DNA of 64,000 nt from positions 124,001 to 188,000 of the forward strand of contig JAFXGO010000030.1 of the NCBI GenBank assembly GCA_017520185.1. The letters run 5' to 3'. The position numbers were made by a program, and so were the translations under genes. Shown piece by piece: positions 1 to 64,000 of the stretch. The notes below the pieces were generated by a model. The model did not search any database and had not been told where the DNA came from. It was given only the letters and a program-made list of their open reading frames with translations. The stretch comes from Elusimicrobiaceae bacterium. Lineage in GTDB: Bacteria > Elusimicrobiota > Elusimicrobia > Elusimicrobiales > Elusimicrobiaceae. The stretch's first letter is position 1. The number at the start of each line of letters is the position of its first letter.

Positions 1-931
1 CGCCCGGCAAGGGGGAGAACGGAATAATCGGGTTGACTTTGGTGGCCTCAGGCGGCAAGAAATAGTCTTTCATGCAGTCGCAGAACACATTTTCTGCTTC
101 TTGAATTTTCTTAGGATCAATGTCTAAGGTATATTCGCTTCCGCGCAAAGCATGCCACATGGTCAAGATGTCCGGTTGGCAGGTGCCGCCGGAAACGGGC
201 TGCATAGAGAGGTCCAAAGAATCGGCACCGTTTTCAATAGCAGCTAAACAGCAGGCAATAGCGTTGCCGGCGGTTTCGTGCGTATGGAAAACGATTTTGG
301 TACCTTCGGGTAAAAGTTTGCGGGCCATGGCAATTGTGCGACCAACGGTCACCGGAGTAGAGGTGCCGGAAGCGTCTTTAAAGCACACAGAATCAAACGG
401 TACACCGGCATCTAAAATGGAGCGCAATACTTTTTCGTAAAAAATTTCGTTATGGATTTGACCGGTGGTATCCCAGCCGGGAGCCAAAGACATCATGCTT
501 ACGCAGACTTCGTGTTTAAGGCCGGCTTCATGAATGCATTTACCGGAGTAGATGAGGTTGTTGACGTCGTTTAAAGCATCGAAGTTGCGAATAGTGGTGG
601 TGCCATGTTTTTTGAAAAGTTGAGCATGGGCTTTGATTACATCGGAGGATTGGCTTTCTAAGCCTACTACGTTTACGCCGCGTGCCAAAGTTTGCAAGTT
701 GGCATCGGGACCGGCGGTTTTGCGGAACGTGTCCATCATGTCAAAGGCGTTTTCATTGCAGTAGAAGTATAAAGCCTGAAAGCGCGCACTGCCGCCAAAT
801 TCTATGTGGTTGATGCCGGCATGTCTGGCAGCTTCCACGGCGGGCATAAAATCTTTGGTGAGTACGCGCGCACCATAGACAGATTGAAAGCCGTCACGGA
901 ACGCGGTGAGCATAAAATTAACTTTTTTCAT
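1..931 (-). CDS. oadA: Oxaloacetate decarboxylase / pyruvate carboxylase carboxyltransferase subunit, partial (3' end beyond window)
   Basis: This is the N-terminal 310 residues of a biotin-dependent carboxyltransferase, which moves the carboxyl group between oxaloacetate and biotin. The TIM-barrel family motifs are visible: RDGFQS at residues 12-17 (metal-binding Asp13), FKDASG with Lys185 as the expected carboxylated or catalytic lysine, an HTHETAGN stretch holding the metal-ligand histidines, and SGGTCQPD. The biotinyl domain, if present, lies beyond the left edge. The start is set by GAGGAAAA a few bases upstream of the ATG. It is the last visible gene of birA-oadG-oadA, which favours a membrane-linked Na+-pumping decarboxylase over a soluble pyruvate carboxylase. 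The beta subunit is not in view, so a pyruvate carboxylase B subunit remains possible. Confidence 0.88.
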   Translation of the reverse strand, partial: MKKVNFMLTAFRDGFQSVYGARVLTKDFMPAVEAARHAGINHIEFGGSARFQALYFYCNENAFDMMDTFRKTAGPDANLQTLARGVNVVGLESQSSDVIKAHAQLFKKHGTTTIRNFDALNDVNNLIYSGKCIHEAGLKHEVCVSMMSLAPGWDTTGQIHNEIFYEKVLRSILDAGVPFDSVCFKDASGTSTPVTVGRTIAMARKLLPEGTKIVFHTHETAGNAIACCLAAIENGADSLDLSMQPVSGGTCQPDILTMWHALRGSEYTLDIDPKKIQEAENVFCDCMKDYFLPPEATKVNPIIPFSPLPG

Positions 932-948
932 ATGTTTTCCTCGTTTAA

Positions 949-1182
949 TTATTTACCTTGAAATCTCTTCGCCGCCGCAATGGCAATGGCCACTAAGGCG
1001 TTATCCGCACTGGCGGCCGCCTTTTGTTGGGGCACTTGCTGCGGGAAATATTTTTCCATCACTTTTACCAGCAGACTCATGCCGTTCATAATCCATATCA
1101 TTACAAACAGGAATACGAACACGGTGAGCGTCCCGATAATAGTGATGTATACGCTTGACATCATTAGATTTTCTGCGTTCAT
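949..1182 (-). CDS. oadG: Oxaloacetate decarboxylase gamma-like small membrane subunit
   Basis: A 77-residue protein with one N-terminal transmembrane helix (about residues 10-32), a short basic/proline-containing linker (KYFPQQVPQQK) and an Ala-rich tail. This is the layout of OadG, the subunit that holds the decarboxylase complex together at the inner membrane. Identification rests on size, topology and position between birA and the carboxyltransferase gene; OadG sequences are poorly conserved. Its start overlaps the 3' end of birA by 4 bases (ATGA), so translation is probably coupled. Confidence 0.7.
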   Translation of the reverse strand: MNAENLMMSSVYITIIGTLTVFVFLFVMIWIMNGMSLLVKVMEKYFPQQVPQQKAAASADNALVAIAIAAAKRFQGK

Positions 1183-1880
1183 ACCATCATATCTCCTATT
1201 GATATTTCTATAAATCCTTCGGGGGTTTGTAAAACCAATTTGCCCTCGGGGGAAATCGTTTGTACCGCACCTATTACATTTTGCGCGGTATTTTTGATTT
1301 GTACCTTTTTTCCCACATAAGGAAAAAAGTTTAAATACTCATTGCGTATAAATCTAAATCCGCACTGTAATAGTTCTTCGTATTTATCGAAGAAACGGTT
1401 TAATATATCTTGTAAAAGAGCATCTTCGTTTGTGTGTATGTTTTGTAATGCCAGTGAGGTGGCAGGTTGACCGACATTTGCCAAGTCCTGCTGAGCGATA
1501 TTTAGCCCTACTCCAAGCACCAATCCTTCAAAGCCTTTTGGACTAAAAAGAGCCTCGCTTAAAATGCCGCAAATTTTCTGGCTATGGACTAATACGTCGT
1601 TGGGCCATTTCAAATGGCTTTCAGCCCCCAACTCACGCAAAGATTCGCACACGCATAGGGCCATCAGCTGTGTGAGATTGGGCAAAAAGTCGGTTTTTTG
1701 AGGCTTGAGTAAGAGTGAAAAATACAGCCCGCCTTCTTGGGAAATCCACTTACGGTCTAAACGTCCGCGTCCGGCAGTTTGTTGCCGCGCGATAATGACG
1801 GTTTGGTCGGCTAACAAAGAACAATTACGTTTTGCGTAAGCATTGGTAGAGTCTAGCACGTCAAAACGAAGAATTTGCAT
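1179..1880 (-). CDS. birA: Biotin--[acetyl-CoA carboxylase] ligase
   Basis: A 233-residue biotin protein ligase, which makes biotinyl-AMP and transfers biotin to a lysine of carrier domains. The conserved GRGRLDRKW loop lies at residues 37-45 (biotinyl-5'-AMP binding), followed by a LKWPNDV motif near residue 95 and a small C-terminal SH3-like domain. There is no N-terminal helix-turn-helix, so this is a ligase without the BirA repressor function. It heads an operon with oadG and oadA, and the likely substrate is the decarboxylase's own biotin domain. The start codon has no Shine-Dalgarno; a TGGTAAAAT element ends 7 bases upstream, so the mRNA may be leaderless. Confidence 0.93.
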   Translation of the reverse strand: MQILRFDVLDSTNAYAKRNCSLLADQTVIIARQQTAGRGRLDRKWISQEGGLYFSLLLKPQKTDFLPNLTQLMALCVCESLRELGAESHLKWPNDVLVHSQKICGILSEALFSPKGFEGLVLGVGLNIAQQDLANVGQPATSLALQNIHTNEDALLQDILNRFFDKYEELLQCGFRFIRNEYLNFFPYVGKKVQIKNTAQNVIGAVQTISPEGKLVLQTPEGFIEISIGDMMV

Positions 1881-1887
1881 ATATCAT

Positions 1888-1896
1888 ATTTTACCA
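1888..1896 (-). promoter_or_regulatory. Extended -10 promoter of birA, leaderless type
   Basis: On the minus strand TGGTAAAAT (TGn plus hexamer TAAAAT) is followed by 7 bases and then the birA ATG. The expected transcription start falls on or next to the start codon. No convincing -35 is visible. Confidence 0.5.
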
Positions 1897-1969
1897 AATT
1901 ACAAGAGCAAGCGCAGGCTTTTAAAGGATAGAAAAGTATAATTTTTAAAGTTTGTCAGATTGGCAGAGG

Positions 1970-2893
1970 TTATTTTTTATGTGCAGTAAACAAAATAGCC
2001 GCTATCATGCTGGCTGGGTCTGCTATGTTTTTGCCGGCAATGTCAAAGGCTGTGCCATGTGTGGGGGACGTGCGCAAAAACTCTAAACCGGCCGTAATAT
2101 GAACAATCGGCTCTTTGGCGGCTAGTTTTAATCCCAAAAGGGCCTGATCATGATACATACACAAAATACCGTCAAAATTTCCTTTTACGTGTTTGTCCCA
2201 TAAACTGTCAGTGGGATAAATCCCCTGTATGTGAATGCCGGATTTTTGCAGCGTTTTGATGGCCGGTAAAATGATTTTATTTTCTTCATTTCCAAAGCGG
2301 CCATTATCTCCGCCATGCGGATTTAAAGTACTTACGGCAATGTGCGGATTTGAAGAATTTAAGCGTTTCAGTGCTTTGGCAAAATCTTTTCCGGCTTGTA
2401 TGATGCGGGCTTTGCTCAGAGTATTGGGTAAATCTGCAATGGCAAAATGTTCCGTGACTAAGGCACAACGTATTTGACCGCTGACAAACATCATCAAAGC
2501 GGTTTTTCCGTAATATTCGCGCAGAAACTCGGTATGTCCTGTAAAGTGCACCCCTGCTTTAGCCCAGCTTTGTTTGGAAACGGGGGAGGTGACAACCGAT
2601 GTTTTGTGTTTGTGGGCCAATTTACAGGCAAGTTTTAAGGCTTTGAAAGAAATGTCTCCTCCCCATCGGCTGGGTTGGACAGTGGCAGGTTTTTCATATA
2701 CAGATTCTATGGGAATAAGCCCTGCTAAATCGGGTGTGAAACCTGCTTTATACAAAGTGGTCGGCTCGCCAATTACAATGGGGGTGCAGGCTTTTTGGAC
2801 GCGCTTATCCCGCAGGGCTTTGACAGTCACTTCCGGTCCAATGCCCAACGGTTCTCCTGCAGTAATAAAAAGAATGGGTTTTTGTTCTTTCAT
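1970..2893 (-). CDS. pdxA: 4-hydroxythreonine-4-phosphate dehydrogenase
   Basis: A 307-residue PdxA-family enzyme of the DXP-dependent pyridoxal phosphate pathway, oxidising 4-phosphohydroxy-threonine with NAD. Family signatures are ITAGEPLGIGPEV at the N-terminus, GHTEFL in the middle (metal-ligand His), MYHDQAL and the C-terminal THGTAFDIAGK. Length is slightly below the usual 320-330. It lies 47 bases downstream of the SurA-like gene on the same strand, separated by a GC-rich hairpin. No obvious Shine-Dalgarno precedes the ATG. PLP made through this route would serve the alpha-oxoamine synthase at the right end of the window. Confidence 0.93.
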   Translation of the reverse strand: MKEQKPILFITAGEPLGIGPEVTVKALRDKRVQKACTPIVIGEPTTLYKAGFTPDLAGLIPIESVYEKPATVQPSRWGGDISFKALKLACKLAHKHKTSVVTSPVSKQSWAKAGVHFTGHTEFLREYYGKTALMMFVSGQIRCALVTEHFAIADLPNTLSKARIIQAGKDFAKALKRLNSSNPHIAVSTLNPHGGDNGRFGNEENKIILPAIKTLQKSGIHIQGIYPTDSLWDKHVKGNFDGILCMYHDQALLGLKLAAKEPIVHITAGLEFLRTSPTHGTAFDIAGKNIADPASMIAAILFTAHKK

Positions 2894-2900
2894 GCTACAT

Positions 2901-2930
2901 AAAGGCGGTCGCGCAGGCAGCCGCCTTTTT
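2901..2930 (-). terminator. GC-rich hairpin between surA-like gene and pdxA
   Basis: An 8-bp stem AAAGGCGG/CCGCCTTT encloses a 12-base loop. On the minus strand it is followed only by TTTATG, so termination would be inefficient. It could be an attenuating terminator or RNA-stability hairpin between the two genes. Confidence 0.45.
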
Positions 2931-2940
2931 ATCTGGAAAA

Positions 2941-4206
2941 TTATTTCTTTTCTTCTTTTACTTCGCTTTTACTTTCTTCTTTTTTGCCTTCTTTAGCAGT
3001 ATCTTTTTTGTCAGATTTTTCAGTGTCTGCTTTGGCCGATTTTTCTCCTTCTTTTTTGGCTTCGGCGGCGGCACGTTTGGCTGCTTCGGCTTCGATTACT
3101 TTGTCTACCTCAAAGGTTTTGCTCACTTTGATATCGGCTTTATCGGCCAGTCCGTTGACATATTCCATCATCGCGGTTTGGATTTTGTTTTGAGCCACAT
3201 ATTGGGCTAAATCTCCTGCGATATCTTCAAAAGAAACTTCTTTTTCGGCACGTTTTTCTTTTACTTTGATAATATGCCAACCTACTTCTGTTTTAATCGG
3301 GGTACTGACTTTGCCTACCGCTAAGGTAAAGGCGGCATTGTCCACTTCTTTCGGGGCGATGCCTTTGATTAAAATCATATCTCCTCCGCTGGCTAAAGCG
3401 GCTTTGTCTTCGGTGTATTTCTTTACAGCGGCAGAGAAATCCATTCCTCCGTCCAATTCTTTTTTGATTTGTTTGGCTAATTCTTCTTTTTTCTTGGCCT
3501 CTTCGGCTGTCATGTCTTTGGTAATGGATAAATAGATGTGTCCCACGCGCACTTGCTCAGCAGTTAATTGTTTGAGTTTGGCGGCAATAAGTTGCGCTTC
3601 ACGCAATTTGGCAGGATCTTCTTTTTCCAATTTTTTCAAGGCTTTGGTGTTGTTTTTAAGAGCCGCTTCTACATTGGAGTACAAAGCCTTTACGTCTGCT
3701 TCTTCCACCGGTTTGACGGTAGATTGCACCTGAAGTTCTAAAAGTTTTTTAACAGAAATATCTTTTTTAATTTTATTTTTATAGGCCTTTAAACTCATGT
3801 GTTGTTTTTTGAGTGCTTCATTAAAGCGTTTGTCTGCACCTTTCGGGTCTTGTTTGCCATTTTCGTCAATGACAAAGCGTGCTTTAATTTCTGCCAAACC
3901 GGCATCTATTTCAGAGTCTTTGACTTGAATTTTGGCCTCTTCGGCTGCTTGATACAAAAGTTCTTTAGAGATTAACTCTCTTAATACTTCTTTTCCCAAC
4001 ATATCTTTAGCATAAGGTTGCTCTAAGATTTGCGGTGCGGCTGCTTGATATTGTTCGATGACTCCTTCGTAATAAGTGTCATATTCAGAAGATAATACCG
4101 GACGTCCGTTGACGGTGGCCACAGACGCGTCCATCACTTTGGCTTGTAAGCCCGCTGTTAAGCATACCCCCAACACGGGCAAGAGAAATTTACTCATCTT
4201 GTTCAT
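2941..4206 (-). CDS. Periplasmic SurA/PpiC-type peptidyl-prolyl isomerase with charged tail
   Basis: A 421-residue secreted foldase. A Sec signal peptide (MNKMSKFLLPVLGVCLTAG...) is followed by a SurA-N-like helical chaperone region, an insertion rich in Lys/Ala, and one parvulin (PpiC) domain at roughly residues 215-325 with VGHIYLSI and VGWHIIKVKEK. The last 60 or so residues are an almost purely Lys/Glu/Ala/Ser tail, probably disordered. The start is placed 33 bases inside the longest frame because AGGTGG sits 6 bases before this ATG. It overlaps the preceding foldase gene by 17 bases, implying translational coupling. The likely role is folding of outer-membrane or secreted proteins. Confidence 0.82.
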   Translation of the reverse strand: MNKMSKFLLPVLGVCLTAGLQAKVMDASVATVNGRPVLSSEYDTYYEGVIEQYQAAAPQILEQPYAKDMLGKEVLRELISKELLYQAAEEAKIQVKDSEIDAGLAEIKARFVIDENGKQDPKGADKRFNEALKKQHMSLKAYKNKIKKDISVKKLLELQVQSTVKPVEEADVKALYSNVEAALKNNTKALKKLEKEDPAKLREAQLIAAKLKQLTAEQVRVGHIYLSITKDMTAEEAKKKEELAKQIKKELDGGMDFSAAVKKYTEDKAALASGGDMILIKGIAPKEVDNAAFTLAVGKVSTPIKTEVGWHIIKVKEKRAEKEVSFEDIAGDLAQYVAQNKIQTAMMEYVNGLADKADIKVSKTFEVDKVIEAEAAKRAAAEAKKEGEKSAKADTEKSDKKDTAKEGKKEESKSEVKEEKK

Positions 4207-5044
4207 AAATAACCACCTTGTATTTATTTTGTAAAGCATTCAAAGCCGCATCTATTTTTTGATTTTCCAAAATAGTACGGATACGCGGAGCCGCATCTTT
4301 TAGTTTCAGACGCCGTTCTCCCGTTTTCATTATTATATGAAATCCTTGTGTTGTTTTTACAAAGCCCTGCACTGAGCCGGTGGAAGAATTGGCGGCAATT
4401 ACTTCTAACTCTGGTATAAATTCGCCCGGCATAAAAGAAATTTCTTTCCCGTTGCTTTCTTCGGGGGCTTTGGAATATTGACGATCTAACTCTTTCCAGC
4501 GACTTTTGGAACGTTTTAATTCTCGCCAAACGGCATCGGCTGTTTCAGCATCGGGAATGATGATTTGCTTGATTGTCATTTCATAAGGGTATTTGTCATA
4601 ATACTGGGCGATTTCTTCTTCCGAAACGGAGATGATGCCCTTTTCGCGCATATGTTCTTCCCACATTCGGTTAAGCAAATCGGAAGAAAAACTAAAATAA
4701 ATTTCTTTTAATTGTTCGCGTTTGTCTTCCAATGCGGTGAGGTAAAAATCTTCTTTATCCAGGTTTTCTTCTTTGGCATCTAAGGCAATTAATTGTTCTC
4801 TGGCAAGCACGTGGATAAAGTTCTTTCTTCCGACGGGAGTTTTGGCATATTCTTGATCTTCTGTCGGCAATACGGCCAAGCGTTCTTCCAATTGACGTTG
4901 AGAAATCTGTACGGGGCCGACCTCCGCTACAATGATATCTTTAGGGGGGGCTGTTTCCAAATCGGCTTCAATGTCTAGGGCTTGAGATTTTTTACAAGCC
5001 GTTAATAAAGAAAGTGCAAAAAATACAAATAAAAATTTCTTCAT
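4190..5044 (-). CDS. PpiC-type peptidyl-prolyl isomerase lipoprotein
   Basis: A 284-residue lipoprotein: the signal peptide ends in the lipobox LLTAC, followed by a SurA-N-like helical part and one parvulin domain (about residues 155-260; IKQIIIPDAETAD, GFHIIMKTGERR). It is probably membrane-tethered in the periplasm, where it would assist protein folding together with the SurA-like protein encoded just downstream. The gene starts 3 bases after the mfd stop codon, without a Shine-Dalgarno. TGCTATAGT ends 6 bases before the ATG, inside the end of mfd, so it can also be transcribed independently. Confidence 0.82.
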   Translation of the reverse strand: MKKFLFVFFALSLLTACKKSQALDIEADLETAPPKDIIVAEVGPVQISQRQLEERLAVLPTEDQEYAKTPVGRKNFIHVLAREQLIALDAKEENLDKEDFYLTALEDKREQLKEIYFSFSSDLLNRMWEEHMREKGIISVSEEEIAQYYDKYPYEMTIKQIIIPDAETADAVWRELKRSKSRWKELDRQYSKAPEESNGKEISFMPGEFIPELEVIAANSSTGSVQGFVKTTQGFHIIMKTGERRLKLKDAAPRIRTILENQKIDAALNALQNKYKVVIYEQDE

Positions 5045-5046
5045 AT

Positions 5047-8000
5047 CTATACTATAGCATTTTGCGGTTTTATTACATGCTCAAAAAATGTAATTATTTG
5101 CTCAGCCTCTTGTACGGAGTCTTGTTGTTTGTCTAAGGTAATGCGAAGGCCATCTCCGTTTTTTGATTTGATGAACTGTACGCGAGGTCCATAGTTTTGG
5201 AGTACTAGGGCCGGCAAATCGGGAGGCATTTGAAAGTCTGAGGTGAACAAAAACTCCAATCCTTGAGGGGTATATTCCAAGTGGTAAATGCGCAATAGTC
5301 CTGCGCGGCGGGATAATTGTAAAATCCTGTTTAAATTGAGCAGTTCCTGCGGTACGGGCCCGGCAAAATCCGACAGTTTGTGCAGAATCTGTGCAGATCT
5401 TTGTTCATCGGCAGCCATCAATTCTTTGTAATATTTCAAACGTTCGCTATCATCGGGCAAATAATCCGGAGAGATATAAGCGGGTATAGGCAAATTGATC
5501 GTAGCACGAATCGTGCGTTCTGTTTTTTCTCCTTTAAGTTTTTTTACTTCCGCCGCTACTAAATCGCAGTACATATTCAGCCCCACTTCATTTACGTATC
5601 CGTGTTGTTTTACGCCTAACAGTTCCCCTGCTCCGCGTATTTCCATATCGCGCAAGGCTAACTTAAAGCCGCTGCCCAAATCACTAAATTCCATCAGAGC
5701 CGATAAACGTTTTTTGGCTTCTTCCGTCGGGTCTTTTTCTTTAGTTGCTTTATAGGGCATGGCTAACAGCTGGGCATAGTTTTCTTGTTCTTGAGGCTCT
5801 TTTTGCTTAAACAACCAATCCGGATGGAAAAGATAACAATAGGCTTTTTGATCTCCACGTCCGATTCTGCCACGCAGTTGATATAACTGCGCTAGTCCAA
5901 AATTTTGGGCATTTTCCACAATTAAAGTATTGGCATTGGTAATATCTAAGCCGGATTCAATAATGGTGGAAGCCAGCAAAATATCATATTTTCCGTTATG
6001 AAAATCCCACAAAGTTTGCTCTAATTCGCTTTCTTTCATTTGTCCATGTGCCATGCAAATTTTGGCCTGAGGCACTAATTGTTGTAAAAACAAGTAGCGT
6101 GATTGCATGCTTTGCACGCTGTTGTAAACGTAATATATCTGTCCGCCGCGTGCCAACTCTTGGCTAATGGCAGAAGCGGCCACCTCATTATTCCATGGAC
6201 AAACCACCGTTTTGATCGGGGTGCGACCGCGAGGGGGAGTGTCAATAAGCGAAATATCTCTTAAAGATGAGAGTGATTGATTTAAAGTGCGCGGAATGGG
6301 GGTGGCGCTGAGCATTAAAGTATGCACCCCGGCACTTTTGGCTTTGATTTTTTCTTTTTGTTTCACACCAAAACGATGTTCCTCGTCAATAATCACAAGC
6401 CCCAAATCATGAAAAGAAATATCTTGAGAAAGCAAGCGATGGGTGCCGATGATGATATCACAAACACCGTCTTTAAGTTGCTGGATAATTTCTTTTTGTT
6501 CTTTTTTGGTTTGAAAGCGGCAAAGCATTTCTATATTAACGGGAAATCCTGCCATACGTTTGCGAAATGTTTTGCAATGTTGGTCTGCCAAAATAGTGGT
6601 AGGAGCAAGCATCATTACTTGTTTTCCGCTCATTACCGCATGCAGTGCTGCCCGCATGGCCACTTCGGTTTTACCAAAGCCAACATCTCCCACCAATACG
6701 CGGTCCATAGAGCAGGCGCGGCTCATATCTTTTAGCACGTCTTCTATGGCTTGGGTTTGACCGGGAGTTTGTACAAAAGGGAAAGAGTCGGCAAATTCTT
6801 TTTCAATACGTTGGTCTCCGGTTAAGGCTTGTGTGCCGGCGGCTTGACGTTGAGCCTCCAATTTTAAAATTTCTTTGGCTGTTTTTTGTGCTTCTTCTTT
6901 TACACGTTTTTTGACGTCTTTCCACGCAACGCCGCCTAATGCAGATAAAGCCGGTGCCTTGCCTCCTGCCCCGATATATTTTTGTACTCGGTTGAAATCA
7001 TATATCGGCACGTACAACTTACTCCCGCGTCTATATTCGATAATAAGACAATCGGTAGGATTTTCCTCTTTATCCATGACTTCAAGGCCCAAATATTTAC
7101 CTATACCGTGATGTTGGTGCACCACATAATCTCCGGCGCGCAATTCTTTAAAACGTACCTTTTGGGCATTCTCTAAGGTAATATTTTTCAAAGAGGAAAT
7201 AGGGCGGTAGCGCCTATTTAGAATATCTGCAGAAGTGATAAAAGCAAATTTTTCCTGCGGACTATAAAAACCTTGTGCGAGCGGAGAAATAATAAGCGGT
7301 AAATTTTTTAAGTGTTTATAATCCTGCATAATTTCTGACAGGCGGTCCAATTCTCCTCTATTTAAACAAGAAACAGTGACACCGATGCCCTGTTTAAGCA
7401 AAGAGGCAACCTCTCTGTCTAAAAGAGAAAAATTGGCATTAAACTCAATGTTTGATTTAAACAGGCAGTTTTGACCTTGCGCCATAGGAAGCAAAGAAAA
7501 AATGACGGCCTGTGGATAAATGGAGAAATTAAAATCTCCATCGGGTTGGTCAAAAATATATTGAGCATTTTTTACATAATCTGCCAAAGTGGCGGGAGTA
7601 TGTTCGAAGGACAAAGAAACAATGGAAATACGGTCTATATGTTTCTGTGTGTTTTGTGTGTCAATGTCAAAAGCACAAATGTTTTCTACTTTGTTCCCAG
7701 AAAAATATAAACGAAAAGGAAACTTTTCTCCTGCCAAAAATAAGTCCAACACGCTGCCACGTACGGCGTATTGGCCGGCGATTTCGGTGTAGTCCTCTCG
7801 GGTGTATCCGCGATATTGCAAAATATCCAGCAAGTCGTTTCTGCGCAGGGAATCCCCGCATTGAATGGTAAAGGTGTTGGCTTTAAAATCTTTTGGCGTG
7901 GGCAAGGGTGTTTGCCAATCTTTATACTGTGCCATTAAAGCAAAAGGCTTTTGGGCGGTGATTAAGCGATGCAGAACAGCCATTTGCCCCGTTTTTTGTT

Positions 8001-8193
8001 CCGGAAAAGAAAGCAATTCTGTATCGGAGGGGGCAAAGTGTTGTAAAGATGACTCAAAGGTATCTGTTTGATGATGACTTAAATAGACAACACTTTTCCC
8101 TAAACGTACAAACTGTTTGCAGACAAAATAACCGGCTGCGGCTGCATTGGGTAAGCCGTAGTAAAAAGTGGGAGATGAAGTGTGCTCTGTCAT
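5047..8193 (-). CDS. mfd: Transcription-repair coupling factor Mfd
   Basis: A 1048-residue SF2 translocase that dislodges stalled RNA polymerase and recruits the UvrA-UvrB excision machinery. The order is: degenerate UvrB-like N-terminal part (about residues 1-330), RNA polymerase-interacting domain with GDYVVHQHHGIGKYLGL (near 355), Walker A VGDVGFGKTEVAM (near 500), DEEH box with HRFGVKQKEK, helicase motif VI QLRGRIGRGDQKAYCY, and a C-terminal autoinhibitory domain. It is about 100 residues shorter than E. coli Mfd, mainly at the ends. It lies downstream of PBP1A, separated by a terminator, and has a -10-like TACAAT ending 6 bases before its ATG. Confidence 0.96.
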   Translation of the reverse strand: MTEHTSSPTFYYGLPNAAAAGYFVCKQFVRLGKSVVYLSHHQTDTFESSLQHFAPSDTELLSFPEQKTGQMAVLHRLITAQKPFALMAQYKDWQTPLPTPKDFKANTFTIQCGDSLRRNDLLDILQYRGYTREDYTEIAGQYAVRGSVLDLFLAGEKFPFRLYFSGNKVENICAFDIDTQNTQKHIDRISIVSLSFEHTPATLADYVKNAQYIFDQPDGDFNFSIYPQAVIFSLLPMAQGQNCLFKSNIEFNANFSLLDREVASLLKQGIGVTVSCLNRGELDRLSEIMQDYKHLKNLPLIISPLAQGFYSPQEKFAFITSADILNRRYRPISSLKNITLENAQKVRFKELRAGDYVVHQHHGIGKYLGLEVMDKEENPTDCLIIEYRRGSKLYVPIYDFNRVQKYIGAGGKAPALSALGGVAWKDVKKRVKEEAQKTAKEILKLEAQRQAAGTQALTGDQRIEKEFADSFPFVQTPGQTQAIEDVLKDMSRACSMDRVLVGDVGFGKTEVAMRAALHAVMSGKQVMMLAPTTILADQHCKTFRKRMAGFPVNIEMLCRFQTKKEQKEIIQQLKDGVCDIIIGTHRLLSQDISFHDLGLVIIDEEHRFGVKQKEKIKAKSAGVHTLMLSATPIPRTLNQSLSSLRDISLIDTPPRGRTPIKTVVCPWNNEVAASAISQELARGGQIYYVYNSVQSMQSRYLFLQQLVPQAKICMAHGQMKESELEQTLWDFHNGKYDILLASTIIESGLDITNANTLIVENAQNFGLAQLYQLRGRIGRGDQKAYCYLFHPDWLFKQKEPQEQENYAQLLAMPYKATKEKDPTEEAKKRLSALMEFSDLGSGFKLALRDMEIRGAGELLGVKQHGYVNEVGLNMYCDLVAAEVKKLKGEKTERTIRATINLPIPAYISPDYLPDDSERLKYYKELMAADEQRSAQILHKLSDFAGPVPQELLNLNRILQLSRRAGLLRIYHLEYTPQGLEFLFTSDFQMPPDLPALVLQNYGPRVQFIKSKNGDGLRITLDKQQDSVQEAEQIITFFEHVIKPQNAIV
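5051..5059 (-). promoter_or_regulatory. Extended -10 promoter of the PpiC lipoprotein gene, leaderless type
   Basis: TGCTATAGT on the minus strand is followed by exactly 6 bases and the ATG. It overlaps the last codons of mfd. Confidence 0.5.
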
Positions 8194-8199
8194 ATGTAT

Positions 8200-8205
8200 A
8201 TTGTA
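8200..8205 (-). promoter_or_regulatory. -10 element of mfd, leaderless type
   Basis: TACAAT on the minus strand followed by 6 bases and the mfd ATG. It lies immediately after the U-tract of the PBP1A terminator, so any -35 would overlap that hairpin. Confidence 0.4.
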
Positions 8206-8206
8206 G

Positions 8207-8234
8207 AAAAAAAGCCCGTCTTTCGGCGGGCTTT
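8207..8234 (-). terminator. Rho-independent terminator after PBP1A
   Basis: Minus-strand stem AAAGCCCG/CGGGCTTT with an 8-base loop, followed by a run of T. It ends the PBP1A transcript 8 bases after the stop codon. Confidence 0.85.
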
Positions 8235-8241
8235 CTAAGGA

Positions 8242-10377
8242 TTAGAAACTAGTGGGGGCGGTGCCTTTTTTGAAGGCTTCCAAAAATTTATTAGGATCGG
8301 TAGGCGTGGCCAACCTGCCCGTATTGGGGTTGATGTAAGAGAAGGAAATTCCTTCCGGTACAGTAAAATCGTCGGCCGGTTCATCTTTTAAGATTTCGGC
8401 CATGATTTCTGCCCACCAACGCGCGGTGGTGCTACCCGTCCAATTATATTTTTCTTGGGAGGTATCATCATCGTACCCCATCCAAGCGGCGGCAGAAGTG
8501 TAGGGTGTCATTCCCACAAACCACATATCGCGGTGGCTTTGGGTTGTGCCTGTTTTGCCGGCTACGGGGCGTTTGAGGACTTTAACGGAAGCACCGCTGC
8601 CGCGTTCTACTACCCCTTTCATCATGTTGATAAGAAGATAAGAATCTTGTGGAGAAAATACGGCTCTTTCTTCCCCGATGTGTTCTTCCAACAGGCGTCC
8701 GTTGTGGTCTTCTACCTTTTCAATGTAGTAATTATCCGTATGGATACCGCCGTTGGCAAAAGTGGTTAAAGCGGCCAAATGTTCGTCCATATTAATAACA
8801 GACACTCCCAACCCCAATGCCGGAACTGAAGGCAAAGGAGCAGTGAGGCCGGCATGGCGCGCTACTTCAATAACTTTGCGCGCTCCAATAGCATCGATTA
8901 GATTAACGGCTACAATATTTTTAGATTTTTCCAAAGCGCGGCGTAATGTAATCCAGCCGTCATTTTTACCGCCGTAGTTTTGTGGTACCCATACATTAAA
9001 GGCCTTGCTGGCAATAAAAGATTGGGCGGCTAAATCCAAAGAGTATAAATCAGCATTTTCATCAAAGGTATGCCAATTCCGTCCGTCAAAATAAAACATG
9101 GTAGGTAAATCTTTTACAAGCGTGGCGGGAGTGTATCCTTGTTGTAAAGCAGCCATCCATACGTATGGTTTGAAAGAGGAGCCCGGTTGACGGCGTGCTT
9201 GAGTGACGCGGTTAAATTTGCTTTCGCTAAAACTGCGTCCACCCACCATGACGCGCACTGCACCTGTTTTTACGTCACGAACCATAAAAGCCCCTTGTAA
9301 ACGCGGATATTCCAAACGCTCTTGCAGTTCTTCCGGATTTACATTCTCTTGATTGATGAGTCTGGGATCAGCCTCCGGATCGTTGGGGTCTATTTCTATC
9401 CCTAATCCTTTTGCGATGACGGCATCAAACTCTAATAACTTTTTATTCAAAATTTCTTCGGCGAAGGCTTGTTGGTCGATATCAATAGTGGTATAAATAT
9501 TCAGCCCGCCTTTCCACAATGTTTCCGTACCGTACTTGGGTTCTAAAATGCGACGAATATGCTCAATGAAATATAAACCGGGTTTGTCCCCTTGTGCAGC
9601 AGGGGCTTTTTCCGGCAGGATTTCTGCTTTGGCTTTTTCCAAATCTTCGGCAGTGATATAGCCTTGTTCATGCATGACTTGCAAGACAAGGTTTCTACGT
9701 GCTTCGGCACGTTCGGGGTTGGCAAAGGGATTGTAATTGCCGGGTGAAGGAATAAGACCTACCAGCATGGCAGCTTCGCCGGTGGTCAGTTGGTCTAAAT
9801 CTTTATCAAAATAACGTTTGGCGGCGGCCTTAACACCGTAAGCGCCGCTACCTAAATAAATTTCGTTTAAGTATAACTGCAGAATTTCCGGTTTGCTGAA
9901 GCGATGTTCAATTTGTACGGCCAGCACAATTTCACGAATTTTACGAATAATTTTTTTCTGCTGAGTCAAAAAGACACCGCGCGAAAGTTGCTGAGTCAGA
10001 GTAGAGCCACCCTGCTTGGCGCGACCGGTCATAATATCATGAAAAAGTGCGCGCAAAATACCGCGTACGGAAAAGCCGGCATGTTTAAAAAAGTCCCTGT
10101 CTTCCATCGCTACAACGCCGTTTTGTAAATCTACGGGGATTTCTTCTAAGGGGACCATGCTGCGTTTTTCAATAGAAAATTCGTGAATAAGTTTGCCATT
10201 TCTGTCAAAAACCTTGCTGGTTAAAGAGGGGGTATATTCTTCCATTTCATATACGGGCGGAATTCCGGAAAAAATATAACGCATAAACACTGCGCCGCCT
10301 ATAATGGCCACAAAAAGGCCTAACAGTACGCAAAAAAGGAAAAATTTAGAAGTTAAAAATTTCACGATAATCTTCAT
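8242..10377 (-). CDS. Penicillin-binding protein 1A (bifunctional peptidoglycan synthase)
   Basis: A 711-residue class A PBP that polymerises glycan strands from lipid II and cross-links stem peptides. One N-terminal membrane anchor (about residues 12-35) is followed by the GT51 transglycosylase domain (EDRDFFKHAGF, GGSTLTQQLSR) and a transpeptidase domain. The catalytic SSFK lies in PGSSFKPYVW, the SKN triad near residue 480 and the KTGTTQ box near 600. UppP, the amidase and the M23 peptidase in this window belong to the same peptidoglycan economy. The ATG has no Shine-Dalgarno and sits 6 bases after a perfect extended -10. Confidence 0.95.
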   Translation of the reverse strand: MKIIVKFLTSKFFLFCVLLGLFVAIIGGAVFMRYIFSGIPPVYEMEEYTPSLTSKVFDRNGKLIHEFSIEKRSMVPLEEIPVDLQNGVVAMEDRDFFKHAGFSVRGILRALFHDIMTGRAKQGGSTLTQQLSRGVFLTQQKKIIRKIREIVLAVQIEHRFSKPEILQLYLNEIYLGSGAYGVKAAAKRYFDKDLDQLTTGEAAMLVGLIPSPGNYNPFANPERAEARRNLVLQVMHEQGYITAEDLEKAKAEILPEKAPAAQGDKPGLYFIEHIRRILEPKYGTETLWKGGLNIYTTIDIDQQAFAEEILNKKLLEFDAVIAKGLGIEIDPNDPEADPRLINQENVNPEELQERLEYPRLQGAFMVRDVKTGAVRVMVGGRSFSESKFNRVTQARRQPGSSFKPYVWMAALQQGYTPATLVKDLPTMFYFDGRNWHTFDENADLYSLDLAAQSFIASKAFNVWVPQNYGGKNDGWITLRRALEKSKNIVAVNLIDAIGARKVIEVARHAGLTAPLPSVPALGLGVSVINMDEHLAALTTFANGGIHTDNYYIEKVEDHNGRLLEEHIGEERAVFSPQDSYLLINMMKGVVERGSGASVKVLKRPVAGKTGTTQSHRDMWFVGMTPYTSAAAWMGYDDDTSQEKYNWTGSTTARWWAEIMAEILKDEPADDFTVPEGISFSYINPNTGRLATPTDPNKFLEAFKKGTAPTSF

Positions 10378-10383
10378 TCCATC

Positions 10384-10392
10384 ATTATAGCA
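10384..10392 (-). promoter_or_regulatory. Extended -10 promoter of PBP1A, leaderless type
   Basis: A perfect TGCTATAAT on the minus strand is followed by GATGGA and then the ATG, placing the expected transcription start on the start codon. This is the clearest example of the pattern in the window. Confidence 0.65.
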
Positions 10393-10580
10393 AACTTGTT
10401 TCTATGGGTGCTTTCAGACACATTTAACAGAAAAAATAAAAATAACCCTTTTTATATGTTTGTTATTTTTTATTACTTTGATATTTTTAGAGGATGAAGT
10501 TCATTTTGTTATTTCAAGAAAGATTTGAATGTAAGAAGAAGAAAGCGCTTCTTTTAACGAAAAATAACAAAAAAATGATT

Positions 10581-10610
10581 TTGTGGAAAAGGAATAAAAA
10601 ATAGTAAAAT
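10581..10610 (+). promoter_or_regulatory. Promoter of the two-component operon
   Basis: TTGTGG and TAAAAT are separated by 18 bases, about 33 bases upstream of the kinase ATG, which has its own GGAGAGGG ribosome site. The rest of the 265-base divergent gap to PBP1A is AT-rich and holds nothing else I can name. Confidence 0.5.
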
Positions 10611-10642
10611 CTAATTATCACGTTTCTGCAGGAGAGGGTGAT

Positions 10643-11776
10643 ATGTCCGAATTGAAGAAAAAATCAAAAAGCTGTATGTATGTTTGTCCGGCCGAGTGTG
10701 CGGAAACGGCAGCTTTTGTAAATTCTTCCGATATAGCAAATTCCGTTGGAAAGCAGGGAATGGCGGGATATGCTTTGGCCTATATTGCCGATTTGCAAAC
10801 AAAACATGTTTTTATGTTTGGTACTCCTGCCGGTACTCACGCTCACGTACAGGTGGACCCCTCCCAACCGGTGCACCAGCAAGCTCATGAAAGAGCCGCA
10901 AGAGGAGAAGTGGTGGAATATGAGTGGAGCATTTGCGAAGTTGCAAAAACCTGCTTTTTTCAATCTGTGCTTTTTCCGTTAAAAGACGTTTCCGGACAAG
11001 TAGGAAGCGTGTTGGGGCTTGTAAAAGATATCACTTTTTTGTCCACATCTTCTGCGCTTCCCCGTTCATTTAAAGAAGGAGGGGGGAAGACTTTTTCTCA
11101 AATTCTCTTGGCTGCCCGAGAAGAAGAAAAACGTAAGATTTCTTCTGCGTTGCATGATGAAATCGGTTCTGCGGCCGTTATTTTAACGTCTTTGTTGAGC
11201 ATGGTCAAACAGAGCGTGCAGAACCAAGATCAAGCGCAGGCGATAAAAGATATTAATGCTTTGGATAAGCAGATTAAAGATTGCATAGAGCGTGTTAAAA
11301 ATATTGTGGTTAGTTTGCGCCCTCCTAATTTAGAGGCCATCGGCTTGGAAGATGCCTTGCAAGATTTGTTAAGTAATGTGACTCAATATAAAGAGATTAA
11401 ACATTCTTTTAAATGGGAAACGGCAGATCAAAGTTCTATTTCTGATGAAGTAAAAATTGTGTTGTATCGCGTAGCGCAGGAAAGTTTGAATAATATTGTC
11501 AAACATTCCGGCGCCACGAAAATAGATGTAAGTGTGAAGTGTTCATTAAGAGACATAACCCTCAAAATAAGCGACAATGGCAAGGGATTTAAACCTTCTA
11601 AGCAACGTTCTATTAAACATATAGGGTTGCTATCCATGAGAGACAGCGTGGCTTATTTGGGTGGTAAATTTACGATAAAAAGCGAACCGGGCAAGGGGAC
11701 GGTTGTGACGGCCAAATGCCCGAAAATCGTTTATGGGGTGAAAGATTATGAGTATAAAAGTGGTATTAGCAGATGA
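10643..11776 (+). CDS. NarL-family sensor histidine kinase, soluble, cysteine-containing sensor domain
   Basis: A 377-residue kinase without membrane segments. Residues 1-135 form a PAS-like sensor with a CX3CX3C cluster (Cys11, 15, 19) and a later CX5C pair (Cys98, Cys104). The HisKA_3 dimerisation helix follows, with phospho-acceptor His171 in ALHDEIGS. The HATPase_c domain shows an N-box (ESLNNIVKHSGA), a G1 box (DNGKGF) and GLLSMRDSV. The cytoplasmic location and cysteines suggest an intracellular redox or metal signal, as in NreB-type oxygen sensors, although the spacing differs from NreB. It overlaps the downstream response regulator by 29 bases and surely pairs with it. Confidence 0.88.
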   Translation: MSELKKKSKSCMYVCPAECAETAAFVNSSDIANSVGKQGMAGYALAYIADLQTKHVFMFGTPAGTHAHVQVDPSQPVHQQAHERAARGEVVEYEWSICEVAKTCFFQSVLFPLKDVSGQVGSVLGLVKDITFLSTSSALPRSFKEGGGKTFSQILLAAREEEKRKISSALHDEIGSAAVILTSLLSMVKQSVQNQDQAQAIKDINALDKQIKDCIERVKNIVVSLRPPNLEAIGLEDALQDLLSNVTQYKEIKHSFKWETADQSSISDEVKIVLYRVAQESLNNIVKHSGATKIDVSVKCSLRDITLKISDNGKGFKPSKQRSIKHIGLLSMRDSVAYLGGKFTIKSEPGKGTVVTAKCPKIVYGVKDYEYKSGISR

Positions 11777-12395
11777 TCATGCCATTGTGCGTGACGGGGT
11801 ACGTGCCGTTTTGGAGAGAAAAGGCAAAGATATGCAAGTTGTGGCGGAAATCGCCAACGGAAAAGATTTGGTGGAGTGGGCTGCTAACAATCAGGCCGAT
11901 GTCTACGTGGTAGATATTTCTATGCCTATTTTAAACGGTATTGAATCGGTGCAGCGCTTAGTTAAAAATAATCCGGATACCAAAGTGGTGATGCTTAGTA
12001 TGTATGATGACAGAGTATCCGTAGAAAAAGCATTAAAAGCCGGAGCAAAAGGATTTATCGTTAAAGTGTCTACAGCTGATGAAATTGTAGATGCCATACG
12101 GGAAGTGGCCGGCGGACGTTTCTATTTGTGCAGTAAAGTGTCCAAATACATCGTGCAAGGATTTTTGGGCAAAACATCTTCTCGCAAACGAGATGTGACG
12201 GGCTTAACTCCCAAAGAAAAAGAAGTGTTGCAATTGATTGCCGAAGGATATAGCAGCAAGCAAATTGCCAAGACTTTTAATTTGTCTTTAAATACCATTC
12301 ACGTGCACCGCAACAATATTATGAAAAAACTTGGCATTCATAAACAGGCCGAGTTGGTGCGCTATGCCATTAAAGAAGGCATTGCTCAATTATAA
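11748..12395 (+). CDS. NarL/LuxR-family response regulator
   Basis: A 215-residue two-domain regulator. The receiver domain has the acidic pair in LADDHA, the phospho-acceptor Asp in VVDISMP (near residue 54) and the conserved Lys in FIVKVST. The C-terminal LuxR-type helix-turn-helix starts at LTPKEKEVLQLIAEGYSSKQ and ends at KLGIHKQAELVRYAI. It is the phosphorylation target of the kinase gene that it overlaps. The start is supported by GGGGTGAAAG just upstream. Targets are unknown. Confidence 0.93.
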   Translation: MSIKVVLADDHAIVRDGVRAVLERKGKDMQVVAEIANGKDLVEWAANNQADVYVVDISMPILNGIESVQRLVKNNPDTKVVMLSMYDDRVSVEKALKAGAKGFIVKVSTADEIVDAIREVAGGRFYLCSKVSKYIVQGFLGKTSSRKRDVTGLTPKEKEVLQLIAEGYSSKQIAKTFNLSLNTIHVHRNNIMKKLGIHKQAELVRYAIKEGIAQL

Positions 12396-12406
12396 AAAGG
12401 AGTTTT

Positions 12407-12988
12407 ATGCGTATTATTGCTGGTACGGCTAGAGGGCGGAGAATTTTTTCCGTTTCTAAGAATTTGCCGGTAAAACCTATTTCAGACAGAATTAAACAAT
12501 CTGTATTTGATATTTTGCGCCCCCGTATTACGGGGGCCATGTGGTTGGATTTATTCGCTGGTACGGGCAACGTATCTATGGAGGCTTTGTCTCGCGGAGC
12601 TGCAAGAGTGGTCAGCGTAGATAGAGAGCCGGCCTGTATCAAAAACATTCACCGCAATTTGAAACATTTAGGTTTTGAGGATAGGGCGCGGGTAATTCGG
12701 GGTGATATTTTAAAACCGCTTGATTATCTGCTTTCTTATAGTGACAATGAAGGCTACGATATTATTTTTATGGGGCCTCCGTACCGCGACCAAAACAACA
12801 AAATGTTGGCCTTTTCAGAGCCTGCTTTAAAAAATGTTGCGGCGGCCAAACTTTTAGCTCCCAACGGAGTTATTGCGTTGCAAACGCACAAAACGGAAGA
12901 GTTTGCCGTACCGGAAGAATTGGAACTTTATCGTGTAGAAAAATACGGCGACACCTTAGTGCATTTTCTGCGTTATAAGGCGGGTTGA
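12407..12988 (+). CDS. rsmD: 16S rRNA (guanine(966)-N2)-methyltransferase RsmD-like, variant catalytic motif
   Basis: A 193-residue Rossmann methyltransferase of the RsmD family, which modifies G966 of 16S rRNA in the small-subunit head. MRIIAGTARGRR and the SDRIKQSVFDIL region are typical, and the SAM-binding motif I is LDLFAGTGNVSMEAL (from about residue 47). Motif IV, usually DPPY or DPPF, reads GPPY in FMGPPYRDQ, so the usual Asp is replaced by Gly; the codon is GGG. The start has a strong AAAGGAG site. It sits 11 bases after the response regulator and is probably cotranscribed. Confidence 0.85.
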   Translation: MRIIAGTARGRRIFSVSKNLPVKPISDRIKQSVFDILRPRITGAMWLDLFAGTGNVSMEALSRGAARVVSVDREPACIKNIHRNLKHLGFEDRARVIRGDILKPLDYLLSYSDNEGYDIIFMGPPYRDQNNKMLAFSEPALKNVAAAKLLAPNGVIALQTHKTEEFAVPEELELYRVEKYGDTLVHFLRYKAG

Positions 12989-12990
12989 TT

Positions 12991-13755
12991 ATGTATAGTG
13001 ATGTGCATGAACTGAACTATTCTAAGGTCAAAACTTATTTGGAATGTCCGCTTTTATACAAATATAAATATATGGACGGACGAAAGGAAGGTTTGGTGCC
13101 GGCATCTTCTTTGGGGGTGTCTATTCATCGTGCTTTGGAGGAATATCACCGCAATAGCAATGATCCGTCCGAAATTTTGTCTTACTATGATGATTGCTGG
13201 TTAGGCGCAGGCTACAAGAGTGCCGGCGAGCAAATGGAGTATTATCTCAAGGGTCAAAAAATGCTGGAACGTTATGCCGAGCATGAATATCAAAGAGAAA
13301 CCACGGTAGACAGTACAGAACGAGAGTTTATTTTTCAAGAAGGGAAATGGACTTTGCGAGGCAAGATAGACCGCACAGACAAGCATCCGGACGGTTCTTG
13401 GGAAGTGATTGATTATAAAACAGGTGATGATATTGATTTTAATGCCAAAATTACCGACTCGTTGCAACTTGGCATTTATGCCATAGGTGCGCAGCGGGCC
13501 TGGAACTTGAAAAAGGGAAAAGCCACTTTTTACTTTACCGCTTTTGACAAAAAAATCAGTGCTCCTTTTGAAGATTTTGACGAAAAGGCTATTTTGGCTA
13601 AATTTATTGAAGTGGGCGAAAAAATAGAGGCAGGATTATTTGAGCCGGATTTATCTTATTGTCAAAATTGTGCATTTCGCAACCGTTGCGAGAAATCTTC
13701 TTGTCCTGATCCGGAACCGGAAGGACCCGATTTCAGCGGCAATAATCCCGCTTAA
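12991..13755 (+). CDS. Stand-alone RecB-family PD-(D/E)XK nuclease with Fe-S cysteines
   Basis: A 254-residue nuclease of the PDDEXK_1 (Cas4/AddB C-terminal) group. It has a first cysteine in ECPLLYKYKY near residue 20, the catalytic GKIDRTD and VIDYKTG motifs, QLGIYAIGA as the QxxxY element, and a C-terminal CX2CX5C (YCQNCAFRNRC). The four cysteines match the 4Fe-4S staple of AddB and Cas4. It ends in an acidic/proline-rich tail. The start is the ATG preceded by AAGGCGGG rather than the TTG two codons upstream. There is no cas gene nearby, so it is probably a DNA-repair accessory nuclease; the partner is unknown. Confidence 0.82.
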   Translation: MYSDVHELNYSKVKTYLECPLLYKYKYMDGRKEGLVPASSLGVSIHRALEEYHRNSNDPSEILSYYDDCWLGAGYKSAGEQMEYYLKGQKMLERYAEHEYQRETTVDSTEREFIFQEGKWTLRGKIDRTDKHPDGSWEVIDYKTGDDIDFNAKITDSLQLGIYAIGAQRAWNLKKGKATFYFTAFDKKISAPFEDFDEKAILAKFIEVGEKIEAGLFEPDLSYCQNCAFRNRCEKSSCPDPEPEGPDFSGNNPA

Positions 13756-13760
13756 ACTAC

Positions 13761-13786
13761 AAAGCACCCATTCGGGTGCTTTTTTT
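13761..13786 (+). terminator. Bidirectional terminator between nuclease gene and eamA
   Basis: A 7-bp AGCACCC/GGGTGCT stem with flanking A/T pairs and an ATTC loop, followed by seven T. The A-run on the other side lets it also serve the convergent transporter gene. Confidence 0.85.
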
Positions 13787-14669
13787 AGGATTTAATAGGT
13801 TTTTGTATTAGGAATAAACTTAGAAAAATGAAACACAAGCCTAGAATTTCATTTCCATTTGCAATCCGTTGTAAGAAAATAAAGTCACCCAACATGGCAA
13901 TAACCGGAGAAAAATAGGTGACGGACGCCATACGGGTGGCCCCCCACCGTTTGATTAAGGCAATCATAAGTAAAAAGGCAATGGCGGAAGAAAAGACACC
14001 GGCAAAAAGAATAGAAATGATTACTTTTGCTGAAAAATCGGATATTTGTGGCGGTGTTTCTAAGCCCAAAGCAAGCAGTAAAAGCACAATGGCAGAAAAC
14101 AAATATTGATGGAAAGTGTTTGCTTCTAAAGAGGTGCTGTGATTATCTACCATGATTTTTTTGGTAATTACATTGCCTAGTCCATAAGATAAAGACATTA
14201 AAAAGAAACCTAGACAACCGTACAACAAAGCAGCATCTGTTTTTAAGACCAAAGACGGCCACGTAATACACAACATACCCATCAAACCAAACAGTACTCC
14301 GAATGCTCTGCGCCAAGTAAAGCGGTCCACTCCTTTTAAAATAATGGCTCCGGCAATAAAGGACCAGATGGGCGTTGTTCCATTAAAAATACCGCCGATA
14401 GTCGGAGCTACAAAACGTTGGCTCCAAGAAGCCGCCGCAAAAGGGAACAGAATCAGCATAAAGCCAATCACCCATGGTCTCCAGAGTTGTTTGAGGCTGA
14501 TGCGTAAGTCTTTACGTTGAAAGCCGTATAAGACGGCAAAAAATAGAAAACCGGCTAACACACGCAAAAAAGTACACCAATAGGGGGGAATGACATCTAC
14601 AATGTTTTTGGTAGCCAAAAAAGCCGTTCCCCAACACAAAGCCAAACAAAATGCCAACAGATAACTCAT
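13785..14669 (-). CDS. EamA-family (DMT superfamily) transporter
   Basis: A 294-residue inner-membrane protein with about ten hydrophobic segments in two EamA repeats (first from LLAFCLALCWGTAFLATKN, second from ALLYGCLGFFLMSLSYGLG). Members export metabolites or amino acids; the substrate cannot be read from sequence. I use the ATG that has AGGAG 6 bases upstream, which lies 27 bases inside the longest frame. It overlaps the end of uppP slightly and is the last gene of sixA-uppP-eamA. Confidence 0.85.
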   Translation of the reverse strand: MSYLLAFCLALCWGTAFLATKNIVDVIPPYWCTFLRVLAGFLFFAVLYGFQRKDLRISLKQLWRPWVIGFMLILFPFAAASWSQRFVAPTIGGIFNGTTPIWSFIAGAIILKGVDRFTWRRAFGVLFGLMGMLCITWPSLVLKTDAALLYGCLGFFLMSLSYGLGNVITKKIMVDNHSTSLEANTFHQYLFSAIVLLLLALGLETPPQISDFSAKVIISILFAGVFSSAIAFLLMIALIKRWGATRMASVTYFSPVIAMLGDFIFLQRIANGNEILGLCFIFLSLFLIQKPIKS

Positions 14670-14680
14670 ATTAAACTCCT

Positions 14681-15457
14681 TTATCGAAAATACCAAAATA
14701 AAATAAATAATCCCAACAATAAGCGATAGATAACAAAAACGTTGAAATTATGTTTTTGAATATATTTCATCAATCCGCTGATTACCAACAATGCCCCCAA
14801 AAAAGCACTGACAAATCCCCAAATCAGCGGGGCAGAAATATCTGCTATAGACAGGTGGGTCATTTCTAGCAGAGCCGCTCCGCCGATGACGGGTGCGGAA
14901 AGTAAAAAAGAAATGCGTGCGCTTTGACTGCGTGAAAACCCCAAAAGCAAAGCCGCTGTAATGGTGATACCGCTGCGTGATACTCCCGGCATCAAAGCCA
15001 AAGCCTGCGCACAACCGATAATAAATAAATTTTTGCCAGAAAGCAAAGCGGTGTTTTGAGCAGAAACTTTCCGGTCTGCCCACCATAAAAGAACGGCAAA
15101 AAACATCAAACAACCGGCAATAGAAATCGGCGAGCGGAAAACTGTTTCTACTTGTTTTTCAAAGAGCAGTCCTGCTATTGCAGCAGGAAGTGTGGCCAAA
15201 GCCAACAACCATAGTGTTTTGCCTTGCTCACTAAAAGGTTTGCTCAGACCGTTTTTGATTAATATTATCCAATCTTTGGCAAAGTACAACAATACCGCCA
15301 ACAATGTAGCCAAGTGCAATAATACATCAAAAGAAACCCCTTGATAGTCTTGCCCTCGAAAAAAGGGCAAAAGGACCAAATGGGCCGAGCTGGAAATGGG
15401 GAGAAATTCCCCCAATGCTTGTAAAAGGCCTAATAAAACAGCATCAAAAATAGTCAT
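14681..15457 (-). CDS. uppP: Undecaprenyl-diphosphatase
   Basis: A 258-residue polytopic membrane phosphatase (BacA/UppP) that dephosphorylates undecaprenyl diphosphate so the lipid carrier can be reused for peptidoglycan and LPS synthesis. Both family signatures are present: the N-terminal LLQALGEFLPISSSAHL (Glu-rich motif with SSSAH) and the PGVSRSGITITAALLLG phosphatase loop. It starts right after sixA, with AGGAGC as ribosome site. High-level expression of UppP homologues is known to confer bacitracin resistance. Confidence 0.95.
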   Translation of the reverse strand: MTIFDAVLLGLLQALGEFLPISSSAHLVLLPFFRGQDYQGVSFDVLLHLATLLAVLLYFAKDWIILIKNGLSKPFSEQGKTLWLLALATLPAAIAGLLFEKQVETVFRSPISIAGCLMFFAVLLWWADRKVSAQNTALLSGKNLFIIGCAQALALMPGVSRSGITITAALLLGFSRSQSARISFLLSAPVIGGAALLEMTHLSIADISAPLIWGFVSAFLGALLVISGLMKYIQKHNFNVFVIYRLLLGLFILFWYFR

Positions 15458-15898
15458 TTATGCTCCTGCAACAAATTGAGGATTTGAAAAATCTGTCACA
15501 TCAAAAATCATGTACTGGCCCGGTTCAAAAGCGATATATTCATGGCATAAAAAACCAGCCAATATGCTGATATTAGGGTTATGCCCGACCATAAGCAAAC
15601 AGTCTTTTTCTTGCAAATGGCGTTGAGCCAAATCCCAAAGTCCTTTTGCGCTTAAACGTCCGTCTAAATAGTTTTCTGTTTGAAAAGCAATCTGCAATAC
15701 TTGTGCGATGATTTGCGCCGTTTGCTGCGCTCTTAATAAAGGACTGGCTAAAAACAAATCCGGTTTGATATTTTGAGTCATCAAACAATGGGCCGTAGAT
15801 AATACTTTTTCCCTTCCTGACGGCAGAAGCGGGCGGGAAAAATCCGTTTCGGCATAGGGAGCGGCTTTACCATGACGTACTAAAATGAGTTTTTTCAT
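15458..15898 (-). CDS. sixA: SixA-type phosphohistidine phosphatase
   Basis: A 146-residue histidine phosphatase. The catalytic RHG motif is in MKKLILVRHGKAA, the second conserved Arg/Ser region in FLASPLLRAQQTA, and the distal catalytic His in LMVGHNPNIS. SixA removes phosphate from phosphohistidine, for example on HPt domains or the PTS protein NPr. In this window HPr/EI and the histidine kinase are conceivable substrates (inference). The start is chosen by family alignment; an upstream in-frame GTG would add eight residues, and neither has a good ribosome site. Confidence 0.8.
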   Translation of the reverse strand: MKKLILVRHGKAAPYAETDFSRPLLPSGREKVLSTAHCLMTQNIKPDLFLASPLLRAQQTAQIIAQVLQIAFQTENYLDGRLSAKGLWDLAQRHLQEKDCLLMVGHNPNISILAGFLCHEYIAFEPGQYMIFDVTDFSNPQFVAGA

Positions 15899-15973
15899 AT
15901 TTTTTAATTTTTTGCGCTCCACAAGTGGGAAAAATGCAATAATGTATAAAACTTCTTATTAATATAGCATTTT

Positions 15974-18900
15974 ATGAAGCTATTTTATGCACCGCTCCGC
16001 GCCTTGGAGCAGAAATTTATTGAATATATCCTTAACTTGCAGATAGGACCGGAGCAAGGGGGATTGGTTTTGTGCCCTTCTCAACGAGTAGCGAGTTATT
16101 TGCAGGGATTATTGCTCAAACATAAGCCCGTAATCGGTAATTTGGCCTTTAAAACGATAGGTCAATTAATGAAAGAATTAGATCAAGAAAATATTCCGAA
16201 TCGCAAACCGTTATTGCCGGCAGACCAATTACAAGATTATTTGTTAAAAAAACTGCTTTTGCGCCCCGATCTGAACCGTTATCCTCCCACTCCCGGTATT
16301 ATTAGTGCCTTAAAATCTTCCTTGAGGGATTTGGCCGACGCCTTGGTGGAGCCGGAAGTTTTGTACGAACATTGGCTCTCTTTGCCGGAGTTTTCTTTGA
16401 TGGAGGAACAAGCGCATTTAAAGTGGTTGCTGGATATATATCGTGCTTATTTGGGAGAAATGGACAAAATATCCAACTATCGCTCTTATGCTCAATACTT
16501 TTCCCAAGTGCTTCGTGCTGCTGAAAATTCGGCCTATTTAAAAGGATTTAAACAAATTATCGTGTACGGTTTTTATGAGTTTACGGGCCGACAGTTAGAG
16601 TTGTTTAACGTTTTACGCCGAAATTATGCTCTTTCTGTTTTCTGGGTTTATGCTCAGCATCCGGCTTTTGCTTATGGTAAAAAATTCTTTGAAAGTAATT
16701 TGTTGGGGCTGGCTCAAACGGTAGAAGAAGTGAATGAAAATTGGGCTGAGTTGGCGTGTAATTCTGCGGCAGAATATTTATTTTCCGGACGGGAAACAGA
16801 GAAAACGGTAGAAAACATGCAAATAGTTTCATCTCCTGATTTGGAAGGGGAGTTGTTTTTTGTTGCTAAAGAAATGTTGCGCCTGCATGAAGAAGAAGGC
16901 ATCCGTTATGAAGATATGGCAGTGACGGCACGCAGTTTGGACCCGTATAAAAATTTATTGCCGGCTGTTTTTAAACAAAATCTTATTCCGTTGAATGCCT
17001 CTTTTTCTCAGCCGGTATCTGCTTATCCGTTAGGTGTGTTTTTGCATAATTTATTGAATTTGTCGCGCAGCGGTTTTGGCAGGGAAGAAGTGCTATCTGT
17101 TGTGCAATCCCCTTATTTTAAACAGAAGAATAATTGGCGTTATTTGGTGTTTGAGTGCCAAGCACAACGAGATTTCTCGCAATGGGCAGATTTGTTGCGT
17201 CCATCATTACCTCATTATGATGCTTCTTTTTTGAAATGGTTAGAGCAAACCAAAGCCAATTTGGAATTTTTAGAAACATCATTAGATTGGGAATTGCTGT
17301 GTAAGCACGTACAGACCTTCTTAGAAAAAAATATTGATTTTTCTTCTTTTTCCGCTCAAGAACATTTGATTTGGCGTCAGTGGGAGCAAGGATTAAAGAG
17401 TTTGCTTCGTTTTTCATGTGTATCCAAACAAGCAGATAAAAATGAATTTTTAGACGAATTAATGTCTATGTTTAAGCAACTTGGCATTCATGAGGTGATT
17501 CAAACTTCAGGCGGTGCGACGGTTGTTGATGTAATGAATTTGCGTGGGTTGAGTTTCAAAGTTTTATTTGTGTTGGGATTAAATGAAAAGAAATTTCCTC
17601 AAGTTTTGCGCGAAGACCCGATGCTGAAAGATTATTACCGCCGTATTTTGCGGGATCAGTTGGGGTATTGGATCAATCAAAAAATGGAACGTTTTGATGA
17701 GGAGAGATTACTCTTTTTCTGCACGATAGAAGCAGCCAAGCAAAAAATTTATTTCTCTTATTTGCGTTCGGACCAAGACGGAAAACCGATGATTGTTTCC
17801 GGTTATTTGGCAGAAATTGGCCGCCTTTTACAGATTCCTTTGGAAAGTGAAAAAATAAAATTTATTACTGCGCGCAAAACACAACGCCTAAAACAAGTTA
17901 ACCCAACTTTTTTAACGCAAAAAGAGGTGACTTTACTGCTGGCTACTCAAAATGCTACGTCAGAAGAATATGAGCAAACGGGGTTATTAAGTAAGGAATT
18001 GGAAAATTGCTTATTTGCGGCAAGGCAGGTGGCTGGCATCGGAGCAGGAAACGCCTATGATGGATTGGTGAAAAGTGGTGCAGATATTTTTCAAGCGCAA
18101 AATACGGCAGGTTTTTCGCCGTCTGCGTTGAAAGATTTGGCTCTTTGTCCTATGAAATATTTTTTTAACAAGGGGCTTGGCTTGCGCGAACGGGAAGATG
18201 TTTTTAGCCGCAGCGAATTGGCGGCTAATTTGCGCGGGGATATTTATCACGAGTCCTTGATGGACTATTATACCCTTTTGAATCAGCAAGGCTTGACAGG
18301 ACAATTGTTTGAAACGGCTTTAAAAGAAAGAGTCTGCCAAAGTTTACAAAATCATTACGATAAAAACAGTTATAAATGGTTTGGGATATATCCTGTTATT
18401 TGGGATTTAATTTTAACCGATATTCAAGAAAAATTGGCTTGCTTTGTAGTAAAAGATGCCGAATATTTGAAAGGCTTTGTTCCGCAAATTTTTGAAACGT
18501 CATTTGAAAAAATCTATGCCCCTTCACCTCAACTTCGCCTTAAATTAAAGGGAACGGTGGACAGAATAGATATTGATTGGAAAAACAAAAGATTTCGTGT
18601 TTTAGATTATAAATCCAGTCTTTCCGGCAAGAAAGGCCTAGCGGAGATTATGTTTAAACAGGTGATTTTGCAACCGTTTATTTATCTGATTTTGGCATCG
18701 GAACAACCTCAAACGAAAGGTTTGCAAAAAGACGGTGCCGCCCTGTTGGGTATTAACAAGGGGTATGCTCGTCAAGAATTATCACAAAGCGATTTTGAGA
18801 ACATTTCTTCCAAAGCGGCGGATTTTTTCTCCCTGCTTATGAAATTAATTGTATCCAGTTGCTTTTTTATCAATCCTTCCGATCATTGTCAATACTGTGC

Positions 18901-18994
18901 TTATCAAGCCATTTGCCGAAAGGATAATTTTCGCAGTTTATTACGCTCACGCCATACCAAAGAGTTCCATTTATTGCAGGAGGCCAAGCAATGA
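15974..18994 (+). CDS. addB: AddB-like ATP-dependent nuclease subunit B
   Basis: A 1006-residue protein combining a helicase-like fold that lacks a Walker A site (GGLVLCPSQRVASYL at the N-terminus) with a C-terminal RecB-type nuclease: CPMKYFFNKG near residue 725, catalytic GTVDRIDIDW and FRVLDYKSS, QPFIYLILA, and the terminal CX2CX5C (CQYCAYQAIC, about residues 972-981) that completes a 4Fe-4S staple. With AddA it resects double-strand breaks for RecA loading. It overlaps addA by 4 bases. No Shine-Dalgarno is seen; a -10-like TATAGC lies 5 bases before the ATG. Confidence 0.87.
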   Translation: MKLFYAPLRALEQKFIEYILNLQIGPEQGGLVLCPSQRVASYLQGLLLKHKPVIGNLAFKTIGQLMKELDQENIPNRKPLLPADQLQDYLLKKLLLRPDLNRYPPTPGIISALKSSLRDLADALVEPEVLYEHWLSLPEFSLMEEQAHLKWLLDIYRAYLGEMDKISNYRSYAQYFSQVLRAAENSAYLKGFKQIIVYGFYEFTGRQLELFNVLRRNYALSVFWVYAQHPAFAYGKKFFESNLLGLAQTVEEVNENWAELACNSAAEYLFSGRETEKTVENMQIVSSPDLEGELFFVAKEMLRLHEEEGIRYEDMAVTARSLDPYKNLLPAVFKQNLIPLNASFSQPVSAYPLGVFLHNLLNLSRSGFGREEVLSVVQSPYFKQKNNWRYLVFECQAQRDFSQWADLLRPSLPHYDASFLKWLEQTKANLEFLETSLDWELLCKHVQTFLEKNIDFSSFSAQEHLIWRQWEQGLKSLLRFSCVSKQADKNEFLDELMSMFKQLGIHEVIQTSGGATVVDVMNLRGLSFKVLFVLGLNEKKFPQVLREDPMLKDYYRRILRDQLGYWINQKMERFDEERLLFFCTIEAAKQKIYFSYLRSDQDGKPMIVSGYLAEIGRLLQIPLESEKIKFITARKTQRLKQVNPTFLTQKEVTLLLATQNATSEEYEQTGLLSKELENCLFAARQVAGIGAGNAYDGLVKSGADIFQAQNTAGFSPSALKDLALCPMKYFFNKGLGLREREDVFSRSELAANLRGDIYHESLMDYYTLLNQQGLTGQLFETALKERVCQSLQNHYDKNSYKWFGIYPVIWDLILTDIQEKLACFVVKDAEYLKGFVPQIFETSFEKIYAPSPQLRLKLKGTVDRIDIDWKNKRFRVLDYKSSLSGKKGLAEIMFKQVILQPFIYLILASEQPQTKGLQKDGAALLGINKGYARQELSQSDFENISSKAADFFSLLMKLIVSSCFFINPSDHCQYCAYQAICRKDNFRSLLRSRHTKEFHLLQEAKQ

Positions 18995-21900
18995 CCATTT
19001 TAACGGAAGACCGGTTTCGTGTTAGGACTCATTTGGGTGTAAATATGGTGGTGGAAGCCGGTGCCGGTACGGGGAAAACCACCCTCTTGATAGATCGTTT
19101 ATGCTTTGCATTGTTGGCGCAAGGTATTGCCGCGCCGAGATTGGTGGCTCTTACATTTACGGAAAAAGCAGGAGCAGAAATCAAAACCCGTTTAATTAAC
19201 AAATTACAGGCTGTTTTGCGTGCATTGCGAACTGAACAACCGGAGGAGACCCTGCAAGTTTTGTTGGAACATTTTGCCATTTCTAAAGAGGTTATTTGGC
19301 AACGGGCGGAAGCAGCTTTAAATCAATTGGACCGTAGTCCCATCGGTACGATACATTCTTTTTGCTCCGAAATACTGCGTTCTTATCCGCTGGAGGCAGG
19401 ACTGCCGCCGAATGCGGATATTGATAGCGGCCCCAGAGCAAAAGGCATTTTTGAAGAAGAATGGTATCGTTTTTTGGACCAAGAATTAGGGCTACAGTCT
19501 ACACGTGCTGCCAAGTGGAAAGAAATTTTGCCTCATATTACTTTAAACGATCTTTGCCAATGCGCGCGCCAAATGTGTAGTGGTAAAATCGAACAGTATG
19601 ATTATTTTTCTCAGAAAGAAAAAATAATGTTAGTTTGTCAGGAAAGTGCCAAACAAGCCCAATATTTATCGCAAGCATTTTTGGAAGGCAAGAAAAAACC
19701 TCGTGCGTTAGAATTGGCTTTACAACAGGCTCAACGCAGATTTCTGCAGGCAGCACATTGGTTGCAAACGCAAGAGTTGCCGGAAGAAGAAAAAACAATA
19801 TCCGTCGGAAGTGTACCTACTAATTGGGAACAGGAAAGTGTAGAAAAAGCACGCGCTTTATTGCGCTTTTCAGCGGCGGTAGATCCTTTTGTTCAACAGC
19901 GTATTTTAACTGCTTACCAATTATTGGCTCCTTTAGTTCAAAAAGTGCGTGGCCGATGCAAGGCCGAAGGAATTTTAAGTTTTGATGATTTAATTATCAA
20001 AACGCGGAGTTTGCTTAAAAATAATTTGCAAGTTCGACGGAAATTACAAGAATCCTTTGACGTATTTTTTATTGATGAATTTCAAGACACCGATCCTGCT
20101 CAGGGAGAATTGTTATTGTTTTTAGCAGAAGAAAAAGGAAATGGCGCAACAACCTGGCAAGAGGTAAAATTGGAAAAAGGAAAACTTTTTGTGGTGGGAG
20201 ATCCCAAACAATCCATTTATCGTTTCCGCGGTGCCGATATTACGGCTTATGAATTATTTACAGACCTTATTTTAAAACAAGGTGGAGAAAAAGCCTATCT
20301 GCGTCAAAATTTCCGAAGTGAGCGGGAAATTGTGGCCTTAGCTAATGACGTGTGTTCTGTAGTAATGGTGGAAAAACCAGCTTTTCAACCTTTTTACGAG
20401 CCCATTTTTACCGCCAAACAAGATCTTTCTGCTGCGGCTGAATTGGTATTGATAAAAAAGAGCGAAGATTTGTCTGCCGAGGATTATCGTGAAAATCAAG
20501 CACGTTTTATTGCCTCCTGGATTGAAGAAAACGTGGGCAAAATGAGCCTGCGTGACGGACGGAAACTAAGTTATAAAGATATAGTCTTACTTTTTTCTTC
20601 CCGCACGCAGTTGACTCCTTATATCCATGCTCTGCGTCGATCCAATATTGCGTTTTCTATAGAAGAAGACCGAGATTTTTATCATCGGCAGGAAGTGAAT
20701 GATTTGTTAAATTTGTTGCGTTGTATTAATGATCCGGAAGATAAAATAGCCTTAGCCGGAGTAATGCGCAGCCCGCTGGGAGCCTTAACGGATGAAGAAT
20801 TGTATCAGGCTTATAAACGCCGAGAGCAGGATTATCGAATGCCCAGCGAAAATGAAAAAGTAGAGCAACTGTTTAGTCAACTTCGTTATTTTTCTGCTTG
20901 TGCCGGCAAAACCCCTTTACCTCAATTTTTAAGAGAATTGTTGGAAAAAACCTTTTTATCAGAAGTTTCCTGCATTGCTTACGACGGAGAGAGAAGCATT
21001 GCTACATTAGAAAAAATAGTGTCTTTGGCTGAGGGCCACTCTTTAGAAAAACCCGCTACTTTGGGGCAATTTTTAAGCAGAATTGATGAGTTGATGCAGC
21101 AAGAGTTAAGTTGGTTGACGGCTTTATCTGAAAAAGAAGCCACCGATGCTGTCAACATTATGACGGTGCATAAGTCAAAAGGGCTTGAATTTCCGGTAGT
21201 CATCTTGGCCGATATTTCTAAGCAAGAGGCGTCTTCCAACAAAAAATCCGACTATTTATATTCTTGGCAGTATGACTTGCATGGTTTGAGAGTCGGGAAG
21301 TATCCGGATATGAACTTGGCATGGTTGGAAGAAGAACAAATTTTGCATGCTCAATGCGAGCAAGTGCGTCTTTTGTATGTGGCTTTGACGCGTGCCCGAG
21401 AAAAAATAATAGTGGTAGGAAATGAAAAAAGCGAAACGAAAACAACGGCTTCCATGTTTATGAAAGCGGGTCGCTTTCCTCAAGAAGATCAAAAAGAAAC
21501 AATTTTAGGATTAGAAGATGGTTTGCGTGTGCGTTATGAAACCCCACGCAATCCGGCTACATTTATTTACCAGCAAAAAACGGATATATTATCTCCTGAG
21601 AACAAACTTTTACTTCAGCATTGGCCGTCTGCCTATGAGAAACGTCAAACGCAATACCAACAGCACTTACAGCAGATATTGCCGCAAAATCCATCAGACT
21701 TGGCAGATGCGCGTTTGCAAGATCAAGATGCGATGGATTTGGGTACGGTCATTCATACCGCTTTGGCTCATATTTGGCAACAAAAAAAAGGAGTCGAAGA
21801 TGCTATTTATTGTGCTTGTATGAGTCTGGATAGGGCAGATTTGATCTTTCCGGCACAAAATATTTTAAAGCCTTATGTTCAATCGGATCTTTTTGATACA

Positions 21901-22185
21901 TTGAGATCTATGAAAACATGGGGAGTGGAAATGCCGTTTTTTCAACGTCTTGAGCAAGGCACTTTACGCGGGGTAATTGATTTATTGTTAGAGGATGATA
22001 AAGGATTATTGTGGGTAATAGATTATAAAACAGACCAAATCTCAGAAGAAAACCTTATACAAAGCGCCCAAAAGTATGCCGCGCAATTAAGTGCATATAA
22101 ACAGGCAGTTGAGGCGTTGTATCCCTCTAAAATTGTGAAAAGTGCAGTAATTTTTGTGCGAAATATGAAAATGATAGAACTCTAA
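18991..22185 (+). CDS. addA: AddA-like helicase-nuclease (UvrD/Rep superfamily 1A)
   Basis: A 1064-residue SF1 helicase with a C-terminal nuclease. Walker A is GAGTGKTTL near residue 24-32; then VALTFTEKAGAEIK (motif Ia), FIDEFQDTDPAQ (Walker B), VGDPKQSIYRFRGAD (motif III), RQNFRSE (motif IV), MTVHKSKGLEFPVV (motif V) and LLYVALTRAREK (motif VI). A PD-(D/E)XK domain closes the protein (GVIDLLLEDD, VIDYKTDQ). It is the motor and second nuclease of the AddAB break-resection complex, translated from an ATGA overlap with addB. Confidence 0.93.
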   Translation: MTILTEDRFRVRTHLGVNMVVEAGAGTGKTTLLIDRLCFALLAQGIAAPRLVALTFTEKAGAEIKTRLINKLQAVLRALRTEQPEETLQVLLEHFAISKEVIWQRAEAALNQLDRSPIGTIHSFCSEILRSYPLEAGLPPNADIDSGPRAKGIFEEEWYRFLDQELGLQSTRAAKWKEILPHITLNDLCQCARQMCSGKIEQYDYFSQKEKIMLVCQESAKQAQYLSQAFLEGKKKPRALELALQQAQRRFLQAAHWLQTQELPEEEKTISVGSVPTNWEQESVEKARALLRFSAAVDPFVQQRILTAYQLLAPLVQKVRGRCKAEGILSFDDLIIKTRSLLKNNLQVRRKLQESFDVFFIDEFQDTDPAQGELLLFLAEEKGNGATTWQEVKLEKGKLFVVGDPKQSIYRFRGADITAYELFTDLILKQGGEKAYLRQNFRSEREIVALANDVCSVVMVEKPAFQPFYEPIFTAKQDLSAAAELVLIKKSEDLSAEDYRENQARFIASWIEENVGKMSLRDGRKLSYKDIVLLFSSRTQLTPYIHALRRSNIAFSIEEDRDFYHRQEVNDLLNLLRCINDPEDKIALAGVMRSPLGALTDEELYQAYKRREQDYRMPSENEKVEQLFSQLRYFSACAGKTPLPQFLRELLEKTFLSEVSCIAYDGERSIATLEKIVSLAEGHSLEKPATLGQFLSRIDELMQQELSWLTALSEKEATDAVNIMTVHKSKGLEFPVVILADISKQEASSNKKSDYLYSWQYDLHGLRVGKYPDMNLAWLEEEQILHAQCEQVRLLYVALTRAREKIIVVGNEKSETKTTASMFMKAGRFPQEDQKETILGLEDGLRVRYETPRNPATFIYQQKTDILSPENKLLLQHWPSAYEKRQTQYQQHLQQILPQNPSDLADARLQDQDAMDLGTVIHTALAHIWQQKKGVEDAIYCACMSLDRADLIFPAQNILKPYVQSDLFDTLRSMKTWGVEMPFFQRLEQGTLRGVIDLLLEDDKGLLWVIDYKTDQISEENLIQSAQKYAAQLSAYKQAVEALYPSKIVKSAVIFVRNMKMIEL

Positions 22186-22221
22186 AATTGGTAAAATTTA
22201 ATAAATATCTTAGGAGGATGT

Positions 22222-22521
22222 ATGTTTAATAAATTAGGACAATTGAAAGATTTGTGGAATTTGAAAAACCAAATCCAAGAAATTAAAAAACGCTTGGATA
22301 ATATGGTAATTAAAGTGGATAGTCCCAATCATATTTTTGAAGTGACTATTTCCGGTTCTCAAGAAGTTAAAGAAGTAAAAGTAAATGAAAATTTCAAAAG
22401 TTTTTCTCAAGAACAATTGGGCGAAGAATTAAAAACGGTTATTAATAAAGCCATACGCGAAAGCCAAGCCTTAGCGGCTCAAGCGATGGGCAACATGGCC
22501 GGCGATTTGCCTAACGCTTAA
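22222..22521 (+). CDS. YbaB/EbfC-family nucleoid-associated protein
   Basis: A 99-residue dimeric DNA-binding protein of the YbaB/EbfC family. It shows the long N-terminal amphipathic helix, a central beta-sheet (IFEVTISGSQEVKEVKVN) and a C-terminal Ala/Gln-rich helix. Family members bind DNA and are usually encoded beside dnaX/recR; here it follows addBA, still a recombination setting. A consensus AGGAGG lies upstream. The N-terminal part is less Gly/Met-rich than typical YbaB. Confidence 0.82.
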   Translation: MFNKLGQLKDLWNLKNQIQEIKKRLDNMVIKVDSPNHIFEVTISGSQEVKEVKVNENFKSFSQEQLGEELKTVINKAIRESQALAAQAMGNMAGDLPNA

Positions 22522-22528
22522 TATATTT

Positions 22529-23452
22529 ATGACTGCGCCGCTCTCTATAGCTTGTGAAAAAATATCCTCTTTAGTGTTGGGTACGTGGGCTTTGGGCGGC
22601 GGCAGTGATTGGGGGGAAATGCCTGTGGCAGAGGCCCAACAATTACTGTATGCAGGATTGGAAAAAGGTATTTATCAGATAGACACATCGCCTGTATATG
22701 GTTGGGGTGAGTGCGAGAAAAGGTTAGCAGAAATAATAAAGCCTTTCCGTCAGCAGGTGTTTTTAGCCAGCAAGTGTGGGATTTGTTTAAACAAATCTAA
22801 CCGTCCGGATCATGATTTAAGCCCCGCTTCTATCATTAGCGAATGTGAAACTTCTTTAAAACGTCTTAAGACCGATTATTTGGATTTATATCAACTCCAT
22901 TGGCCTGATGTTAAAACTCCGCTAGAAGATAGTTTGTCTGCTTTAATTCGTTTGAAAAAAGAGGGAAAAATTCGTTCCATCGGTATATGTAATTTCCCAT
23001 TAGCGCTTTTGCAGAAGGCCTGTCAATGCGCGCCTATTGAGTATGTGCAATATCAACTGTCTTTGTTGGCTGCTTATCCAACGGAAATATTGGATTTTTG
23101 TTCTCAAAATAAAATTGCTTTTTGGGGATATGGCGTATTGGGCGGAGGTATTTTAAGCGGTAAATATCAAAAAGAGCCTAATTTCCGGCGCGCAGATGCC
23201 CGTAAATATTTTTATCCGTATTACACCTCAAACAGGTTTATAAAAGCGCAAGAAACGGCAAAACGGGTAAAAGAAATAGCTGCTAAAAAAGGCATTTGTG
23301 CCGCAGCGGTGGCCTTATCTTGGGGGCTAAAACAATCTGGAGTCAGAGCCATTATGTTCGGGGCGAGAAATAAGCAGCAAGTGCTGCAAAATATACAGGC
23401 TTTAAAAGTTGAATTAACCGATGAGGAAAAGGAGTTTTTACAACATGGGTAA
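22529..23452 (+). CDS. Aldo/keto reductase
   Basis: A 307-residue TIM-barrel NADPH-dependent oxidoreductase. The catalytic tetrad is visible: Asp and Tyr in DTSPVYGWGECE, Lys in FLASKCG, His in YQLHWPD. The C-terminal cofactor region contains VRAIMFGARNKQQV. It is similar to the general AKR family acting on sugar or aliphatic aldehydes; the substrate is undetermined. It starts 8 bases after ybaB, and its end overlaps the radical SAM gene, so the two products may act together. Confidence 0.88.
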   Translation: MTAPLSIACEKISSLVLGTWALGGGSDWGEMPVAEAQQLLYAGLEKGIYQIDTSPVYGWGECEKRLAEIIKPFRQQVFLASKCGICLNKSNRPDHDLSPASIISECETSLKRLKTDYLDLYQLHWPDVKTPLEDSLSALIRLKKEGKIRSIGICNFPLALLQKACQCAPIEYVQYQLSLLAAYPTEILDFCSQNKIAFWGYGVLGGGILSGKYQKEPNFRRADARKYFYPYYTSNRFIKAQETAKRVKEIAAKKGICAAAVALSWGLKQSGVRAIMFGARNKQQVLQNIQALKVELTDEEKEFLQHG

Positions 23453-24746
23453 GGTGGAAGAAATTGTTAATTACTTAAATGCTATTTTGCCTGAATTGGG
23501 GGTTAATAAACAACGGGAATTATCTCGTTTGATTTATGAAATCTGCAAGCGGGACGGAATTGCTGCAGAAGAAGCATTGCCTGTAGAAAAAAACCTGAGT
23601 TTTGAACGGGCCAAAAAAATATTGCTTAAAAAACGCTATCCCTGTAGTTTTTCCACCGCTGCCAAAAGTGCATTTTATTTGCCTAAGTTGGAGTTTGACC
23701 CTGCTCAAAAGGCTGATTTACAAGAAAAACCTTTTTCTCCCAAACATGTTTATATCGAAAATAGTGTAAAAGACTCCGCTTTAGCGCAGCGCGCTAAAAA
23801 AATGTTTCCGCAGGCGGAGTTTTATGTTTGGGACGGTAAACAAAAGGTAGGTTCTGCTTATTTTTCTCGTCGAACAGATACATTGCTTATTCATCAAGAA
23901 AAGTATGATTTTTTAAAACCATGTCCCTGTTCTCAAGGGAATGCCGGTTGTGGATATAATTTGATTAATCTCGGTTTTGGTTGTCGTTTTGAATGTGAGT
24001 ATTGTTTTTTGCAACAGTATCAAAATTTACATGCGGTTTTATTACCGGCTAATGTACAAGATTTTTTGGATAAAATTGATCAAGCCCAATTTAGAAAAGG
24101 TCCTTTTGATCGTGTGCGTATCGGAAGCGGTGAGTTTACAGATTCTTTGGTTTTTGATGAACTGACCCAATACAGCCATGATTTGGTGCCTTTTTTTAAA
24201 CAAAGACCGCATTTGCAGTTTGAATTTAAAACCAAAAGTACCTGTATTAACGGACTATTAAAAGAGGGGGGTGCTGAAAATGTGGTAATCAGCTGGTCTG
24301 TAAATGCACCCAAGTTTATAGAACAGGTGGAGCATTTTACCCCGTCTTTAACGCAACGTTTATCTGCAGCTAAGCAGGTGGCTCAAGCAGGGTATAGACT
24401 TGGTTTCCATTTTGATCCGGTCGTTCCGTTTGAAGGGTGGAAAGAGGCTTATTTAGCCGCCGCAGAACAAATAGCGGACAGTGTACCAAATGAAAAAGTG
24501 GCTTGGATTAGTGTTGGGTTATTGCGTTTTTCCAGAGAATTGAAAAAAGTGGTAGAGAATAGATTTCCCGAAAATTGGATTCTAGACGGAGAGTTTCTTT
24601 TAGAGTTTGATGGGAAAATGCGTTATCCGGAATCTTTGCGCCAAGAAGCGTATGAATTTTTTATTGCCCATCTGAAAAAATTATTTCCTCAAACAAAGGT
24701 ATATGTTTGTATGGAGAAACCGCATATTTGTTCTTGCAGTTTATAA
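23445..24746 (+). CDS. Spore photoproduct lyase-family radical SAM protein lacking the catalytic cysteine
   Basis: A 433-residue radical SAM enzyme. The 4Fe-4S motif is CRFECEYC (Cys180, 184, 187; CX3CX2C as in SplB), preceded by an unusual cysteine-rich stretch CPCSQGNAGC and ending in CSCSL. Where SplB has its H-donor cysteine (AACTSD region), this protein reads GSGEFTDS at residues 227-234, so it probably does not repair spore photoproduct by the known mechanism. Nothing else in the window suggests sporulation. The start is the ATG overlapping the end of the reductase gene; an ATG 24 bases upstream is possible. Function unknown. Confidence 0.8.
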   Translation: MGKVEEIVNYLNAILPELGVNKQRELSRLIYEICKRDGIAAEEALPVEKNLSFERAKKILLKKRYPCSFSTAAKSAFYLPKLEFDPAQKADLQEKPFSPKHVYIENSVKDSALAQRAKKMFPQAEFYVWDGKQKVGSAYFSRRTDTLLIHQEKYDFLKPCPCSQGNAGCGYNLINLGFGCRFECEYCFLQQYQNLHAVLLPANVQDFLDKIDQAQFRKGPFDRVRIGSGEFTDSLVFDELTQYSHDLVPFFKQRPHLQFEFKTKSTCINGLLKEGGAENVVISWSVNAPKFIEQVEHFTPSLTQRLSAAKQVAQAGYRLGFHFDPVVPFEGWKEAYLAAAEQIADSVPNEKVAWISVGLLRFSRELKKVVENRFPENWILDGEFLLEFDGKMRYPESLRQEAYEFFIAHLKKLFPQTKVYVCMEKPHICSCSL

Positions 24747-24777
24747 AAAACCCCGAGTTATGCTCGGGGTTTTTTTT
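24745..24777 (+). terminator. Bidirectional terminator after the radical SAM gene
   Basis: AAAAAACCCCGAG/CTCGGGGTTTTTT stem with a short TTATG loop and long T-tract. It is positioned to stop both the plus-strand operon and the convergent thioredoxin lipoprotein gene. Confidence 0.9.
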
Positions 24778-24787
24778 AGAAAATATT

Positions 24788-25270
24788 TTATTTTATTAAT
24801 TTGTTGATTTCGTCGCGGTATTGATCAGCCAAAGTGTCGGAATAACCGCCCCAAAATTTCACTAATTTGTGTTTGCCGTTGAAGAGCATAATATGCGGAA
24901 ATCCTTGTACCCCTAAATCTTGGGCGGTTTGGCGTCCGTTATAAAGAATTTTGCTCTTTAAGTTGTATTGTTTGATAATTTCTTTGACTTTGGCTTCGTC
25001 AGAATCTACGAAAACACCTACCACTTCTACTTTATCTCCAAATTCTTTGTTGGCTATTTCCAAAGCGGCCAAAGATCTTTTACACCAGCCACAATAGCTG
25101 GCCATTACAGCGATCAAGATGGGCTTTCCTTGTTGTTCGGCAGAGGTCCATACAGTTTCTTGGCCGGCAACAGGCAAAGAAACATTAATTTGCGGCGGTT
25201 GCGGTACTTCTACGCAAGCACCAAGCAGCATAGCAGCAGACAACGTTAAAAATAAGGCTTTTATTTTCAT
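24788..25270 (-). CDS. Thioredoxin-fold lipoprotein (TlpA/DsbE-like)
   Basis: A 160-residue lipoprotein: signal peptide with lipobox LLGAC, then a thioredoxin fold with active-site CGWC in SYCGWCKRSL and the cis-proline loop GFPHIMLF. It is likely a periplasm-facing disulfide reductase or oxidase at the membrane. A GGGAG ribosome site precedes the ATG. It is monocistronic between two hairpins; the partner is unknown. Confidence 0.87.
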   Translation of the reverse strand: MKIKALFLTLSAAMLLGACVEVPQPPQINVSLPVAGQETVWTSAEQQGKPILIAVMASYCGWCKRSLAALEIANKEFGDKVEVVGVFVDSDEAKVKEIIKQYNLKSKILYNGRQTAQDLGVQGFPHIMLFNGKHKLVKFWGGYSDTLADQYRDEINKLIK

Positions 25271-25355
25271 ATTCTCCCTCTAAAAGTAAGATACTTACAT
25301 TGTACTTAAAATAAGAGCAATAAAAAAGTGTTTTATCAAAAAAATTGTCTAATAA

Positions 25356-25383
25356 AAACCCCTACTTTTTGAAGTAGGGGTTT
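25356..25383 (-). terminator. Terminator after the orphan HTH gene
   Basis: A 12-bp perfect stem AAACCCCTACTT/AAGTAGGGGTTT with a 4-base loop, followed by T on the minus strand. It ends the HTH transcript 11 bases after the stop. Confidence 0.88.
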
Positions 25384-25394
25384 ACTTTAGTTAT

Positions 25395-25718
25395 TTAACG
25401 ACCTGTTAAAATATGCCAAATAGAAGTTTTAGAAATCTTAAATTTGGGAAGTATTTTTTGGCGGAGCTGTTCTAAAGAAAGGGTTGGATATTCTTTGCGC
25501 ATTTGCTTAACGTAAGCGATTTTATCCGGACCAACCAAATAATGGCGGGCCAACGGATGCTTGTCAGATGAAGTTGCGTTTACGACTCTTGATTTCCAAA
25601 CAGCCATCAAGGAACGAGAAACACCATATTTCTCATTCATTTTTTTCCAACCATGCTTTTGGTAATATTTCCAAATAGCTTCTTTTTCTTCAAGGGTTCT
25701 AATGTTGTATTTAGTCAT
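25395..25718 (-). CDS. Orphan helix-turn-helix protein, transposase-N-terminus-like
   Basis: A 107-residue basic protein with two helix-turn-helix-like segments: YYQKHGWKKMNEKYGVSRSL, then TLSLEQLRQKILPKFKISKTS. This resembles the DNA-binding part of IS3/IS481-type transposases, but no catalytic DDE domain, second frame or terminal repeats were found. It could be a domesticated regulator or an IS remnant. The second Met is preferred because TATATT ends 6 bases before it; the first Met is two codons upstream. It is an isolated unit with its own terminator, which argues that it is expressed. Confidence 0.62.
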   Translation of the reverse strand: MTKYNIRTLEEKEAIWKYYQKHGWKKMNEKYGVSRSLMAVWKSRVVNATSSDKHPLARHYLVGPDKIAYVKQMRKEYPTLSLEQLRQKILPKFKISKTSIWHILTGR

Positions 25719-25724
25719 ACGCAT

Positions 25725-25730
25725 AATATA
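25725..25730 (-). promoter_or_regulatory. -10 element of the orphan HTH gene, leaderless type
   Basis: TATATT on the minus strand lies 6 bases before the second ATG of the gene; there is no Shine-Dalgarno. The surrounding sequence is AT-rich, so chance is not excluded. Confidence 0.35.
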
Positions 25731-25937
25731 TAAATTTTTAAAATTTTTGTAAATGATTTGTGGTGTGCAAAACTTCTATCCAAAGTTTTTTCTGCTATGC
25801 GCGGTGGCAAAGGTAGTTTTTGAGAATAGGTGATTGGAGTACGATGTAAGAAAAAGTTTATATAAACAAAGATGGAGAGAGTTTGACAGAAACAAAAAAG
25901 CACCTTTTCAGATGTAATATTTTGCCGACATAGAAGT

Positions 25938-25953
25938 GAAAAGAGGCCTCTTT
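25938..25953. repeat. Perfect 16-base palindrome
   Basis: AAAAGAGGCCTCTTTT reads the same on both strands with no loop. It lies in the roughly 245-base gap between the HTH gene and the small ORF, downstream of the latter on the minus strand. It could be a protein-binding operator or weak terminator. I see nothing else nameable in that gap. Confidence 0.4.
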
Positions 25954-25974
25954 TGGATTCGTTTATAGAGCGTG

Positions 25975-26094
25975 CTAAAGAGATACGGATACTTTGACAG
26001 CTACCGGCAAGGTCATAAGGTGTAGCTGGCCTTTTACATAGTCACCCGATAAAACAGAGACGGTCAAAGGCAATAACAAAGTTTTTAGTTTCAT
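25975..26094 (-). CDS. Small ORF, signal-peptide-like 39-residue product
   Basis: A 39-codon frame starting MKLKTLLLPLTVSVLSGD, which looks like a Sec signal sequence; LSGD stands where a lipobox would have LSGC. It lies 8 bases after the small membrane protein gene on the same strand. It may be a tiny secreted peptide or a decayed lipoprotein. There is no clear ribosome site, and I cannot show that it is expressed. Confidence 0.25.
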   Translation of the reverse strand: MKLKTLLLPLTVSVLSGDYVKGQLHLMTLPVAVKVSVSL

Positions 26095-26102
26095 TACAAT
26101 TT

Positions 26103-26492
26103 CTACTTTTTTAGATTTTGCTCTGCTATTACGCAAATCCAAGGTACAATTTGAAGAATATATAAGGTCCAAAAAATTCTTATTATAATTGTGAAGAAAG
26201 TATATGGGGCAAGACACCACGAAAAGATGATAAAAGACAAAAGAGCCAATCCATGTATGGTAGCTGCTACATTCAGATAGGGTAGAATATCTTTTGTAGG
26301 AATCCCTTTTCCTGCATACACGGTGCTGATAATCGCGATATAAGAGGCTATGACAAACCAACTGCCCCATATCAAAGTAATTCTCCATAAAGAAAGCCCG
26401 TCCCACCCCCACGCGACGGCTTTATAGCCAAGGTATGCGATTAATGCAGCCGGAAAAATATTTAATAATAAAGCGAATCGTACAGTTTTCAT
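26103..26492 (-). CDS. Small polytopic membrane protein, unknown function
   Basis: A 129-residue, very hydrophobic protein with four predicted transmembrane segments (roughly residues 5-27, 38-58, 75-95, 97-122) and many Trp residues. It has no recognised motif. A competing overlapping frame is much less protein-like. No Shine-Dalgarno is visible before the ATG. It lies between tRNA-Leu and the HTH gene in the least gene-dense part of the window. Confidence 0.6.
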   Translation of the reverse strand: MKTVRFALLLNIFPAALIAYLGYKAVAWGWDGLSLWRITLIWGSWFVIASYIAIISTVYAGKGIPTKDILPYLNVAATIHGLALLSFIIFSWCLAPYTFFTIIIRIFWTLYILQIVPWICVIAEQNLKK

Positions 26493-26526
26493 TGCAAAAA
26501 TCAGGATTTATTGTGAACAGTAGTTG

Positions 26527-26553
26527 CAAAAAACCACCTTTTCAGGTGGTTTT
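26527..26553 (-). terminator. Terminator downstream of tRNA-Leu
   Basis: A 10-bp stem AAAACCACCT/AGGTGGTTTT with a 4-base loop, then T on the minus strand, 8 bases past the 3' end of the tRNA. Confidence 0.88.
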
Positions 26554-26560
26554 AATATTT

Positions 26561-26644
26561 TACCGGGGAAGGGACTTGAACCCTTAAGCCCGTGCGGGCA
26601 ATAGTTTTTGAGACTATCCTGTATACCAATTCCAGCACCCCGGC
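26561..26644 (-). tRNA. tRNA-Leu (anticodon CAA)
   Basis: An 84-base class II tRNA. Acceptor GCCGGGG/CCCCGGT with discriminator A, anticodon stem ATAGT/ACTAT around loop CTCAAAA (anticodon CAA, codon UUG), a long variable arm (GCCCG/CGGGC type) and T-arm AAGGG-TTCAAGT-CCCTT. The 3' CCA is not encoded, unlike the tRNA-Ser in this window. Confidence 0.95.
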
Positions 26645-26715
26645 ATGAAATCTATATATTTATTTTAACAAATTTTTTTACAAAAGGGAAGTATTTTATA
26701 AAATTTTTTTGTTTT

Positions 26716-26753
26716 TTCTCAAATACCCCATTTAAAAGCGGGGTATTTGAGAA
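26716..26753 (-). repeat. Long inverted repeat after the PfkB kinase gene
   Basis: A perfect 14-bp inverted repeat TTCTCAAATACCCC/GGGGTATTTGAGAA with a 10-base spacer, 10 bases past the pfkB stop. On the minus strand it is followed by an A-rich rather than U-rich tract, so it is not a classical intrinsic terminator. It may be an RNA-stabilising hairpin, a Rho-related site or an operator. Confidence 0.6.
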
Positions 26754-26762
26754 ATATTATCA

Positions 26763-27671
26763 CTAAAAACGCAACATAGAGGTATATTCTTTGAGACGTT
26801 TTTCAATTTCGCCTTCTTTAATGGAAGCCAAACGTTTGACGCTGAAAGATTCAATAGTGAAAGAGGCCATCACATTGCCAATCATCATCGCACGTTTGAT
26901 GGCAGATAAAGTGTCCCACTTGCGCAGACTGGCCAGATAGCCCGTTGCTCCGCCGCCAAAAGTATCTCCGGCACCGGTAGTATCGTACACATGCTCTAAC
27001 ACAAAGGGAGGAAACTGTACAATGCCTAATTTGCTGACCAGCATAGATCCGTTGGGGCCTAATTTGATAATAACATGCTTGGCTCCCAATTTAAGAATCT
27101 TTTTTCCGGCGGTAATTAAATTATACTCTCCGGTAAGTTGACGCGCTTCGGCTTCATTCAAAAAGAATAAGTCGGTCTTTTTCAATACTTTGAGCAGGGC
27201 TTCTTTGCGCGAGCTAATCCAATAGTTCATGGTGTCACAGGCCACCAATTTAGGGTTTTTAACCTGCTTGAGTACTGATAGTTGAAGCTCGGGATCAATG
27301 TTAGCTAAGAAAACCGCTTTTGCATTTTTTTGTTCTTCAGACAGAACAGGATTAAAATCCTGAAAAACATTTAAATCCGTAAAATGAGTGGTGGCATTTT
27401 TGAGGTCTTTATCATAACTTCCGCCCCAATGAAACGTCTTGCCTTCTTTCACTTCAAGTCCGGAAATATCTACTCCGCATTTTTTAAACGGAGCCTTGTC
27501 TTGTGTCGTAAAATCTGTACCGACTACCGCCACAATGTTGGGGAGTGCAAAATAGCTGGCGGAAATGGAGGAGTAGCTGGCAGCTCCGCCCAATACGCGC
27601 TCGGCTTTGCCATGCGAGTTTTCTACAGAGTCAAAAGCTACAGAACCTACTATGAGTACACGATTTTTCAT
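26763..27671 (-). CDS. PfkB-family carbohydrate/nucleoside kinase
   Basis: A 302-residue ribokinase-superfamily kinase. The N-terminal sugar-binding GGAASYSS motif and the C-terminal anion-hole signature TGAGDTFGGG, with catalytic Asp, are intact. The substrate is unclear (sugar or adenosine); IVGSVAFDSVEN at the start and PFVLEHVYDTTGAGD near the end are typical of uncharacterised PfkB members. Its ATG shares one base with the stop of the SurA-N protein gene (TAATG), so the two are coupled. Confidence 0.87.
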   Translation of the reverse strand: MKNRVLIVGSVAFDSVENSHGKAERVLGGAASYSSISASYFALPNIVAVVGTDFTTQDKAPFKKCGVDISGLEVKEGKTFHWGGSYDKDLKNATTHFTDLNVFQDFNPVLSEEQKNAKAVFLANIDPELQLSVLKQVKNPKLVACDTMNYWISSRKEALLKVLKKTDLFFLNEAEARQLTGEYNLITAGKKILKLGAKHVIIKLGPNGSMLVSKLGIVQFPPFVLEHVYDTTGAGDTFGGGATGYLASLRKWDTLSAIKRAMMIGNVMASFTIESFSVKRLASIKEGEIEKRLKEYTSMLRF

Positions 27672-28357
27672 TATTGTTCGTCCAAGAAAGTTCTGATTTC
27701 TACACGGTTATTAAAATCATCAAAGAAAGCCTGTTGGGCCGTTTCCATTTTGGTTTCAAATAACTGTTTTTCGAAATCTTTTTTATTTTTTTCAAAATTT
27801 TTCATATTGCCGTTTTGGGTCAAATAGGCAAAGCGCACTTCTTCCGGCGTGAGTTTATAAATGGAGTACAAAGCCATGCGGAAGCGGTCGGCCAATTTGC
27901 TGCGTCGAAATTGTTCTTCAAACTGAGCCGGCGTGACACCCAACTGATGTTTAACGGCATATTCATAGGCGGCTTTATTAAATTTTCCATCTTGGTTAAA
28001 CTGCGGGAAAGAGTGAATATCCAAAGCCACTTCATAATCTGCCACCGCCAGACCAAATTCTTGGGCAGCTTGATTTAAAATTTCTTCGCTGATTAATCCT
28101 TTCAACACTTCTTGATTGAGCCCTTTCATCATATTTTCATCTACATCTACGCCGTTGTTGCGCAAAAGGCGGGCTTGGGCATCGGCCGCTTTAAACAAAT
28201 TGCGGAAAGTGATTTTGGTATCACCGACGATAGCAGCTGTATCTTTAAAAGAACCTCTTTGGTACGAGTCTAACCCAATATAGGCGATACTGCCGATGAA
28301 AAAGCCCAAAGTAATAATTAAAATGGCCTTTTTATATTTGATGAGGAAAGATATCAT
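27671..28357 (-). CDS. Membrane-anchored SurA-N/PpiD-like chaperone without a PPIase domain
   Basis: A 228-residue protein with an N-terminal membrane helix (about residues 10-30) and a periplasmic SurA_N-like helical domain (VGDTKITFRN, MKGLNQEVLKGLISEEILNQ, FEEQFRRSKLADRF), then a charged coil. It resembles the N-terminal third of PpiD but stops before any parvulin domain, so it is probably a chaperone without isomerase activity. It lies in an operon-like run M23 - bactofilin - this gene - pfkB. Confidence 0.75.
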   Translation of the reverse strand: MISFLIKYKKAILIITLGFFIGSIAYIGLDSYQRGSFKDTAAIVGDTKITFRNLFKAADAQARLLRNNGVDVDENMMKGLNQEVLKGLISEEILNQAAQEFGLAVADYEVALDIHSFPQFNQDGKFNKAAYEYAVKHQLGVTPAQFEEQFRRSKLADRFRMALYSIYKLTPEEVRFAYLTQNGNMKNFEKNKKDFEKQLFETKMETAQQAFFDDFNNRVEIRTFLDEQ

Positions 28358-28368
28358 TTATTGACTCC

Positions 28369-28755
28369 TTATTCTTTATCTTCTAGTTCTGCAGAAGTTT
28401 TTTCGGCACCGCCAATCTTGCACATTCCTTCAATGCGGCCCCCTTCTTCTACAATCATTTTTTGAGCGCGGATGTCACCTTTAATGGCGGCTTTTCCCAA
28501 TACTTCTAACATTTCGGCACAGACGTTTCCTTCAATATCTCCTCCGCATACAACCGTTGCGGCCGTCACGTCTCCCACGATTTTTCCGCCTTCTCCAACG
28601 ATTACTTGACGGGCATTATCTACCGAACCTTCCAATTTACCGTCTACGCGCAAAGAACCTTGCACACTTAACGTACCTTGAAAGTAGCATTCCGCACTGA
28701 CGATGGAAAAATGTTCTCCGGATGCGAAATCAGAATCTTTTTTCAAAAAGCTCAT
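28369..28755 (-). CDS. Bactofilin
   Basis: A 128-residue polymer-forming cytoskeletal protein. The central right-handed beta-helix of repeating six-residue strands is obvious (LRVDGKLEGSV, VIVGEGGKIVGDV, AAIKGDIRAQKMIVEEGGRIEG), flanked by short unstructured ends. Bactofilins scaffold local peptidoglycan remodelling and are often encoded next to M23 endopeptidases, as here, where the peptidase gene ends 15 bases upstream. Confidence 0.92.
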   Translation of the reverse strand: MSFLKKDSDFASGEHFSIVSAECYFQGTLSVQGSLRVDGKLEGSVDNARQVIVGEGGKIVGDVTAATVVCGGDIEGNVCAEMLEVLGKAAIKGDIRAQKMIVEEGGRIEGMCKIGGAEKTSAELEDKE

Positions 28756-28770
28756 GGCTTCCTCCTAAAT

Positions 28771-29691
28771 TTATTTAAAATAGTTTCTCGGATTGACGGC
28801 TTGTCCGTCTTTCCATACTTCATAATGCAAATGAGTACCGGTGCTGCGGCCGGTCGTACCCATAAAGGCAATAATTTGACCGCGCTTTACCACTTCTCCC
28901 GGTTTTACTTTAATGCCGGTAGCATGGGCATAAAGCGTGGAATAACCAAATCCATGATCAATAAGTACCGCTTGGCCATAGCCGTTTACCCAGCCTGTAT
29001 GACGCACCACGCCGTCAGCCGTAGAGACGATGGGACTATCGGGCTTTCCGGCAAAATCCAAGCCTTTGTGCATGCGTCCCGTCGGGCGGCCAAAAGGATC
29101 ACGCCGATATCCAAAACCGGAACTAATACGAGAAGAAGACGGACGAATGGAAGGAGTGGAGTTTAAGCCTTCTTTTTGATTGGCAAAATACCACGCAATT
29201 TCTTGGAAAGAGGCCAATCTTTCTTCCGCCGTTTCCTGCATGCTGTCTATATATTTTTCAAATTCTTCCGTATCAAACTCTTTTAAATCACTGCCAAAAA
29301 GTTGCTTGGCGCGGTCATCTTCTTTTTGCTTCTTATCTTGCAAACCTTTGGGTAAATTAATAAATTTTCCACCGGGCATTCCTAACATTTGTCGCATTTG
29401 TTGTTCGGTTGTTTGTGTCAAAGATAAATATTTTCTTCCTCGTTCTAATTCGTCGGAAATCAGTTGCATTTTTACACGCATTAATTTGTTGTCGGCCTTC
29501 GTTAAATGGTAATCATAGGCCTTACTCCACAACCAAAGAGACCCCAATGTAAAAAGAGCCCAAAGCGCAATAAAAATAACAAAAGTCAGCCCGGTTAGTT
29601 TTATCTTTTTAGACGAACCCGCACGAGGCATGATAATTATATCTACCCGATCACTTAAAAAACGGCTGATAGCATTGGTTTTTTTACCCAT
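28771..29691 (-). CDS. M23-family peptidoglycan endopeptidase, membrane-anchored
   Basis: A 306-residue LytM/M23 metallopeptidase. An N-terminal membrane helix (about residues 25-48) precedes a coiled-coil region, then the catalytic domain with zinc-ligand motifs HKGLD and HLHYE, plus LIDHGFGYSTLYAH. It cleaves peptide cross-links in the periplasm and is probably positioned by the bactofilin encoded next. I place the start at the Met three codons inside the longest frame because TGATAGAAT ends 7 bases before it; the upstream Met has no ribosome site either. Confidence 0.88.
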   Translation of the reverse strand: MGKKTNAISRFLSDRVDIIIMPRAGSSKKIKLTGLTFVIFIALWALFTLGSLWLWSKAYDYHLTKADNKLMRVKMQLISDELERGRKYLSLTQTTEQQMRQMLGMPGGKFINLPKGLQDKKQKEDDRAKQLFGSDLKEFDTEEFEKYIDSMQETAEERLASFQEIAWYFANQKEGLNSTPSIRPSSSRISSGFGYRRDPFGRPTGRMHKGLDFAGKPDSPIVSTADGVVRHTGWVNGYGQAVLIDHGFGYSTLYAHATGIKVKPGEVVKRGQIIAFMGTTGRSTGTHLHYEVWKDGQAVNPRNYFK

Positions 29692-29698
29692 TACTTCC

Positions 29699-29707
29699 AT
29701 TCTATCA
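29699..29707 (-). promoter_or_regulatory. Extended -10 promoter of the M23 gene, leaderless type
   Basis: TGATAGAAT on the minus strand, followed by 7 bases and the preferred ATG. An overlapping TATGAT is an alternative hexamer. Confidence 0.4.
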
Positions 29708-29729
29708 TATTGTAGAGGCGGAGGGGAAT

Positions 29730-31565
29730 TTAGTGTTGGGAATATTCTTTTTGATAGAAGCTCAAAATGCCTTGATATAAAGTATCGGCCAAAATTTGTT
29801 TCCCTTTATCGCTTAATACCCATTCTTCTTGTTCGGGTAAAATCGGAAAAGCGTTTTCCACTAAAATACTGGGAATTTCTGATATGCGCGGAATAAAAAA
29901 GACATCATCGGCAATTAACCCATTGTCCGGCAACGGCACATATTTGTTAAACGATTTGTAAATGCTTTCGGCTAAATCAAAAGAGTGCGGATAGGTGTAA
30001 TAGACAGAGTACCCGCGCGGGGCTGCCAAAGGGTTGCCCGTATCATGCAAAGCATTGTAATGCAAACTGATGAAAATATGCGCTTTTTCTGCCATCGCTT
30101 TTTTGTATCGTTCTGTTAAACCGATGAAATTATTGCCTTCGCGCGTCATGATGACGGTGGCACCGGCTTTTTCCAATTTGGCTTTTATACTTTCGGCCAA
30201 AGGCAAGGTTAATTCATATTCCAAGAATCCGGAAGGAGTCACCACTCCGTCATAAGGATTGGTACGTTTGGGACTATGACCGGCATCTAATAAAATACGT
30301 GCACCTTTTAGCGGATAGGCATCCGTGGCGCAGATAGTGGGGCGATGGTTTAAATCCAAGACAAAGTCTGTCCCTTCGTATCGGTAGGAATGTCCCCAAA
30401 GCAATCCGGCCTTAAAATACAAAATGAACTTAACTTGATTCTCCTGCGGTTGAGTCCACTCTATTTTTTCCAATAAAGCCGAAGTGGAATCAAAATTGAA
30501 ATTTTCTTCAAAGTCCGCCGTATAATAAAAAGACAACTCTAAGCGATTATTAAACTCTTGTACATAAATGGGTACTTGTTTTTGAGAGGTCCAGCGAATT
30601 TGCGTTTTTTCAGGATAAGAAATAGCGTCCATTTCTTTCAATACATTGTTTTGATAGCGGTCTGGAGAAAATAGTTTTAACTTTTTTTCCTCCAGCCAAG
30701 CAGATTCCTCTGCTGATAAACGCAAGCGATAAAGTCCATTATCCCTTCCATCAATCAATACTTCTCCGAAGGCGCGGTAAAAGGGATAGAGACTCCCTTG
30801 ATAAACGGGTATTTGGCGTAGTTTTGTGGCAGAATCTTTTACAAAAGCGGGTTGCAAAGGGGTGTCAGGATCCAATATTCTTATTTTTTCTTTTGCCACA
30901 ATTTTTGCCTTAGTTTTACTTTTTTTATCGTACATGCTGTAGCTGACTTTGACGGAACGAGGGTTTTGATGTTGATGAATGGAAAAACGCGCCTGATATA
31001 AACCCGGCTGCCGAGAACTTTCTTTTAATTCTATACTTTTTCCATTTTTAAGACCGTAAAGGTGCGCTTTGACACAAGCACCGGGTGTGCCTCTGGCAGA
31101 TAAAAGCAAGGTGTCTCCCGGCAAAAACCATGCCGGCTTGGAAGGATATATTTCTTGAGGGTCAAATTTGGCTCTGGCCTGAAATACTTGAATAGGGGTG
31201 CCTGCTACTACAATATTACGTTGTGCTTGATAGGTCTTTCCTTCGCTTTGGGCGGTTAACAGAAATTGAAAATTTCCTTGTTCTACAGGTAAAAAAGTCA
31301 AAAAGGTGCCATTTTTGTGCAGGGGCACATCTACTCCGTTGATCTGCAAAGAGGGAGATTTTAGATTGATTTTTCCGAATAAATAAATGTTTTTGGCCTC
31401 TTTCGGCAGAATGGCTTTTTCTTGCGGATGCTGTACAGTGATGGGGGCATTGCGGGTGGAGTCTGATTCTGTAGCCGGCAAATAAGGAGCCACCGGCAAA
31501 ATTTCGGCTTTTAACGGGTTAAAAAATAAAAATAAGAAAATACTATAAAAAAATATTTTTTTCAT
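29730..31565 (-). CDS. N-acetylmuramoyl-L-alanine amidase (Amidase_3), periplasmic
   Basis: A 611-residue exported amidase. After a Sec signal (MKKIFFYSIFLFLFFNPLKA) come about 370 residues of beta-rich, AMIN-like and unassigned domains, then a C-terminal Amidase_3 domain. Its zinc-binding motifs are ILLDAGHSPK (His), GFLEYELTL (Glu), FISLHYNA (His) and the catalytic Glu in ILVENAF. It hydrolyses the bond between muramic acid and the stem peptide during cell separation or turnover. It lies 29 bases downstream of no coding neighbour on its strand and is divergent from the nif3-like gene by only 25 bases. Confidence 0.9.
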   Translation of the reverse strand: MKKIFFYSIFLFLFFNPLKAEILPVAPYLPATESDSTRNAPITVQHPQEKAILPKEAKNIYLFGKINLKSPSLQINGVDVPLHKNGTFLTFLPVEQGNFQFLLTAQSEGKTYQAQRNIVVAGTPIQVFQARAKFDPQEIYPSKPAWFLPGDTLLLSARGTPGACVKAHLYGLKNGKSIELKESSRQPGLYQARFSIHQHQNPRSVKVSYSMYDKKSKTKAKIVAKEKIRILDPDTPLQPAFVKDSATKLRQIPVYQGSLYPFYRAFGEVLIDGRDNGLYRLRLSAEESAWLEEKKLKLFSPDRYQNNVLKEMDAISYPEKTQIRWTSQKQVPIYVQEFNNRLELSFYYTADFEENFNFDSTSALLEKIEWTQPQENQVKFILYFKAGLLWGHSYRYEGTDFVLDLNHRPTICATDAYPLKGARILLDAGHSPKRTNPYDGVVTPSGFLEYELTLPLAESIKAKLEKAGATVIMTREGNNFIGLTERYKKAMAEKAHIFISLHYNALHDTGNPLAAPRGYSVYYTYPHSFDLAESIYKSFNKYVPLPDNGLIADDVFFIPRISEIPSILVENAFPILPEQEEWVLSDKGKQILADTLYQGILSFYQKEYSQH

Positions 31566-31575
31566 TGTATAAAAA

Positions 31576-31584
31576 TGATAACAT
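31576..31584 (+). promoter_or_regulatory. Extended -10 promoter of the nif3-like gene, leaderless type
   Basis: TGATAACAT followed by exactly 6 bases and the ATG, within a 25-base divergent gap. There is no room for a leader with a ribosome site. Confidence 0.5.
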
Positions 31585-31590
31585 AAATCT

Positions 31591-32343
31591 ATGACTACGC
31601 GCGAGGACGTCGTTTCTTTTATAAACGACTATTTACAAATATCCAATGTGCCCGACAGCAGCCTTAACGGTTTGCAGGTGGAGGGACGGGATACGGTGCA
31701 AAAAATTGTCTTTGGCGTGTCTGCTAGTTTGGAACTTTTTAAAAAGGCCAAACAAGCGGGTGCCGATATGATAGTCGTGCATCATGGGTTATTGTGGGGA
31801 AAAGAACAAGCGTTGGTGGGTCCTTTTGGCCGGCGCGTTGCTTTTTTATTGCAAAACCAAATTAGTTTGCTGGGCTACCATTTGCCCTTAGATAAACATC
31901 CGGTCATTGGACATAATGCACTTTTGCTGAATAGTTTGCATGCTCAAAATGTCCGTTCGTTTGCTGCTTATCATGGACAAGAAATCGGTTTTTGCGGGGA
32001 GATTGAACCGCAAAATTTGAAAGATGTTGTCGCACAACTAGAGCAAACTTGTCAAGCGCATGCTTTGACATTGCCATTTGGAAAAGAAAAAGTGAGCCGT
32101 GTAGGCGTTGTAAGTGGCGGTGGCTGGAGTATGTTGCCGGACGGAGTGAAAATGGGGTTGGATTTGTTTATTACGGGAAGTATGGATGAGCCTGCACAGG
32201 AAATTTGCCGAGAAGGCAATATAAACGGTGTGGCTCTGGGGCATTACAACTCAGAAAAAATCGGAGTGTGTGCCTTGATGGATTTGGTGGCGAGCAAGTT
32301 TGACGTAGAAGTAGAATTTGTAGATATTAAAAATCCTCTTTAA
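31591..32343 (+). CDS. Nif3-like dinuclear metal-centre protein (YbgI/YqfO family)
   Basis: A 250-residue member of the NIF3/DUF34 family, often annotated GTP cyclohydrolase 1 type 2. Metal-ligand motifs are MIVVHHGLLWG and the C-terminal ALGHYNSEKIG, with NGLQVEG at the N-terminus. It forms toroidal hexamers with a di-metal site; the physiological reaction is unsettled in the literature. Followed closely by the M20 peptidase with an AUGGAGAAAG ribosome site. Confidence 0.9.
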   Translation: MTTREDVVSFINDYLQISNVPDSSLNGLQVEGRDTVQKIVFGVSASLELFKKAKQAGADMIVVHHGLLWGKEQALVGPFGRRVAFLLQNQISLLGYHLPLDKHPVIGHNALLLNSLHAQNVRSFAAYHGQEIGFCGEIEPQNLKDVVAQLEQTCQAHALTLPFGKEKVSRVGVVSGGGWSMLPDGVKMGLDLFITGSMDEPAQEICREGNINGVALGHYNSEKIGVCALMDLVASKFDVEVEFVDIKNPL

Positions 32344-32356
32344 ATGGAGAAAGAAT

Positions 32357-33589
32357 ATGGCAGAAACGAAAGATTTGTTGAAAAAAATAGATACCTATCG
32401 TGATTTTGTAATTGATATACAGACCAAAATGACCGCCTGTCCCGCAGTCAGCCCGGAGGAGGGTGGCTTGGGTGAAGCGGCCAAAGCGGAAGTATTGTTG
32501 GCTACGCTGAAAGAAATGAAATTTGACGAAATTAAAGTAATTAATATCAAAGATCCCAAATCTCCCACCGGTGTGCGCCCCAATATTATTGCTAAATATT
32601 ATGGTCAAAACCGCAAGAAAACTTTTTGGGTAATGGCCCATATGGACGTAGTGCCGCCGGGTGATTTGTCTTTGTGGAAAACCGACCCTTATAAAGCGGT
32701 GGTGAAAGGCGATAAAATCTACGGACGCGGTACGGAAGATAATCAACAGGGAATAGTGTCTGGTTTATTGGTAGCCAAAGCGATGATGGATTTGGGCATT
32801 CGTCCGTCTGTGAACTATGCCTTATTATTAAATTGTGATGAAGAAATGGGTAGCAACTACGGTATCGAACCGATTCTTAAAAAACACGCCAAGATTTTTG
32901 GAAAAGATGATAGTTTTATGGTGCCAGACGGCGGTTGTGCCACCGGTGAAATGGTGGAAATTGCCGAAAAGAGCCAATTGTGGTTGAAGTTTACCACCAT
33001 CGGCAAACAAACCCATTCCTCTACTCCTGCCAATGGCAACAATGCTTTTATTGCCGGCAGTCATTTGGTAGTGGCTTTAGACGAATTGCATAAAAAATTC
33101 CCGAAAAAGGATAAACTTTTCGACGTGCAGGAAAGTATTTTCTGCCCTACCAAAAAAGAAGCCAATGTGCCCAACATCAACAGCATTCCCGGTACGGATA
33201 TTTTCTACTTAGATTGCCGCGTGTTGCCTTGCTATACGTTGGAGAAAGTGTTGGCCGAAATTAAGAAAATCACTCAAAAAATTGAAAAGAAGTTTAAAGT
33301 GAAAATTAAAATTGAGGAAGTATTGCGCGGTGTTTCTAAACCTACCGATAAAAAGGCACCGATAGTTTCTTTGGTGGCGCAATCTGTAAAGGCCGTTTAT
33401 CGCAATAATCCCAAAATTCAAGGTGTAGGTGGCGGAACGGTGGCAGCTTCTTTGCGCAACGAAGGCTTCCCCGCAGTGGTATATTCTAAGTTAGATGAAA
33501 CCATGCACCAACCTAATGAATTCTCCAGCATTAAAAACACGATGGGAGATGCCAAAGTGTTTGCTTTGGTGGCTATGGGTTTGAAATAG
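32357..33589 (+). CDS. M20-family metallopeptidase (ArgE/DapE-like)
   Basis: A 410-residue cytoplasmic zinc hydrolase (no signal peptide). The first ligand motif is VMAHMDVVPPG, the bridging Asp is in GRGTEDNQQG, the Glu pair is in LNCDEEMGSN, and the distal ligand is in KLDETMHQPNEF. The dimerisation lid lies between about residues 210 and 330. It cleaves a small peptide or N-acyl amino acid; the exact substrate is not evident. It lies in a plus-strand run nif3 - M20 - pseudopilin. Confidence 0.88.
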   Translation: MAETKDLLKKIDTYRDFVIDIQTKMTACPAVSPEEGGLGEAAKAEVLLATLKEMKFDEIKVINIKDPKSPTGVRPNIIAKYYGQNRKKTFWVMAHMDVVPPGDLSLWKTDPYKAVVKGDKIYGRGTEDNQQGIVSGLLVAKAMMDLGIRPSVNYALLLNCDEEMGSNYGIEPILKKHAKIFGKDDSFMVPDGGCATGEMVEIAEKSQLWLKFTTIGKQTHSSTPANGNNAFIAGSHLVVALDELHKKFPKKDKLFDVQESIFCPTKKEANVPNINSIPGTDIFYLDCRVLPCYTLEKVLAEIKKITQKIEKKFKVKIKIEEVLRGVSKPTDKKAPIVSLVAQSVKAVYRNNPKIQGVGGGTVAASLRNEGFPAVVYSKLDETMHQPNEFSSIKNTMGDAKVFALVAMGLK

Positions 33590-33599
33590 GAAACGGTTT

Positions 33600-34016
33600 A
33601 TGAAGAAAGGCTTTACGCTGTTGGAAATCCTGATTACCGTTGTTTTGTTTGGTGTGTTGCTGAGCTTTACGGTGCCGAAGTTTTTTTCTTTAATCCATAA
33701 AGCACAAGAAGGAAGCACCAAACATGAATTGGTAAAACTTCGTACGGCCATTGCTGCTTATTACGGAGAAAATCAGGGTGTGTATCCCACCGATGATTTA
33801 GGTTCTTTGATTCCCCGATACATTGAGTCTATTCCACAGGCCAATGTGCCGGGGTTAGAGCCCAGCAATCGAGTGAGTGCAGGAAATTATGAAACTGCTT
33901 TTACAAAAACGGGCGGTTGGGCCTATGTCAACGATCCGGTAGATCCGCGTTTTGGGGATATTTTTGTAAATACGGATAAAGAAGACAGCTACGGTAAAGC
34001 CTGGCATACACACTAA
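33600..34016 (+). CDS. Type II secretion / type IV pilus-like pseudopilin (GspG-like)
   Basis: A 138-residue prepilin with a class III signal, MKKG|FTLLE, having the conserved Glu at +5 of the mature protein and a hydrophobic N-terminal helix. The C-terminal globular part (YPTDDLGSLIPRYI, GGWAYVNDPVDPRFGDI) resembles the GspG major pseudopilin. The protein would be processed by the prepilin peptidase encoded just downstream. Many such single pseudopilin genes are scattered through Elusimicrobiota genomes. Confidence 0.9.
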   Translation: MKKGFTLLEILITVVLFGVLLSFTVPKFFSLIHKAQEGSTKHELVKLRTAIAAYYGENQGVYPTDDLGSLIPRYIESIPQANVPGLEPSNRVSAGNYETAFTKTGGWAYVNDPVDPRFGDIFVNTDKEDSYGKAWHTH

Positions 34017-34023
34017 TTTTATG

Positions 34024-34053
34024 GTCCCTGATAAAAGATCAGGGACTTTTTTT
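34024..34053 (+). terminator. Terminator after the pseudopilin gene
   Basis: A 9-bp perfect stem GTCCCTGAT/ATCAGGGAC with an AAAAG loop and seven T. The prepilin peptidase gene begins 18 bases later, so read-through or a hidden promoter must supply it. Confidence 0.9.
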
Positions 34054-34070
34054 GTAAAAAAGGAGAAAGA

Positions 34071-34853
34071 ATGGAAAATTTGATTTTGCTTTTTTCAGGA
34101 ATTTTTGGCCTGATTATCGGAAGTTTTTTGAATGTTTGTATTTATCGTATCCCGAAGAATAAATCCATTGTGTGGCCTGCCTCTTTTTGTCCTAAATGTG
34201 GCAAACACATTGCTTTTTATGACAATATTCCCGTACTTAGTTATTTAATTTTGTGGGGGAAATGCCGCCACTGTAAGGCCTCTATCTCCTGCCAATATCC
34301 TATTGTGGAACTCTTAACGGGTCTTTTGACTGTTTTGTTTGTGTGGCGATGGGGTTTGACCCCTTGGACGGGAGTGTTGTTGGTGGCTGTATATAGTTTA
34401 ATTATCTTGTCTGTGATTGATCTGGAGTTGATGATTATTCCGGATCGTTTTTCCTTAGGTCTGATTGTGTGGGGCTTGGCATTCTTTTGGCTAAATCCCA
34501 ACTTTGACGGTACTCTTTTGTCTTGTTTTTTACAAAGTTTAATAGGGGCTGCTGTAGGCTTTTTTGGTACGTTGGCAGTAGCTTTGCTCGGATATGTATT
34601 ATTTAAAAAAGAAGCTATGGGCGGCGGTGACGTGAAATTAATGGGGGGAATCGGTGCGCTGTTAGGTTGGAAAGGGGTGATTACTACCATTATTTTTGCT
34701 TCCGTTTTAGGTCTTGTTTACTCGGTCATCTTGATGATTTTTAAAGGGAAAGGAAAAGGGGACGCCATTGCTTTTGGTCCTTTTTTAAGTGCCGGTGCCT
34801 TGATTAATATGTATTATTTGGTGTTGCCGGAAATGTTGGCTATACAGATATAA
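34071..34853 (+). CDS. pilD: Prepilin peptidase / N-methyltransferase
   Basis: A 260-residue polytopic aspartyl protease (GspO/PilD). It has the N-terminal membrane segment FGLIIGSFLNVCIYRIP and a cytoplasmic zinc-binding loop with two CX2C pairs (CPKC, CRHC). The catalytic aspartates are in IDLELMIIPD and GGGDVKLMGG. It cleaves the G|F bond of prepilins and methylates the new N-terminus. An AAGGAGAAAG ribosome site precedes the ATG. Confidence 0.95.
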   Translation: MENLILLFSGIFGLIIGSFLNVCIYRIPKNKSIVWPASFCPKCGKHIAFYDNIPVLSYLILWGKCRHCKASISCQYPIVELLTGLLTVLFVWRWGLTPWTGVLLVAVYSLIILSVIDLELMIIPDRFSLGLIVWGLAFFWLNPNFDGTLLSCFLQSLIGAAVGFFGTLAVALLGYVLFKKEAMGGGDVKLMGGIGALLGWKGVITTIIFASVLGLVYSVILMIFKGKGKGDAIAFGPFLSAGALINMYYLVLPEMLAIQI

Positions 34854-34867
34854 AATATAACAGAAAC

Positions 34868-34897
34868 AAAAAGCCCCTGCAAACAGGGGCTTTTTTT
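34868..34897 (+). terminator. Bidirectional terminator between pilD and rdgB
   Basis: AAAAAGCCCCTG/CAGGGGCTTTTT stem with a CAAA loop, A-run and T-run on the two sides. It serves both convergent genes. Confidence 0.9.
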
Positions 34898-34909
34898 ATG
34901 AAAAAAGAG

Positions 34910-35512
34910 TTATAAGCAAACTAAATATTCGGCTAATTTTTCAAAGGCTTTGGCGCGGTGACTTATTTTGTTTTTTTCTTGTTCGGTCATCTGGGCCAGC
35001 GTTTTATCGGTTCCTTCTACCACAAAAATAGGGTCATAGCCAAAACCGTTTGTTCCGCTATATTCACATCCGATCCGACCGTTTAAAATGCCTTCAAAAC
35101 AGATAGATTTCCCTTGAGGGTCTGACAGGCAGGCAATCGTACAAAAATGCGCCGTACGTTCACTTGTAGCAAGTCCTTGCAATTCTTGTAATAATTTGGT
35201 GTTGTTGGCTTGGGTATCGGCTGTAGGGCCGGCATAACGAGCGGTATAAACTCCCGGTTGACCGTTTAAAAAATCTACGGATAATCCGGTATCATCAGAA
35301 ATAGCCCACAAACCGGAATGTTGAGCCGCGTAAACGGCTTTTAATTCAGCATTTGCTTGTAATGTAAGACCGTCTTCCGGAGGAAGAACCGGCCCTTCTA
35401 TTTCTTGTAAGGATACATAATCAATATTCTCCCCCTTCTTGGTTTGATGGGGGAGAATATTCATAATTTCTTGAAACTTATGCTTGTTTCCGGTAGCTAC
35501 CAGTATTTTCAT
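34910..35512 (-). CDS. rdgB: XTP/dITP pyrophosphatase (RdgB/HAM1)
   Basis: A 200-residue nucleotide-pool sanitiser that hydrolyses dITP, XTP and ITP to monophosphates, preventing base-analogue incorporation. Family motifs are ATGNKHKFQEI (N-terminus), AISDDTGLSVDFLNGQPGVYTARYAG and NGFGYDPIFV, with SHRAKAFEKL at the end. It lies 8 bases after the exported PepT-like gene on the same strand. Confidence 0.95.
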   Translation of the reverse strand: MKILVATGNKHKFQEIMNILPHQTKKGENIDYVSLQEIEGPVLPPEDGLTLQANAELKAVYAAQHSGLWAISDDTGLSVDFLNGQPGVYTARYAGPTADTQANNTKLLQELQGLATSERTAHFCTIACLSDPQGKSICFEGILNGRIGCEYSGTNGFGYDPIFVVEGTDKTLAQMTEQEKNKISHRAKAFEKLAEYLVCL

Positions 35513-35520
35513 TGGATTTA

Positions 35521-36978
35521 TTATCTTCTGCTCAAATCTCTTTGTAGCTGTTGTTTGTTTTCATGAGCATCAAGGCTTTGTTTGATAGTTTGCTCAATAA
35601 TATTTAAGCCGGTTTTATAAGCAGAAAACATATCCTTTTCGCTTAACCATTCATAAACGGAATGGACACGTTGTTGCCCTGTCCATAACCCCATACCGGT
35701 AATGCCGTGTCTGGCATTCATCATGCCGGGAGTGATGCCTCCGCGCACTGTAATAAAACGGGGGGTGACTCCTGCATCGGTAGCGGCTTGCGCTACAATA
35801 TTTTTGGTCAAAGGGTGCATTCCGTCAGCTAAGTTTTTGTATTGGCTGGATTCGTCTATCAGTACTTCATTTTTAGTGCCATATACTACGTTTACGTGGT
35901 CAATGGCAGATTGTACTAAGTCTTTCATGCGGCTCCATTCATTATCGGTAAAGAAGCGGGCATAACCTTGCAAACGCAGCGATTCCGCTTCGTCTCCCGG
36001 TTTAATATCGTGGGCGGCAAAACGGATATAAGGTTCTCTGCCGGAACTTTGATTGGGTTTTAAATCGTTAGCTTGGTTGATTTGTTGTAAAAAAGCACCT
36101 AAAACTTCGGAAACTTCTAATCCGTTTTGGGAAGCGGCCTCCGAGGGGTGAGCGGCACGTCCGCGCAAGGTCACCACGAAACCTTTGGCTGTAAAACTTT
36201 CTTCCATGATTTCTCCGTCTACCTCTCCGTCAAAATCGTAATAAATTTCAGGTTTGAAATAATCAGTATCTACGCGATGAGCGGCCAAGCCTACATCTTC
36301 GCTGGGGACCAACATAAATTGCAATGTGCCATGTGCCATTTGGGGATTTTCGGCTAAGGTTTGGATAAGAGTGACGATGATGGCAGTGCCTGCTTTGTCA
36401 TCTGCTCCTAAAATAGTGGTGCCGTCTGAAGTGACGATGGTTTGACCGACTAATTGATTTAAATAGGTGTCGGAAGATTGGGGATCTAACACGATACCGT
36501 TTTCTTCATTGATGACTACTTTGCCACCCTGATAACTTCTGATTACTTGCGGCTTAATGCCTTTGCCCGGAGCTTCGGGGGTGGTATCGTAATGAGCGCT
36601 CATGCCCAATACGGGGACGGTGGCTGTTAATTTTTCTGGAAGGTTAGAGGGGAAATGAACATAGATGTATTTATCTTGAGAAAAATGAATAGAAGGTTTA
36701 TCTTGGGAAAAGTGAATAGAAGATTCTGCATTGTTTTTGCTCAAAATGCCGCTGATTTCTTGGTACAAAAGTTCGCCCGCTTTGGCTACATCTTCGCTCA
36801 TGACCCAATCTCCATAAAACTGGCCGTATTGGCTTTGGCTATCCACTTGTACATATTCCAAAAAGCGGTTCAACAGCAAGGAACGATATTTATTGGGTTT
36901 TACCGGCGTAAGAGCAAAAACATTGCCGCTACAGAAAATTACGGACAATATTAACAAATAAGAAACAATTTTTTTCAT
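35521..36978 (-). CDS. Exported PepT-like M20 peptidase, copy 1
   Basis: A 485-residue tripeptidase-like M20B enzyme carrying a Sec signal peptide (ends about GNVFA). PepT itself is cytoplasmic, so export is unusual. Metal motifs: MSAHYDTTPEAP, ILGADDKAGTA, YDFDGEVDGE and the distal His in RVHSVYEW. In the Glu-Glu position (PDEE in PepT) it reads PSED, so the second Glu is Asp. An in-frame 27-base tandem duplication adds a second SIHFSQDK near residue 90. The gene has a TTAGGAG ribosome site and precedes rdgB; a paralogue lies directly upstream. Confidence 0.85.
   Translation of the reverse strand: MKKIVSYLLILSVIFCSGNVFALTPVKPNKYRSLLLNRFLEYVQVDSQSQYGQFYGDWVMSEDVAKAGELLYQEISGILSKNNAESSIHFSQDKPSIHFSQDKYIYVHFPSNLPEKLTATVPVLGMSAHYDTTPEAPGKGIKPQVIRSYQGGKVVINEENGIVLDPQSSDTYLNQLVGQTIVTSDGTTILGADDKAGTAIIVTLIQTLAENPQMAHGTLQFMLVPSEDVGLAAHRVDTDYFKPEIYYDFDGEVDGEIMEESFTAKGFVVTLRGRAAHPSEAASQNGLEVSEVLGAFLQQINQANDLKPNQSSGREPYIRFAAHDIKPGDEAESLRLQGYARFFTDNEWSRMKDLVQSAIDHVNVVYGTKNEVLIDESSQYKNLADGMHPLTKNIVAQAATDAGVTPRFITVRGGITPGMMNARHGITGMGLWTGQQRVHSVYEWLSEKDMFSAYKTGLNIIEQTIKQSLDAHENKQQLQRDLSRR
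36670..36723 (-). repeat. 27-bp tandem duplication inside PepT-like copy 1
   Basis: Two adjacent 27-base units identical at 24 positions, each encoding SIHFSQDK plus one residue. The reading frame is kept. Confidence 0.9.
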
Positions 36979-37084
36979 TTTATTTTCTCCTAAAAATCTT
37001 CACTGAAAAAATCCTTACTATCATTGTACGAATCTGGTGGGTTTTACACAAGGGTCATTGGACCTAGAAAAAAAATAGGCCCTA

Positions 37085-37110
37085 AAAACCCCGCTTTTAT
37101 GCGGGGCTTT
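37085..37110 (-). terminator. Terminator after PepT-like copy 2
   Basis: Minus-strand hairpin GCCCCGC/GCGGGGT with a 6-base loop and five T, 10 bases after the stop. It separates the two PepT-like genes into different transcripts; the remaining gap to copy 1 shows nothing else. Confidence 0.85.
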
Positions 37111-37119
37111 TGCTAGAAG

Positions 37120-38466
37120 TTAAGGTTGAGGTTTTGTTTCCAGATTCCAATAGGAAGTGGTGGTGAGTAAAGTGCGTAAAGAAGCCTCCATGATGTCTAT
37201 ATCTGCATACTCAAGTTGGCTATGTGGGTTAAACATTCCGGCAAAAATATCTGCCGTAGGCAAACCATTAAAAGATAAGAATATGCCGTCTGTTTCTCTA
37301 CGTGCCGAAACTCGTTTTGGGGTCACTTCCTCTTTAATCATCGCTTGTTCCAATATCTCAATAACTTTTGAGGGGAGTACCTCTTTTACATTCTTGTATT
37401 GGTCTTCAAACGAAAGTTCGGTTCCGGTGTTTTTAGGATTTAAGGCTTTAACCGTTTGGAATGTTTGTTTTACAATTTCCGTAAGATCGGTCAGTTCTTC
37501 ATCGGTAAATGCTCGAATCGTTCCTTTTACCACACTTTGATTTTCTTTGGTTTCAATGGAATTGACGAAAACGAATCCTTGTCTGCCGGAGGTTGTTTCA
37601 GGCCGGCGATGGCGTGGCAACAAAGTGTGAAAGTCAGAAGCCATGAGCACGTTGTCTGCAAAGGAGGAATTCATGGCAGAACCGGCATGTACACCGCGTT
37701 CTCCGTTAAATACAGCGGTAAAAGAACGGCCGTTAAAATTCTCCACAGTCGTCTCTCCCAAATTTCCACCGTCTACGGTATAAGCATAATCGGCATTTAA
37801 ATCCGTCAAATCTATCGTTTTGATACCGGTAGAAATTTCTTCGTCTGGCGTAAACGCAATTTTGATGGGGCCATGTTCAATGCTGGTATTTCCCAGTAAA
37901 TAATCAGCAAAAGTCATAATGATGGCGATGCCGGCTTTGTCATCTGCGCCAAGCAAGGTGCCGCCGGAAGCAGTCATGATATCATGACCGCGTGCATGCA
38001 AGAGCTGAGGGCTGTTATATTCTGTTAAACGCAAGTTTTGGGCTTGGTTTATTACGATATCGCCCCCTCTGTATTTGCTATGAATCTGCGGTACTACATT
38101 TTTGCCAGAAGAAGATGCAGAGGTGTCTAAGTGGGCCAAAAAAGCAAGCGTGGGTGCCGGTTTGGTGGTTGTGGCGGGAATTTCGGCCGTCACGATACCG
38201 CTTTTGCTGATTTTTACATTTTTGGCTCCAATACTTTTCAGTTCTTTCGCCAAGACCTTTCCAAAGGCAAGTTGTCCTTTGGAGGAAGGGACTTTGGCAA
38301 CATCTGCATTGGAAGTGGTGTCATAGGTGACGTATTTGCTCAGTCTTTGGGAAAGAGCGGTTTTGGCGCTTTGTTTGTTATAGCGCATAACTGCTTTCCA
38401 ATTTTGTTGTGCTGCCGCACATAGCGGCAACACAACACAGACAAAAAGCGAGAGTAGTTTTTTCAT
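37120..38466 (-). CDS. Exported PepT-like M20 peptidase, copy 2
   Basis: A 448-residue M20B tripeptidase-like protein with a clear Sec signal (MKKLLSLFVCVVLPLCAAAQQ). The metal-binding residues are canonical: LAHLDTSAS, LLGADDKAG, TPDEEISTG, YTVDGGNLGE and NPHSQLEYA. It probably trims peptides in the periplasm. It shares the domain plan of the neighbouring copy but is clearly diverged, so the pair is an old duplication. It starts 9 bases after valS, with a weak ribosome site. Confidence 0.85.
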   Translation of the reverse strand: MKKLLSLFVCVVLPLCAAAQQNWKAVMRYNKQSAKTALSQRLSKYVTYDTTSNADVAKVPSSKGQLAFGKVLAKELKSIGAKNVKISKSGIVTAEIPATTTKPAPTLAFLAHLDTSASSSGKNVVPQIHSKYRGGDIVINQAQNLRLTEYNSPQLLHARGHDIMTASGGTLLGADDKAGIAIIMTFADYLLGNTSIEHGPIKIAFTPDEEISTGIKTIDLTDLNADYAYTVDGGNLGETTVENFNGRSFTAVFNGERGVHAGSAMNSSFADNVLMASDFHTLLPRHRRPETTSGRQGFVFVNSIETKENQSVVKGTIRAFTDEELTDLTEIVKQTFQTVKALNPKNTGTELSFEDQYKNVKEVLPSKVIEILEQAMIKEEVTPKRVSARRETDGIFLSFNGLPTADIFAGMFNPHSQLEYADIDIMEASLRTLLTTTSYWNLETKPQP

Positions 38467-38475
38467 TCTGACTCC

Positions 38476-41193
38476 TTAGGCTAAATCAGCCAAAGCGGCT
38501 TGAGCTTGCGCCAGCAAAGTCTCGGCAGCAGCCAATTCTGCTTTGGTTTTATCAATTTGTTCCTGAGGAGCGTTTTTGATAAAGTTTTCTTGTGACAGGC
38601 GAGCTTTGCGAGAAGCAATGTTGGCTTGTGCCGCTGCCATATCTTTTTCCAAGCGTTTCTTTTCTTTATCAAAGTCAATCAAGCCGGTTAAGGGCACATA
38701 AATGGCAATCTTGCCAAAAGTAGCCGTAGCCGTTTGCTTGGGTTTTTGCTCATTAATGCCAATCGTTAATTGGTCAATTTTTGCCATTAATTTAATATAA
38801 GGAGCATGGGCTTTGACCGTGGCCAACTCTTCCTCATTTTCGGCGGATAATACGGCATTAATTTTTAAACCCGGCGGTACATTAAACTGTGCACGAATGG
38901 TGCGGATTTCTTTGGTAATACCCTGTACCGCTTCCATTTTTTTGACGGCTTGTGTGTTTTGTAAAGCAGCATCAAATTCCGGATATTTTTGTTGGAGTAA
39001 GAATTCTCCTTCTTCTGCCACATAGGGGCGTAAGCTGGAGGCAATTTCTTCCGTAATAAAAGGAATCAACGGGTGTAAGGCTTTTAATGTGCCGTATAAA
39101 ATGTTTACGCACAAGGCCATAACATATTGTTTTTCTTCTGTTTGGAAGCGTTGTTTGGCCAGTTCAATGTACCAATCACAAAAATCACCCCACAAGAAGT
39201 GATAGAGCGTATTGGCAGTGAGGGCCAAGTTGTATTTTTCAATGCCTTCTCTGGCAGTTTTAATAGCGCAGACATAGCGGTCCAAAATCCATTGATCAGC
39301 CAATTCTTTGGCTTGTGTCGGCATGGCTAAAGGCCCCTTGATGCCTTCCATATTCATTAAAATAAAGCGAGATGCATTATAAATTTTATTGCAGAAATTG
39401 CGCGCACCGGTGATGCTTTCTTCGGCGTACGGAATATCTTTGCCCGGTACAGCCTGCATAAGCAGAGAAAAGCGCACAGCATCGGTGCCGTATTTGGCCG
39501 TCATGTCTAAAGGATCAATAACGTTGCCCAAAGATTTAGACATTTTCTTCCCGCGTTTATCGCGCACAATACCATTTAAAAATACGTCTTTAAAAGGTAA
39601 TTTTCCTTTAAATTCCAAACCCATCATCACCATACGGGCGACCCAGAGATACAAAATTTCATATCCGGTCACCATAGAGGTGGTAGGATAGAAATAGTTA
39701 AGATCTTCGGTTTCTTCCGGCCAACCAAAAACCGATATCGGCCATAAAGCGGAGGAGAACCAAGTGTCTAATACGTCGGGATCTTGGACGAAATGAGTAC
39801 CGCCGCAAACGGGGCATTTTTCGGGAGAACCGAAAGAAACTATCGGTTGAGCTCCGTCTTCAAAAGAAACTTTGGTTAATTGTTCATTGCCTTGTTTGTC
39901 TGTGGCAAAGGTTAAGCCTTTTTCACTACAGTGGCGGCAATACCATACCGGAATGCGGTGTCCCCACCAAATTTGACGAGAGATACACCAATCCTGAATG
40001 TTTTTGAGCCAATTGACAAACGGCGTTTTCCAACTAGCGGGGTGGAATTGCAATTCGCCCGATTCTGCCGCTTCAATAGCCGGAGCAGCCAATTTATCCA
40101 TTTTGACGAACCATTGTTCGCTCATAAACGGCTCAATGGCGCTATGGCAGCGGTAGCAGGTAGAGACGGCATTGTTATACTTTTCTTCTTTGACCAAGAG
40201 ACCGGCTTCTTCTAAATCTTTAACGGTTTCTTTGCGGCAGACTTCGCGGTCCATACCCAAATATTTTTCGGGGCAGTTAATCATTTTACCCTTATCGTTG
40301 ATGACCACCATGATAGGCAGGTTGTGGCGTTGGCCTACTTCGTAGTCGGTTGCGTCGTGGGCCGGCGTAATTTTAAGAGCACCGGTACCAAATTCTAATT
40401 CTACGGCTTCATCGGCAATAACGGGGATGGCGCGGTTTGCCAACGGAATAATTACTTTTTTGCCGACTAAATCTTTGTAGCGTTCATCTTTGGGATTAAC
40501 AGCGATGGCAGCATCGGCATAAATGGTTTCGGGGCGGGTAGTAGCGATAACAATACCTTCGCTGCCGTCCTCTGCTTTGTACTGCAAATGCCAAAGTTTG
40601 GCGGATTGTTGCTCATGTTCTACTTCAATATCAGATAAAGCAGTGGAACATCTTACACACCAGTTAATCAGGCGTTTACCGCGATAGATGTAGCCTTTTT
40701 CCCACAAGCGTTTGAAACATTCATAAACGGATTTGGCGCGTTTTTCGTCCATCGTAAAGCGGAGATTTTCTTTGGAAAGATCCAAACTCCAACCCATCTT
40801 TTTAAACTGATTAAAAATAGCATTTCCGCATTCGTTGTACCAATCCCATACGGTTTCTACAAATTTTTCGCGGCCTAAATCATGACGGGTTAAATGTTGT
40901 TCTTTAGCCAGTTTCTTTTCAATCACGTTCTGTGTGGCAATACCGCCATGATCGGTACCGGGCACCCAGTAGGCCTCTTCTCCGAACATACGATGAGAGC
41001 GGATTAAAGTATCTTGTAAGGTATCATTTAAGGCATGACCCATGTGCAAAGCACCGGTAATATTGGGAGGGGGAATAACAACGACAAAAGGTTTTTTATT
41101 CTTATCTACTTTAGCGGTAAAGAGTTTGGCTTCCTGCCATTTGTTAATTAATCTTTCTTCCACTTCTTGTGGTTCATACGCTTTAGGCAACAT
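38476..41193 (-). CDS. valS: Valyl-tRNA synthetase
   Basis: A 905-residue class Ia synthetase. The HIGH motif is HMGH (PNITGALHMGHALND), the KMSKS motif is KKMSKSLGNVID, and a CP1 editing domain lies between (TTRPETIYADAAIAV). Zinc-knuckle-like cysteine pairs (CPVCGG, CVRC, CYRC) are present. A C-terminal coiled-coil tRNA-binding arm ends the protein. It is slightly longer than Bacillus ValRS. Upstream there is no T-box; a short CGTGA...TCACG inverted repeat is the only structure seen. Confidence 0.97.
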   Translation of the reverse strand: MLPKAYEPQEVEERLINKWQEAKLFTAKVDKNKKPFVVVIPPPNITGALHMGHALNDTLQDTLIRSHRMFGEEAYWVPGTDHGGIATQNVIEKKLAKEQHLTRHDLGREKFVETVWDWYNECGNAIFNQFKKMGWSLDLSKENLRFTMDEKRAKSVYECFKRLWEKGYIYRGKRLINWCVRCSTALSDIEVEHEQQSAKLWHLQYKAEDGSEGIVIATTRPETIYADAAIAVNPKDERYKDLVGKKVIIPLANRAIPVIADEAVELEFGTGALKITPAHDATDYEVGQRHNLPIMVVINDKGKMINCPEKYLGMDREVCRKETVKDLEEAGLLVKEEKYNNAVSTCYRCHSAIEPFMSEQWFVKMDKLAAPAIEAAESGELQFHPASWKTPFVNWLKNIQDWCISRQIWWGHRIPVWYCRHCSEKGLTFATDKQGNEQLTKVSFEDGAQPIVSFGSPEKCPVCGGTHFVQDPDVLDTWFSSALWPISVFGWPEETEDLNYFYPTTSMVTGYEILYLWVARMVMMGLEFKGKLPFKDVFLNGIVRDKRGKKMSKSLGNVIDPLDMTAKYGTDAVRFSLLMQAVPGKDIPYAEESITGARNFCNKIYNASRFILMNMEGIKGPLAMPTQAKELADQWILDRYVCAIKTAREGIEKYNLALTANTLYHFLWGDFCDWYIELAKQRFQTEEKQYVMALCVNILYGTLKALHPLIPFITEEIASSLRPYVAEEGEFLLQQKYPEFDAALQNTQAVKKMEAVQGITKEIRTIRAQFNVPPGLKINAVLSAENEEELATVKAHAPYIKLMAKIDQLTIGINEQKPKQTATATFGKIAIYVPLTGLIDFDKEKKRLEKDMAAAQANIASRKARLSQENFIKNAPQEQIDKTKAELAAAETLLAQAQAALADLA

Positions 41194-41309
41194 AATTTTT
41201 CATCGGTTTTTAAAATTACGTGATGTGACTTCACGCGCAACCTACCTATATTTTAGCACTTTCAAAAGAAACTAATCATTTTTTGTCTGGTAAAAAAATA
41301 ACATTTATG

Positions 41310-41315
41310 TAAAAA
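41310..41315 (+). promoter_or_regulatory. -10-like element of the small membrane protein gene, leaderless type
   Basis: TAAAAA ends 7 bases before the ATG, with no Shine-Dalgarno. A TTGTCT about 21 bases further upstream could be a loose -35. Confidence 0.3.
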
Positions 41316-41322
41316 TATAAGT

Positions 41323-41589
41323 ATGAAAAAAGAACAAGAACCTAAAAAGGAAGTAATAGAAGCCGAAATCTTAGATGAAACCGGTGTGCCGATAGCGGTT
41401 TCACAACAGCAAGAGAATCCTCGCGCAGAGTTTTGTCAGGCGCGTGCAGGGTTTTTGACGGGTTTTGTTGCTTTGGCATTTAGTTTTATTATGATGCTTC
41501 TGATGGCTGTAGTGACGCTGTTTATTATCTTTCCATTGATGCTTTTGGGCCGTTTGTTGGGATTGCAAATAAAAACTTTTCGCCGCTAA
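41323..41589 (+). CDS. Small single-pass membrane protein, unknown function
   Basis: An 88-residue protein. A charged, acidic N-terminal half (KKEQEPKKEVIEAEILDE) is followed by one long hydrophobic segment (about residues 47-78) and a short basic end, giving an N-in, membrane-anchored design. No family is recognised. It is monocistronic between valS and tRNA-Ser. The existence of the gene is supported mainly by its coherent composition. Confidence 0.55.
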   Translation: MKKEQEPKKEVIEAEILDETGVPIAVSQQQENPRAEFCQARAGFLTGFVALAFSFIMMLLMAVVTLFIIFPLMLLGRLLGLQIKTFRR

Positions 41590-41674
41590 TTCTAGACGGT
41601 AATTTTTATTTTATTTTTCAAATGCTTTTTAATTTGATATAATTTTTAGGTGCTCTTTTTGCACGTCCGATTTT

Positions 41675-41764
41675 GGAGAGGTGGCCGAGTGGTTTAAGGC
41701 ACAGTCCTGGAAAGACTGCATACGGGAAACCGTATCGAGAGTTCGAATCTCTCCCTCTCCGCCA
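41675..41764 (+). tRNA. tRNA-Ser (anticodon GGA)
   Basis: A 90-base class II tRNA with encoded CCA. Acceptor GGAGAGG/CCTCTCC, anticodon stem CAGTC/GACTG around CTGGAAA (anticodon GGA, codons UCC/UCU), long variable arm ATACGG/CCGTAT, T-arm GAGAG-TTCGAAT-CTCTC. Followed at once by a terminator. Confidence 0.97.
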
Positions 41765-41767
41765 TTT

Positions 41768-41791
41768 AAAACACCCGAAAGGGTGTTTTTT
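41768..41791 (+). terminator. Terminator after tRNA-Ser
   Basis: AAAACACCC/GGGTGTTTT stem with a GAAA tetraloop and a T-tract. Confidence 0.9.
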
Positions 41792-41855
41792 TCTGTCCAA
41801 AAATCCACTCATTATTATATAATGCAGGTATCCCACTCTATCATAAGGAGAGAAT

Positions 41856-42653
41856 ATGGAAATATTGGACAAAGCAGATATCGGTGTTTTTGGTGGATCC
41901 GGATTTTATAGTTTTTTAACCGACGTGGAAGAAGTAAAAATTTCCACCCCGTACGGAGAAACCAGCGACAGTGTTTTTATCAGCAAAATCGGTAATCATC
42001 GCGTGGCATTTATGCCGCGTCATGGCAGAAAACATACCATTCCTCCCCACTTGATTAACTATCGGGCCAATGTGTGGGCGATGAAACATTTAGGTTGCAA
42101 AAGAGTTATTTCTCCTTGTGCTGCAGGTAGTTTGCAAGCGGATATAAAGCCGGGTGATTTTGTAATTTGTGACCAATTTGTAGATTGGACTGATGGCAGA
42201 AAATCTACTTTCTTGGAAGGCCCGTTTGTTCAGCATCCTTCTCCGGTGGACACCTATTGTCCGCAAATGCGTGCGGCCACTAAAGAAACGGCTAAACAAC
42301 TAAATATCCATCTGCATGAAACGGGTACGATGGTGGTGATTAATGGGCCACGTTTTTCTACAAAGGCCGAGTCTTCTTTTTTCACCAAACAAGGTTGGCA
42401 TGTGATCGGAATGACGGCTTTTCCGGAGAATTATCTTGTGAAAGAAATGAATATGTGCCCTTTGAATATTTCTTTAATTACCGACTATGATGCCGGTATC
42501 AACGGAGATATGCCGCCGGTATCTCATGAAGAAGTGTTGAAAGTTTTTAATAAAAATGTAGAAAACTTAAAAGCATTGCTTTTTCAAATGATTGAAAAAT
42601 TGCCGGCAGAAGTTTCCGCTTGTCAGTGTGCATCTTCTGTACAGTTGGATTAA
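41856..42653 (+). CDS. mtnP: S-methyl-5'-thioadenosine phosphorylase
   Basis: A 265-residue purine nucleoside phosphorylase family enzyme that splits methylthioadenosine into adenine and methylthioribose-1-phosphate, part of methionine salvage and polyamine by-product removal. Motifs: GVFGGSGFYSFL (phosphate site), PRHGRKHTIPPHLINYRAN, and a methionine-rich active-site segment VIGMTAFPENYLVKEM followed by TDYDAG. A GGAGAGA ribosome site precedes the ATG. It also resembles MTI phosphorylases, so substrate preference is not certain. Confidence 0.9.
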   Translation: MEILDKADIGVFGGSGFYSFLTDVEEVKISTPYGETSDSVFISKIGNHRVAFMPRHGRKHTIPPHLINYRANVWAMKHLGCKRVISPCAAGSLQADIKPGDFVICDQFVDWTDGRKSTFLEGPFVQHPSPVDTYCPQMRAATKETAKQLNIHLHETGTMVVINGPRFSTKAESSFFTKQGWHVIGMTAFPENYLVKEMNMCPLNISLITDYDAGINGDMPPVSHEEVLKVFNKNVENLKALLFQMIEKLPAEVSACQCASSVQLD

Positions 42654-42668
42654 TTTTTAGCTCTGTTA

Positions 42669-42706
42669 AGAAAAGCCTTGAGTAAAACAAGGCTTTTCTT
42701 TTTTGC
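42669..42706 (+). terminator. Terminator after mtnP
   Basis: A 12-bp AGAAAAGCCTTG/CAAGGCTTTTCT stem with a 7-base loop and T-run. It insulates the PTS operon from mtnP. Confidence 0.9.
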
Positions 42707-42763
42707 TCTAATGAGTGTTAATTTATATAATGAAGAAATAGGACTTTGTGTACAGAAAAAATT

Positions 42764-43687
42764 ATGATTTATACAGTGACTTTTAATCCTTCTTTGGACT
42801 ATGTGATGTTTGTTCCTCAGTTGCACGTGGGTGAAGTAAGCCGTGCTCAGCGCGAAAGTATTTATCCCGGCGGAAAAGGAATCAATGTGGCCGTAGTAAT
42901 GGAGCAGTTGGGGTTTGCCTGTACGGCATTGGGATTTGTGGCCGGATATACCGGTCAAGCCATGCTTTCTATGATTAAAGGGCATGTGTCAAATACTGAT
43001 TTTATTGTTCTTCCGCAAGGGCAGAGCCGTATTAACGTAAAAATTAAATCTACACAAGAAAGTGATGTAAACGGTTGCGGACCGAAAGTATCGCAAGAAA
43101 ATTTGGAAGAATTACAGCAACGTTTGGATTTGTTGAACAAGGGAGATGTTTTGGTCTTAGCCGGTGCAGTGTCTGCCGGTTTGTCTACGGATACCTATCA
43201 AAATATCTTGGCTCGTCTGGAGCAAAAAGAGGTGCTGTGTGTAGTGGATGCAACGGGCGATTTGCTGAAAAAATCTTTAAAATATAAACCCTTTTTGATA
43301 AAGCCCAATGCGCAGGAATTGGCGGATTTGTTTGGGGTTTCTTTGCATAGGCAAGAAGATATTATCTTCTACGCCAAAAAAGCACAAGATTTAGGTGCCA
43401 GAAACGTATTGGTTTCTTTGGGGGCCGAAGGGGCTTTGCTCGTGTGCGAAGATGGCACCGTACATACTTGTCCTGCCGTAAAACTGACAGGGCCGGTGGT
43501 AAATTCCGTCGGTGCCGGAGATAGCATGGTGGCCGGATTTTTAGCGGGTTGGTTGCGTTGCCAAAATTATGCCAAAGCCATGACTTTAGCTTTATCTTGC
43601 GGTGCTGCTTGCGTGATGAAAGAGTGGCTGCCCGAGAGAAAAGATATTCAAAATTTGTTAGATAATGCACAAGATTATTCTTTGTAA
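42764..43687 (+). CDS. fruK: 1-phosphofructokinase
   Basis: A 307-residue PfkB-superfamily kinase that phosphorylates fructose-1-phosphate to fructose-1,6-bisphosphate. It has the family start MIYTVTFNPSLDYVM, GGKGINVAVV, and the catalytic VNSVGAGDSMVAGF. The ATG is chosen because it aligns with FruK family starts; TTG upstream is unlikely. It heads the complete PTS operon. A TATAAT about 35 bases upstream of the ATG is a probable -10. Confidence 0.93.
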   Translation: MIYTVTFNPSLDYVMFVPQLHVGEVSRAQRESIYPGGKGINVAVVMEQLGFACTALGFVAGYTGQAMLSMIKGHVSNTDFIVLPQGQSRINVKIKSTQESDVNGCGPKVSQENLEELQQRLDLLNKGDVLVLAGAVSAGLSTDTYQNILARLEQKEVLCVVDATGDLLKKSLKYKPFLIKPNAQELADLFGVSLHRQEDIIFYAKKAQDLGARNVLVSLGAEGALLVCEDGTVHTCPAVKLTGPVVNSVGAGDSMVAGFLAGWLRCQNYAKAMTLALSCGAACVMKEWLPERKDIQNLLDNAQDYSL

Positions 43688-43699
43688 TACGGAGAAACG

Positions 43700-45616
43700 A
43701 TGAAAATAACCGATTTATTAAAAGAAGGTTCTATTTTGTTGGGAGCGCAAGTAGGTTCTAAACAAGAAACGATTGAACAAGCCGTCAAACTGATGAGTGC
43801 CAACGGCAACGTAAAAGATGAGGCTTTGTATAAACAAGCCGTATTAAACCGTGAAGAACAAAGCAGCACCGGTGTGGGGGAGGGAATTGCTATTCCGCAT
43901 GCTAAAACCTCCGCTATTACGGCACCGGGCTTGGCTGCTATGACTGTTCCGGCAGGGGTAGATTATGATTCCTTAGATGGTGCGCCGGTTCATTTAGTTT
44001 TTTTGATTGCCGCACCCGAGAGCGGTGAAAACGCACATTTGGAAATTTTGAGCCGTCTTTCTACGATGTTGATGGACGAAACCTTCCGCAAAGATTTGTT
44101 GGAGGCTCAAGACAAAAAAGATTTTTTAAATATTATTGATCGTGCCGAAGCCGCCACTTTTGCGCAGGAAGAAGCCCAATCCTGTGAAGAAAAAACAGGT
44201 TATGATGTGTTGGCTGTCACAGCCTGCCCTACGGGTATTGCTCATACTTTTATGGCGGCAGAGGCTTTGGAAAAAGCCGCTGCCAAAGCCGGTATTTCCT
44301 TGAAAGTGGAAACCAATGGATCGGCCGGTATTAAAAATGCTTTAACGGCTCAAGATATCGCCGATGCAAAAGGCATCATCGTAGCAGCCGACAAAGCGGT
44401 AGAAATTAACCGTTTCAACGGAAAAAGAGTGATTTTTGTAAAAGTGTCTGAAGGCATTCATCGCCCTGCGGAACTTTTGGAACAAGCCATGCATGGCCAA
44501 GTGCCTGTTTTTCAGGCAACTGCCCAAGCGGTAGAAGCAACTAACGGCCCTAAAGATAGCGCATGGCGCAAAATTTATAAATATTTGATGAACGGTGTTT
44601 CCCATATGTTGCCTTTTGTTATTGGTGGCGGCATATTGATTGCTTTATCTTTCTTGTTCGATAGTGCCAACGCCGGTACGCCACAATTCGGTACGGGAAA
44701 TCCTTTATCTTCTTTCTTTAATCAAATCGGCGGTTTGTCTTTCGGTATGATGTTCCCTATTTTAGCGGGATATATCGCTATGGCTATTGCTGACCGTCCT
44801 GCTTTGATGCCCGGTATGGTGGGTGGCTTTTTGGCTAAGACGGGGTTGTCTCTTACTTTGCCTCAAGAATTATGGCAGCCCTCCGGCTTTTTAGGTGCTT
44901 TGGCGGCGGGTTTTTTGGCGGGTTATTTGATGTTGGCTCTGCGCAAATTGACCAGCCGTTTGCCTGCTTCTTTAGAAGGTATCAAGCCGATGCTCCTGTA
45001 TCCGTTCTTGGGAATTTTGGGCATGGGGGCTATCATGGTTTTTGTGGTTAACCCTCCTATGGCTTGGCTCAATACCGGTATGAATGAATTTTTGGCCAGC
45101 ATGAGCACCGGCAGTAAAGTGTTTTTGGGCCTTTTGTTAGGCGGTATGATGTCCGTAGATTTTGGTGGTCCTATTAATAAAACGGCTTATGTGTTTGGTA
45201 CGGCTTCTTTAGCCAGCCAACAATATGACATCATGGCGGCCGTCATGGCCGGAGGTATGGTGCCTCCGTTGGCGATTGCTTTGAGCACGCTTTTCTTTAA
45301 AAACCGCTATACTAAAGCAGAAAGACAAACTACAGCCAGCAATTTTGTGATGGGCTTTTCGTTTATTACAGAAGGTGCCATTCCGTTTGCTGCCGCTGAT
45401 CCGTTGCGTGTTATTCCTTCTTGTGCCATCGGGGCGGCCGTAGCCGGTGCGTTGAGTATGTGGTTTGGCTGTGGTTCTCCGGCTCCTCATGGTGGTATTT
45501 TTGTGGCAGGAGTTATGACTCATGCCGGATACTTTTTGGTTTCATTACTGGCAGGGTCTTTGGTAGGTATGTTCTTGTTGGCTTTACTGAAAAAACCGCT
45601 TCCGGTAGAAAAATAA
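43700..45616 (+). CDS. fruA: PTS fructose permease, fused IIA-IIB-IIC
   Basis: A 638-residue fructose PTS transporter that imports fructose as fructose-1-phosphate. The IIA domain (1-150) has phospho-His67 in AIPHAKTS. The IIB domain has phospho-Cys176 in TACPTGIAHTFMAAEAL. The IIC domain spans about ten membrane segments from residue 300 on, with the conserved PFVIGGGILIALSFL and GFSFITEGAIPF. Being followed by ptsH and ptsI, it can receive phosphate entirely from its own operon. Confidence 0.95.
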   Translation: MKITDLLKEGSILLGAQVGSKQETIEQAVKLMSANGNVKDEALYKQAVLNREEQSSTGVGEGIAIPHAKTSAITAPGLAAMTVPAGVDYDSLDGAPVHLVFLIAAPESGENAHLEILSRLSTMLMDETFRKDLLEAQDKKDFLNIIDRAEAATFAQEEAQSCEEKTGYDVLAVTACPTGIAHTFMAAEALEKAAAKAGISLKVETNGSAGIKNALTAQDIADAKGIIVAADKAVEINRFNGKRVIFVKVSEGIHRPAELLEQAMHGQVPVFQATAQAVEATNGPKDSAWRKIYKYLMNGVSHMLPFVIGGGILIALSFLFDSANAGTPQFGTGNPLSSFFNQIGGLSFGMMFPILAGYIAMAIADRPALMPGMVGGFLAKTGLSLTLPQELWQPSGFLGALAAGFLAGYLMLALRKLTSRLPASLEGIKPMLLYPFLGILGMGAIMVFVVNPPMAWLNTGMNEFLASMSTGSKVFLGLLLGGMMSVDFGGPINKTAYVFGTASLASQQYDIMAAVMAGGMVPPLAIALSTLFFKNRYTKAERQTTASNFVMGFSFITEGAIPFAAADPLRVIPSCAIGAAVAGALSMWFGCGSPAPHGGIFVAGVMTHAGYFLVSLLAGSLVGMFLLALLKKPLPVEK

Positions 45617-45635
45617 ATTTGTAAGGAGATATATT

Positions 45636-45893
45636 ATGAAAGAATTCAGTTATGTAATTCAAGATAAAGATGGTATCCATGCTCGTCCTGCGGGTGTATT
45701 GGTGAAATTAGCCAATGGTTTTAAAAGCCATGTTTCTATTTCTAAAGCAGAGAAAAAAGGTGATTTGAAACGCATTTTTTCCGTTATGGCTTTGGGTGCC
45801 AAACAAGGCGATACGGTGACTGTTCGCGTAGAAGGTGAAGACGAAGAACAAGCATCCGTGGCTTTAGAAGAAGCTTTGAAAAAGAATTTATAA
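45636..45893 (+). CDS. ptsH: HPr phosphocarrier protein
   Basis: An 85-residue HPr that carries phosphate from enzyme I to FruA. The phospho-acceptor is His15 in GIHARPAG. At position 46, where Gram-positive HPr has the regulatory Ser that HPr kinase modifies, the residue is Arg (LKRIFSVM), so catabolite control through Ser46 is not possible. A strong AAGGAGATAT ribosome site precedes it. It sits between fruA and ptsI. Confidence 0.96.
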   Translation: MKEFSYVIQDKDGIHARPAGVLVKLANGFKSHVSISKAEKKGDLKRIFSVMALGAKQGDTVTVRVEGEDEEQASVALEEALKKNL

Positions 45894-45895
45894 GC

Positions 45896-47515
45896 ATGAA
45901 AGAACTGCAAGGAACGGGCGTTTTTAATGGAGTAGTAGTCGGTCCGGTGTATTTTTATACGCCGGGTCGTTGTGCTGTGTCTGATGAAAAAGTGACAGAT
46001 GTAGAGCCGGAATTGGCCCGCTTTGAAATTGCCCGCTTGCGGGCGCAACGCCAGCTAAAAAATTTATACGATCAGGCTCTTGCTCAAGCCGGCGAAGAAA
46101 GCGCCGCCATTTTTGATATACATCAAATGATGCTCGATGACCAAGATTATATTGATTCTGTACATGGTCTTATCGAGAAAGGGCATGATAATGCTGCTCG
46201 TGCCGTTCAAAAAACGGGGGCCCGTTTTGCACGTGTGTTTTCTGAAATGGACGATGAATATATGCAAGCTCGTTCTGCCGATGTGTTGGATATTTCTCGT
46301 CGTGTTATTCAGATTTTATGCGGAGCAGAGGGGGAGACGCCGGGATTGGAAGTGCCTTCCATTATTCTTGCAGATGATTTAACGCCCAGCCAAAGCATGC
46401 AGTTTGAGCGAGAGAAAGTATTGGCTTTTGCCACTGCCAAAGGTTCTGCTTGCTCTCACATGGCCATTTTGTCCCGTACCAAAGCCATACCGGCTATTGT
46501 CGGATTGGGAGAAGAAGCCAATGCCCAGTGGCATGGAAAAACCGCTATTTTAGACGGTGAAAAAGGCCTTTTGTTAATTGAACCGGATGAAGATACGTTG
46601 GCTCAAGCAAAAGCCAAAATACAACAACAAGAGCAAGAGGCTAAAGAGTTGGAAGCCCTGAAAGGGACGGAAGACCGCACCCATGACGGACGGGAGATAA
46701 AACTTTTTGCTAACGTGGGGAACGTGGAAGAATTAAAAGATGCTTTAGCCCGCGATGCGCGTGGAGTGGGGCTTTTCCGTACGGAATTTTTATATTTGCA
46801 ATCTTCCGATTATCCTTCGGAGGAGGAACAATTCCGCGTCTATCGTCAGGCGGCACAATTAATGAACGGAAAGAAAATTATTTTCCGGACATTGGATATC
46901 GGTGCCGATAAGAATGCTCCTTATTTTGATTTACCAAAAGAAGACAACCCTGCCTTAGGATTGCGTGCGGTACGCTTGTGTTTGGCCAGACCGGATTTGT
47001 TTAAAACGCAGTTGCGTGCTTTATTACGTGCGTCTGTTTACGGAAATGTGTCCATTATGTATCCCATGATTACTTCTGTTTCTGAAGTAATGCAAGTAAA
47101 GGAAATGGTGGGTAAGGTAAAAGAAGAATTACGCGCCGAACAAGTGCCTTTTAATGAGCATATAGAAACAGGTATTATGATTGAAACACCGGCGGCGGCT
47201 TTGGTTAGTGATGAGTTGGCCCCCTTAGTGGATTTCTTTAGTGTCGGAACGAATGATTTGACGCAGTATACTTGTGCTTTAGACCGTCAAAATCAAAGTT
47301 TGGACCGTTTTTTAGATATTCATCATCCGGCTGTTTTGCGCTTGATAGAATTGGCTGCTAAAAATGCCCATGCAGCCGGAAAATGGATTGGCATTTGTGG
47401 TGAGTTAGGCGGAGATTTAACGCTGACGGAAACTTTCCTTAAAATGGGAATTGATGAATTATCCGTATCTGCGCCGAAGGTATTACCACTGCGCCGTAAG
47501 ATACAAAGTTTGTAA
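45896..47515 (+). CDS. ptsI: PTS enzyme I (phosphoenolpyruvate-protein phosphotransferase)
   Basis: A 539-residue enzyme I that takes phosphate from PEP to His188 (GSACSHMAIL) and passes it to HPr. The C-terminal PEP-binding barrel shows FRTEFLYL, FRTLDIGADKNAPYF, MIETPAAALV, SVGTNDLTQYT and the catalytic Cys in WIGICGELGGD. It is slightly shorter than the usual 570 residues. It starts 2 bases after ptsH and ends the operon. Confidence 0.96.
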   Translation: MKELQGTGVFNGVVVGPVYFYTPGRCAVSDEKVTDVEPELARFEIARLRAQRQLKNLYDQALAQAGEESAAIFDIHQMMLDDQDYIDSVHGLIEKGHDNAARAVQKTGARFARVFSEMDDEYMQARSADVLDISRRVIQILCGAEGETPGLEVPSIILADDLTPSQSMQFEREKVLAFATAKGSACSHMAILSRTKAIPAIVGLGEEANAQWHGKTAILDGEKGLLLIEPDEDTLAQAKAKIQQQEQEAKELEALKGTEDRTHDGREIKLFANVGNVEELKDALARDARGVGLFRTEFLYLQSSDYPSEEEQFRVYRQAAQLMNGKKIIFRTLDIGADKNAPYFDLPKEDNPALGLRAVRLCLARPDLFKTQLRALLRASVYGNVSIMYPMITSVSEVMQVKEMVGKVKEELRAEQVPFNEHIETGIMIETPAAALVSDELAPLVDFFSVGTNDLTQYTCALDRQNQSLDRFLDIHHPAVLRLIELAAKNAHAAGKWIGICGELGGDLTLTETFLKMGIDELSVSAPKVLPLRRKIQSL

Positions 47516-47528
47516 TTGTATATAAATC

Positions 47529-47556
47529 AAAGCCCCGTATAAAGCGGGGCTTTTTT
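47529..47556 (+). terminator. Terminator after ptsI, bidirectional
   Basis: AAAGCCCCG/CGGGGCTTT stem with a 7-base loop and T-run. It overlaps the stop codon of the convergent helicase gene by two bases. Confidence 0.9.
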
Positions 47557-48889
47557 ATGAACCTAAAAAAGGTGTTTTTCCGCGAATGGTTTGAAAGAAG
47601 GCCGTCACTCGGCTATCACAACGAATGTCGGAAAGAGAAATTTTCCGTTTTAAACAGACCCCTTCCAAAGAGCGGCAGCGACTCAGTGCCACATAGGTTT
47701 GACCCGGAGCAAATGCGCCTCGCCCAATGTCTAAATAAATCCCGTCAAAGGTAAGTCCTTGACTTTTATGAATAGTAATAGCCCAAGCCAATTTTAAAGG
47801 ATATTGCTTAAAGAAACCATTTGTTTTTGGTTCTAATTTTTGTTTTAAAGCATTGTAGACATATTTCACATCTTCCCAAAGGTGAGGCTCTACCTGATAG
47901 ATATTTCCTTTGAGTTCTACTTTAATAAAATCTTCTCCCAAGTCATAGACGGTGCCGATATCTCCGTTTACCCAGTAATCTTGCGGATGATTGTTGAGCA
48001 TCATAATCTTTGCTCCGCGTTTTAGACGCAGGCAATATTCCGCCGGTACGGCCTTTTTTTTGAAGGTTTCGTCTACTACGGCTGAATAAACAAATTCCTT
48101 TCCGCTAAGTCTTGCCAAATAGTTGTTATTCCTCCAAGAGGCCCCCTCATTGGTAGGCGATAAAATAATAGCATTGTCTAAATCAGAGGGTTCTTGTTGG
48201 TTGATGCGAGAATTTAATTTCTCGTCTAACTCTACTTGGGATACTTTATTTTCTCGTATTTTATTGAGTAAATAAGCAAAACTCTTATCACCTTTTTGAC
48301 GGAAAATGCGCTGCAACTCAAAGACTTCAATTTTGGTTTCTCTGACTACGCGTGCGTCAAAAAAATATGGGCTTTGATAAATACTATGAAAGTAATCAAA
48401 CAATCCTTCAGAGCGGTTTTCTTCTACCGGAGGCAGTTGGAAAAGGTCCCCAAACAAAATAATTTGTTTACCGCCGAAAGGTCTATCGTCGTGTGTGGAG
48501 ATGCGCAAAATATGGTCTATCGCGTCTAAAAGGTCAGCCCGCAGCATGGAGGCTTCGTCTATAATAATAGTATCGATGGCTTCTACAGTACGGCGGGGCA
48601 ACTTTTTAAGATTTTCTAAATCCAGCAAATTACCCGGTTTTAAATGAAAAAAAGAATGTACCGTTTGCCCATGTACATTAACTGCAGCAATCCCTGTGGT
48701 GGCCAATATAACGGCATTTTTAGAGGTATTACGCGCAAAGAATTTAAGCAAAGTAGTTTTGCCCGTACCGGCTTTACCTGTAATAAAAATAAGCGGATAA
48801 ATCTCCGCTGGTGCTTCTAAAAGGCAAAGGCCATGTTTAAATTCATCAGTTAATTCTATGTGTTCATGGGGAGCGCAGGATAAAGTCAT
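47555..48889 (-). CDS. Pif1/RecD-like SF1B helicase
   Basis: A 444-residue superfamily 1B helicase. Walker A GKAGTGKTTLLKFF lies near residue 37, then TTGIAAVNVHGQTVHSFF (motif Ia), IIDEASMLRADLLDAID (Walker B), FGDLFQLPPV (motif III) and the C-terminal AWAITIHKSQGLTFDGI / YVALSRCRS motifs V-VI. These are 5'-3' DNA helicases that resolve G-quadruplexes or forks. Monocistronic, convergent with the PTS operon and divergent from zupT. The ATG has no Shine-Dalgarno; a perfect TATAAT ends 6 bases before it. Confidence 0.92.
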   Translation of the reverse strand: MTLSCAPHEHIELTDEFKHGLCLLEAPAEIYPLIFITGKAGTGKTTLLKFFARNTSKNAVILATTGIAAVNVHGQTVHSFFHLKPGNLLDLENLKKLPRRTVEAIDTIIIDEASMLRADLLDAIDHILRISTHDDRPFGGKQIILFGDLFQLPPVEENRSEGLFDYFHSIYQSPYFFDARVVRETKIEVFELQRIFRQKGDKSFAYLLNKIRENKVSQVELDEKLNSRINQQEPSDLDNAIILSPTNEGASWRNNNYLARLSGKEFVYSAVVDETFKKKAVPAEYCLRLKRGAKIMMLNNHPQDYWVNGDIGTVYDLGEDFIKVELKGNIYQVEPHLWEDVKYVYNALKQKLEPKTNGFFKQYPLKLAWAITIHKSQGLTFDGIYLDIGRGAFAPGQTYVALSRCRSLEGVCLKRKISLSDIRCDSRVTAFFQTIRGKTPFLGS

Positions 48890-48895
48890 ATTTCT

Positions 48896-48901
48896 ATTAT
48901 A
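48896..48901 (-). promoter_or_regulatory. -10 promoter of the Pif1-like helicase gene, leaderless type
   Basis: A perfect TATAAT on the minus strand is followed by AGAAAT and the ATG. Confidence 0.55.
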
Positions 48902-48961
48902 CTATTTGTGTTTGTGAGGCAAAAATAACAAAATAGTTCGTTTTTTAAGTGAGTGAGAGTT

Positions 48962-48970
48962 TGCTATTAT
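48962..48970 (+). promoter_or_regulatory. Extended -10 promoter of zupT, leaderless type
   Basis: TGCTATTAT with 6 bases to the ATG; the same extended TGC-hexamer form as at PBP1A. Confidence 0.5.
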
Positions 48971-48976
48971 ATAACT

Positions 48977-49750
48977 ATGAATGAATCAGTTTTATGTGCG
49001 CTTTTTCTTAGTTTTTTAGCTGGAGCAGCCACCAGTGTGGGAGGACTGCTTTCTTTCGTCGTTAAGAAAAATAATTTTGCAGCGCTGGCCTTAGGGTTGG
49101 GTTTTTCTGCCGGAGTTATGCTATATGTTTCTTTTATGGAAATGATGCCGGAGGCTAAAAGTTCTTTAGTCAATTTGTATGGAGAAAATGCTGGCGCGTG
49201 GTTGAGTGTGGGGTTATTTTTTGGTGGGATAGTTTTGGCTTGGTTAATAGACCGTTTTATGCCCTCTCATCATATTGAAGCAGATGCTTTGGAAAAGAAA
49301 AATAAACTCAAACATTTAGGCCTTTTTACGGCAATGGCATTGGCTATTCACAACTTTCCCGAAGGCTTGGCTACTTTTATGGCTTCTATGGAAAATATCA
49401 CACTGGGTATTTCCATTGCCGTAGCGGTGGCGGTGCATAATATTCCCGAAGGAATTGCCGTTGCGTTGCCTGTTTATCATGCTACGGGCAGCAAAAGCAA
49501 AGCTTTTTGGTATAGCTGTCTTTCAGGCATGGCGGAGCCTTTGGGGGCTTTGCTTGGATTTATTATTTTTCGTTCTATTCTGCATGGAGCTGCTTTTGGC
49601 GTGATGTTTGCCATGGTGGCCGGTATCATGGTGTACATTTCTTTAGATGAACTGTTGCCCACTGCTCACGAATATGGTGACGGGCATCGGGTGATCTGGG
49701 GAGTTATCGGCGGAATGATGATAATGGCCTTGTCTTTGCTAATTTTTTAA
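48977..49750 (+). CDS. zupT: ZIP-family divalent metal transporter (ZupT-like)
   Basis: A 257-residue inner-membrane transporter with eight hydrophobic segments. The signature metal-site helices are visible: AIHNFPEGLATF and AVHNIPEGIAVALP (His-Asn...Pro-Glu-Gly), with a His-containing loop after the third segment (MPSHHIEADALEKK). It imports zinc and probably Fe/Mn/Co. The start Met is the one eight codons inside the longest frame, adjacent to the -10 element. Confidence 0.92.
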   Translation: MNESVLCALFLSFLAGAATSVGGLLSFVVKKNNFAALALGLGFSAGVMLYVSFMEMMPEAKSSLVNLYGENAGAWLSVGLFFGGIVLAWLIDRFMPSHHIEADALEKKNKLKHLGLFTAMALAIHNFPEGLATFMASMENITLGISIAVAVAVHNIPEGIAVALPVYHATGSKSKAFWYSCLSGMAEPLGALLGFIIFRSILHGAAFGVMFAMVAGIMVYISLDELLPTAHEYGDGHRVIWGVIGGMMIMALSLLIF

Positions 49751-49820
49751 CATTTTGTGATACTTTTCTTTTTTTCGGATAATATTAAGTGAAGGAAACT
49801 TAAAACCGGAACTCAAATTT

Positions 49821-50315
49821 ATGAATTTTGATGAAGTTTATAATCGTTTGTTTAAAGCGGTGCTTGCCTATGTAAGAGGACGGCTGAATTGTCAGCAAAG
49901 TGCAGAAGAAGTATGCTCTTTGATTTGGCAAAAAGCATGGGACAAGCAAGAGCAATTTAATCCTGAGAAGGGAATAGTGGACCAATGGATTTTTGGTATT
50001 GCCCGTAATGAGGTTAATAAGTATTTCACCATTTGGCGTATTAAGCGATTTTTTTCTTTAGCCGAAGAAGAGGAAAATTTGGTTTCAGCAGATCCCACTC
50101 CTTTTGAAATAATGGAACAAACGGAAAAAAATGCTATGCTGCTGCAGGCGTTTTCTCGGCTAAATCCACGGGAGAGAGATTTGATTTCTTTAAAATATTT
50201 TGCTCATTTTAATAACCGTCAAATTGCTCAAATGAGCGGACTAAGTGAAAGTAATGTAGGAACCATTTTAAATCGGGCTATACAAAAATTACGGGTTTAT
50301 ATGGAGGCATTATGA
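49821..50315 (+). CDS. ECF-type RNA polymerase sigma factor
   Basis: A 164-residue group 4 sigma factor with region 2 (about residues 5-75; SAEEVCSLIWQKAWDKQEQF, DQWIFGIARNEVNKYF) and region 4 (about 105-160; LNPRERDLISLKYFAHFNNR, SNVGTILNRAIQKLR). It overlaps the next gene by 4 bases and is followed by a secreted repeat protein, a typical envelope-stress layout. The signal and regulon are unknown. Confidence 0.9.
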   Translation: MNFDEVYNRLFKAVLAYVRGRLNCQQSAEEVCSLIWQKAWDKQEQFNPEKGIVDQWIFGIARNEVNKYFTIWRIKRFFSLAEEEENLVSADPTPFEIMEQTEKNAMLLQAFSRLNPRERDLISLKYFAHFNNRQIAQMSGLSESNVGTILNRAIQKLRVYMEAL

Positions 50316-50626
50316 AGCTTTCAGAGGAAAAATTAGCCAACTTATGTCAAGAGATGGACTTAGATCCACAATGTCATTTGCAATACAAAATACAAAATCA
50401 GATTTGCGCAAAAAAATATTCTTTTAAAAGAAAAACGGTATGGGCGTGTTCGGCAGTTTTAATGGCGGTTTCGGCAGTACTGTTCTGGTGGCCGCGTACG
50501 TCTAGTCCATATTTGCCGGATCCGGCAGAGTTTAACCGGAAGAACTTTGCTTTTTATAGAGATCTGGCTTTACCCGGACAAGATTTGGGGATATCCTATG
50601 CGGATTTTACTCAAACGGTCCAATAA
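50312..50626 (+). CDS. Short single-pass membrane protein, putative anti-sigma factor
   Basis: A 104-residue protein with an N-terminal cytoplasmic helical part (MKLSEEKLANLCQEMD), one membrane helix (about residues 43-60) and a short outer tail (FNRKNFAFYRDLALPG). Size, topology and the 4-base overlap with the sigma gene argue for an anti-sigma factor. It has no HXXXCXXC zinc motif and is unusually short, so the mechanism would differ from ZAS proteins. The role is inferred from position only. Confidence 0.6.
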   Translation: MKLSEEKLANLCQEMDLDPQCHLQYKIQNQICAKKYSFKRKTVWACSAVLMAVSAVLFWWPRTSSPYLPDPAEFNRKNFAFYRDLALPGQDLGISYADFTQTVQ

Positions 50627-50637
50627 AGGAGAATGTT

Positions 50638-51294
50638 ATGAAAAAAGTATTATTTTCGCTTTTATGCGTTTGTGTGTTGAATACGGTTTCTTTTGCCCAA
50701 CGGGCAGATTTGCAAAAAATCCGTGAGGAAAGAGATCAAAAAATTTCTGAAATCACAGCAGAAGTACGTGATATAGAGGCGCGTTATTGGGCTAAAAGTG
50801 TTATTAATAAGACAACAACAATGGGAGAGTTGGAAAATTCTTCAAAAAATTGGTTGGGCGCGCCCCAAGAGCATGCCCGCTTGTTGGGTTTGATTAGAGA
50901 ATATGTAGCCAACGGAAACACTCATATTACGGCGCAGGAATATGAAATGTTAGATGAGAATAGACGCAGAGTAAGGGAATTTTTGAATAACGGAAAAGAA
51001 AATCCTGCCGCTCGGATTTTGGCAGAGCGTAATCAAGAAATTAGCCGAATCTCTCAGCCGGTTGCGGACATTGAAGCGCGTTATTGGGCATGGCGTATAG
51101 CAAAGGTAAAAGATATTACGTTTGAAGATTTTGCCAGCAACGCACAAAAATGGGTGGGGGAAAGAGGCACTAACCAACTATTAATAGAGAAAGTAGAAGA
51201 AAACTTAAAGTCGGGTAATACCGCAGCATTGACCAAAAAAGAGCAAAAAAAATTGGACAAATCCAAGCAAGCAGTGAAAAAGTTATTTAAATAA
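50638..51294 (+). CDS. Secreted protein with two ~95-residue repeats, unknown family
   Basis: A 218-residue exported protein: Sec signal (cut about SFA|QRAD), then two copies of one domain, the second offset by 99 residues. Matching landmarks are ERDQKIS/ERNQEIS (31/130), DIEARYWA (45/144), KNWLGA/QKWVGE and a Lys/Glu-rich helix at each end. Composition is helical and highly charged. It is the third gene after the ECF sigma and putative anti-sigma, with a ribosome site AAAGGAG, and is the likely sensor, co-regulator or main target of that system. I recognise no family. Confidence 0.7.
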   Translation: MKKVLFSLLCVCVLNTVSFAQRADLQKIREERDQKISEITAEVRDIEARYWAKSVINKTTTMGELENSSKNWLGAPQEHARLLGLIREYVANGNTHITAQEYEMLDENRRRVREFLNNGKENPAARILAERNQEISRISQPVADIEARYWAWRIAKVKDITFEDFASNAQKWVGERGTNQLLIEKVEENLKSGNTAALTKKEQKKLDKSKQAVKKLFK

Positions 51295-51300
51295 TCAAAA

Positions 51301-51327
51301 CAAACCCCCAGTTAATTTGGGGGTTTG
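51301..51327. terminator. Bidirectional terminator between the repeat protein and LtaS-like genes
   Basis: CAAACCCCCA/TGGGGGTTTG stem with a 7-base loop. The plus side has a weak T-tail; the minus side continues TTTTGATT and is better. Confidence 0.8.
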
Positions 51328-51332
51328 TTGCA

Positions 51333-53318
51333 TTAATCTTTCAACTCTGTTCCTTTTAAAATTCGCCACGCGGCAATAATGCGGTAGGCTTTGAGTTTTT
51401 CTTCCATTTCTTTTTGTTGTTGCGGGGAAAGAGGGGGAAAATGAGCATCTAATAACTCATACTCTTTTATATTATGTGTACCCAAGGCATATGGGTTAAT
51501 CCAATTATAAGTATGCAACCCTAGTGTTTGTCGGGATAAAATATCCTCTCCCAAAGCATAATAAGGGGTTCCTTTCGGCAGTATTAATTCTAAAACGGTA
51601 GCGGCAATATCCATGTGGCTGGCGGCAGCATGAGCAGGCAACATTTGTTTGGAAATTCCTTTTCCAAATATGACCAAAGGCACAGACAAACGTTCGTAAA
51701 GAGAAGGATTGTCTTTCAAGGTCCAACGTGCGGCATGGTCTCCTGTGATAATAAAAAGGCTGTCGGGATATTTTTCGTACATCTTTAAAACGAAATCCGT
51801 TAAGTGATGATCTGCATATTCAAAATGTTGTAAGCGTTGGAGAAACAGATTTTCATCGGAAATATCGTCAGGAAGAAGTTTCTTAAGTTCTTTTTCGTCC
51901 GTCAGTTCTTTTTCCTTTTTTGTGTCTAAAGTGTAAGGCGTGTGATTGGTGCTGGTAAGGATTAAATTAAAAGAAGGTTGCGGCGTAATTTTTTGCGCCG
52001 CATTTCTGAGCATCGTTTTATCCTGTACCCCCCACACACTTCCTTCTCCACCTAAATCGGCAAAATAAAAAGATTCGTCCATTTTTTGATGTTTCATGAA
52101 AGGACCAATATTTTCCCAAGATGGAAAACCACCATAGAAGAAGCGGGTTTTATAGCCTTGTTTTTTAAGTTGCACCGAAAGGGCAGTTTCGTAAGGTTCT
52201 TGGGCGGTAGGGCGATTGGCAGTCAGCAAATTAATCTCCGGCATTCCCAATAAAATGGAAGTGATGGCAAACATCGTTCCGTTGGAGGCAGGTAAAAACT
52301 TGTCAATCAAAATAGCATTCTCTTTTTGCAAAATGGATTGAATCCCTTTGGAAATAGGCAAATGACGGTAGTTTTTTAATAAGGGCCAAAGCATATAGTT
52401 TTCCGCTACAATGACGAAAATATGCTGTGGTTTTTGGATTTTGGCTCCTTGTGCTTTTTTTTCTAAAAAGGGAATCAAAGAATCCTCATTATACTTATCC
52501 GTACCTAACAGGTAGGCGGCTGCTTTTCTCACATCTTCAGCGTTGATATCGGCTGACATTTTGGCAAATTGCTTATAAATACGGCTGGCTTTGTAAAGGG
52601 CTTGTATGTCATCTAAAATGGCTTCGTTTAGCAGGTGTTGACTCATGCGGGCGGCATTTTTCCAGTAAATAGAGCCATTGAAATCAAAACTGCCTCCTCT
52701 GCGTACAAATACAGCAGCGGGAACCAAAAAAATACAAATCAAAACCACATATAAGGTTTTTCTTGCAGAGGCGGCACATTTTTCTCCCAATTTTTTGCCA
52801 AAAATCAAAAAATATTTAAGAATAAAGCAACCTCCGGCCGCTTGTAAAAGAGCCACCAAAGATCGGCCCAGCGCATGATGTTGGTCAATGGCTGTCATCA
52901 CAATAGCCCACATATCATCGTGTACGGTATTGAAGATAAAAGGACTAAAGGCATTTTGAAATTCTTGGTAATAGGCTAGGCGCGTTTGAAATAAAAAGGC
53001 AAAAATTAAAATAACAAAACTACCGTATAAAAAACGGAATTTATTGGCCTTGTAAGAGGGGAAAATCTGTTTAAGTAAAGTGCCCAATACAAATGATGGC
53101 AAAAAGAAAGCACCTGCCGTTTTAAGTCCGATACGTAGACCATACCACATGGTGAACAGAATATCCTGTGGCGTGGTGGTGGCTAGCAGTTGATCTCTAA
53201 AAAGAAAGATAAATGCAGCCCTGTATATAGACAACATAAAAAGCAAGAAGATGAAAAACAAAGCATCCTGTGCAAAGTTTTCCAAGAAAGAAGAACGACG
53301 AGAAAAGTTTTTTTTCAT
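51333..53318 (-). CDS. LtaS-like membrane sulfatase / phosphoglycerol (or phosphoethanolamine) transferase
   Basis: A 661-residue protein with five N-terminal membrane helices (to about residue 205) and a C-terminal periplasmic alkaline-phosphatase-fold domain. Metal and nucleophile motifs are VIVAENYM (Glu), SNGTMFAITSILLG (Thr nucleophile), NLILTSTNHTPY (His) and FIITGDHAARW (Asp-His). Members add phosphoglycerol or phosphoethanolamine to surface polymers or lipids; in a Gram-negative cell the target may be a periplasmic glycan or LPS. It lies 20 bases after the M29 peptidase on the same strand. Confidence 0.87.
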   Translation of the reverse strand: MKKNFSRRSSFLENFAQDALFFIFLLFMLSIYRAAFIFLFRDQLLATTTPQDILFTMWYGLRIGLKTAGAFFLPSFVLGTLLKQIFPSYKANKFRFLYGSFVILIFAFLFQTRLAYYQEFQNAFSPFIFNTVHDDMWAIVMTAIDQHHALGRSLVALLQAAGGCFILKYFLIFGKKLGEKCAASARKTLYVVLICIFLVPAAVFVRRGGSFDFNGSIYWKNAARMSQHLLNEAILDDIQALYKASRIYKQFAKMSADINAEDVRKAAAYLLGTDKYNEDSLIPFLEKKAQGAKIQKPQHIFVIVAENYMLWPLLKNYRHLPISKGIQSILQKENAILIDKFLPASNGTMFAITSILLGMPEINLLTANRPTAQEPYETALSVQLKKQGYKTRFFYGGFPSWENIGPFMKHQKMDESFYFADLGGEGSVWGVQDKTMLRNAAQKITPQPSFNLILTSTNHTPYTLDTKKEKELTDEKELKKLLPDDISDENLFLQRLQHFEYADHHLTDFVLKMYEKYPDSLFIITGDHAARWTLKDNPSLYERLSVPLVIFGKGISKQMLPAHAAASHMDIAATVLELILPKGTPYYALGEDILSRQTLGLHTYNWINPYALGTHNIKEYELLDAHFPPLSPQQQKEMEEKLKAYRIIAAWRILKGTELKD

Positions 53319-53338
53319 AGACTTCTTTTTATCAGGAT

Positions 53339-54544
53339 CTAAAAACAGAACTGTCCTTTTTCATAAATCAATACTTTTTTGCCGTTTTTAAGCATGGCAT
53401 GTACAGTTTTATTTTCCGTATTGATTAAATCCCAGTGTAGGGCTGATTCGTTGTAGCCTAACTTTTCTTTAAGTTTTTTATCAAGTTTGCTCATATCTGC
53501 GGCATAAGTGTCGGCATAACTTGAGCCTACGGCGACGTGACAATTGCCGTATTTCCCTCCAAAGTTTTCATCAAACAAAATATCAGCCATAAATTTATCA
53601 ATTTTGGAAAAACGTCTGTCGGTTAACGAAAATTCTCCTATTTGGGCGGCTCCGCGGTCCATATCCAACATTTTACGCAAATAATTTTCACCTGCTTCGG
53701 CGGTTGCTTTGATGGCTCTGCCGTTTTTAAATTCAAGGCGAACGCCTTTTACATAGTTGCCCGTACGGTAAGAGGATAAATCTGCAAAATACACCCCTTT
53801 CGTTCCACGCCAATCAGGGGAAGTAAAAATTTCAAAAGAAGGAATATTATTTCCTCCACCTGAAATAAACTTTCGCTTTTCTCCTAACAAAACTTCAAAA
53901 TCCATATTTGCAGATTGCACATGAAGCGTATTAATTTTAAGACCATTTAACCATTGTCCGATTTCCGTAATTTGGGCCATGACTTCTTTCCATTTCTTTA
54001 CAGGATCCTTTTCATTTAAAAAACAGGCTTTGGCAATTTGTCCGGCATATTGTTTAAGCGTGAGGCCTGCTTTTTGAGCCAATTCCTCGGTAGGATAATT
54101 GCACAAAGTCCAAGAAAAAAGACCGGCTTGTTCGGTTTTATCCAAAATTTCACGCAGGCTTTTGCGCGCTACGGCAGCGGTGCCGATTCTGGTGGGATTG
54201 ACGGTTTTTAGGGCGGTCAAATCTTCTGGTGCGTGCAGGGCGATCAATCCATTTAAAGATTCCTGAAAAGCCTCCTCCCCTGCAGTGATATGTTTGAGTT
54301 GCTTATCATCTGCTAAAGTATAAAAGCTGCGTTGAATTTCTTCGGGCAGAGTAGTTCTGACGATAGGCAAATATTTTTTACTTAATAATCTTTCATAAAT
54401 AGCATGTGCCAACGGTAAGGCGGCTTTGTCATAACGGACTAACACTTGATCATACTTTTTAAATTTTCCTCCGCGTCTGGCATTTTCCATCGCCCAAATC
54501 ATAACATCGGCATATTTTGCCAATTGTGTTTTTGTAAAAATCAT
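53339..54544 (-). CDS. M29-family (AmpS-type) aminopeptidase
   Basis: A 401-residue cytoplasmic metallo-aminopeptidase. All M29 metal-site motifs are present: IPSFEIFTSPD, QIGEFSLTD, GNCHVAVGSSYAD (His and Tyr) and SALHWDLI (His-x-Asp). It removes N-terminal residues from short peptides. The start has a strong GGGGGAAG ribosome site and a TATAAC/TATAAT-rich region upstream, so this gene has a normal leader. It precedes the LtaS-like gene. With two PepT-like proteins and the M20 enzyme, it points to a peptide-based diet. Confidence 0.92.
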   Translation of the reverse strand: MIFTKTQLAKYADVMIWAMENARRGGKFKKYDQVLVRYDKAALPLAHAIYERLLSKKYLPIVRTTLPEEIQRSFYTLADDKQLKHITAGEEAFQESLNGLIALHAPEDLTALKTVNPTRIGTAAVARKSLREILDKTEQAGLFSWTLCNYPTEELAQKAGLTLKQYAGQIAKACFLNEKDPVKKWKEVMAQITEIGQWLNGLKINTLHVQSANMDFEVLLGEKRKFISGGGNNIPSFEIFTSPDWRGTKGVYFADLSSYRTGNYVKGVRLEFKNGRAIKATAEAGENYLRKMLDMDRGAAQIGEFSLTDRRFSKIDKFMADILFDENFGGKYGNCHVAVGSSYADTYAADMSKLDKKLKEKLGYNESALHWDLINTENKTVHAMLKNGKKVLIYEKGQFCF

Positions 54545-54605
54545 AACTTCCCCCTTTTCTGCGTATAATGTTATAATAGCAAATATAGGTTGTGAGGCGA
54601 AAAAA

Positions 54606-55364
54606 ATGAAAAAAATATTATTTTTTACCGTTTTGTTTTTTGGTTTTGTGCCACTTTGGGGCGGAATCTCTCCAAAACCGGAAATGGAGTTTTCTTTTCA
54701 ATATCAAATACCGCAAGCACCGGCTATTCTTCCTGCTACGAGCGAACAAATCCAATGCAAAGACAACCAATGTATCGGGCAAGAGCCGTTGGGAGTGTAT
54801 GGAATTCAAAAATTGTATTGTAAGCAAAACGGTTGTTTTTCAATTGCTTACGAATATGCTCCGTTTCAAAAGTTGATTGTTGATTTTTCCGACGGGGTCA
54901 AAAGAGAAAGTAATGTTTTTGCCACACCTTCAAAATTAAGAAATAGTTTTGTGGTGACGGTAAGAGAAAATGATTTGTTGGTTTCTCCGTCTTCTCAGCC
55001 TCAGAAATTCAATGCACTGTTGCGTGCTGATGCATGGGCTTCTTTAATTATCATATTACTTATTGAATTGATAGCGGCCTTTGCTTATCTATTTTATACG
55101 CAAAAGAGTTATCGTGTGCTTTATTCTGTGATATTGGTCAATTTGATTACAATGCCTCTTTCTTGGCAAGTTTTGGCAAAAGTAGTGACGGTTCCTACCT
55201 TAATTTGGCTTTTTAGTTTGGTTTTTGAAGCCTTTTTTATATGGTTATTTAACAGAAAAACACTTACACTGCGTAATGCCTCTATATTAAGTTTGGCTAT
55301 CAATGTAAGTAGTTATTCGGTAGGGATAATGATTTCTTTTTTGATTGCGCCTTATTTGTTTTAA
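54606..55364 (+). CDS. Exported/membrane protein with two CX4C pairs and four C-terminal helices, unknown
   Basis: A 252-residue protein: signal peptide (MKKILFFTVLFFGFVPLWG), a periplasmic part of about 115 residues with two CX4C pairs (CKDNQC and CKQNGC, probably disulfides), then four membrane segments (about residues 140-160, 165-185, 190-212, 225-250). No family recognised. The divergent M29 gene shares its TATAAT-containing upstream region. A GAGGCG ribosome site supports the start. Confidence 0.65.
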   Translation: MKKILFFTVLFFGFVPLWGGISPKPEMEFSFQYQIPQAPAILPATSEQIQCKDNQCIGQEPLGVYGIQKLYCKQNGCFSIAYEYAPFQKLIVDFSDGVKRESNVFATPSKLRNSFVVTVRENDLLVSPSSQPQKFNALLRADAWASLIIILLIELIAAFAYLFYTQKSYRVLYSVILVNLITMPLSWQVLAKVVTVPTLIWLFSLVFEAFFIWLFNRKTLTLRNASILSLAINVSSYSVGIMISFLIAPYLF

Positions 55365-55370
55365 TGATAA

Positions 55371-55397
55371 AAAACCCCGCCTTGGCGGGGTTTTTTT
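55371..55397 (+). terminator. Bidirectional terminator
   Basis: AAAACCCCGCC/GGCGGGGTTTT stem with a tiny loop and T-run on the plus side, A-run on the other. It serves the unknown membrane protein gene and the convergent acyltransferase gene. Confidence 0.9.
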
Positions 55398-55405
55398 ATC
55401 AGAGA

Positions 55406-56515
55406 TTATAGACTTTTTTGATACAGACGGTATCGTTTTGTCTGGCGGCAGCCGGCTTCGGTCATGGCGCGGATAATACCGTCATTATCCTCTAAAATCC
55501 AAGAAAGTTCTGCTTCGTCCCAAATGGCTACCCCATAATCTACGATATGTTTGATCAGCACCAAATCAATGCCTCTTTTACGGTAGTTGGGGTCAATGCC
55601 CAGCATAATTAACCGCGCATCGCGAATTTTGGGCCATTTGAGCAAGGCTTTTACAGTGCGGAAAGGATTACACAAAGTGCCACGTAAAATTTGAAGCACG
55701 TGGTTCATATTCGCAATAGCAATATAAAATCCGGCCGGTACACCATCTACTTCGGCTATACAGGTGCCTTCCGGCTTTACAATCCATTTTAGTTCTTCTA
55801 CCATATCCTGAATTTCCTGTTCGGAAATGGGGGTGTGTCCCCAATTTGCGGCCCAAGCATCATTATAGATTTTACGAATGATAGATGCTTCTTGCTTTAA
55901 ATTTTTAAGGTTTAATCGGCGCAGGGTAAGCCCCTTTCCTCGTGCAGCGCGTGCGACAATTTTTTCAAATAGAGGGGAGAATTTGTCTTCTTTGCTGCGG
56001 TGAAAAGCCAGCAAATCTTTTACTTTACTAAATCCCTCTTTCTCAATTAACTCCATATAGTAAGGGTAATTGTAGGGCATCATGATAGAGGGCATAGCGT
56101 CAAAAGAGTCGGTCAATAAGCCATATACATGGTTGCTGGAAGGATTAGCCGGCCCGCGTACGGCCTCAACTCCTTGAGCGCGGAGCCATTTTTCACCTTC
56201 TGCAAACAGAGCATGTGCTACTTCCTGGTCATGGATGGCATCAAAAAATCCGAAAAACCCGATATTTTCTTTTTGATACTCATTGTACGTGTCATTAACC
56301 AAAGCACATAAGCGGCCTGCCACTTCACCGTCTTTGTACGCGAGCAGCAGTTTCCTTCTGGCGTGAGTCCAGAAGGCATTTTCCGGTTTTAAAAGTTTTA
56401 GGGTATCGGCTTTTAATTCACCCACCCAGTAGGGGTTGTTTTGATACAACCGGTAAGGAAAATGAATAAAAGTTTTTAAATCTTTTTCGGCGTCTTTGAT
56501 GACTATTTGACTCAT
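55406..56515 (-). CDS. GNAT-fold N-acyltransferase-like protein, candidate bacterial ceramide synthase
   Basis: A 369-residue protein whose N-terminal pattern (FIHFPYRLYQNNPYWVGELK, FFGFFDAIHD, VRGPANPS, MMPYNYPYYMELIEKEGF) belongs to a large family of GNAT-like proteins usually annotated as N-acetyltransferases. To my recollection this family includes the bacterial ceramide synthase. A GNAT acyl-CoA-loop-like LGIDPNYRKRGIDLVL lies near residue 310. It is encoded directly after the serine-palmitoyltransferase-like gene, the expected partner in N-acylating a sphingoid base. The start with GGAGAAG upstream lies well inside the longest frame. The specific reaction is inference. Confidence 0.65.
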   Translation of the reverse strand: MSQIVIKDAEKDLKTFIHFPYRLYQNNPYWVGELKADTLKLLKPENAFWTHARRKLLLAYKDGEVAGRLCALVNDTYNEYQKENIGFFGFFDAIHDQEVAHALFAEGEKWLRAQGVEAVRGPANPSSNHVYGLLTDSFDAMPSIMMPYNYPYYMELIEKEGFSKVKDLLAFHRSKEDKFSPLFEKIVARAARGKGLTLRRLNLKNLKQEASIIRKIYNDAWAANWGHTPISEQEIQDMVEELKWIVKPEGTCIAEVDGVPAGFYIAIANMNHVLQILRGTLCNPFRTVKALLKWPKIRDARLIMLGIDPNYRKRGIDLVLIKHIVDYGVAIWDEAELSWILEDNDGIIRAMTEAGCRQTKRYRLYQKSL

Positions 56516-56526
56516 ATCTTCTCCAA

Positions 56527-56556
56527 AAAGAAAACCCCTCCGACAAGAGGGGTTTT
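56527..56556 (-). terminator. Hairpin between the alpha-oxoamine synthase and acyltransferase genes
   Basis: A 10-bp AAAACCCCTC/GAGGGGTTTT stem with a 6-base loop; the minus-strand tail CTTTTTGG is short on T beyond the stem. Probably a partial terminator that lowers acyltransferase expression. Confidence 0.75.
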
Positions 56557-56564
56557 GTAAAAGA

Positions 56565-57755
56565 CTATTTAATAATGCCGATGGCACGACCCGCTTGGGC
56601 AAAGGCATCGATGATTTTTTGCACGTGTTCATCCGTATGCGTGGCCATCAAGGTTAAGCGCATTAAGGCTTTTCCGGGAGGAACGGCCGGGCTGACTACC
56701 GGATTGGAGAAAATGCCGAGTTCATGCAAGGCTCTCCACATACGGAAGCAGTTTTCGTTGCTGCCCACATGTACCGGAATGACCGGCGTGGTGCTGGTGC
56801 CTAAATCATAGCCCAAGTCACGCAAGCCCTTTTTCAAATTATCCGTCATGCGGAATAAATTATCGCGGCGGGAAGTATCATTTTCAATAAGTTCCAACGC
56901 TTTATTAATAGAAGCCACAGAAGCCGGAGGCAAAGCGGCGGAGAAAATTTGACTGCGTGCACTGTGACGGATGTAGTGGATAATATCAGCATCACCGACC
57001 ACAAAACCACCTACAGTCGCGAAGGTTTTGGAACAGGTGCCGACCACCAAATCCACTTCGCCGTTTTCTAAACCAAAGTGTTCACAGGTACCGCGACCGG
57101 TTTTGCCCAAAATACCGGTGGCATGAGCATCGTCTACAATAATGCGGGCGCCGTATTTTTTGCCGATTTTTACAATTTCCGGCAAGGGGCAGATGTCCCC
57201 TTCCATACTAAACACACCGTCTACAATAATGAGTTTACCTGCTTCTTCGGGCAATTTGGCGATAACGCGCTCTAAGTCGGCCGGATCATTATGTTTAAAG
57301 CGCACCATTTCACCATCGGAAAGTTTTACGCCGTCTAAAATGCTGGCATGGTTCAACTTGTCTACAATGGCGTAATCCCCTTTTTTCAAAAGACAACTGA
57401 CAACACCCAAATTCATTTGATATCCGGTGGAAAAGATAAGTCCGGCTTCTTTACGTTTGAAATTGGCGATGCGTTGCTCTAATTCATCTTGGGCTTTGGT
57501 ATTACCATTTAAAAAGCGAGAACCGGCACAACCCGTACCATATTTAAGGGCTGCTTCGGAGGCTGCTTTTTTCATTTCGGGATCATTGGCTAAGCCTAAG
57601 TAATTGTTGGAGCCGGCCATGATGTAGGTTTTTCCGTTTAAGACGATTTCAGGCCCTTGAGCCGATTCAATCGGTTGAAAATAGCCGTAAATGCCCATGC
57701 GCATGGCTATTTTGGCATCTTTAAAGTTTCTGCATTTTTCAAAAATATCAGACAT
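56565..57755 (-). CDS. Alpha-oxoamine synthase, serine palmitoyltransferase-like
   Basis: A 396-residue PLP enzyme that condenses an amino acid with an acyl-CoA. The internal aldimine is at Lys243 (GTCSKTFATVGGF), with cofactor residues His136 (LNHAS) and Asp208 (VDDAHATG). The pattern MGIYGYFQPIES, AGSNNYLGL, KYGTGCAGSRFLNG, VRFKHNDPADLE and LTLMATHT resembles Bacteroidetes serine palmitoyltransferases more than BioF or KBL, judged by eye. No biotin or threonine-degradation genes are adjacent; an acyltransferase is. SPT would make 3-ketosphinganine. KBL or BioF cannot be excluded. The start has AAGGAAAAG upstream. Confidence 0.78.
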   Translation of the reverse strand: MSDIFEKCRNFKDAKIAMRMGIYGYFQPIESAQGPEIVLNGKTYIMAGSNNYLGLANDPEMKKAASEAALKYGTGCAGSRFLNGNTKAQDELEQRIANFKRKEAGLIFSTGYQMNLGVVSCLLKKGDYAIVDKLNHASILDGVKLSDGEMVRFKHNDPADLERVIAKLPEEAGKLIIVDGVFSMEGDICPLPEIVKIGKKYGARIIVDDAHATGILGKTGRGTCEHFGLENGEVDLVVGTCSKTFATVGGFVVGDADIIHYIRHSARSQIFSAALPPASVASINKALELIENDTSRRDNLFRMTDNLKKGLRDLGYDLGTSTTPVIPVHVGSNENCFRMWRALHELGIFSNPVVSPAVPPGKALMRLTLMATHTDEHVQKIIDAFAQAGRAIGIIK

Positions 57756-57778
57756 GTTCTTTTCCTTTTTGTACAAAA

Positions 57779-58246
57779 CTACTTTTGTACTTTCTTAATA
57801 ATATTAGTAGTAGAGCGTCCTTTGAGTAAGGCAAAACGCACTACTTTTTTTGCAAATTCACGACCCACGATTTCACTGGGTTTATAATCTCCGCCTTTGA
57901 CTAATACATCGGGGCGGACAGATTTAATAAGGTTGTAAGGGGTGTCCTCCGTAAAAACAGACACCGCATCCACAGATTGCAATGCCGCCAATACAAGCGC
58001 GCGGTCAGATTGTTTATTAACCGGACGAGTGGGGCCTTTTAAACGGCGGACGGATTCATCGCTATTAATACCCACCACCAATACGTCCCCTTTGCTGCGA
58101 GAAAACTCCAACACGCTAACATGTCCGGCATGTAAAATATCAAAACAACCGTTTGTAAATACAATCTTTTTGCCGGCTTGTCGTTGTTTCTCTACCCAGT
58201 TGGAGAGTGCACGACGGCCTAAAATTTTATTTTTTGCTTTCGTCAT
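57779..58246 (-). CDS. rfaE2: D-glycero-beta-D-manno-heptose 1-phosphate adenylyltransferase (RfaE2-type)
   Basis: A 155-residue nucleotidyltransferase, equal to the C-terminal half of HldE. It makes ADP-heptose for LPS inner core. Signatures: FTNGCFDILHAGHVSVLE (HxGH), VGINSDESVRRLKG, and the C-terminal GRSTTNIIKK. It overlaps the end of accC by 20 bases and is followed after 23 bases by the alpha-oxoamine synthase, all in one operon devoted to lipid and envelope precursors. The kinase half (RfaE1) is not in this window. Confidence 0.9.
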   Translation of the reverse strand: MTKAKNKILGRRALSNWVEKQRQAGKKIVFTNGCFDILHAGHVSVLEFSRSKGDVLVVGINSDESVRRLKGPTRPVNKQSDRALVLAALQSVDAVSVFTEDTPYNLIKSVRPDVLVKGGDYKPSEIVGREFAKKVVRFALLKGRSTTNIIKKVQK

Positions 58247-59612
58247 TTTTTTCCGCCGTTAACATTCTTTCAATGAGTCCCGTATCCATATTTCCGGCAA
58301 TAAAATCTTCATTTTTCAAGATTTTCTGGTGAAAGGGAATCGTGGTTTTTACACCGGAAATTTTAAATTCGCCCAAGGCACGTTCGCTGCGTTTTAATAA
58401 TTCTTCGCGATTGGGGGCAGTGACAATTAACTTGGCAATTAAACTGTCATAATAACTGGGAATGGTATATCCCGTATACATATGACTGTCTACGCGAATG
58501 CCCAAACCGCCGGAAGGAATCCATTCTTCAATCGTTCCGGGACAGGGGGTAAAATTGTTATCGCTATCTTCGGCATTGATACGATGCTCCACCACATGAG
58601 CACGAACAACAGAGGCCTCTTGTTGTGTGATGGAAAGGGGCATTCCTTGTGCAATTTCAATTTGCAATTTTACTAAGTCTTGCCCACATACTTCTTCCGT
58701 CACGGGGTGTTCCACTTGAAGGCGAGTGTTTACTTCCATGAAATAAAAGTCTTTATTGGGGGCCATTAAAAATTCGACGGTTCCTACCCCATGATAGTTG
58801 GCGGCTTTGACTAATTTAACGGCCGCTTCCTGCAGTTTTTTGCGTACTTGTGCAGTGACAAAAGCGGAGGGGGATTGCTCCACCAATTTTTGATGTCTTC
58901 GTTGCATGCTGCAGTCACGCTCGGCAAAAGCAACAGCATTTCCGTAATTGTCTGCGGCTACTTGCACTTCAATATGGCGCGGATTTAATACTAACTTTTC
59001 AAAATAAACGCGATCATCGCCAAAATTGGCCTTTGCTTCGCCTTGAGCCGTTTTCATCATTAAGTCCAAATCTTTTTCAGACAAACAGGCGCGCATGCCT
59101 TTCCCGCCACCGCCCAAAGCTGCTTTAATCATGATGGGATAACCGATTTTGCGAGCGACTTCTTTATAATTTTTGCCCACCACACCGTCTGAACCCGGTG
59201 TAATGGCCACCCCACCTTTAATGGCTATTTCTCTGGCTGTACTTTTTACACCCAACATGCTGATAGATTTGGCAGTAGGGCCGATAAAAGTAATACCGGC
59301 TTTGGTGATAGCATCGGCAAAATCTGCGTTTTCAGATAAAAATCCATAACCGGGGTGAACGGCATCGGCCCCTGTTATTTTGGCAGCCGTCACTACGGCA
59401 TCGATATTTAAATAACTCAAAGAAGAAGGGGCCGCCCCGATGCATACTGCTTCATCGGCCATACGTACGTGCAGGCTGTTTCGGTCCGCTTCGGAATAAA
59501 TGGCTACTGATTTGATCCCCATTTCTTTAAGGGTACGAATCACGCGTAAGGCGATTTCTCCGCGATTGGCAATCAATACTTTTTTAAAAGGTTTAATGGT
59601 AATTTTAGCCAT
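58227..59612 (-). CDS. accC: Biotin carboxylase subunit of acetyl-CoA carboxylase
   Basis: A 461-residue ATP-grasp enzyme that carboxylates biotin on a carrier protein. Motifs: KVLIANRGEIALRVIR, HPGYGFLSENADFA, the Gly-rich ATP loop ALGGGGKGMRAC, YFEKLVLNPRHIEVQ, and FMEVNTRLQVEHPVTE. All catalytic parts look intact. AGAGGAC precedes the ATG. It is 8 bases downstream of the AccB homologue, which lacks the biotinylation lysine, so its true carrier must be another protein. Confidence 0.95.
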   Translation of the reverse strand: MAKITIKPFKKVLIANRGEIALRVIRTLKEMGIKSVAIYSEADRNSLHVRMADEAVCIGAAPSSLSYLNIDAVVTAAKITGADAVHPGYGFLSENADFADAITKAGITFIGPTAKSISMLGVKSTAREIAIKGGVAITPGSDGVVGKNYKEVARKIGYPIMIKAALGGGGKGMRACLSEKDLDLMMKTAQGEAKANFGDDRVYFEKLVLNPRHIEVQVAADNYGNAVAFAERDCSMQRRHQKLVEQSPSAFVTAQVRKKLQEAAVKLVKAANYHGVGTVEFLMAPNKDFYFMEVNTRLQVEHPVTEEVCGQDLVKLQIEIAQGMPLSITQQEASVVRAHVVEHRINAEDSDNNFTPCPGTIEEWIPSGGLGIRVDSHMYTGYTIPSYYDSLIAKLIVTAPNREELLKRSERALGEFKISGVKTTIPFHQKILKNEDFIAGNMDTGLIERMLTAEKNDESKK

Positions 59613-59620
59613 ATTGTCCT

Positions 59621-59995
59621 CTAGGGTTCAATAAAGAAAAGAGGTTGGCCAAATTCTGCAGGCTTGCCGTCCTCAATGGAAATAATACGCAACACTCCGG
59701 ACACGGGGGCAGGGACAACATGTTTCTCAAAGGCACTTTCAATCAGGCCTAAAGACTGCCCTTCTTTGACGTTTTGCCCTTCTTTTAAAGATAAATTTTT
59801 TCCTTTGTCAGCCCCATGATAGATGCCTAAGGCGGGAGCCGTCACTGCCGTTAAATGACAAGTAAATTTAGCAGGTTCCGGCAGTGCTTGCCGAGTTTTA
59901 ATCTCAATGCAATTATGATCTTTTTGATAGCAAAACTCGGCCAAATCGGTCGTTTTAAGCCAGTCGGTAATTTCGGTAATAAGTTTGGTGTCCAT
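59621..59995 (-). CDS. accB: AccB-like carrier protein lacking the biotinyl-lysine
   Basis: A 124-residue BCCP homologue. The N-terminal helix (ITDWLKTTDLAEF...IEIKT) and the C-terminal biotinyl-domain fold (LKEGQNVKEGQSLGLIE, PVSGVLRIISIEDGKPAEFG) align with AccB without gaps. The hairpin that should read EAMKM instead reads ESAFE (residues 86-90): Phe89 replaces the biotinylated Lys, and the flanking Met residues are lost. Lys91 is two positions off. It therefore cannot be a normal biotin carrier. It heads the operon with accC and has a GAGG ribosome site. It may be a structural or regulatory subunit like the plant BADC proteins. Confidence 0.85.
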   Translation of the reverse strand: MDTKLITEITDWLKTTDLAEFCYQKDHNCIEIKTRQALPEPAKFTCHLTAVTAPALGIYHGADKGKNLSLKEGQNVKEGQSLGLIESAFEKHVVPAPVSGVLRIISIEDGKPAEFGQPLFFIEP

Positions 59996-60144
59996 ATATA
60001 CCTCGCTGCGGCTGTATAAAATTGATTACTTTTATTTTAGCATTTTTGAACTTGTCGGTGGAAATCTCCCCTAAAAAAACTAATCCTTTTTTTCTCTTTC
60101 GTAAAAGAAAAGAGATTTTTATACTTAGGTAAAAAGGGGGGAGT

Positions 60145-60606
60145 ATGCAAATGGCAAAATTGATAATGTGGTTGTTTATCTGTCAGATTCCGGCTCTGGT
60201 AGGCATGGGAGCCGTGCGGGGAAACATGGATTGGTATCATGCGTTGAGCCAACCCATTTTTGCACCGCCGGATTGGACTTTTTCGGCTGTATGGGCCATT
60301 TTATATGTGCTGTTGGGGGTGGTTGGGTATTTGATTACGCGTGACGGTATAAATTACAATAATCGCCTTACCGTTATTTTGTTTGTGGCACAGTTAGTGA
60401 TTAATGCGTCTTGGACACCGATATTTTTTGGCCATCAGGAAATCGGCCTTGCATTAATCATTTTAAGCATCATGATTTTTTTAACGGTGTGGTTAATGAA
60501 AAAATTGTGGGCGCCGCAACATCAGGCCTTTTGGCTTATGCTTCCATATGGGTTGTGGTTGTGCTTTGCCTGGTGTTTAAATTATGCGATATTGGTATTA
60601 AACTGA
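60145..60606 (+). CDS. tspO: TspO/MBR family membrane protein
   Basis: A 153-residue five-helix membrane protein. Conserved elements are the Trp-rich PDWTFSAVWAILYVLLG and the later NASWTPIFFG and LPYGLWLCFAWCLN. The family binds porphyrins and cholesterol-like ligands, and in bacteria is tied to tetrapyrrole or stress signalling. The start has a GGGGGGAG ribosome site. It is monocistronic, divergent from accB. No haem genes are nearby. Confidence 0.92.
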   Translation: MQMAKLIMWLFICQIPALVGMGAVRGNMDWYHALSQPIFAPPDWTFSAVWAILYVLLGVVGYLITRDGINYNNRLTVILFVAQLVINASWTPIFFGHQEIGLALIILSIMIFLTVWLMKKLWAPQHQAFWLMLPYGLWLCFAWCLNYAILVLN

Positions 60607-60608
60607 TG

Positions 60609-60637
60609 AAAAGGCCCTCTTAACGGAGGGCCTTTTT
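60609..60637 (+). terminator. Bidirectional terminator after tspO
   Basis: AAAAGGCCCTC/GAGGGCCTTTT stem with a 6-base loop and T-tail. Confidence 0.9.
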
Positions 60638-60647
60638 AAGTGAAGCA

Positions 60648-60911
60648 TTATTTTTTGGTGTTTTTGTATTTACTGAATAAATCAATTCCTAATTTCATGG
60701 CTTTGTAAAAAGTACTGTCCAAAGCAGAGGAAACATTGTGCAACAGGTCAAAAGTGCTTTGTGTTTTTTCCACATTCTCTGCCGCCAATATACTCAGATA
60801 CTCCACCGATTCGGCGGTTCTTTTAATTTGTAAAAGTGTCAAAACCGCGTAAATGACCAGCACCACAAAGGCGCAAACGGCAATTAATGTCATGATTTGG
60901 TAAAAGTCCAT
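60648..60911 (-). CDS. Small membrane protein with coiled-coil tail (DUF948-like)
   Basis: An 87-residue protein with one N-terminal membrane helix (about residues 6-28) and a cytoplasmic amphipathic helical tail (IKRTAESVEYLSILAAENVE). The layout resembles DUF948-type general stress proteins. A GGGGGTAGAG ribosome site is present. It is monocistronic; function unknown. Confidence 0.6.
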   Translation of the reverse strand: MDFYQIMTLIAVCAFVVLVIYAVLTLLQIKRTAESVEYLSILAAENVEKTQSTFDLLHNVSSALDSTFYKAMKLGIDLFSKYKNTKK

Positions 60912-61001
60912 ATTCTCTACCCCCTTTTTCTTTCATTAAACAAGTTTACGGGATTTTGGTCAAGGCAAAAATAGGATTAAAAAGGTATAAAACGCTTGAT
61001 C

Positions 61002-61901
61002 TTATTTTTGCGGCAATTCCACAAAAGTGACAGATCGTCCGTTTATAGAAGTGATCATGGCCTTGTGCCCGCTTTTTAATTGAACGCGCATTTGCGGTGT
61101 CCCTTCGGCAATTTGATCCAACAAGAGATTTTGCAGATAACCGATATGATCTAATATCTTTTGGTCTTTCGGATTTAAAAACAGAACTTGTTGATAATCT
61201 TCCAATGCTCCTATTAAATCGTTCATCTTCTTTTTGATGTCTGCACGCATACCATAACAAATCGGCTGATTGGGGGCTTTTTCAACGGCTTTGTCTGTGC
61301 AGTTTAAAGCCTCCTGATATCTTTTTTGCAAATAATAAATTTCTCCCATATCCAAAAAGCCCCCGATGTAATTTGGATTTGTTTCTACGGATTTTTGATA
61401 ATCTTGCAAAGAACCCTCTATATCTTTCAGCCCGCGTTTTGATGCAGCTCTTTGGGCATAATAAATTTCTCTTGCACTTTCTCCGGCCAAAGTAATGGCT
61501 TGTGTGCAATCTTCCACCGCTTCTTGATACATTTCCAACAAATGATATATGCATGCTCTTTTATAATATAGTTCGGGCTCTTTTTCGCATACGGCAATCG
61601 CGCGGGAATATCCTTGCAAGGCCAAATCATAATTTCCCAATACTTCGTTGGCATATCCCCATAATTGATGAGGCTCCGGATTAAGCGGGGCTAACGCAGA
61701 TGCTTGCTGAAGCAGAGTTTCAAACGAAGTTTTGCATAAGTCTTGCGGTTCGGATTTGTTCCATAGAATAACTGCTTTTAAATAATAAAATTGTGCCGTT
61801 TCGGGATAAATTTGCAATGCCTTGTGGCAAAGTTGTAAGGCTTTATCTAAATCGTTTTCCATTAATTTTTCAATTTCAGAAATATAATTCTGTTCGGACA
61901 T
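61002..61901 (-). CDS. Tetratricopeptide repeat protein
   Basis: A 299-residue protein made of about seven TPR units from residue 5 to 250, with typical spacing of Gly/Ala and Pro residues (ALQLCHKALQIYPETAQFYY, EPHQLWGYANEVLGNYDLAL, GGFLDMGEIYYLQKRYQEAL, ICYGMRADIKKKMNDLIGAL). There is no signal peptide, so it is a cytoplasmic scaffold. The C-terminal 50 residues are a short beta-rich end. A GGAGAAAC ribosome site precedes the ATG. The partner is unknown. Confidence 0.85.
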   Translation of the reverse strand: MSEQNYISEIEKLMENDLDKALQLCHKALQIYPETAQFYYLKAVILWNKSEPQDLCKTSFETLLQQASALAPLNPEPHQLWGYANEVLGNYDLALQGYSRAIAVCEKEPELYYKRACIYHLLEMYQEAVEDCTQAITLAGESAREIYYAQRAASKRGLKDIEGSLQDYQKSVETNPNYIGGFLDMGEIYYLQKRYQEALNCTDKAVEKAPNQPICYGMRADIKKKMNDLIGALEDYQQVLFLNPKDQKILDHIGYLQNLLLDQIAEGTPQMRVQLKSGHKAMITSINGRSVTFVELPQK

Positions 61902-62215
61902 TTTCTGTTTCTCCGTAAAATTTATTTTTCGATTTATATATAAGGGGCATTGTATAAAATTTCCATAAAAAAAGAAAAACTTGACAGGAGGCTAAAATAA
62001 ATAGTAAAAATTCTTAATAAGAGAAAAAAGAGAACATATATTTTAATTTTTTGAAGGAAATTAAAATCTGATTTCTCCGACGGTAAAAAATAAAAAATAG
62101 TTGCCCGAAAAAAATGTTTTTAGACGTGATTTGCATTTTTGCTTTTATTATGTAAAAATTTTATTGTCGCAGTTTTTTCAAACTTTGCGACCACTCAACT
62201 CACAGGAAATAGATC
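61902..62215. other. Intergenic region between TPR gene and nrdD
   Basis: A 314-base AT-rich divergent gap with no credible coding frame. It contains a promoter toward nrdD (separate entry) and a GTCGCA/TGCGAC inverted repeat (62166-62191) 25 bases before the nrdD start, possibly an operator. I see no clear NrdR box. Confidence 0.6.
61981..62010 (+). promoter_or_regulatory. Probable sigma-70 promoter upstream of nrdD
   Basis: A perfect -35 TTGACA is separated by 18 bases from TAAAAA. A second candidate (TTGCAT, 16 bases, TAAAAA) lies about 150 bases further downstream. Either would give nrdD a long leader. Confidence 0.45.
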
Positions 62216-64000
62216 ATGGAAAACGTAGAAGTAATTACTAATATCGTCAAAAGAGACGGTACTATCCAACAATTTGATTCTAAAAAAATTACCAAAGCCA
62301 TTGCTAAAGCTGGGGAAGTGACGGGCGAATTTGATATTGAAACGGCTAAAAAACTAACCATTCGTGCCATCAATATTATTCAACAACTTTATTCCGACAC
62401 GACCCCTAACGTAGAAAACGTACAAGACATTGTGGAAGATGTATTGTTGACATCCAATTATCACAAAACGGCCAAAGCCTATATTTTGTACCGAGACCAG
62501 CATGCACGTATCCGTGAGATTTCCTCTAAATTTAACGTGGACCTGGTGGACCAATATTTGCAACAGTTGGACTGGCAAGTAAAAGAAAACAGCAATATGG
62601 GTTATTCTTTACAGGGGCTCAATAACTATATTTCCTCTGAAGTGAGCAAAATTTATTGGCTTAATAAAATTTATCCGGAAAAAGTCAAACGCATGCATAG
62701 CGAAGGCGATATTCACTTGCATGATTTGGGTTTGTTAGGTGCCTATTGTGTGGGTTGGGATTTGCAAGATTTATTGTTAAACGGTTTTACCGGTGTAGTG
62801 GGCAAAGCCGAAAGTAAGCCTGCCAAGCACTTCCGCACGGCTTTAGGCCAAGTGGTCAATTTCTTTTATACCTTGCAAGGCGAAAGTGCCGGTGCACAGG
62901 CATTCTCCAACTTTGATACTTTGTTGGCTCCGTTTATTTATTATGACGGATTAACCTATGAAGAAGTAAAACAAGCCTTACAAGAATTTTTGTTTAACGT
63001 AAACGTGCCGACCCGCGTGGGTTTCCAAACGCCGTTTACCAACTTAACTTTAGATTTGAATGTTCCTTCTTATTATAAAGATCAGCCGGTAATTATCGGC
63101 GGAAAATTGATGGACAAAACATACAAAGAGTTCCAAAACGAAATGGACCTCTTGAACCGCGCTTTCTGCGAAGTGATGCTTGCCGGTGACGCCAAAGGCC
63201 GTGTGTTTACGTTCCCGATTCCGACCTACAACATTACCAAAGATTTTGATTGGGATAACCCGAAATTGACCCCGTTATGGGAAATGACGGCTAAGTATGG
63301 TATTCCGTATTTTGCCAACTTTATCAACTCGGATATGAACCCCGAAGATGCTCGTTCCATGTGTTGCCGTTTGCGTATTGATAACCGCGAATTGCGCAAA
63401 CGCGGAGGCGGCTTGTTCGGTTCTGCTCCGTTAACGGGTTCTGTGGGTGTGGTGACAATCAACTTGCCACGCTTGGGGTATTTATCTCAAAATGAAGAAG
63501 AATTCTTCAAAAACTTATTAGACCGCATGGAAACGGCCAGAGAAAGTTTGGAAATCAAACGTAAAGTCATTGAACGTTTCACGGCGGCTAACTTGTACCC
63601 GTATATGAGCTTCTATTTACGCAGCGTCAAAGAACGCTTTGGCAAATATTGGACCAATCACTTCTCCACCATTGGTTTGGTGGGCTTGAACGAAGCCGCC
63701 ATCAATCTTTTTGGAGAGGATATCGGAACGGAAAAAGGACGTGCTTTTGCTGAAAAAGTACTGACCTTTATGCGCGAGACATTGGTTCGTTTCCAAGAAG
63801 AAACGGGTAATAATTACAATTTGGAAGCCACCCCGGCCGAAGGTACCTCCTACCGTTTGGCCAGATTGGATAAAGAACATTATCCGGAAATTATTTGTGC
63901 CGATGAGTCCATGTATAAACAAGGCCACCCGCCTTTTTATACCAACTCTTCCCAGCTTCCGGTCAATTACACCGATGATGTATTTGAAATGTTAGACCTG
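62216..64000 (+). CDS. nrdD: Anaerobic ribonucleoside-triphosphate reductase (class III), partial
   Basis: The first 595 residues of NrdD, the oxygen-sensitive glycyl-radical enzyme that makes dNTPs from NTPs. An N-terminal ATP-cone (about residues 8-100; IVKRDGTIQQFDSKKI) senses dATP/ATP. The catalytic part shows HDLGLLGAYCVGWDL, GFQTPFTNLTLDL, FPIPTYNITKDF and MCCRLRIDNRELRKRGGG. The zinc site and C-terminal glycyl-radical loop lie beyond the right edge, as would the activase nrdG if adjacent. An AGGAAAT ribosome site precedes the ATG. It indicates anaerobic growth. Confidence 0.96.
   Translation, partial: MENVEVITNIVKRDGTIQQFDSKKITKAIAKAGEVTGEFDIETAKKLTIRAINIIQQLYSDTTPNVENVQDIVEDVLLTSNYHKTAKAYILYRDQHARIREISSKFNVDLVDQYLQQLDWQVKENSNMGYSLQGLNNYISSEVSKIYWLNKIYPEKVKRMHSEGDIHLHDLGLLGAYCVGWDLQDLLLNGFTGVVGKAESKPAKHFRTALGQVVNFFYTLQGESAGAQAFSNFDTLLAPFIYYDGLTYEEVKQALQEFLFNVNVPTRVGFQTPFTNLTLDLNVPSYYKDQPVIIGGKLMDKTYKEFQNEMDLLNRAFCEVMLAGDAKGRVFTFPIPTYNITKDFDWDNPKLTPLWEMTAKYGIPYFANFINSDMNPEDARSMCCRLRIDNRELRKRGGGLFGSAPLTGSVGVVTINLPRLGYLSQNEEEFFKNLLDRMETARESLEIKRKVIERFTAANLYPYMSFYLRSVKERFGKYWTNHFSTIGLVGLNEAAINLFGEDIGTEKGRAFAEKVLTFMRETLVRFQEETGNNYNLEATPAEGTSYRLARLDKEHYPEIICADESMYKQGHPPFYTNSSQLPVNYTDDVFEMLDL

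What the first reader, a model, noticed from the sequence alone, without database searches (positions are those of the whole stretch)
55406..57755. Serine-palmitoyltransferase-like enzyme paired with an acyltransferase: possible sphingolipid synthesis
The alpha-oxoamine synthase carries SPT-like blocks (KYGTGCAGSRFLNG, VRFKHNDPADLE) and is followed by a GNAT-type acyltransferase that resembles the family containing bacterial ceramide synthase. Both sit downstream of acetyl-CoA carboxylase and RfaE2 genes, i.e. lipid and LPS precursor supply. Bacterial sphingolipids are known mainly from Bacteroidetes, some Proteobacteria and a few others. If this lineage makes them, it would be a new taxon for the pathway and relevant to host interaction in a gut setting.
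Basis: inference. Interest (0 to 1): 0.66.

Follow-up and report, generated by a model that had tools for sequence, protein, structure and literature searches.

The report
Sphingolipid synthesis genes in Elusimicrobiota
A small gut bacterium of the phylum Elusimicrobiota carries the three known enzymes for building ceramide-type sphingolipids, lipids better known from animals, plants and Bacteroides, and a lipid analysis of a cultured relative could test this directly.

Summary
The synthase (56565-57755, -) falls in a clade with characterised serine palmitoyltransferases (SPT) of Bacteroidota and Sphingomonas. Joining it to KBL or BioF is rejected (AU p 0.002, 0.005). It has the alanine that published work uses to tell SPT from cysteate acyltransferase; the KBL and BioF rows do not. 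The neighbour (55406-56515, -) is a tandem-GNAT homologue of the ceramide-synthase candidate in a Sphingomonas SPT cluster (34% over 375 aa). The third enzyme, a CerR-type reductase, lies elsewhere in the same genome (contig C34), beside pgpA-tolQRA. In Elusimicrobiota outside this class CerR-SPT are contiguous in 41 of 54 genomes that have both. Across 119 genomes of the phylum the three genes occur and vanish together (96 all, 13 none). The genome has its own tdh-linked KBL and no biotin synthase above cut-off. So: a ceramide pathway in Elusimicrobiota. Printed work already predicts SPT-like genes in about 40 phyla, so this is a new member of a known kind. I found no held paper naming Elusimicrobiota as producers. 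No lipid has been measured; the head group is unknown.

The parts
56565..57755 (-). serine palmitoyltransferase (SPT), 396 aa from the ATG; ORF call extends to 57776
   Evidence: NF047600 SPT-CFB best family, 504 bits, under its 640 cut-off; best PDB match Sphingobacterium SPT 8guh 411.7 bits; tree and AU tests; Ala280/Lys250/His143/Arg373/Asn57 in the 403-aa ORF numbering
55406..56515 (-). bacterial ceramide synthase (bCerS)-type tandem GNAT N-acyltransferase, 369 aa; ORF call extends to 56632
   Evidence: 34% identity over 375 aa to Sphingomonas N-acetyltransferase near SPT-ACP-CerR; predicted tandem GNAT fold, pLDDT 93.4
57779..58246 (-). rfaE2 (D-glycero-beta-D-manno-heptose-1-phosphate adenylyltransferase), conserved neighbour
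   Evidence: TIGR02199 over cut-off; 58 of 60 related loci
58227..59612 (-). accC, biotin carboxylase subunit of acetyl-CoA carboxylase, conserved neighbour
   Evidence: TIGR00514 over cut-off; 59 of 60 loci
59621..59995 (-). accB-like biotin carboxyl carrier protein
   Evidence: TIGR00531 40 bits, under cut-off; Pfam Biotin_lipoyl over cut-off; 56 of 60 loci
56531..56556 (-). terminator-like hairpin plus T-run between SPT and bCerS; may set their ratio
   Evidence: 11-pair stem (the region as a whole has no more such sites than shuffles); z -3.1; similar hairpins in 15 of 22 Elusimicrobiaceae loci

Best explanation
These are the first two enzymes of a bacterial ceramide pathway in a gut Elusimicrobiota genome (the genus that holds Ca. 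Avelusimicrobium). SPT, a PLP enzyme, condenses serine with a long-chain acyl thioester (CoA or ACP, not determined) to 3-ketosphinganine. The bCerS-type tandem GNAT N-acylates it to ketoceramide. A CerR-type NAD-dependent SDR, coded elsewhere in the genome (G000:C34:291-1247), reduces the ketone to dihydroceramide. The linked accB-accC supply malonyl-CoA for chain elongation and rfaE2 serves heptose/LPS synthesis, which would make this an envelope-lipid gene block. Shown here: family membership of all three proteins, their co-inheritance across the phylum, conserved catalytic residues. Inferred: the reactions, their order (taken from Caulobacter work), the acyl donor, placement in the outer membrane. 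Unknown: the head group.
For: Closest family is SPT of Bacteroidota. Tree: query inside a 41-row clade with Sphingobacterium and Sphingomonas SPT (94/96), apart from KBL and BioF (100/96); KBL and BioF alternatives rejected. Ala280 in 41 of 41 SPT-like rows, N/S/T in 6 of 6 KBL/BioF; PMC9304779 gives Ala at this site for SPT and Lys for SulA (passages). bCerS: 34% to the Sphingomonas cluster protein; of 15 plasmid records seen in both the SPT and GNAT listings, 13 have the two genes within 10 kb. CerR: 223 bits against a model of SPT-linked CerR, next own SDR 124; groups with Sphingomonas CerR; all seven listed plasmid matches of 107 bits or more lie beside SPT/bCerS (30 of 167 records listed). 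Phylum: SPT and bCerS both in 101, neither in 15, discordant in 3 of 119. CerR-SPT-bCerS contiguous in relatives. Own KBL beside tdh; no bioB over cut-off in 41 genomes.
Against: No lipid data. SPT misses every curated NCBIfam SPT cut-off (504 against 640); the TIGR01825 and BioF scores are not far behind (402, 397). The 41-row clade's support (94/96) is just short of the tool's star. The own CerR is not linked to SPT, and its family (extended SDR) is large; its NCBIfam top match is HpnA at 97 bits, far under cut-off, as is that of the Sphingomonas CerR. The CerR tree had few outgroups. A hairpin with T-run separates SPT and bCerS. No dedicated ACP or acyl-ACP synthetase lies beside SPT as in Proteobacteria. 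The bCerS reference itself is identified by neighbourhood, not by assay of that very protein. Four of 41 close relatives lack a CerR match of this strength.
Confidence: 0.85

Rival explanations
1. The synthase is an SPT-fold enzyme that condenses another amino acid: cysteate (sulfonolipids), alanine or glycine (1-deoxy types), so the product is a sphingolipid-like but not a true sphingolipid.
For: The fold and most active-site residues are shared across these enzymes (PMC9304779 passages); PMC11334938 reports 1-deoxyceramides and alanine use by SPT (section 20). The cysteate acyltransferase chain 28eh scores 250 bits.
Against: Ala280 where SulA has Lys; SPT chains score far higher than 28eh (411 against 250). 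Alanine or glycine use is not excluded by sequence.
Confidence: 0.1
2. It is a second 2-amino-3-ketobutyrate CoA ligase or a BioF, and the GNAT is unrelated.
For: TIGR01825 and bioF models score about 400 bits; the superfamily is easily confused.
Against: AU tests reject both joins; the genome has another enzyme over KBL-type cut-offs next to tdh; no bioB over cut-off in 41 of 41 genomes, best own match 104.5 against 225; co-inheritance with bCerS and CerR.
Confidence: 0.03
3. The pathway is present but not expressed, or only partly kept, in this reduced genome.
For: Genome 1.4 Mb; some genomes of the phylum have lost one of the genes; a terminator-like hairpin stands before bCerS.
Against: Intact reading frames; 24 of 25 genus genomes keep an SPT at 82% identity or more; catalytic residues invariant in 14 of 14 Elusimicrobiales aligned.
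Confidence: 0.07

Closest known systems
Bacteroidota SPT (Sphingobacterium multivorum 8guh/3a2b; NCBIfam NF047600)
   Same: closest solved relative; PLP lysine, His, Arg, Asn and the Ala of the SPT active site
   Different: 47% or less identity to the plasmid-borne Bacteroidota homologues listed; 504 bits, below the curated cut-off; here next to bCerS, in Bacteroidota the genes are not close together (PMC11334938)
Caulobacter/Sphingomonas ceramide cluster (aasR, cerR, acpR, spt, cerS)
   Same: same three core enzyme families
   Different: no ACP or acyl-ACP synthetase beside SPT; SPT and bCerS side by side, whereas PMC11324152 (passages) says cerS always belongs to another operon than spt; CerR beside pgpA-tolQRA instead
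Black Sea 'clade B' Spt-like proteins
   Same: widely spread SPT-like genes in many uncultured phyla, some with bCerS and CerR nearby (PMC11334938, section 20)
   Different: Elusimicrobiota not named in that main text; its supplements were not readable here; gut and endosymbiont lineages rather than marine
SulA, cysteate acyl-ACP transferase (Alistipes)
   Same: same fold and superfamily
   Different: Lys281 in SulA, Ala280 here

Membership tests
serine palmitoyltransferase | clusters with characterised SPTs apart from KBL and BioF | tested here: met
serine palmitoyltransferase | PLP Lys, His, substrate Arg and Asn; Ala at the SulA Lys281 site | tested here: met
   Lys250, His143, Arg373, Asn57, Ala280 (roles from PMC9304779)
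serine palmitoyltransferase | over the curated cut-off of an NCBIfam SPT equivalog | tested here: not met
   504/640, 395/500, 344/670 bits; the models are named for CFB, beta- and alpha-proteobacterial clades, and a CerR-linked Elusimicrobiota SPT (L130) also misses (530.6/640). A name cut-off, not a property of the enzyme
serine palmitoyltransferase | makes 3-ketosphinganine from serine and a C16 acyl thioester | not testable with these tools
   -
bacterial ceramide synthase (bCerS) | full-length homology to the GNAT protein of known sphingolipid clusters | tested here: met
   34% over 375 aa, 219 bits, to the Sphingomonas parapaucimobilis cluster protein; also E. coli YghO, Pseudomonas and Roseomonas cluster proteins
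bacterial ceramide synthase (bCerS) | GNAT-type acyltransferase fold | tested here: met
   model pLDDT 93.4; best PDB matches tandem GNATs 2wpw, 7q3a, E 5e-14
bacterial ceramide synthase (bCerS) | N-acylates a sphingoid base | not testable with these tools
   -
ceramide reductase (CerR) | homologue in the genome that is closer to SPT-linked CerR than to other SDRs | tested here: met
   G000:C34:291-1247, 223 bits against 124 for the next, tree with few outgroups, look in plasmids
KBL or BioF | nests with reference KBL or BioF | tested here: not met
   AU p 0.0016 and 0.0052
SulA | Lys at position 281 (SulA numbering) | tested here: not met
   Ala280

The most novel reading that the evidence does not exclude
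Ceramide-based envelope lipids are an ancestral, near-universal trait of two large branches of Elusimicrobiota, kept through genome shrinkage to about 1 Mb. Two Endomicrobium-type genomes have dropped SPT while keeping reading frames for CerR and bCerS, as if they now acylate and finish sphingoid bases taken from their protist or gut host.
Probability: 0.3. Interest if true: 0.7.

Novelty: new member of a known kind. Interest (0 to 1): 0.5.

Why it matters
Bacterial sphingolipids from Bacteroides act on host immunity and metabolism. If gut Elusimicrobiota (the window's kin come from sheep, horse, yak and rumen samples) make them too, a further and overlooked source exists. The phylum includes lineages that have been cultured (recalled), so the prediction can be tested directly. 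The contiguous CerR-SPT-bCerS cluster in several uncultured phyla also supports the bacterial three-gene scheme.

Tried and rejected
LtaS-like sulfatase at 51333-53318 as a head-group transferase: dropped, it is near the operon in none of 60 related loci. RfaE2 as a ceramide head-group cytidylyltransferase: it passes the RfaE2 cut-off, so I kept the ordinary reading. PAP2_3-type head-group enzyme in the own genome: none found; one DAGK_cat lipid kinase exists (C24:970-1323; 315-aa ORF) but is not linked. Paper searches for Elusimicrobi with sphingolipid (38 papers, 20 listed), serine palmitoyltransferase (0) and ceramide (20, all listed), Endomicrobi with sphingolipid (6), and Elusimicrobium minutum with fatty acid and lipid (26, 12 listed) gave no report of sphingolipids in the phylum that I could see from titles and starts of abstracts. 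One of these papers (PMC7203096) was searched inside its held part: its sphingolipid passage is about Bacteroidetes and Chlorobi. Stankeviciute 2022 (PMC8891067) is not held, so its list of nine phyla was not seen. Five of the own genome's seven PF00155 matches were not scanned by NCBIfam; two of them (L006, L007) were not looked at further; with the SPT as query only SPT and KBL appear at E 1e-20.

Full report
What is there. On the minus strand of the window lie, in order, accB-like 59995-59621, accC 59612-58227, rfaE2 58246-57779, an alpha-oxoamine synthase 57755-56565 and a GNAT protein 56515-55406. The two starts are corrected against the mechanical ORF calls by relatives and ribosome-binding sites. 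The window is part of a 1.4 Mb genome, 95% complete. A genome-wide scan with named records shows the lineage: the best matches are Elusimicrobiaceae of sheep colon and other guts, and Candidatus Avelusimicrobium excrementipullorum, whose match position equals that of genome G001, labelled same genus.

The synthase is an SPT. Its best family is Bacteroidota-type SPT (504 bits, cut-off 640 not met) and its best solved relatives are Sphingobacterium SPT (411.7), Sphingomonas-type SPT (313.5 and less), then a BioF/KBL-named chain 8s1y (287), cysteate acyltransferase (250), KBL (232) and BioF (214). In a 50-row maximum-likelihood tree it lies in a 41-row clade with characterised SPTs of Sphingobacterium and Sphingomonas (94/96), away from KBL and BioF. 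The trees that join the Elusimicrobiales rows to KBL or to BioF are rejected, p 0.0016 and 0.0052. The residues that PMC9304779 (passages) lists for SPT are present: Asn57, His143, Lys250, Arg373; and Ala280, the site that is Lys in the cysteate enzyme SulA, is Ala in 41 of 41 SPT-like rows and N, S or T in 6 of 6 KBL/BioF rows. Three further rows outside the clade (Thioclava, Phocaeicola plasmid, Persicobacter) also have Ala, so the residue alone does not define SPT. The motif GSRxLNG is in 35 of the 41 SPT-like rows and in none of the 9 others. The genome has a separate KBL next to threonine dehydrogenase, over the TIGR01825 and PRK06939 cut-offs though not TIGR01822, and biotin synthase is over its cut-off in 0 of 41 genomes, so KBL and BioF roles are not needed or not likely.

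The GNAT protein is of the ceramide-synthase type. It matches, over 375 aa at 34% and 219 bits, an N-acetyltransferase of Sphingomonas parapaucimobilis that lies in a cluster with an NAD(P)H-binding protein, ACP and SPT. That SPT is over two curated SPT cut-offs. In 72,556 plasmid records only 43 match the GNAT protein at 1e-10. Of the 15 records that appear both among its 40 listed rows and among the 40 listed SPT rows (494 records matched in all), 13 have the two genes within 10 kb. Its predicted structure (29 sequences, pLDDT 93.4) is a tandem GNAT. The passages of PMC10865984 and PMC11324152 name Caulobacter CCNA_01212/CC_1154 as the acyltransferase and CCNA_01222/CC_1164 as CerR; I had no sequence of these and used the Sphingomonas cluster as stand-in.

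The reductase is in the genome. Around SPT in 48 related loci that I clustered, 34 held the GNAT and 23 a CerR-like SDR; none of the ten accC-bearing Elusimicrobiales loci held the SDR. A model of 12 such SDRs matches the Sphingomonas NAD(P)H-binding protein at 100% probability and finds in the own genome one gene at 223 bits, C34:291-1247, with the next SDR at 124; 37 of 41 relatives have a match of E 1e-59 or better, and G005, G014, G022 and G033 do not. It follows pgpA and tolQ-, tolR- and tolA-like genes (only PgpA was scanned; the Tol names are my reading of the sequences). In the tree it groups with the SPT-linked CerRs of Sphingomonas and Pseudomonas veronii (90/94) within the CerR clade (96/91), outside the three other own SDRs tested; outgroups were few. 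In plasmids, all seven listed matches of 107 bits or more sit next to SPT or bCerS, while the listed HpnA proteins score 79 or less (30 of 167 records listed).

Co-inheritance. Of 119 genomes of the phylum (at least 85% complete, drawn evenly), SPT is found in 102, bCerS in 103 and CerR in 101 at the thresholds used. All three are present in 96 and none in 13; SPT and bCerS disagree in 3 genomes, SPT and CerR in 9 (Fisher p 5e-16 and 2e-10, which ignore shared ancestry). The 11 genomes of the same class but other orders lack SPT and bCerS; one of them (G096) has a CerR-like match. In genomes outside the class, 41 of 54 with both SPT and CerR have them side by side on one contig (read by hand). 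The named loci L108, L130, L136, L140, L144 and L146 show CerR-SPT-bCerS contiguous in Endomicrobia and kin, while in Elusimicrobiales SPT-bCerS stand behind accBC-rfaE2 and CerR stands elsewhere.

How it most likely works. SPT condenses serine with an acyl thioester; bCerS adds the second acyl chain; CerR reduces the ketone. The order follows the Caulobacter localisation study (PMC11087976, abstract and discussion read) and is not tested here. AccB-AccC supply malonyl-CoA; the link to rfaE2 suggests co-control of envelope lipids (inference). Head group unknown: no PAP2_3 match, one unlinked lipid kinase.

Novelty. SPT-like genes are printed for 38 phyla in the Black Sea and about 40 in all (PMC11334938, section 20); that main text does not name Elusimicrobiota. 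Five searches that named the phylum, the class or Elusimicrobium minutum gave no report of such lipids that I could see from titles and starts of abstracts (not every hit was listed). This is a new member of a known kind, with a new gene arrangement, in a phylum with cultured members (recalled).

Against. No enzyme or lipid has been measured. The SPT misses curated cut-offs. A hairpin with a T-run (z -3.1) lies between SPT and bCerS in the window and similar ones in 15 of 22 Elusimicrobiaceae loci, so one transcript for both is not certain; the region has no more terminator-like sites than shuffles (7 against 6.8).

Noticed in passing
L204 (G057:C1:855500-862500) 2285-4615 and L205 (G041:C11:102500-110000) 2398-5198: Two Endomicrobium-type genomes keep open CerR and bCerS frames (62-66% to Endomicrobium) but SPT between them is gone (244-bp gap) or a remnant (714-bp gap, 87 aa at 30%). 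No other match above about 34% identity was found in them. dN/dS between the two is about 0.15-0.17 for both genes, though most divergence may predate the loss; the CerR frame in L204 lacks an ATG at the aligned start.
   Followed up: partly
window 56531-56556 (-): Terminator-like hairpin between SPT and bCerS, with similar ones at this place in 15 of 22 Elusimicrobiaceae loci. In Proteobacteria cerS is in a separate operon from spt, so different dosing of the two enzymes may be common.
   Followed up: partly
L201 (E. coli PN43 plasmid NZ_MG591698) 2501-8098: A full fatty acyl-AMP ligase, SDR, ACP, SPT-like and YghO (bCerS-like) cluster beside lptFG and glc genes, also seen in two other E. coli records; E. 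coli YghO is thus a bCerS homologue.
   Followed up: no
L110, L111, L121, L124, L131, L138: PAP2-superfamily membrane proteins (one scanned), and in four loci (L110, L111, L121, L123) a small protein that reads like a lipid kinase but has no Pfam match, stand near SPT in Nitrospirota, Geobacter, Gemmatimonadota and Cloacimonadota relatives: candidates for head-group steps.
   Followed up: no
L164 291-4137 (own contig C34): CerR sits in a conserved row of pgpA, tolQ-, tolR-, tolA-like genes and a small membrane protein, kept in two families.
   Followed up: partly
window 51333-53318 (-): Sulfatase-domain LtaS-like membrane protein (39.6 bits to a lipoteichoic-acid synthase model, far below cut-off) near the operon but not conserved there. 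In Rubrobacter an LTA synthase family gene follows SPT-bCerS-CerR.
   Followed up: partly
INPHARED records MT837435, MT838083, MT835888, MT835667, MT835841, MT835673: bCerS homologues (25-31%) in unannotated 'Bacteriophage sp.' records from human faeces; probably bacterial DNA in those records.
   Followed up: no

What the first reader, a model, noticed from the sequence alone, without database searches (positions are those of the whole stretch)
59621..59995. AccB homologue next to accC has Phe in place of the biotinylated lysine
Seen: the C-terminal domain aligns gap-free with BCCP on both sides of the hairpin (GLIE before, PVSG-IEDGKPAEFG after), but EAMKM is replaced by ESAFE, with Phe89 at the Lys position. 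The frame and operon position are intact, so it is not a decayed gene. Known: plants have BADC proteins, BCCP paralogues lacking the biotinyl-Lys that occupy ACCase and down-regulate it. Inference: this could be a bacterial BADC-like regulator or structural spacer, with the real biotin carrier encoded elsewhere or supplied by the decarboxylase complex.
Basis: partly seen in the sequence, partly recalled or inferred. Interest (0 to 1): 0.78.

Follow-up and report, generated by a model that had tools for sequence, protein, structure and literature searches.

The report
Lysine-less biotin-carrier partner in Elusimicrobia
A gut Elusimicrobia genome, like its whole genus, encodes beside the biotin carboxylase gene a well-conserved copy of the biotin carrier of fatty-acid synthesis that can no longer hold biotin, while a normal biotin carrier sits elsewhere; it looks like a bacterial, independently evolved counterpart of the plant BADC proteins.

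Summary
The 124-aa ORF (59621-59995, minus) is a BCCP-type protein directly upstream of accC with Phe89 (TTT) where the biotinyl-Lys belongs. It is neither an error nor a decaying gene. All 59 distinct orthologues examined in the genus sit immediately upstream of accC and have S/A/T/G/F there, never Lys; pairwise dN/dS is about 0.03-0.09.

The genome has one biotin carboxylase, one unlinked canonical BCCP (166 aa, EAMKV), and a single PccB-type carboxyltransferase instead of AccA/AccD. Two BCCPs occur throughout the phylum Elusimicrobiota. BCCP-A is unlinked and always EAMK. BCCP-B is accC-linked and still EAMK in most outgroup families. One clade covering most of the class lost the AMK motif once, on a long stem (support 100/100), and shortened the swinging linker (median 41/33 to 19 residues). 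Lys to Arg/Gln changes occur in five further single genomes.

Best reading: a non-biotinylated partner subunit of the AccC/BCCP-A complex, under purifying selection, that works like plant BADC (assembly glue and/or regulator) and evolved separately. Lack of biotin is very likely; the role in the complex is inferred. Sub-lineages with Lys in an odd context (EVGKD, EMNKT) remain open. I found no bacterial BADC in the papers searched.

The parts
59621..59995 (-). BCCP-B: 124-aa BCCP paralogue without the biotinyl-lysine
   Evidence: ORF; Pfam Biotin_lipoyl 1.4e-9; structure match Z 14.1 to E. coli BCCP; conserved in the genus
59894..59995 (-). N-terminal module (residues 1-34): helix 3-13 plus strands 18-24 and 29-34, with W12, T16-D17-L18 and E20 near-invariant in the degenerate clade
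   Evidence: AlphaFold model; conservation; weak ungapped match to the E. coli BCCP N-terminus (5.4 bits)
59627..59854 (-). Barrel domain (residues 48-123), biotinyl-domain fold with thumb region
59726..59740 (-). Degenerate hairpin ESAFE (residues 86-90) in place of EAMKV/EAMKM; Phe89 codon TTT at 59729-59731
58227..59612 (-). accC, the only biotin carboxylase of the genome, 8 bases downstream
   Evidence: TIGR00514 641.5 bits against cut-off 626.5; single PF02785 match in the genome
57779..58246 (-). RfaE2/HldE-type nucleotidyltransferase-like ORF overlapping the end of accC; the same neighbour follows accC in an f2 genome
   Evidence: function named from sequence resemblance only
1179..1880 (-). 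BirA-type biotin ligase (233 aa), so biotinylation machinery is present
   Evidence: PF03099 E 3.0e-22, ORF
2..931 (-). First part of an oxaloacetate-decarboxylase-type alpha subunit; its biotin domain (EAMKM) lies just outside the window

Best explanation
The protein is BCCP-B, a second BCCP that stayed next to accC, lost its biotin attachment site and its long linker, and is kept as a non-catalytic subunit. Most likely its N-terminal module and barrel still bind AccC and/or co-oligomerise with the biotinylated BCCP-A; there it takes up one or more carrier positions in the AccC-BCCP assembly, stabilising it (glue) and possibly setting the fraction of productive carriers. Shown here: the missing Lys, conservation, fold, linkage to accC, the co-existing canonical BCCP-A, and descent from a biotinylatable accC-linked BCCP. 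Inferred: absence of biotin on the protein, binding to AccC and BCCP-A, and the effect on activity.
For: Non-Lys in 59/59 distinct sequences of the genus, all directly upstream of accC with gaps of -7 to 14 bases; purifying selection with dN/dS 0.03-0.09; present in nearly every class genome (229/235 with a match) together with a canonical BCCP-A (208/235; 135 of 138 good-quality genomes; all EAMK in the rows compared); a single AccC in the genome, so both BCCPs must share it; BCCP fold kept; linker shortened to 17-24 residues against 27-46 (canonical BCCP-B) and 25-59 (BCCP-A), which fits a fixed rather than a swinging domain; hairpin among the most variable parts while the N-module and C-terminal strand are near-invariant; loss of AMK mapped to one stem, 100/100. 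Plant precedent: BADC lacks AMKL, binds BC and BCCP, and acts as glue (PMC11926652).
Against: No interaction, biotinylation or activity data. Relatives in f2 (22 of 25 sequences) and in f1 genera g5 and g6 have a Lys at the site in a non-canonical context, so modification is not excluded for the whole clade. In f2 and in genera g3 and g4 another gene stands between BCCP-B and accC.
Confidence: 0.62

Rival explanations
1. Inhibitor/regulator in the strict sense (the original BADC model): BCCP-B competes with BCCP-A for AccC, and its level throttles malonyl-CoA synthesis, rather than being a required structural subunit.
For: Same sequence facts as the best explanation: a carrier-shaped protein that cannot carry, made next to AccC. 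Inhibitor models of BADC are reported in plants (cited in PMC11926652).
Against: Fixed tight linkage with accC at near-constant spacing suggests a constant subunit ratio rather than a variable inhibitor; the 2025 plant data argue against the inhibitory model.
Confidence: 0.18
2. Specificity or docking subunit: BCCP-B tethers the single AccC to another partner, such as the PccB-type carboxyltransferase or the decarboxylase-type biotin protein, instead of acting on BCCP-A.
For: One AccC must serve all biotin proteins of the genome, and the genome has only a PccB-type carboxyltransferase, whose usual partners carry extra docking domains (the docking point is from general knowledge). Non-catalytic subunits exist in bacterial acyl-CoA carboxylases (PMC7835884 abstract; PMC11926652).
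Against: No linkage of BCCP-B to those genes; no sequence feature points to them.
Confidence: 0.14
3. Still modified: another Lys near the turn (K91 in the window, the in-place Lys in f2, g5 and g6) is biotinylated or lipoylated and BCCP-B is a divergent working carrier.
For: Lys at the exact site in all 14 g5, the one g6 and 22 of 25 f2 sequences; BirA and two further BPL/LplA/LipB-family proteins are present.
Against: In the window's genus the site is never Lys and K91 is not invariant; Met at -1 is missing in all but one degenerate-clade sequence; linker shortened.
Confidence: 0.04
4. Decaying leftover of a duplicated accB gene.
For: The catalytic residue is gone.
Against: dN/dS 0.03-0.09; present in nearly every genome of the class; the whole genus lacks Lys yet keeps the frame and fold.
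Confidence: 0.02

Closest known systems
BADC1-3 (biotin attachment domain-containing proteins) of the plant plastid heteromeric ACCase
   Same: BCCP paralogue lacking the biotinylation motif, kept alongside a working BCCP in an organism with a separate-subunit biotin carboxylase; 35% identity to the own BCCP-A in the barrel, against 25-30% for BADC and BCCP (PMC11926652)
   Different: Bacterial, gene next to accC, nested inside an accC-linked BCCP family of Elusimicrobiota, so most likely a separate origin; binding and function untested; the carboxyltransferase of this genome is PccB-type, not CT-alpha/CT-beta
AccB / BCCP of bacterial ACC (E. coli 4hr7, 1bdo; TIGR00531)
   Same: Fold (Z 14.1), N-terminal module plus barrel order, place next to accC
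   Different: No biotinyl-Lys, no AMK motif, linker about half as long or less, model score far under the family cut-off (40.0 against 115.2 bits)
Epsilon-type non-catalytic subunits of actinobacterial acyl-CoA carboxylases
   Same: Non-catalytic subunit that helps a bacterial biotin enzyme to assemble (cited in PMC11926652; PMC7835884)
   Different: To my knowledge not BCCP-derived; no sequence comparison was made here
Chloroflexus aurantiacus BC1 with fused BCCP (PMC11077971)
   Same: A bacterial case in which BCCP-derived parts hold biotin carboxylase dimers together in a tetramer, beyond carrying biotin (abstract)
   Different: That BCCP domain is biotinylated (Lys553) and fused to the carboxylase

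Membership tests
AccB/BCCP (functional biotin carrier) | Biotinyl-Lys in an (E)AMK(M/V) hairpin | tested here: not met
   Phe89; 59/59 non-Lys in the genus
AccB/BCCP (functional biotin carrier) | Biotinyl-domain barrel with thumb | tested here: met
   Pfam 1.4e-9; Z 14.1 to E. coli BCCP, with thumb-bearing BCCPs ranked first
AccB/BCCP (functional biotin carrier) | N-terminal module homologous to E. coli BCCP residues 1-35 | tested here: inconclusive
   Ungapped alignment of profile positions 1-37 but only 5.4 bits; helix plus two strands predicted
AccB/BCCP (functional biotin carrier) | Long flexible linker | tested here: not met
   17-24 residues in the degenerate clade against 25-59 in BCCP-A and 27-46 in canonical BCCP-B
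AccB/BCCP (functional biotin carrier) | NCBIfam TIGR00531 score above cut-off | tested here: not met
   40.0 against 115.2 bits; note that the genome's own true BCCP-A also falls short, at 102.5
BADC | BCCP-like fold without the AMK(L) motif | tested here: met
BADC | Co-exists with a functional-type BCCP in the same genome | tested here: met
BADC | Binds BC and BCCP and changes ACC assembly or activity | not testable with these tools
   needs co-purification and reconstitution
BADC | Common ancestry with plant BADC, apart from BCCP | not tested
   Plant sequences were not in the tree; inside the phylum it groups with accC-linked BCCP-B, so separate origin is inferred

The most novel reading that the evidence does not exclude
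In the phylum Elusimicrobiota the carboxylase is built on two different BCCPs: BCCP-A as mobile carrier and BCCP-B as AccC-bound core. Because the core role does not need biotin, the Lys of BCCP-B has been lost repeatedly: once with motif and linker in the clade that covers most of class Elusimicrobia, and by Lys to Arg/Gln in at least five other lineages. This gives bacterial BADC-like subunits by convergence with plants.
Probability: 0.45. Interest if true: 0.75.

Novelty: new variant of a known kind. Interest (0 to 1): 0.64.

Why it matters
BADC has been described as unique to the plant enzyme (PMC11926652), and whether it is an inhibitor or an assembly factor is disputed. A bacterial case with a graded series (canonical, Arg/Gln, eroded motif, Lys-free) would give an independent and simpler system in which to separate the two models, and suggests that a structural role of BCCP oligomers can outlive the carrier role. 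It also warns that proteins named BCCP or AccB by homology may not carry biotin. If G067 is the cultured Elusimicrobium minutum (a guess from genome size), the test is feasible in a cultured organism.

Tried and rejected
Sequencing error or decay: rejected. Missing true BCCP in the genome: rejected, BCCP-A found. A second biotin carboxylase or separate AccA/AccD proteins: none found in this 95%-complete assembly; the weak PF03255 matches fall inside the PccB-type ORF. Biotin on K91: judged unlikely. Literature: searches for inactive, pseudo- or non-biotinylated BCCP or BADC-like proteins in bacteria found none; subscription papers are not held, so this is a limited negative. N-module fold: most PDB matches spanned only residues 46-124, so its homology rests on the weak ungapped alignment and on the TD(I/L)xE signature shared with canonical BCCP-B. 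The Arg/Gln cases (L243, L245, L247, L250, L158) are single genomes and were not checked against other assemblies. Row L215 (family f11) has a very long branch and its position is not trusted.

Full report
Observation. The ORF 59621..59995 (minus) encodes 124 aa, followed after 8 bases by accC. Pfam gives Biotin_lipoyl at E 1.4e-9; NCBIfam's BCCP model matches but far under its cut-off (40.0 against 115.2 bits). The motif ESAFE occupies the EAMKV/M hairpin without gaps, and Phe89 (codon TTT, 59729-59731) takes the Lys column. An AlphaFold model from 56 orthologues (pLDDT 84) places the turn at residues 87-90 of a barrel that best matches E. coli BCCP 4hr7/1bdo (Z 14.1) and Arabidopsis BCCP1 9a87 (Z 13.6).

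Genome context. The window is part of a 1.4-Mb, 34-contig genome; relatives with titles are Elusimicrobiaceae, many from animal guts. The genome encodes a second, canonical BCCP (166 aa, EAMKV, C34:7977-8477, called BCCP-A here), an oxaloacetate-decarboxylase-type alpha subunit with EAMKM, and a GcvH. It has one biotin carboxylase, one PccB-type carboxyltransferase of 534 aa next to a polyketide-synthase-like and a phosphopantetheinyl-transferase-like gene, no separate AccA/AccD, and a BirA-type ligase at window 1179-1880.

Conservation. A protein search over the 90 genomes of the family found a match in each, in G034 only through its BCCP-A; a profile search found matches in 229 of 235 genomes of the class. 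In the window's genus 59 distinct sequences carry S (49), A (4), G (3), T (2) or F (1) at the site, and all lie -7 to 14 bases upstream of accC. Pairwise dN/dS is 0.03-0.09 (Nei-Gojobori; some dS values are near saturation). BCCP-A is found in 208 of 235 class genomes and in 135 of 138 of good quality; all 37 distinct BCCP-A sequences compared first have Lys, as do the BCCP-A rows of the other classes in the tree.

Evolution. Both BCCPs are phylum-wide. In other classes and in families f5-f8 the accC-linked BCCP-B has EAMK, ECMK or ETMK, except for Arg in four genomes and Gln in one. The tree, built without the motif columns, splits A from B (100/99) and joins the degenerate BCCP-B of f1, f2 and f9-f15 in one clade (100/100) on a stem of 1.19 changes per column, with all canonical BCCP-B outside it (a quicker tree agrees). 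The Lys state changes 14 times in B, whereas erosion of the motif needs one event on that stem. Within the degenerate clade Lys stands at the site in 22 of 25 f2 sequences and in f1 genera g5 and g6, but in contexts such as EVGKD and EMNKT; whether it was kept or regained, and whether it is modified, is unresolved. Together with the motif the linker shortened: residues between N-module and barrel are 17-24 (median 19), against 27-46 (median 33) in canonical BCCP-B and 25-59 (median 41) in BCCP-A. The hairpin is now among the most variable stretches, while W12, T16-D17-L18, E20, G57, L82-G83 and the C-terminal LFFIE are near-invariant. In f2 and in genera g3 and g4 another gene, with a zinc-ribbon-like start, sits between BCCP-B and accC.

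Mechanism. Shown: no attachment Lys, conserved fold, selection, linkage, co-existing carrier, descent from a biotinylatable form. Inferred: the protein is a non-catalytic subunit that binds AccC and/or BCCP-A. I favour an assembly role (0.62) over strict inhibition (0.18) because of the fixed spacing with accC and the plant precedent, where BADC lacks AMKL, binds BC and BCCP, and is argued to act as glue (PMC11926652). Docking of AccC to other partners (0.14) is open, since one AccC serves all biotin proteins of this genome.

Known or new. It resembles BADC in the sequence features tested; membership by descent was not tested, and separate origin is inferred from the phylum tree. The plant paper calls BADC unique to the plant enzyme, and searches of the held papers found no bacterial counterpart, a limited negative. 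A 2011 survey with one Elusimicrobia genome lists homologues in only two of its carboxylase columns (PMC3199775). I rate it a new variant of a known kind.

Limits. Most genomes are metagenome-assembled. No data on modification, interaction or activity exist here. The Arg/Gln cases are single genomes. In part of f9-f15 accC lay beyond the short loci; longer ones showed it about 1.9-2.0 kb downstream in three genomes. The identity of G067 with Elusimicrobium minutum Pei191 is a guess from its single 1.64-Mb contig.

Noticed in passing
L126:4382-6097 (+) and L051:1609-3354 (-): In f2 and in f1 genera g3 and g4 a gene of about 570-580 aa with a zinc-ribbon-like N-terminus and a membrane-like segment lies between BCCP-B and accC; in the window's genus it is absent and the two genes abut.
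   Followed up: partly
L170:3-5398 (G000 C30 about 207000-212400): The only carboxyltransferase of the genome (PccB-type, 534 aa) follows a polyketide-synthase/dehydratase-like gene and a phosphopantetheinyl-transferase-like gene, which hints that its product may feed a PKS/PUFA-type lipid pathway.
   Followed up: no
L243, L245, L247, L250, L158: Single genomes in other classes and in family f7 have EAMR, ETMR or EAMQ in an otherwise canonical accC-linked BCCP-B: Lys alone replaced, motif intact.
   Followed up: partly
L215 (family f11, G173): A very divergent, short accC-linked BCCP-like protein (VEGAAEK at the hairpin) on an extremely long branch; its placement is unsure.
   Followed up: no
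window 55406-57776 (minus): Two ORFs, one resembling a glycine C-acetyltransferase/KBL-type enzyme and one an acetyltransferase-like protein, overlap by 68 bases as called; the true start of the second is probably further in.
   Followed up: no
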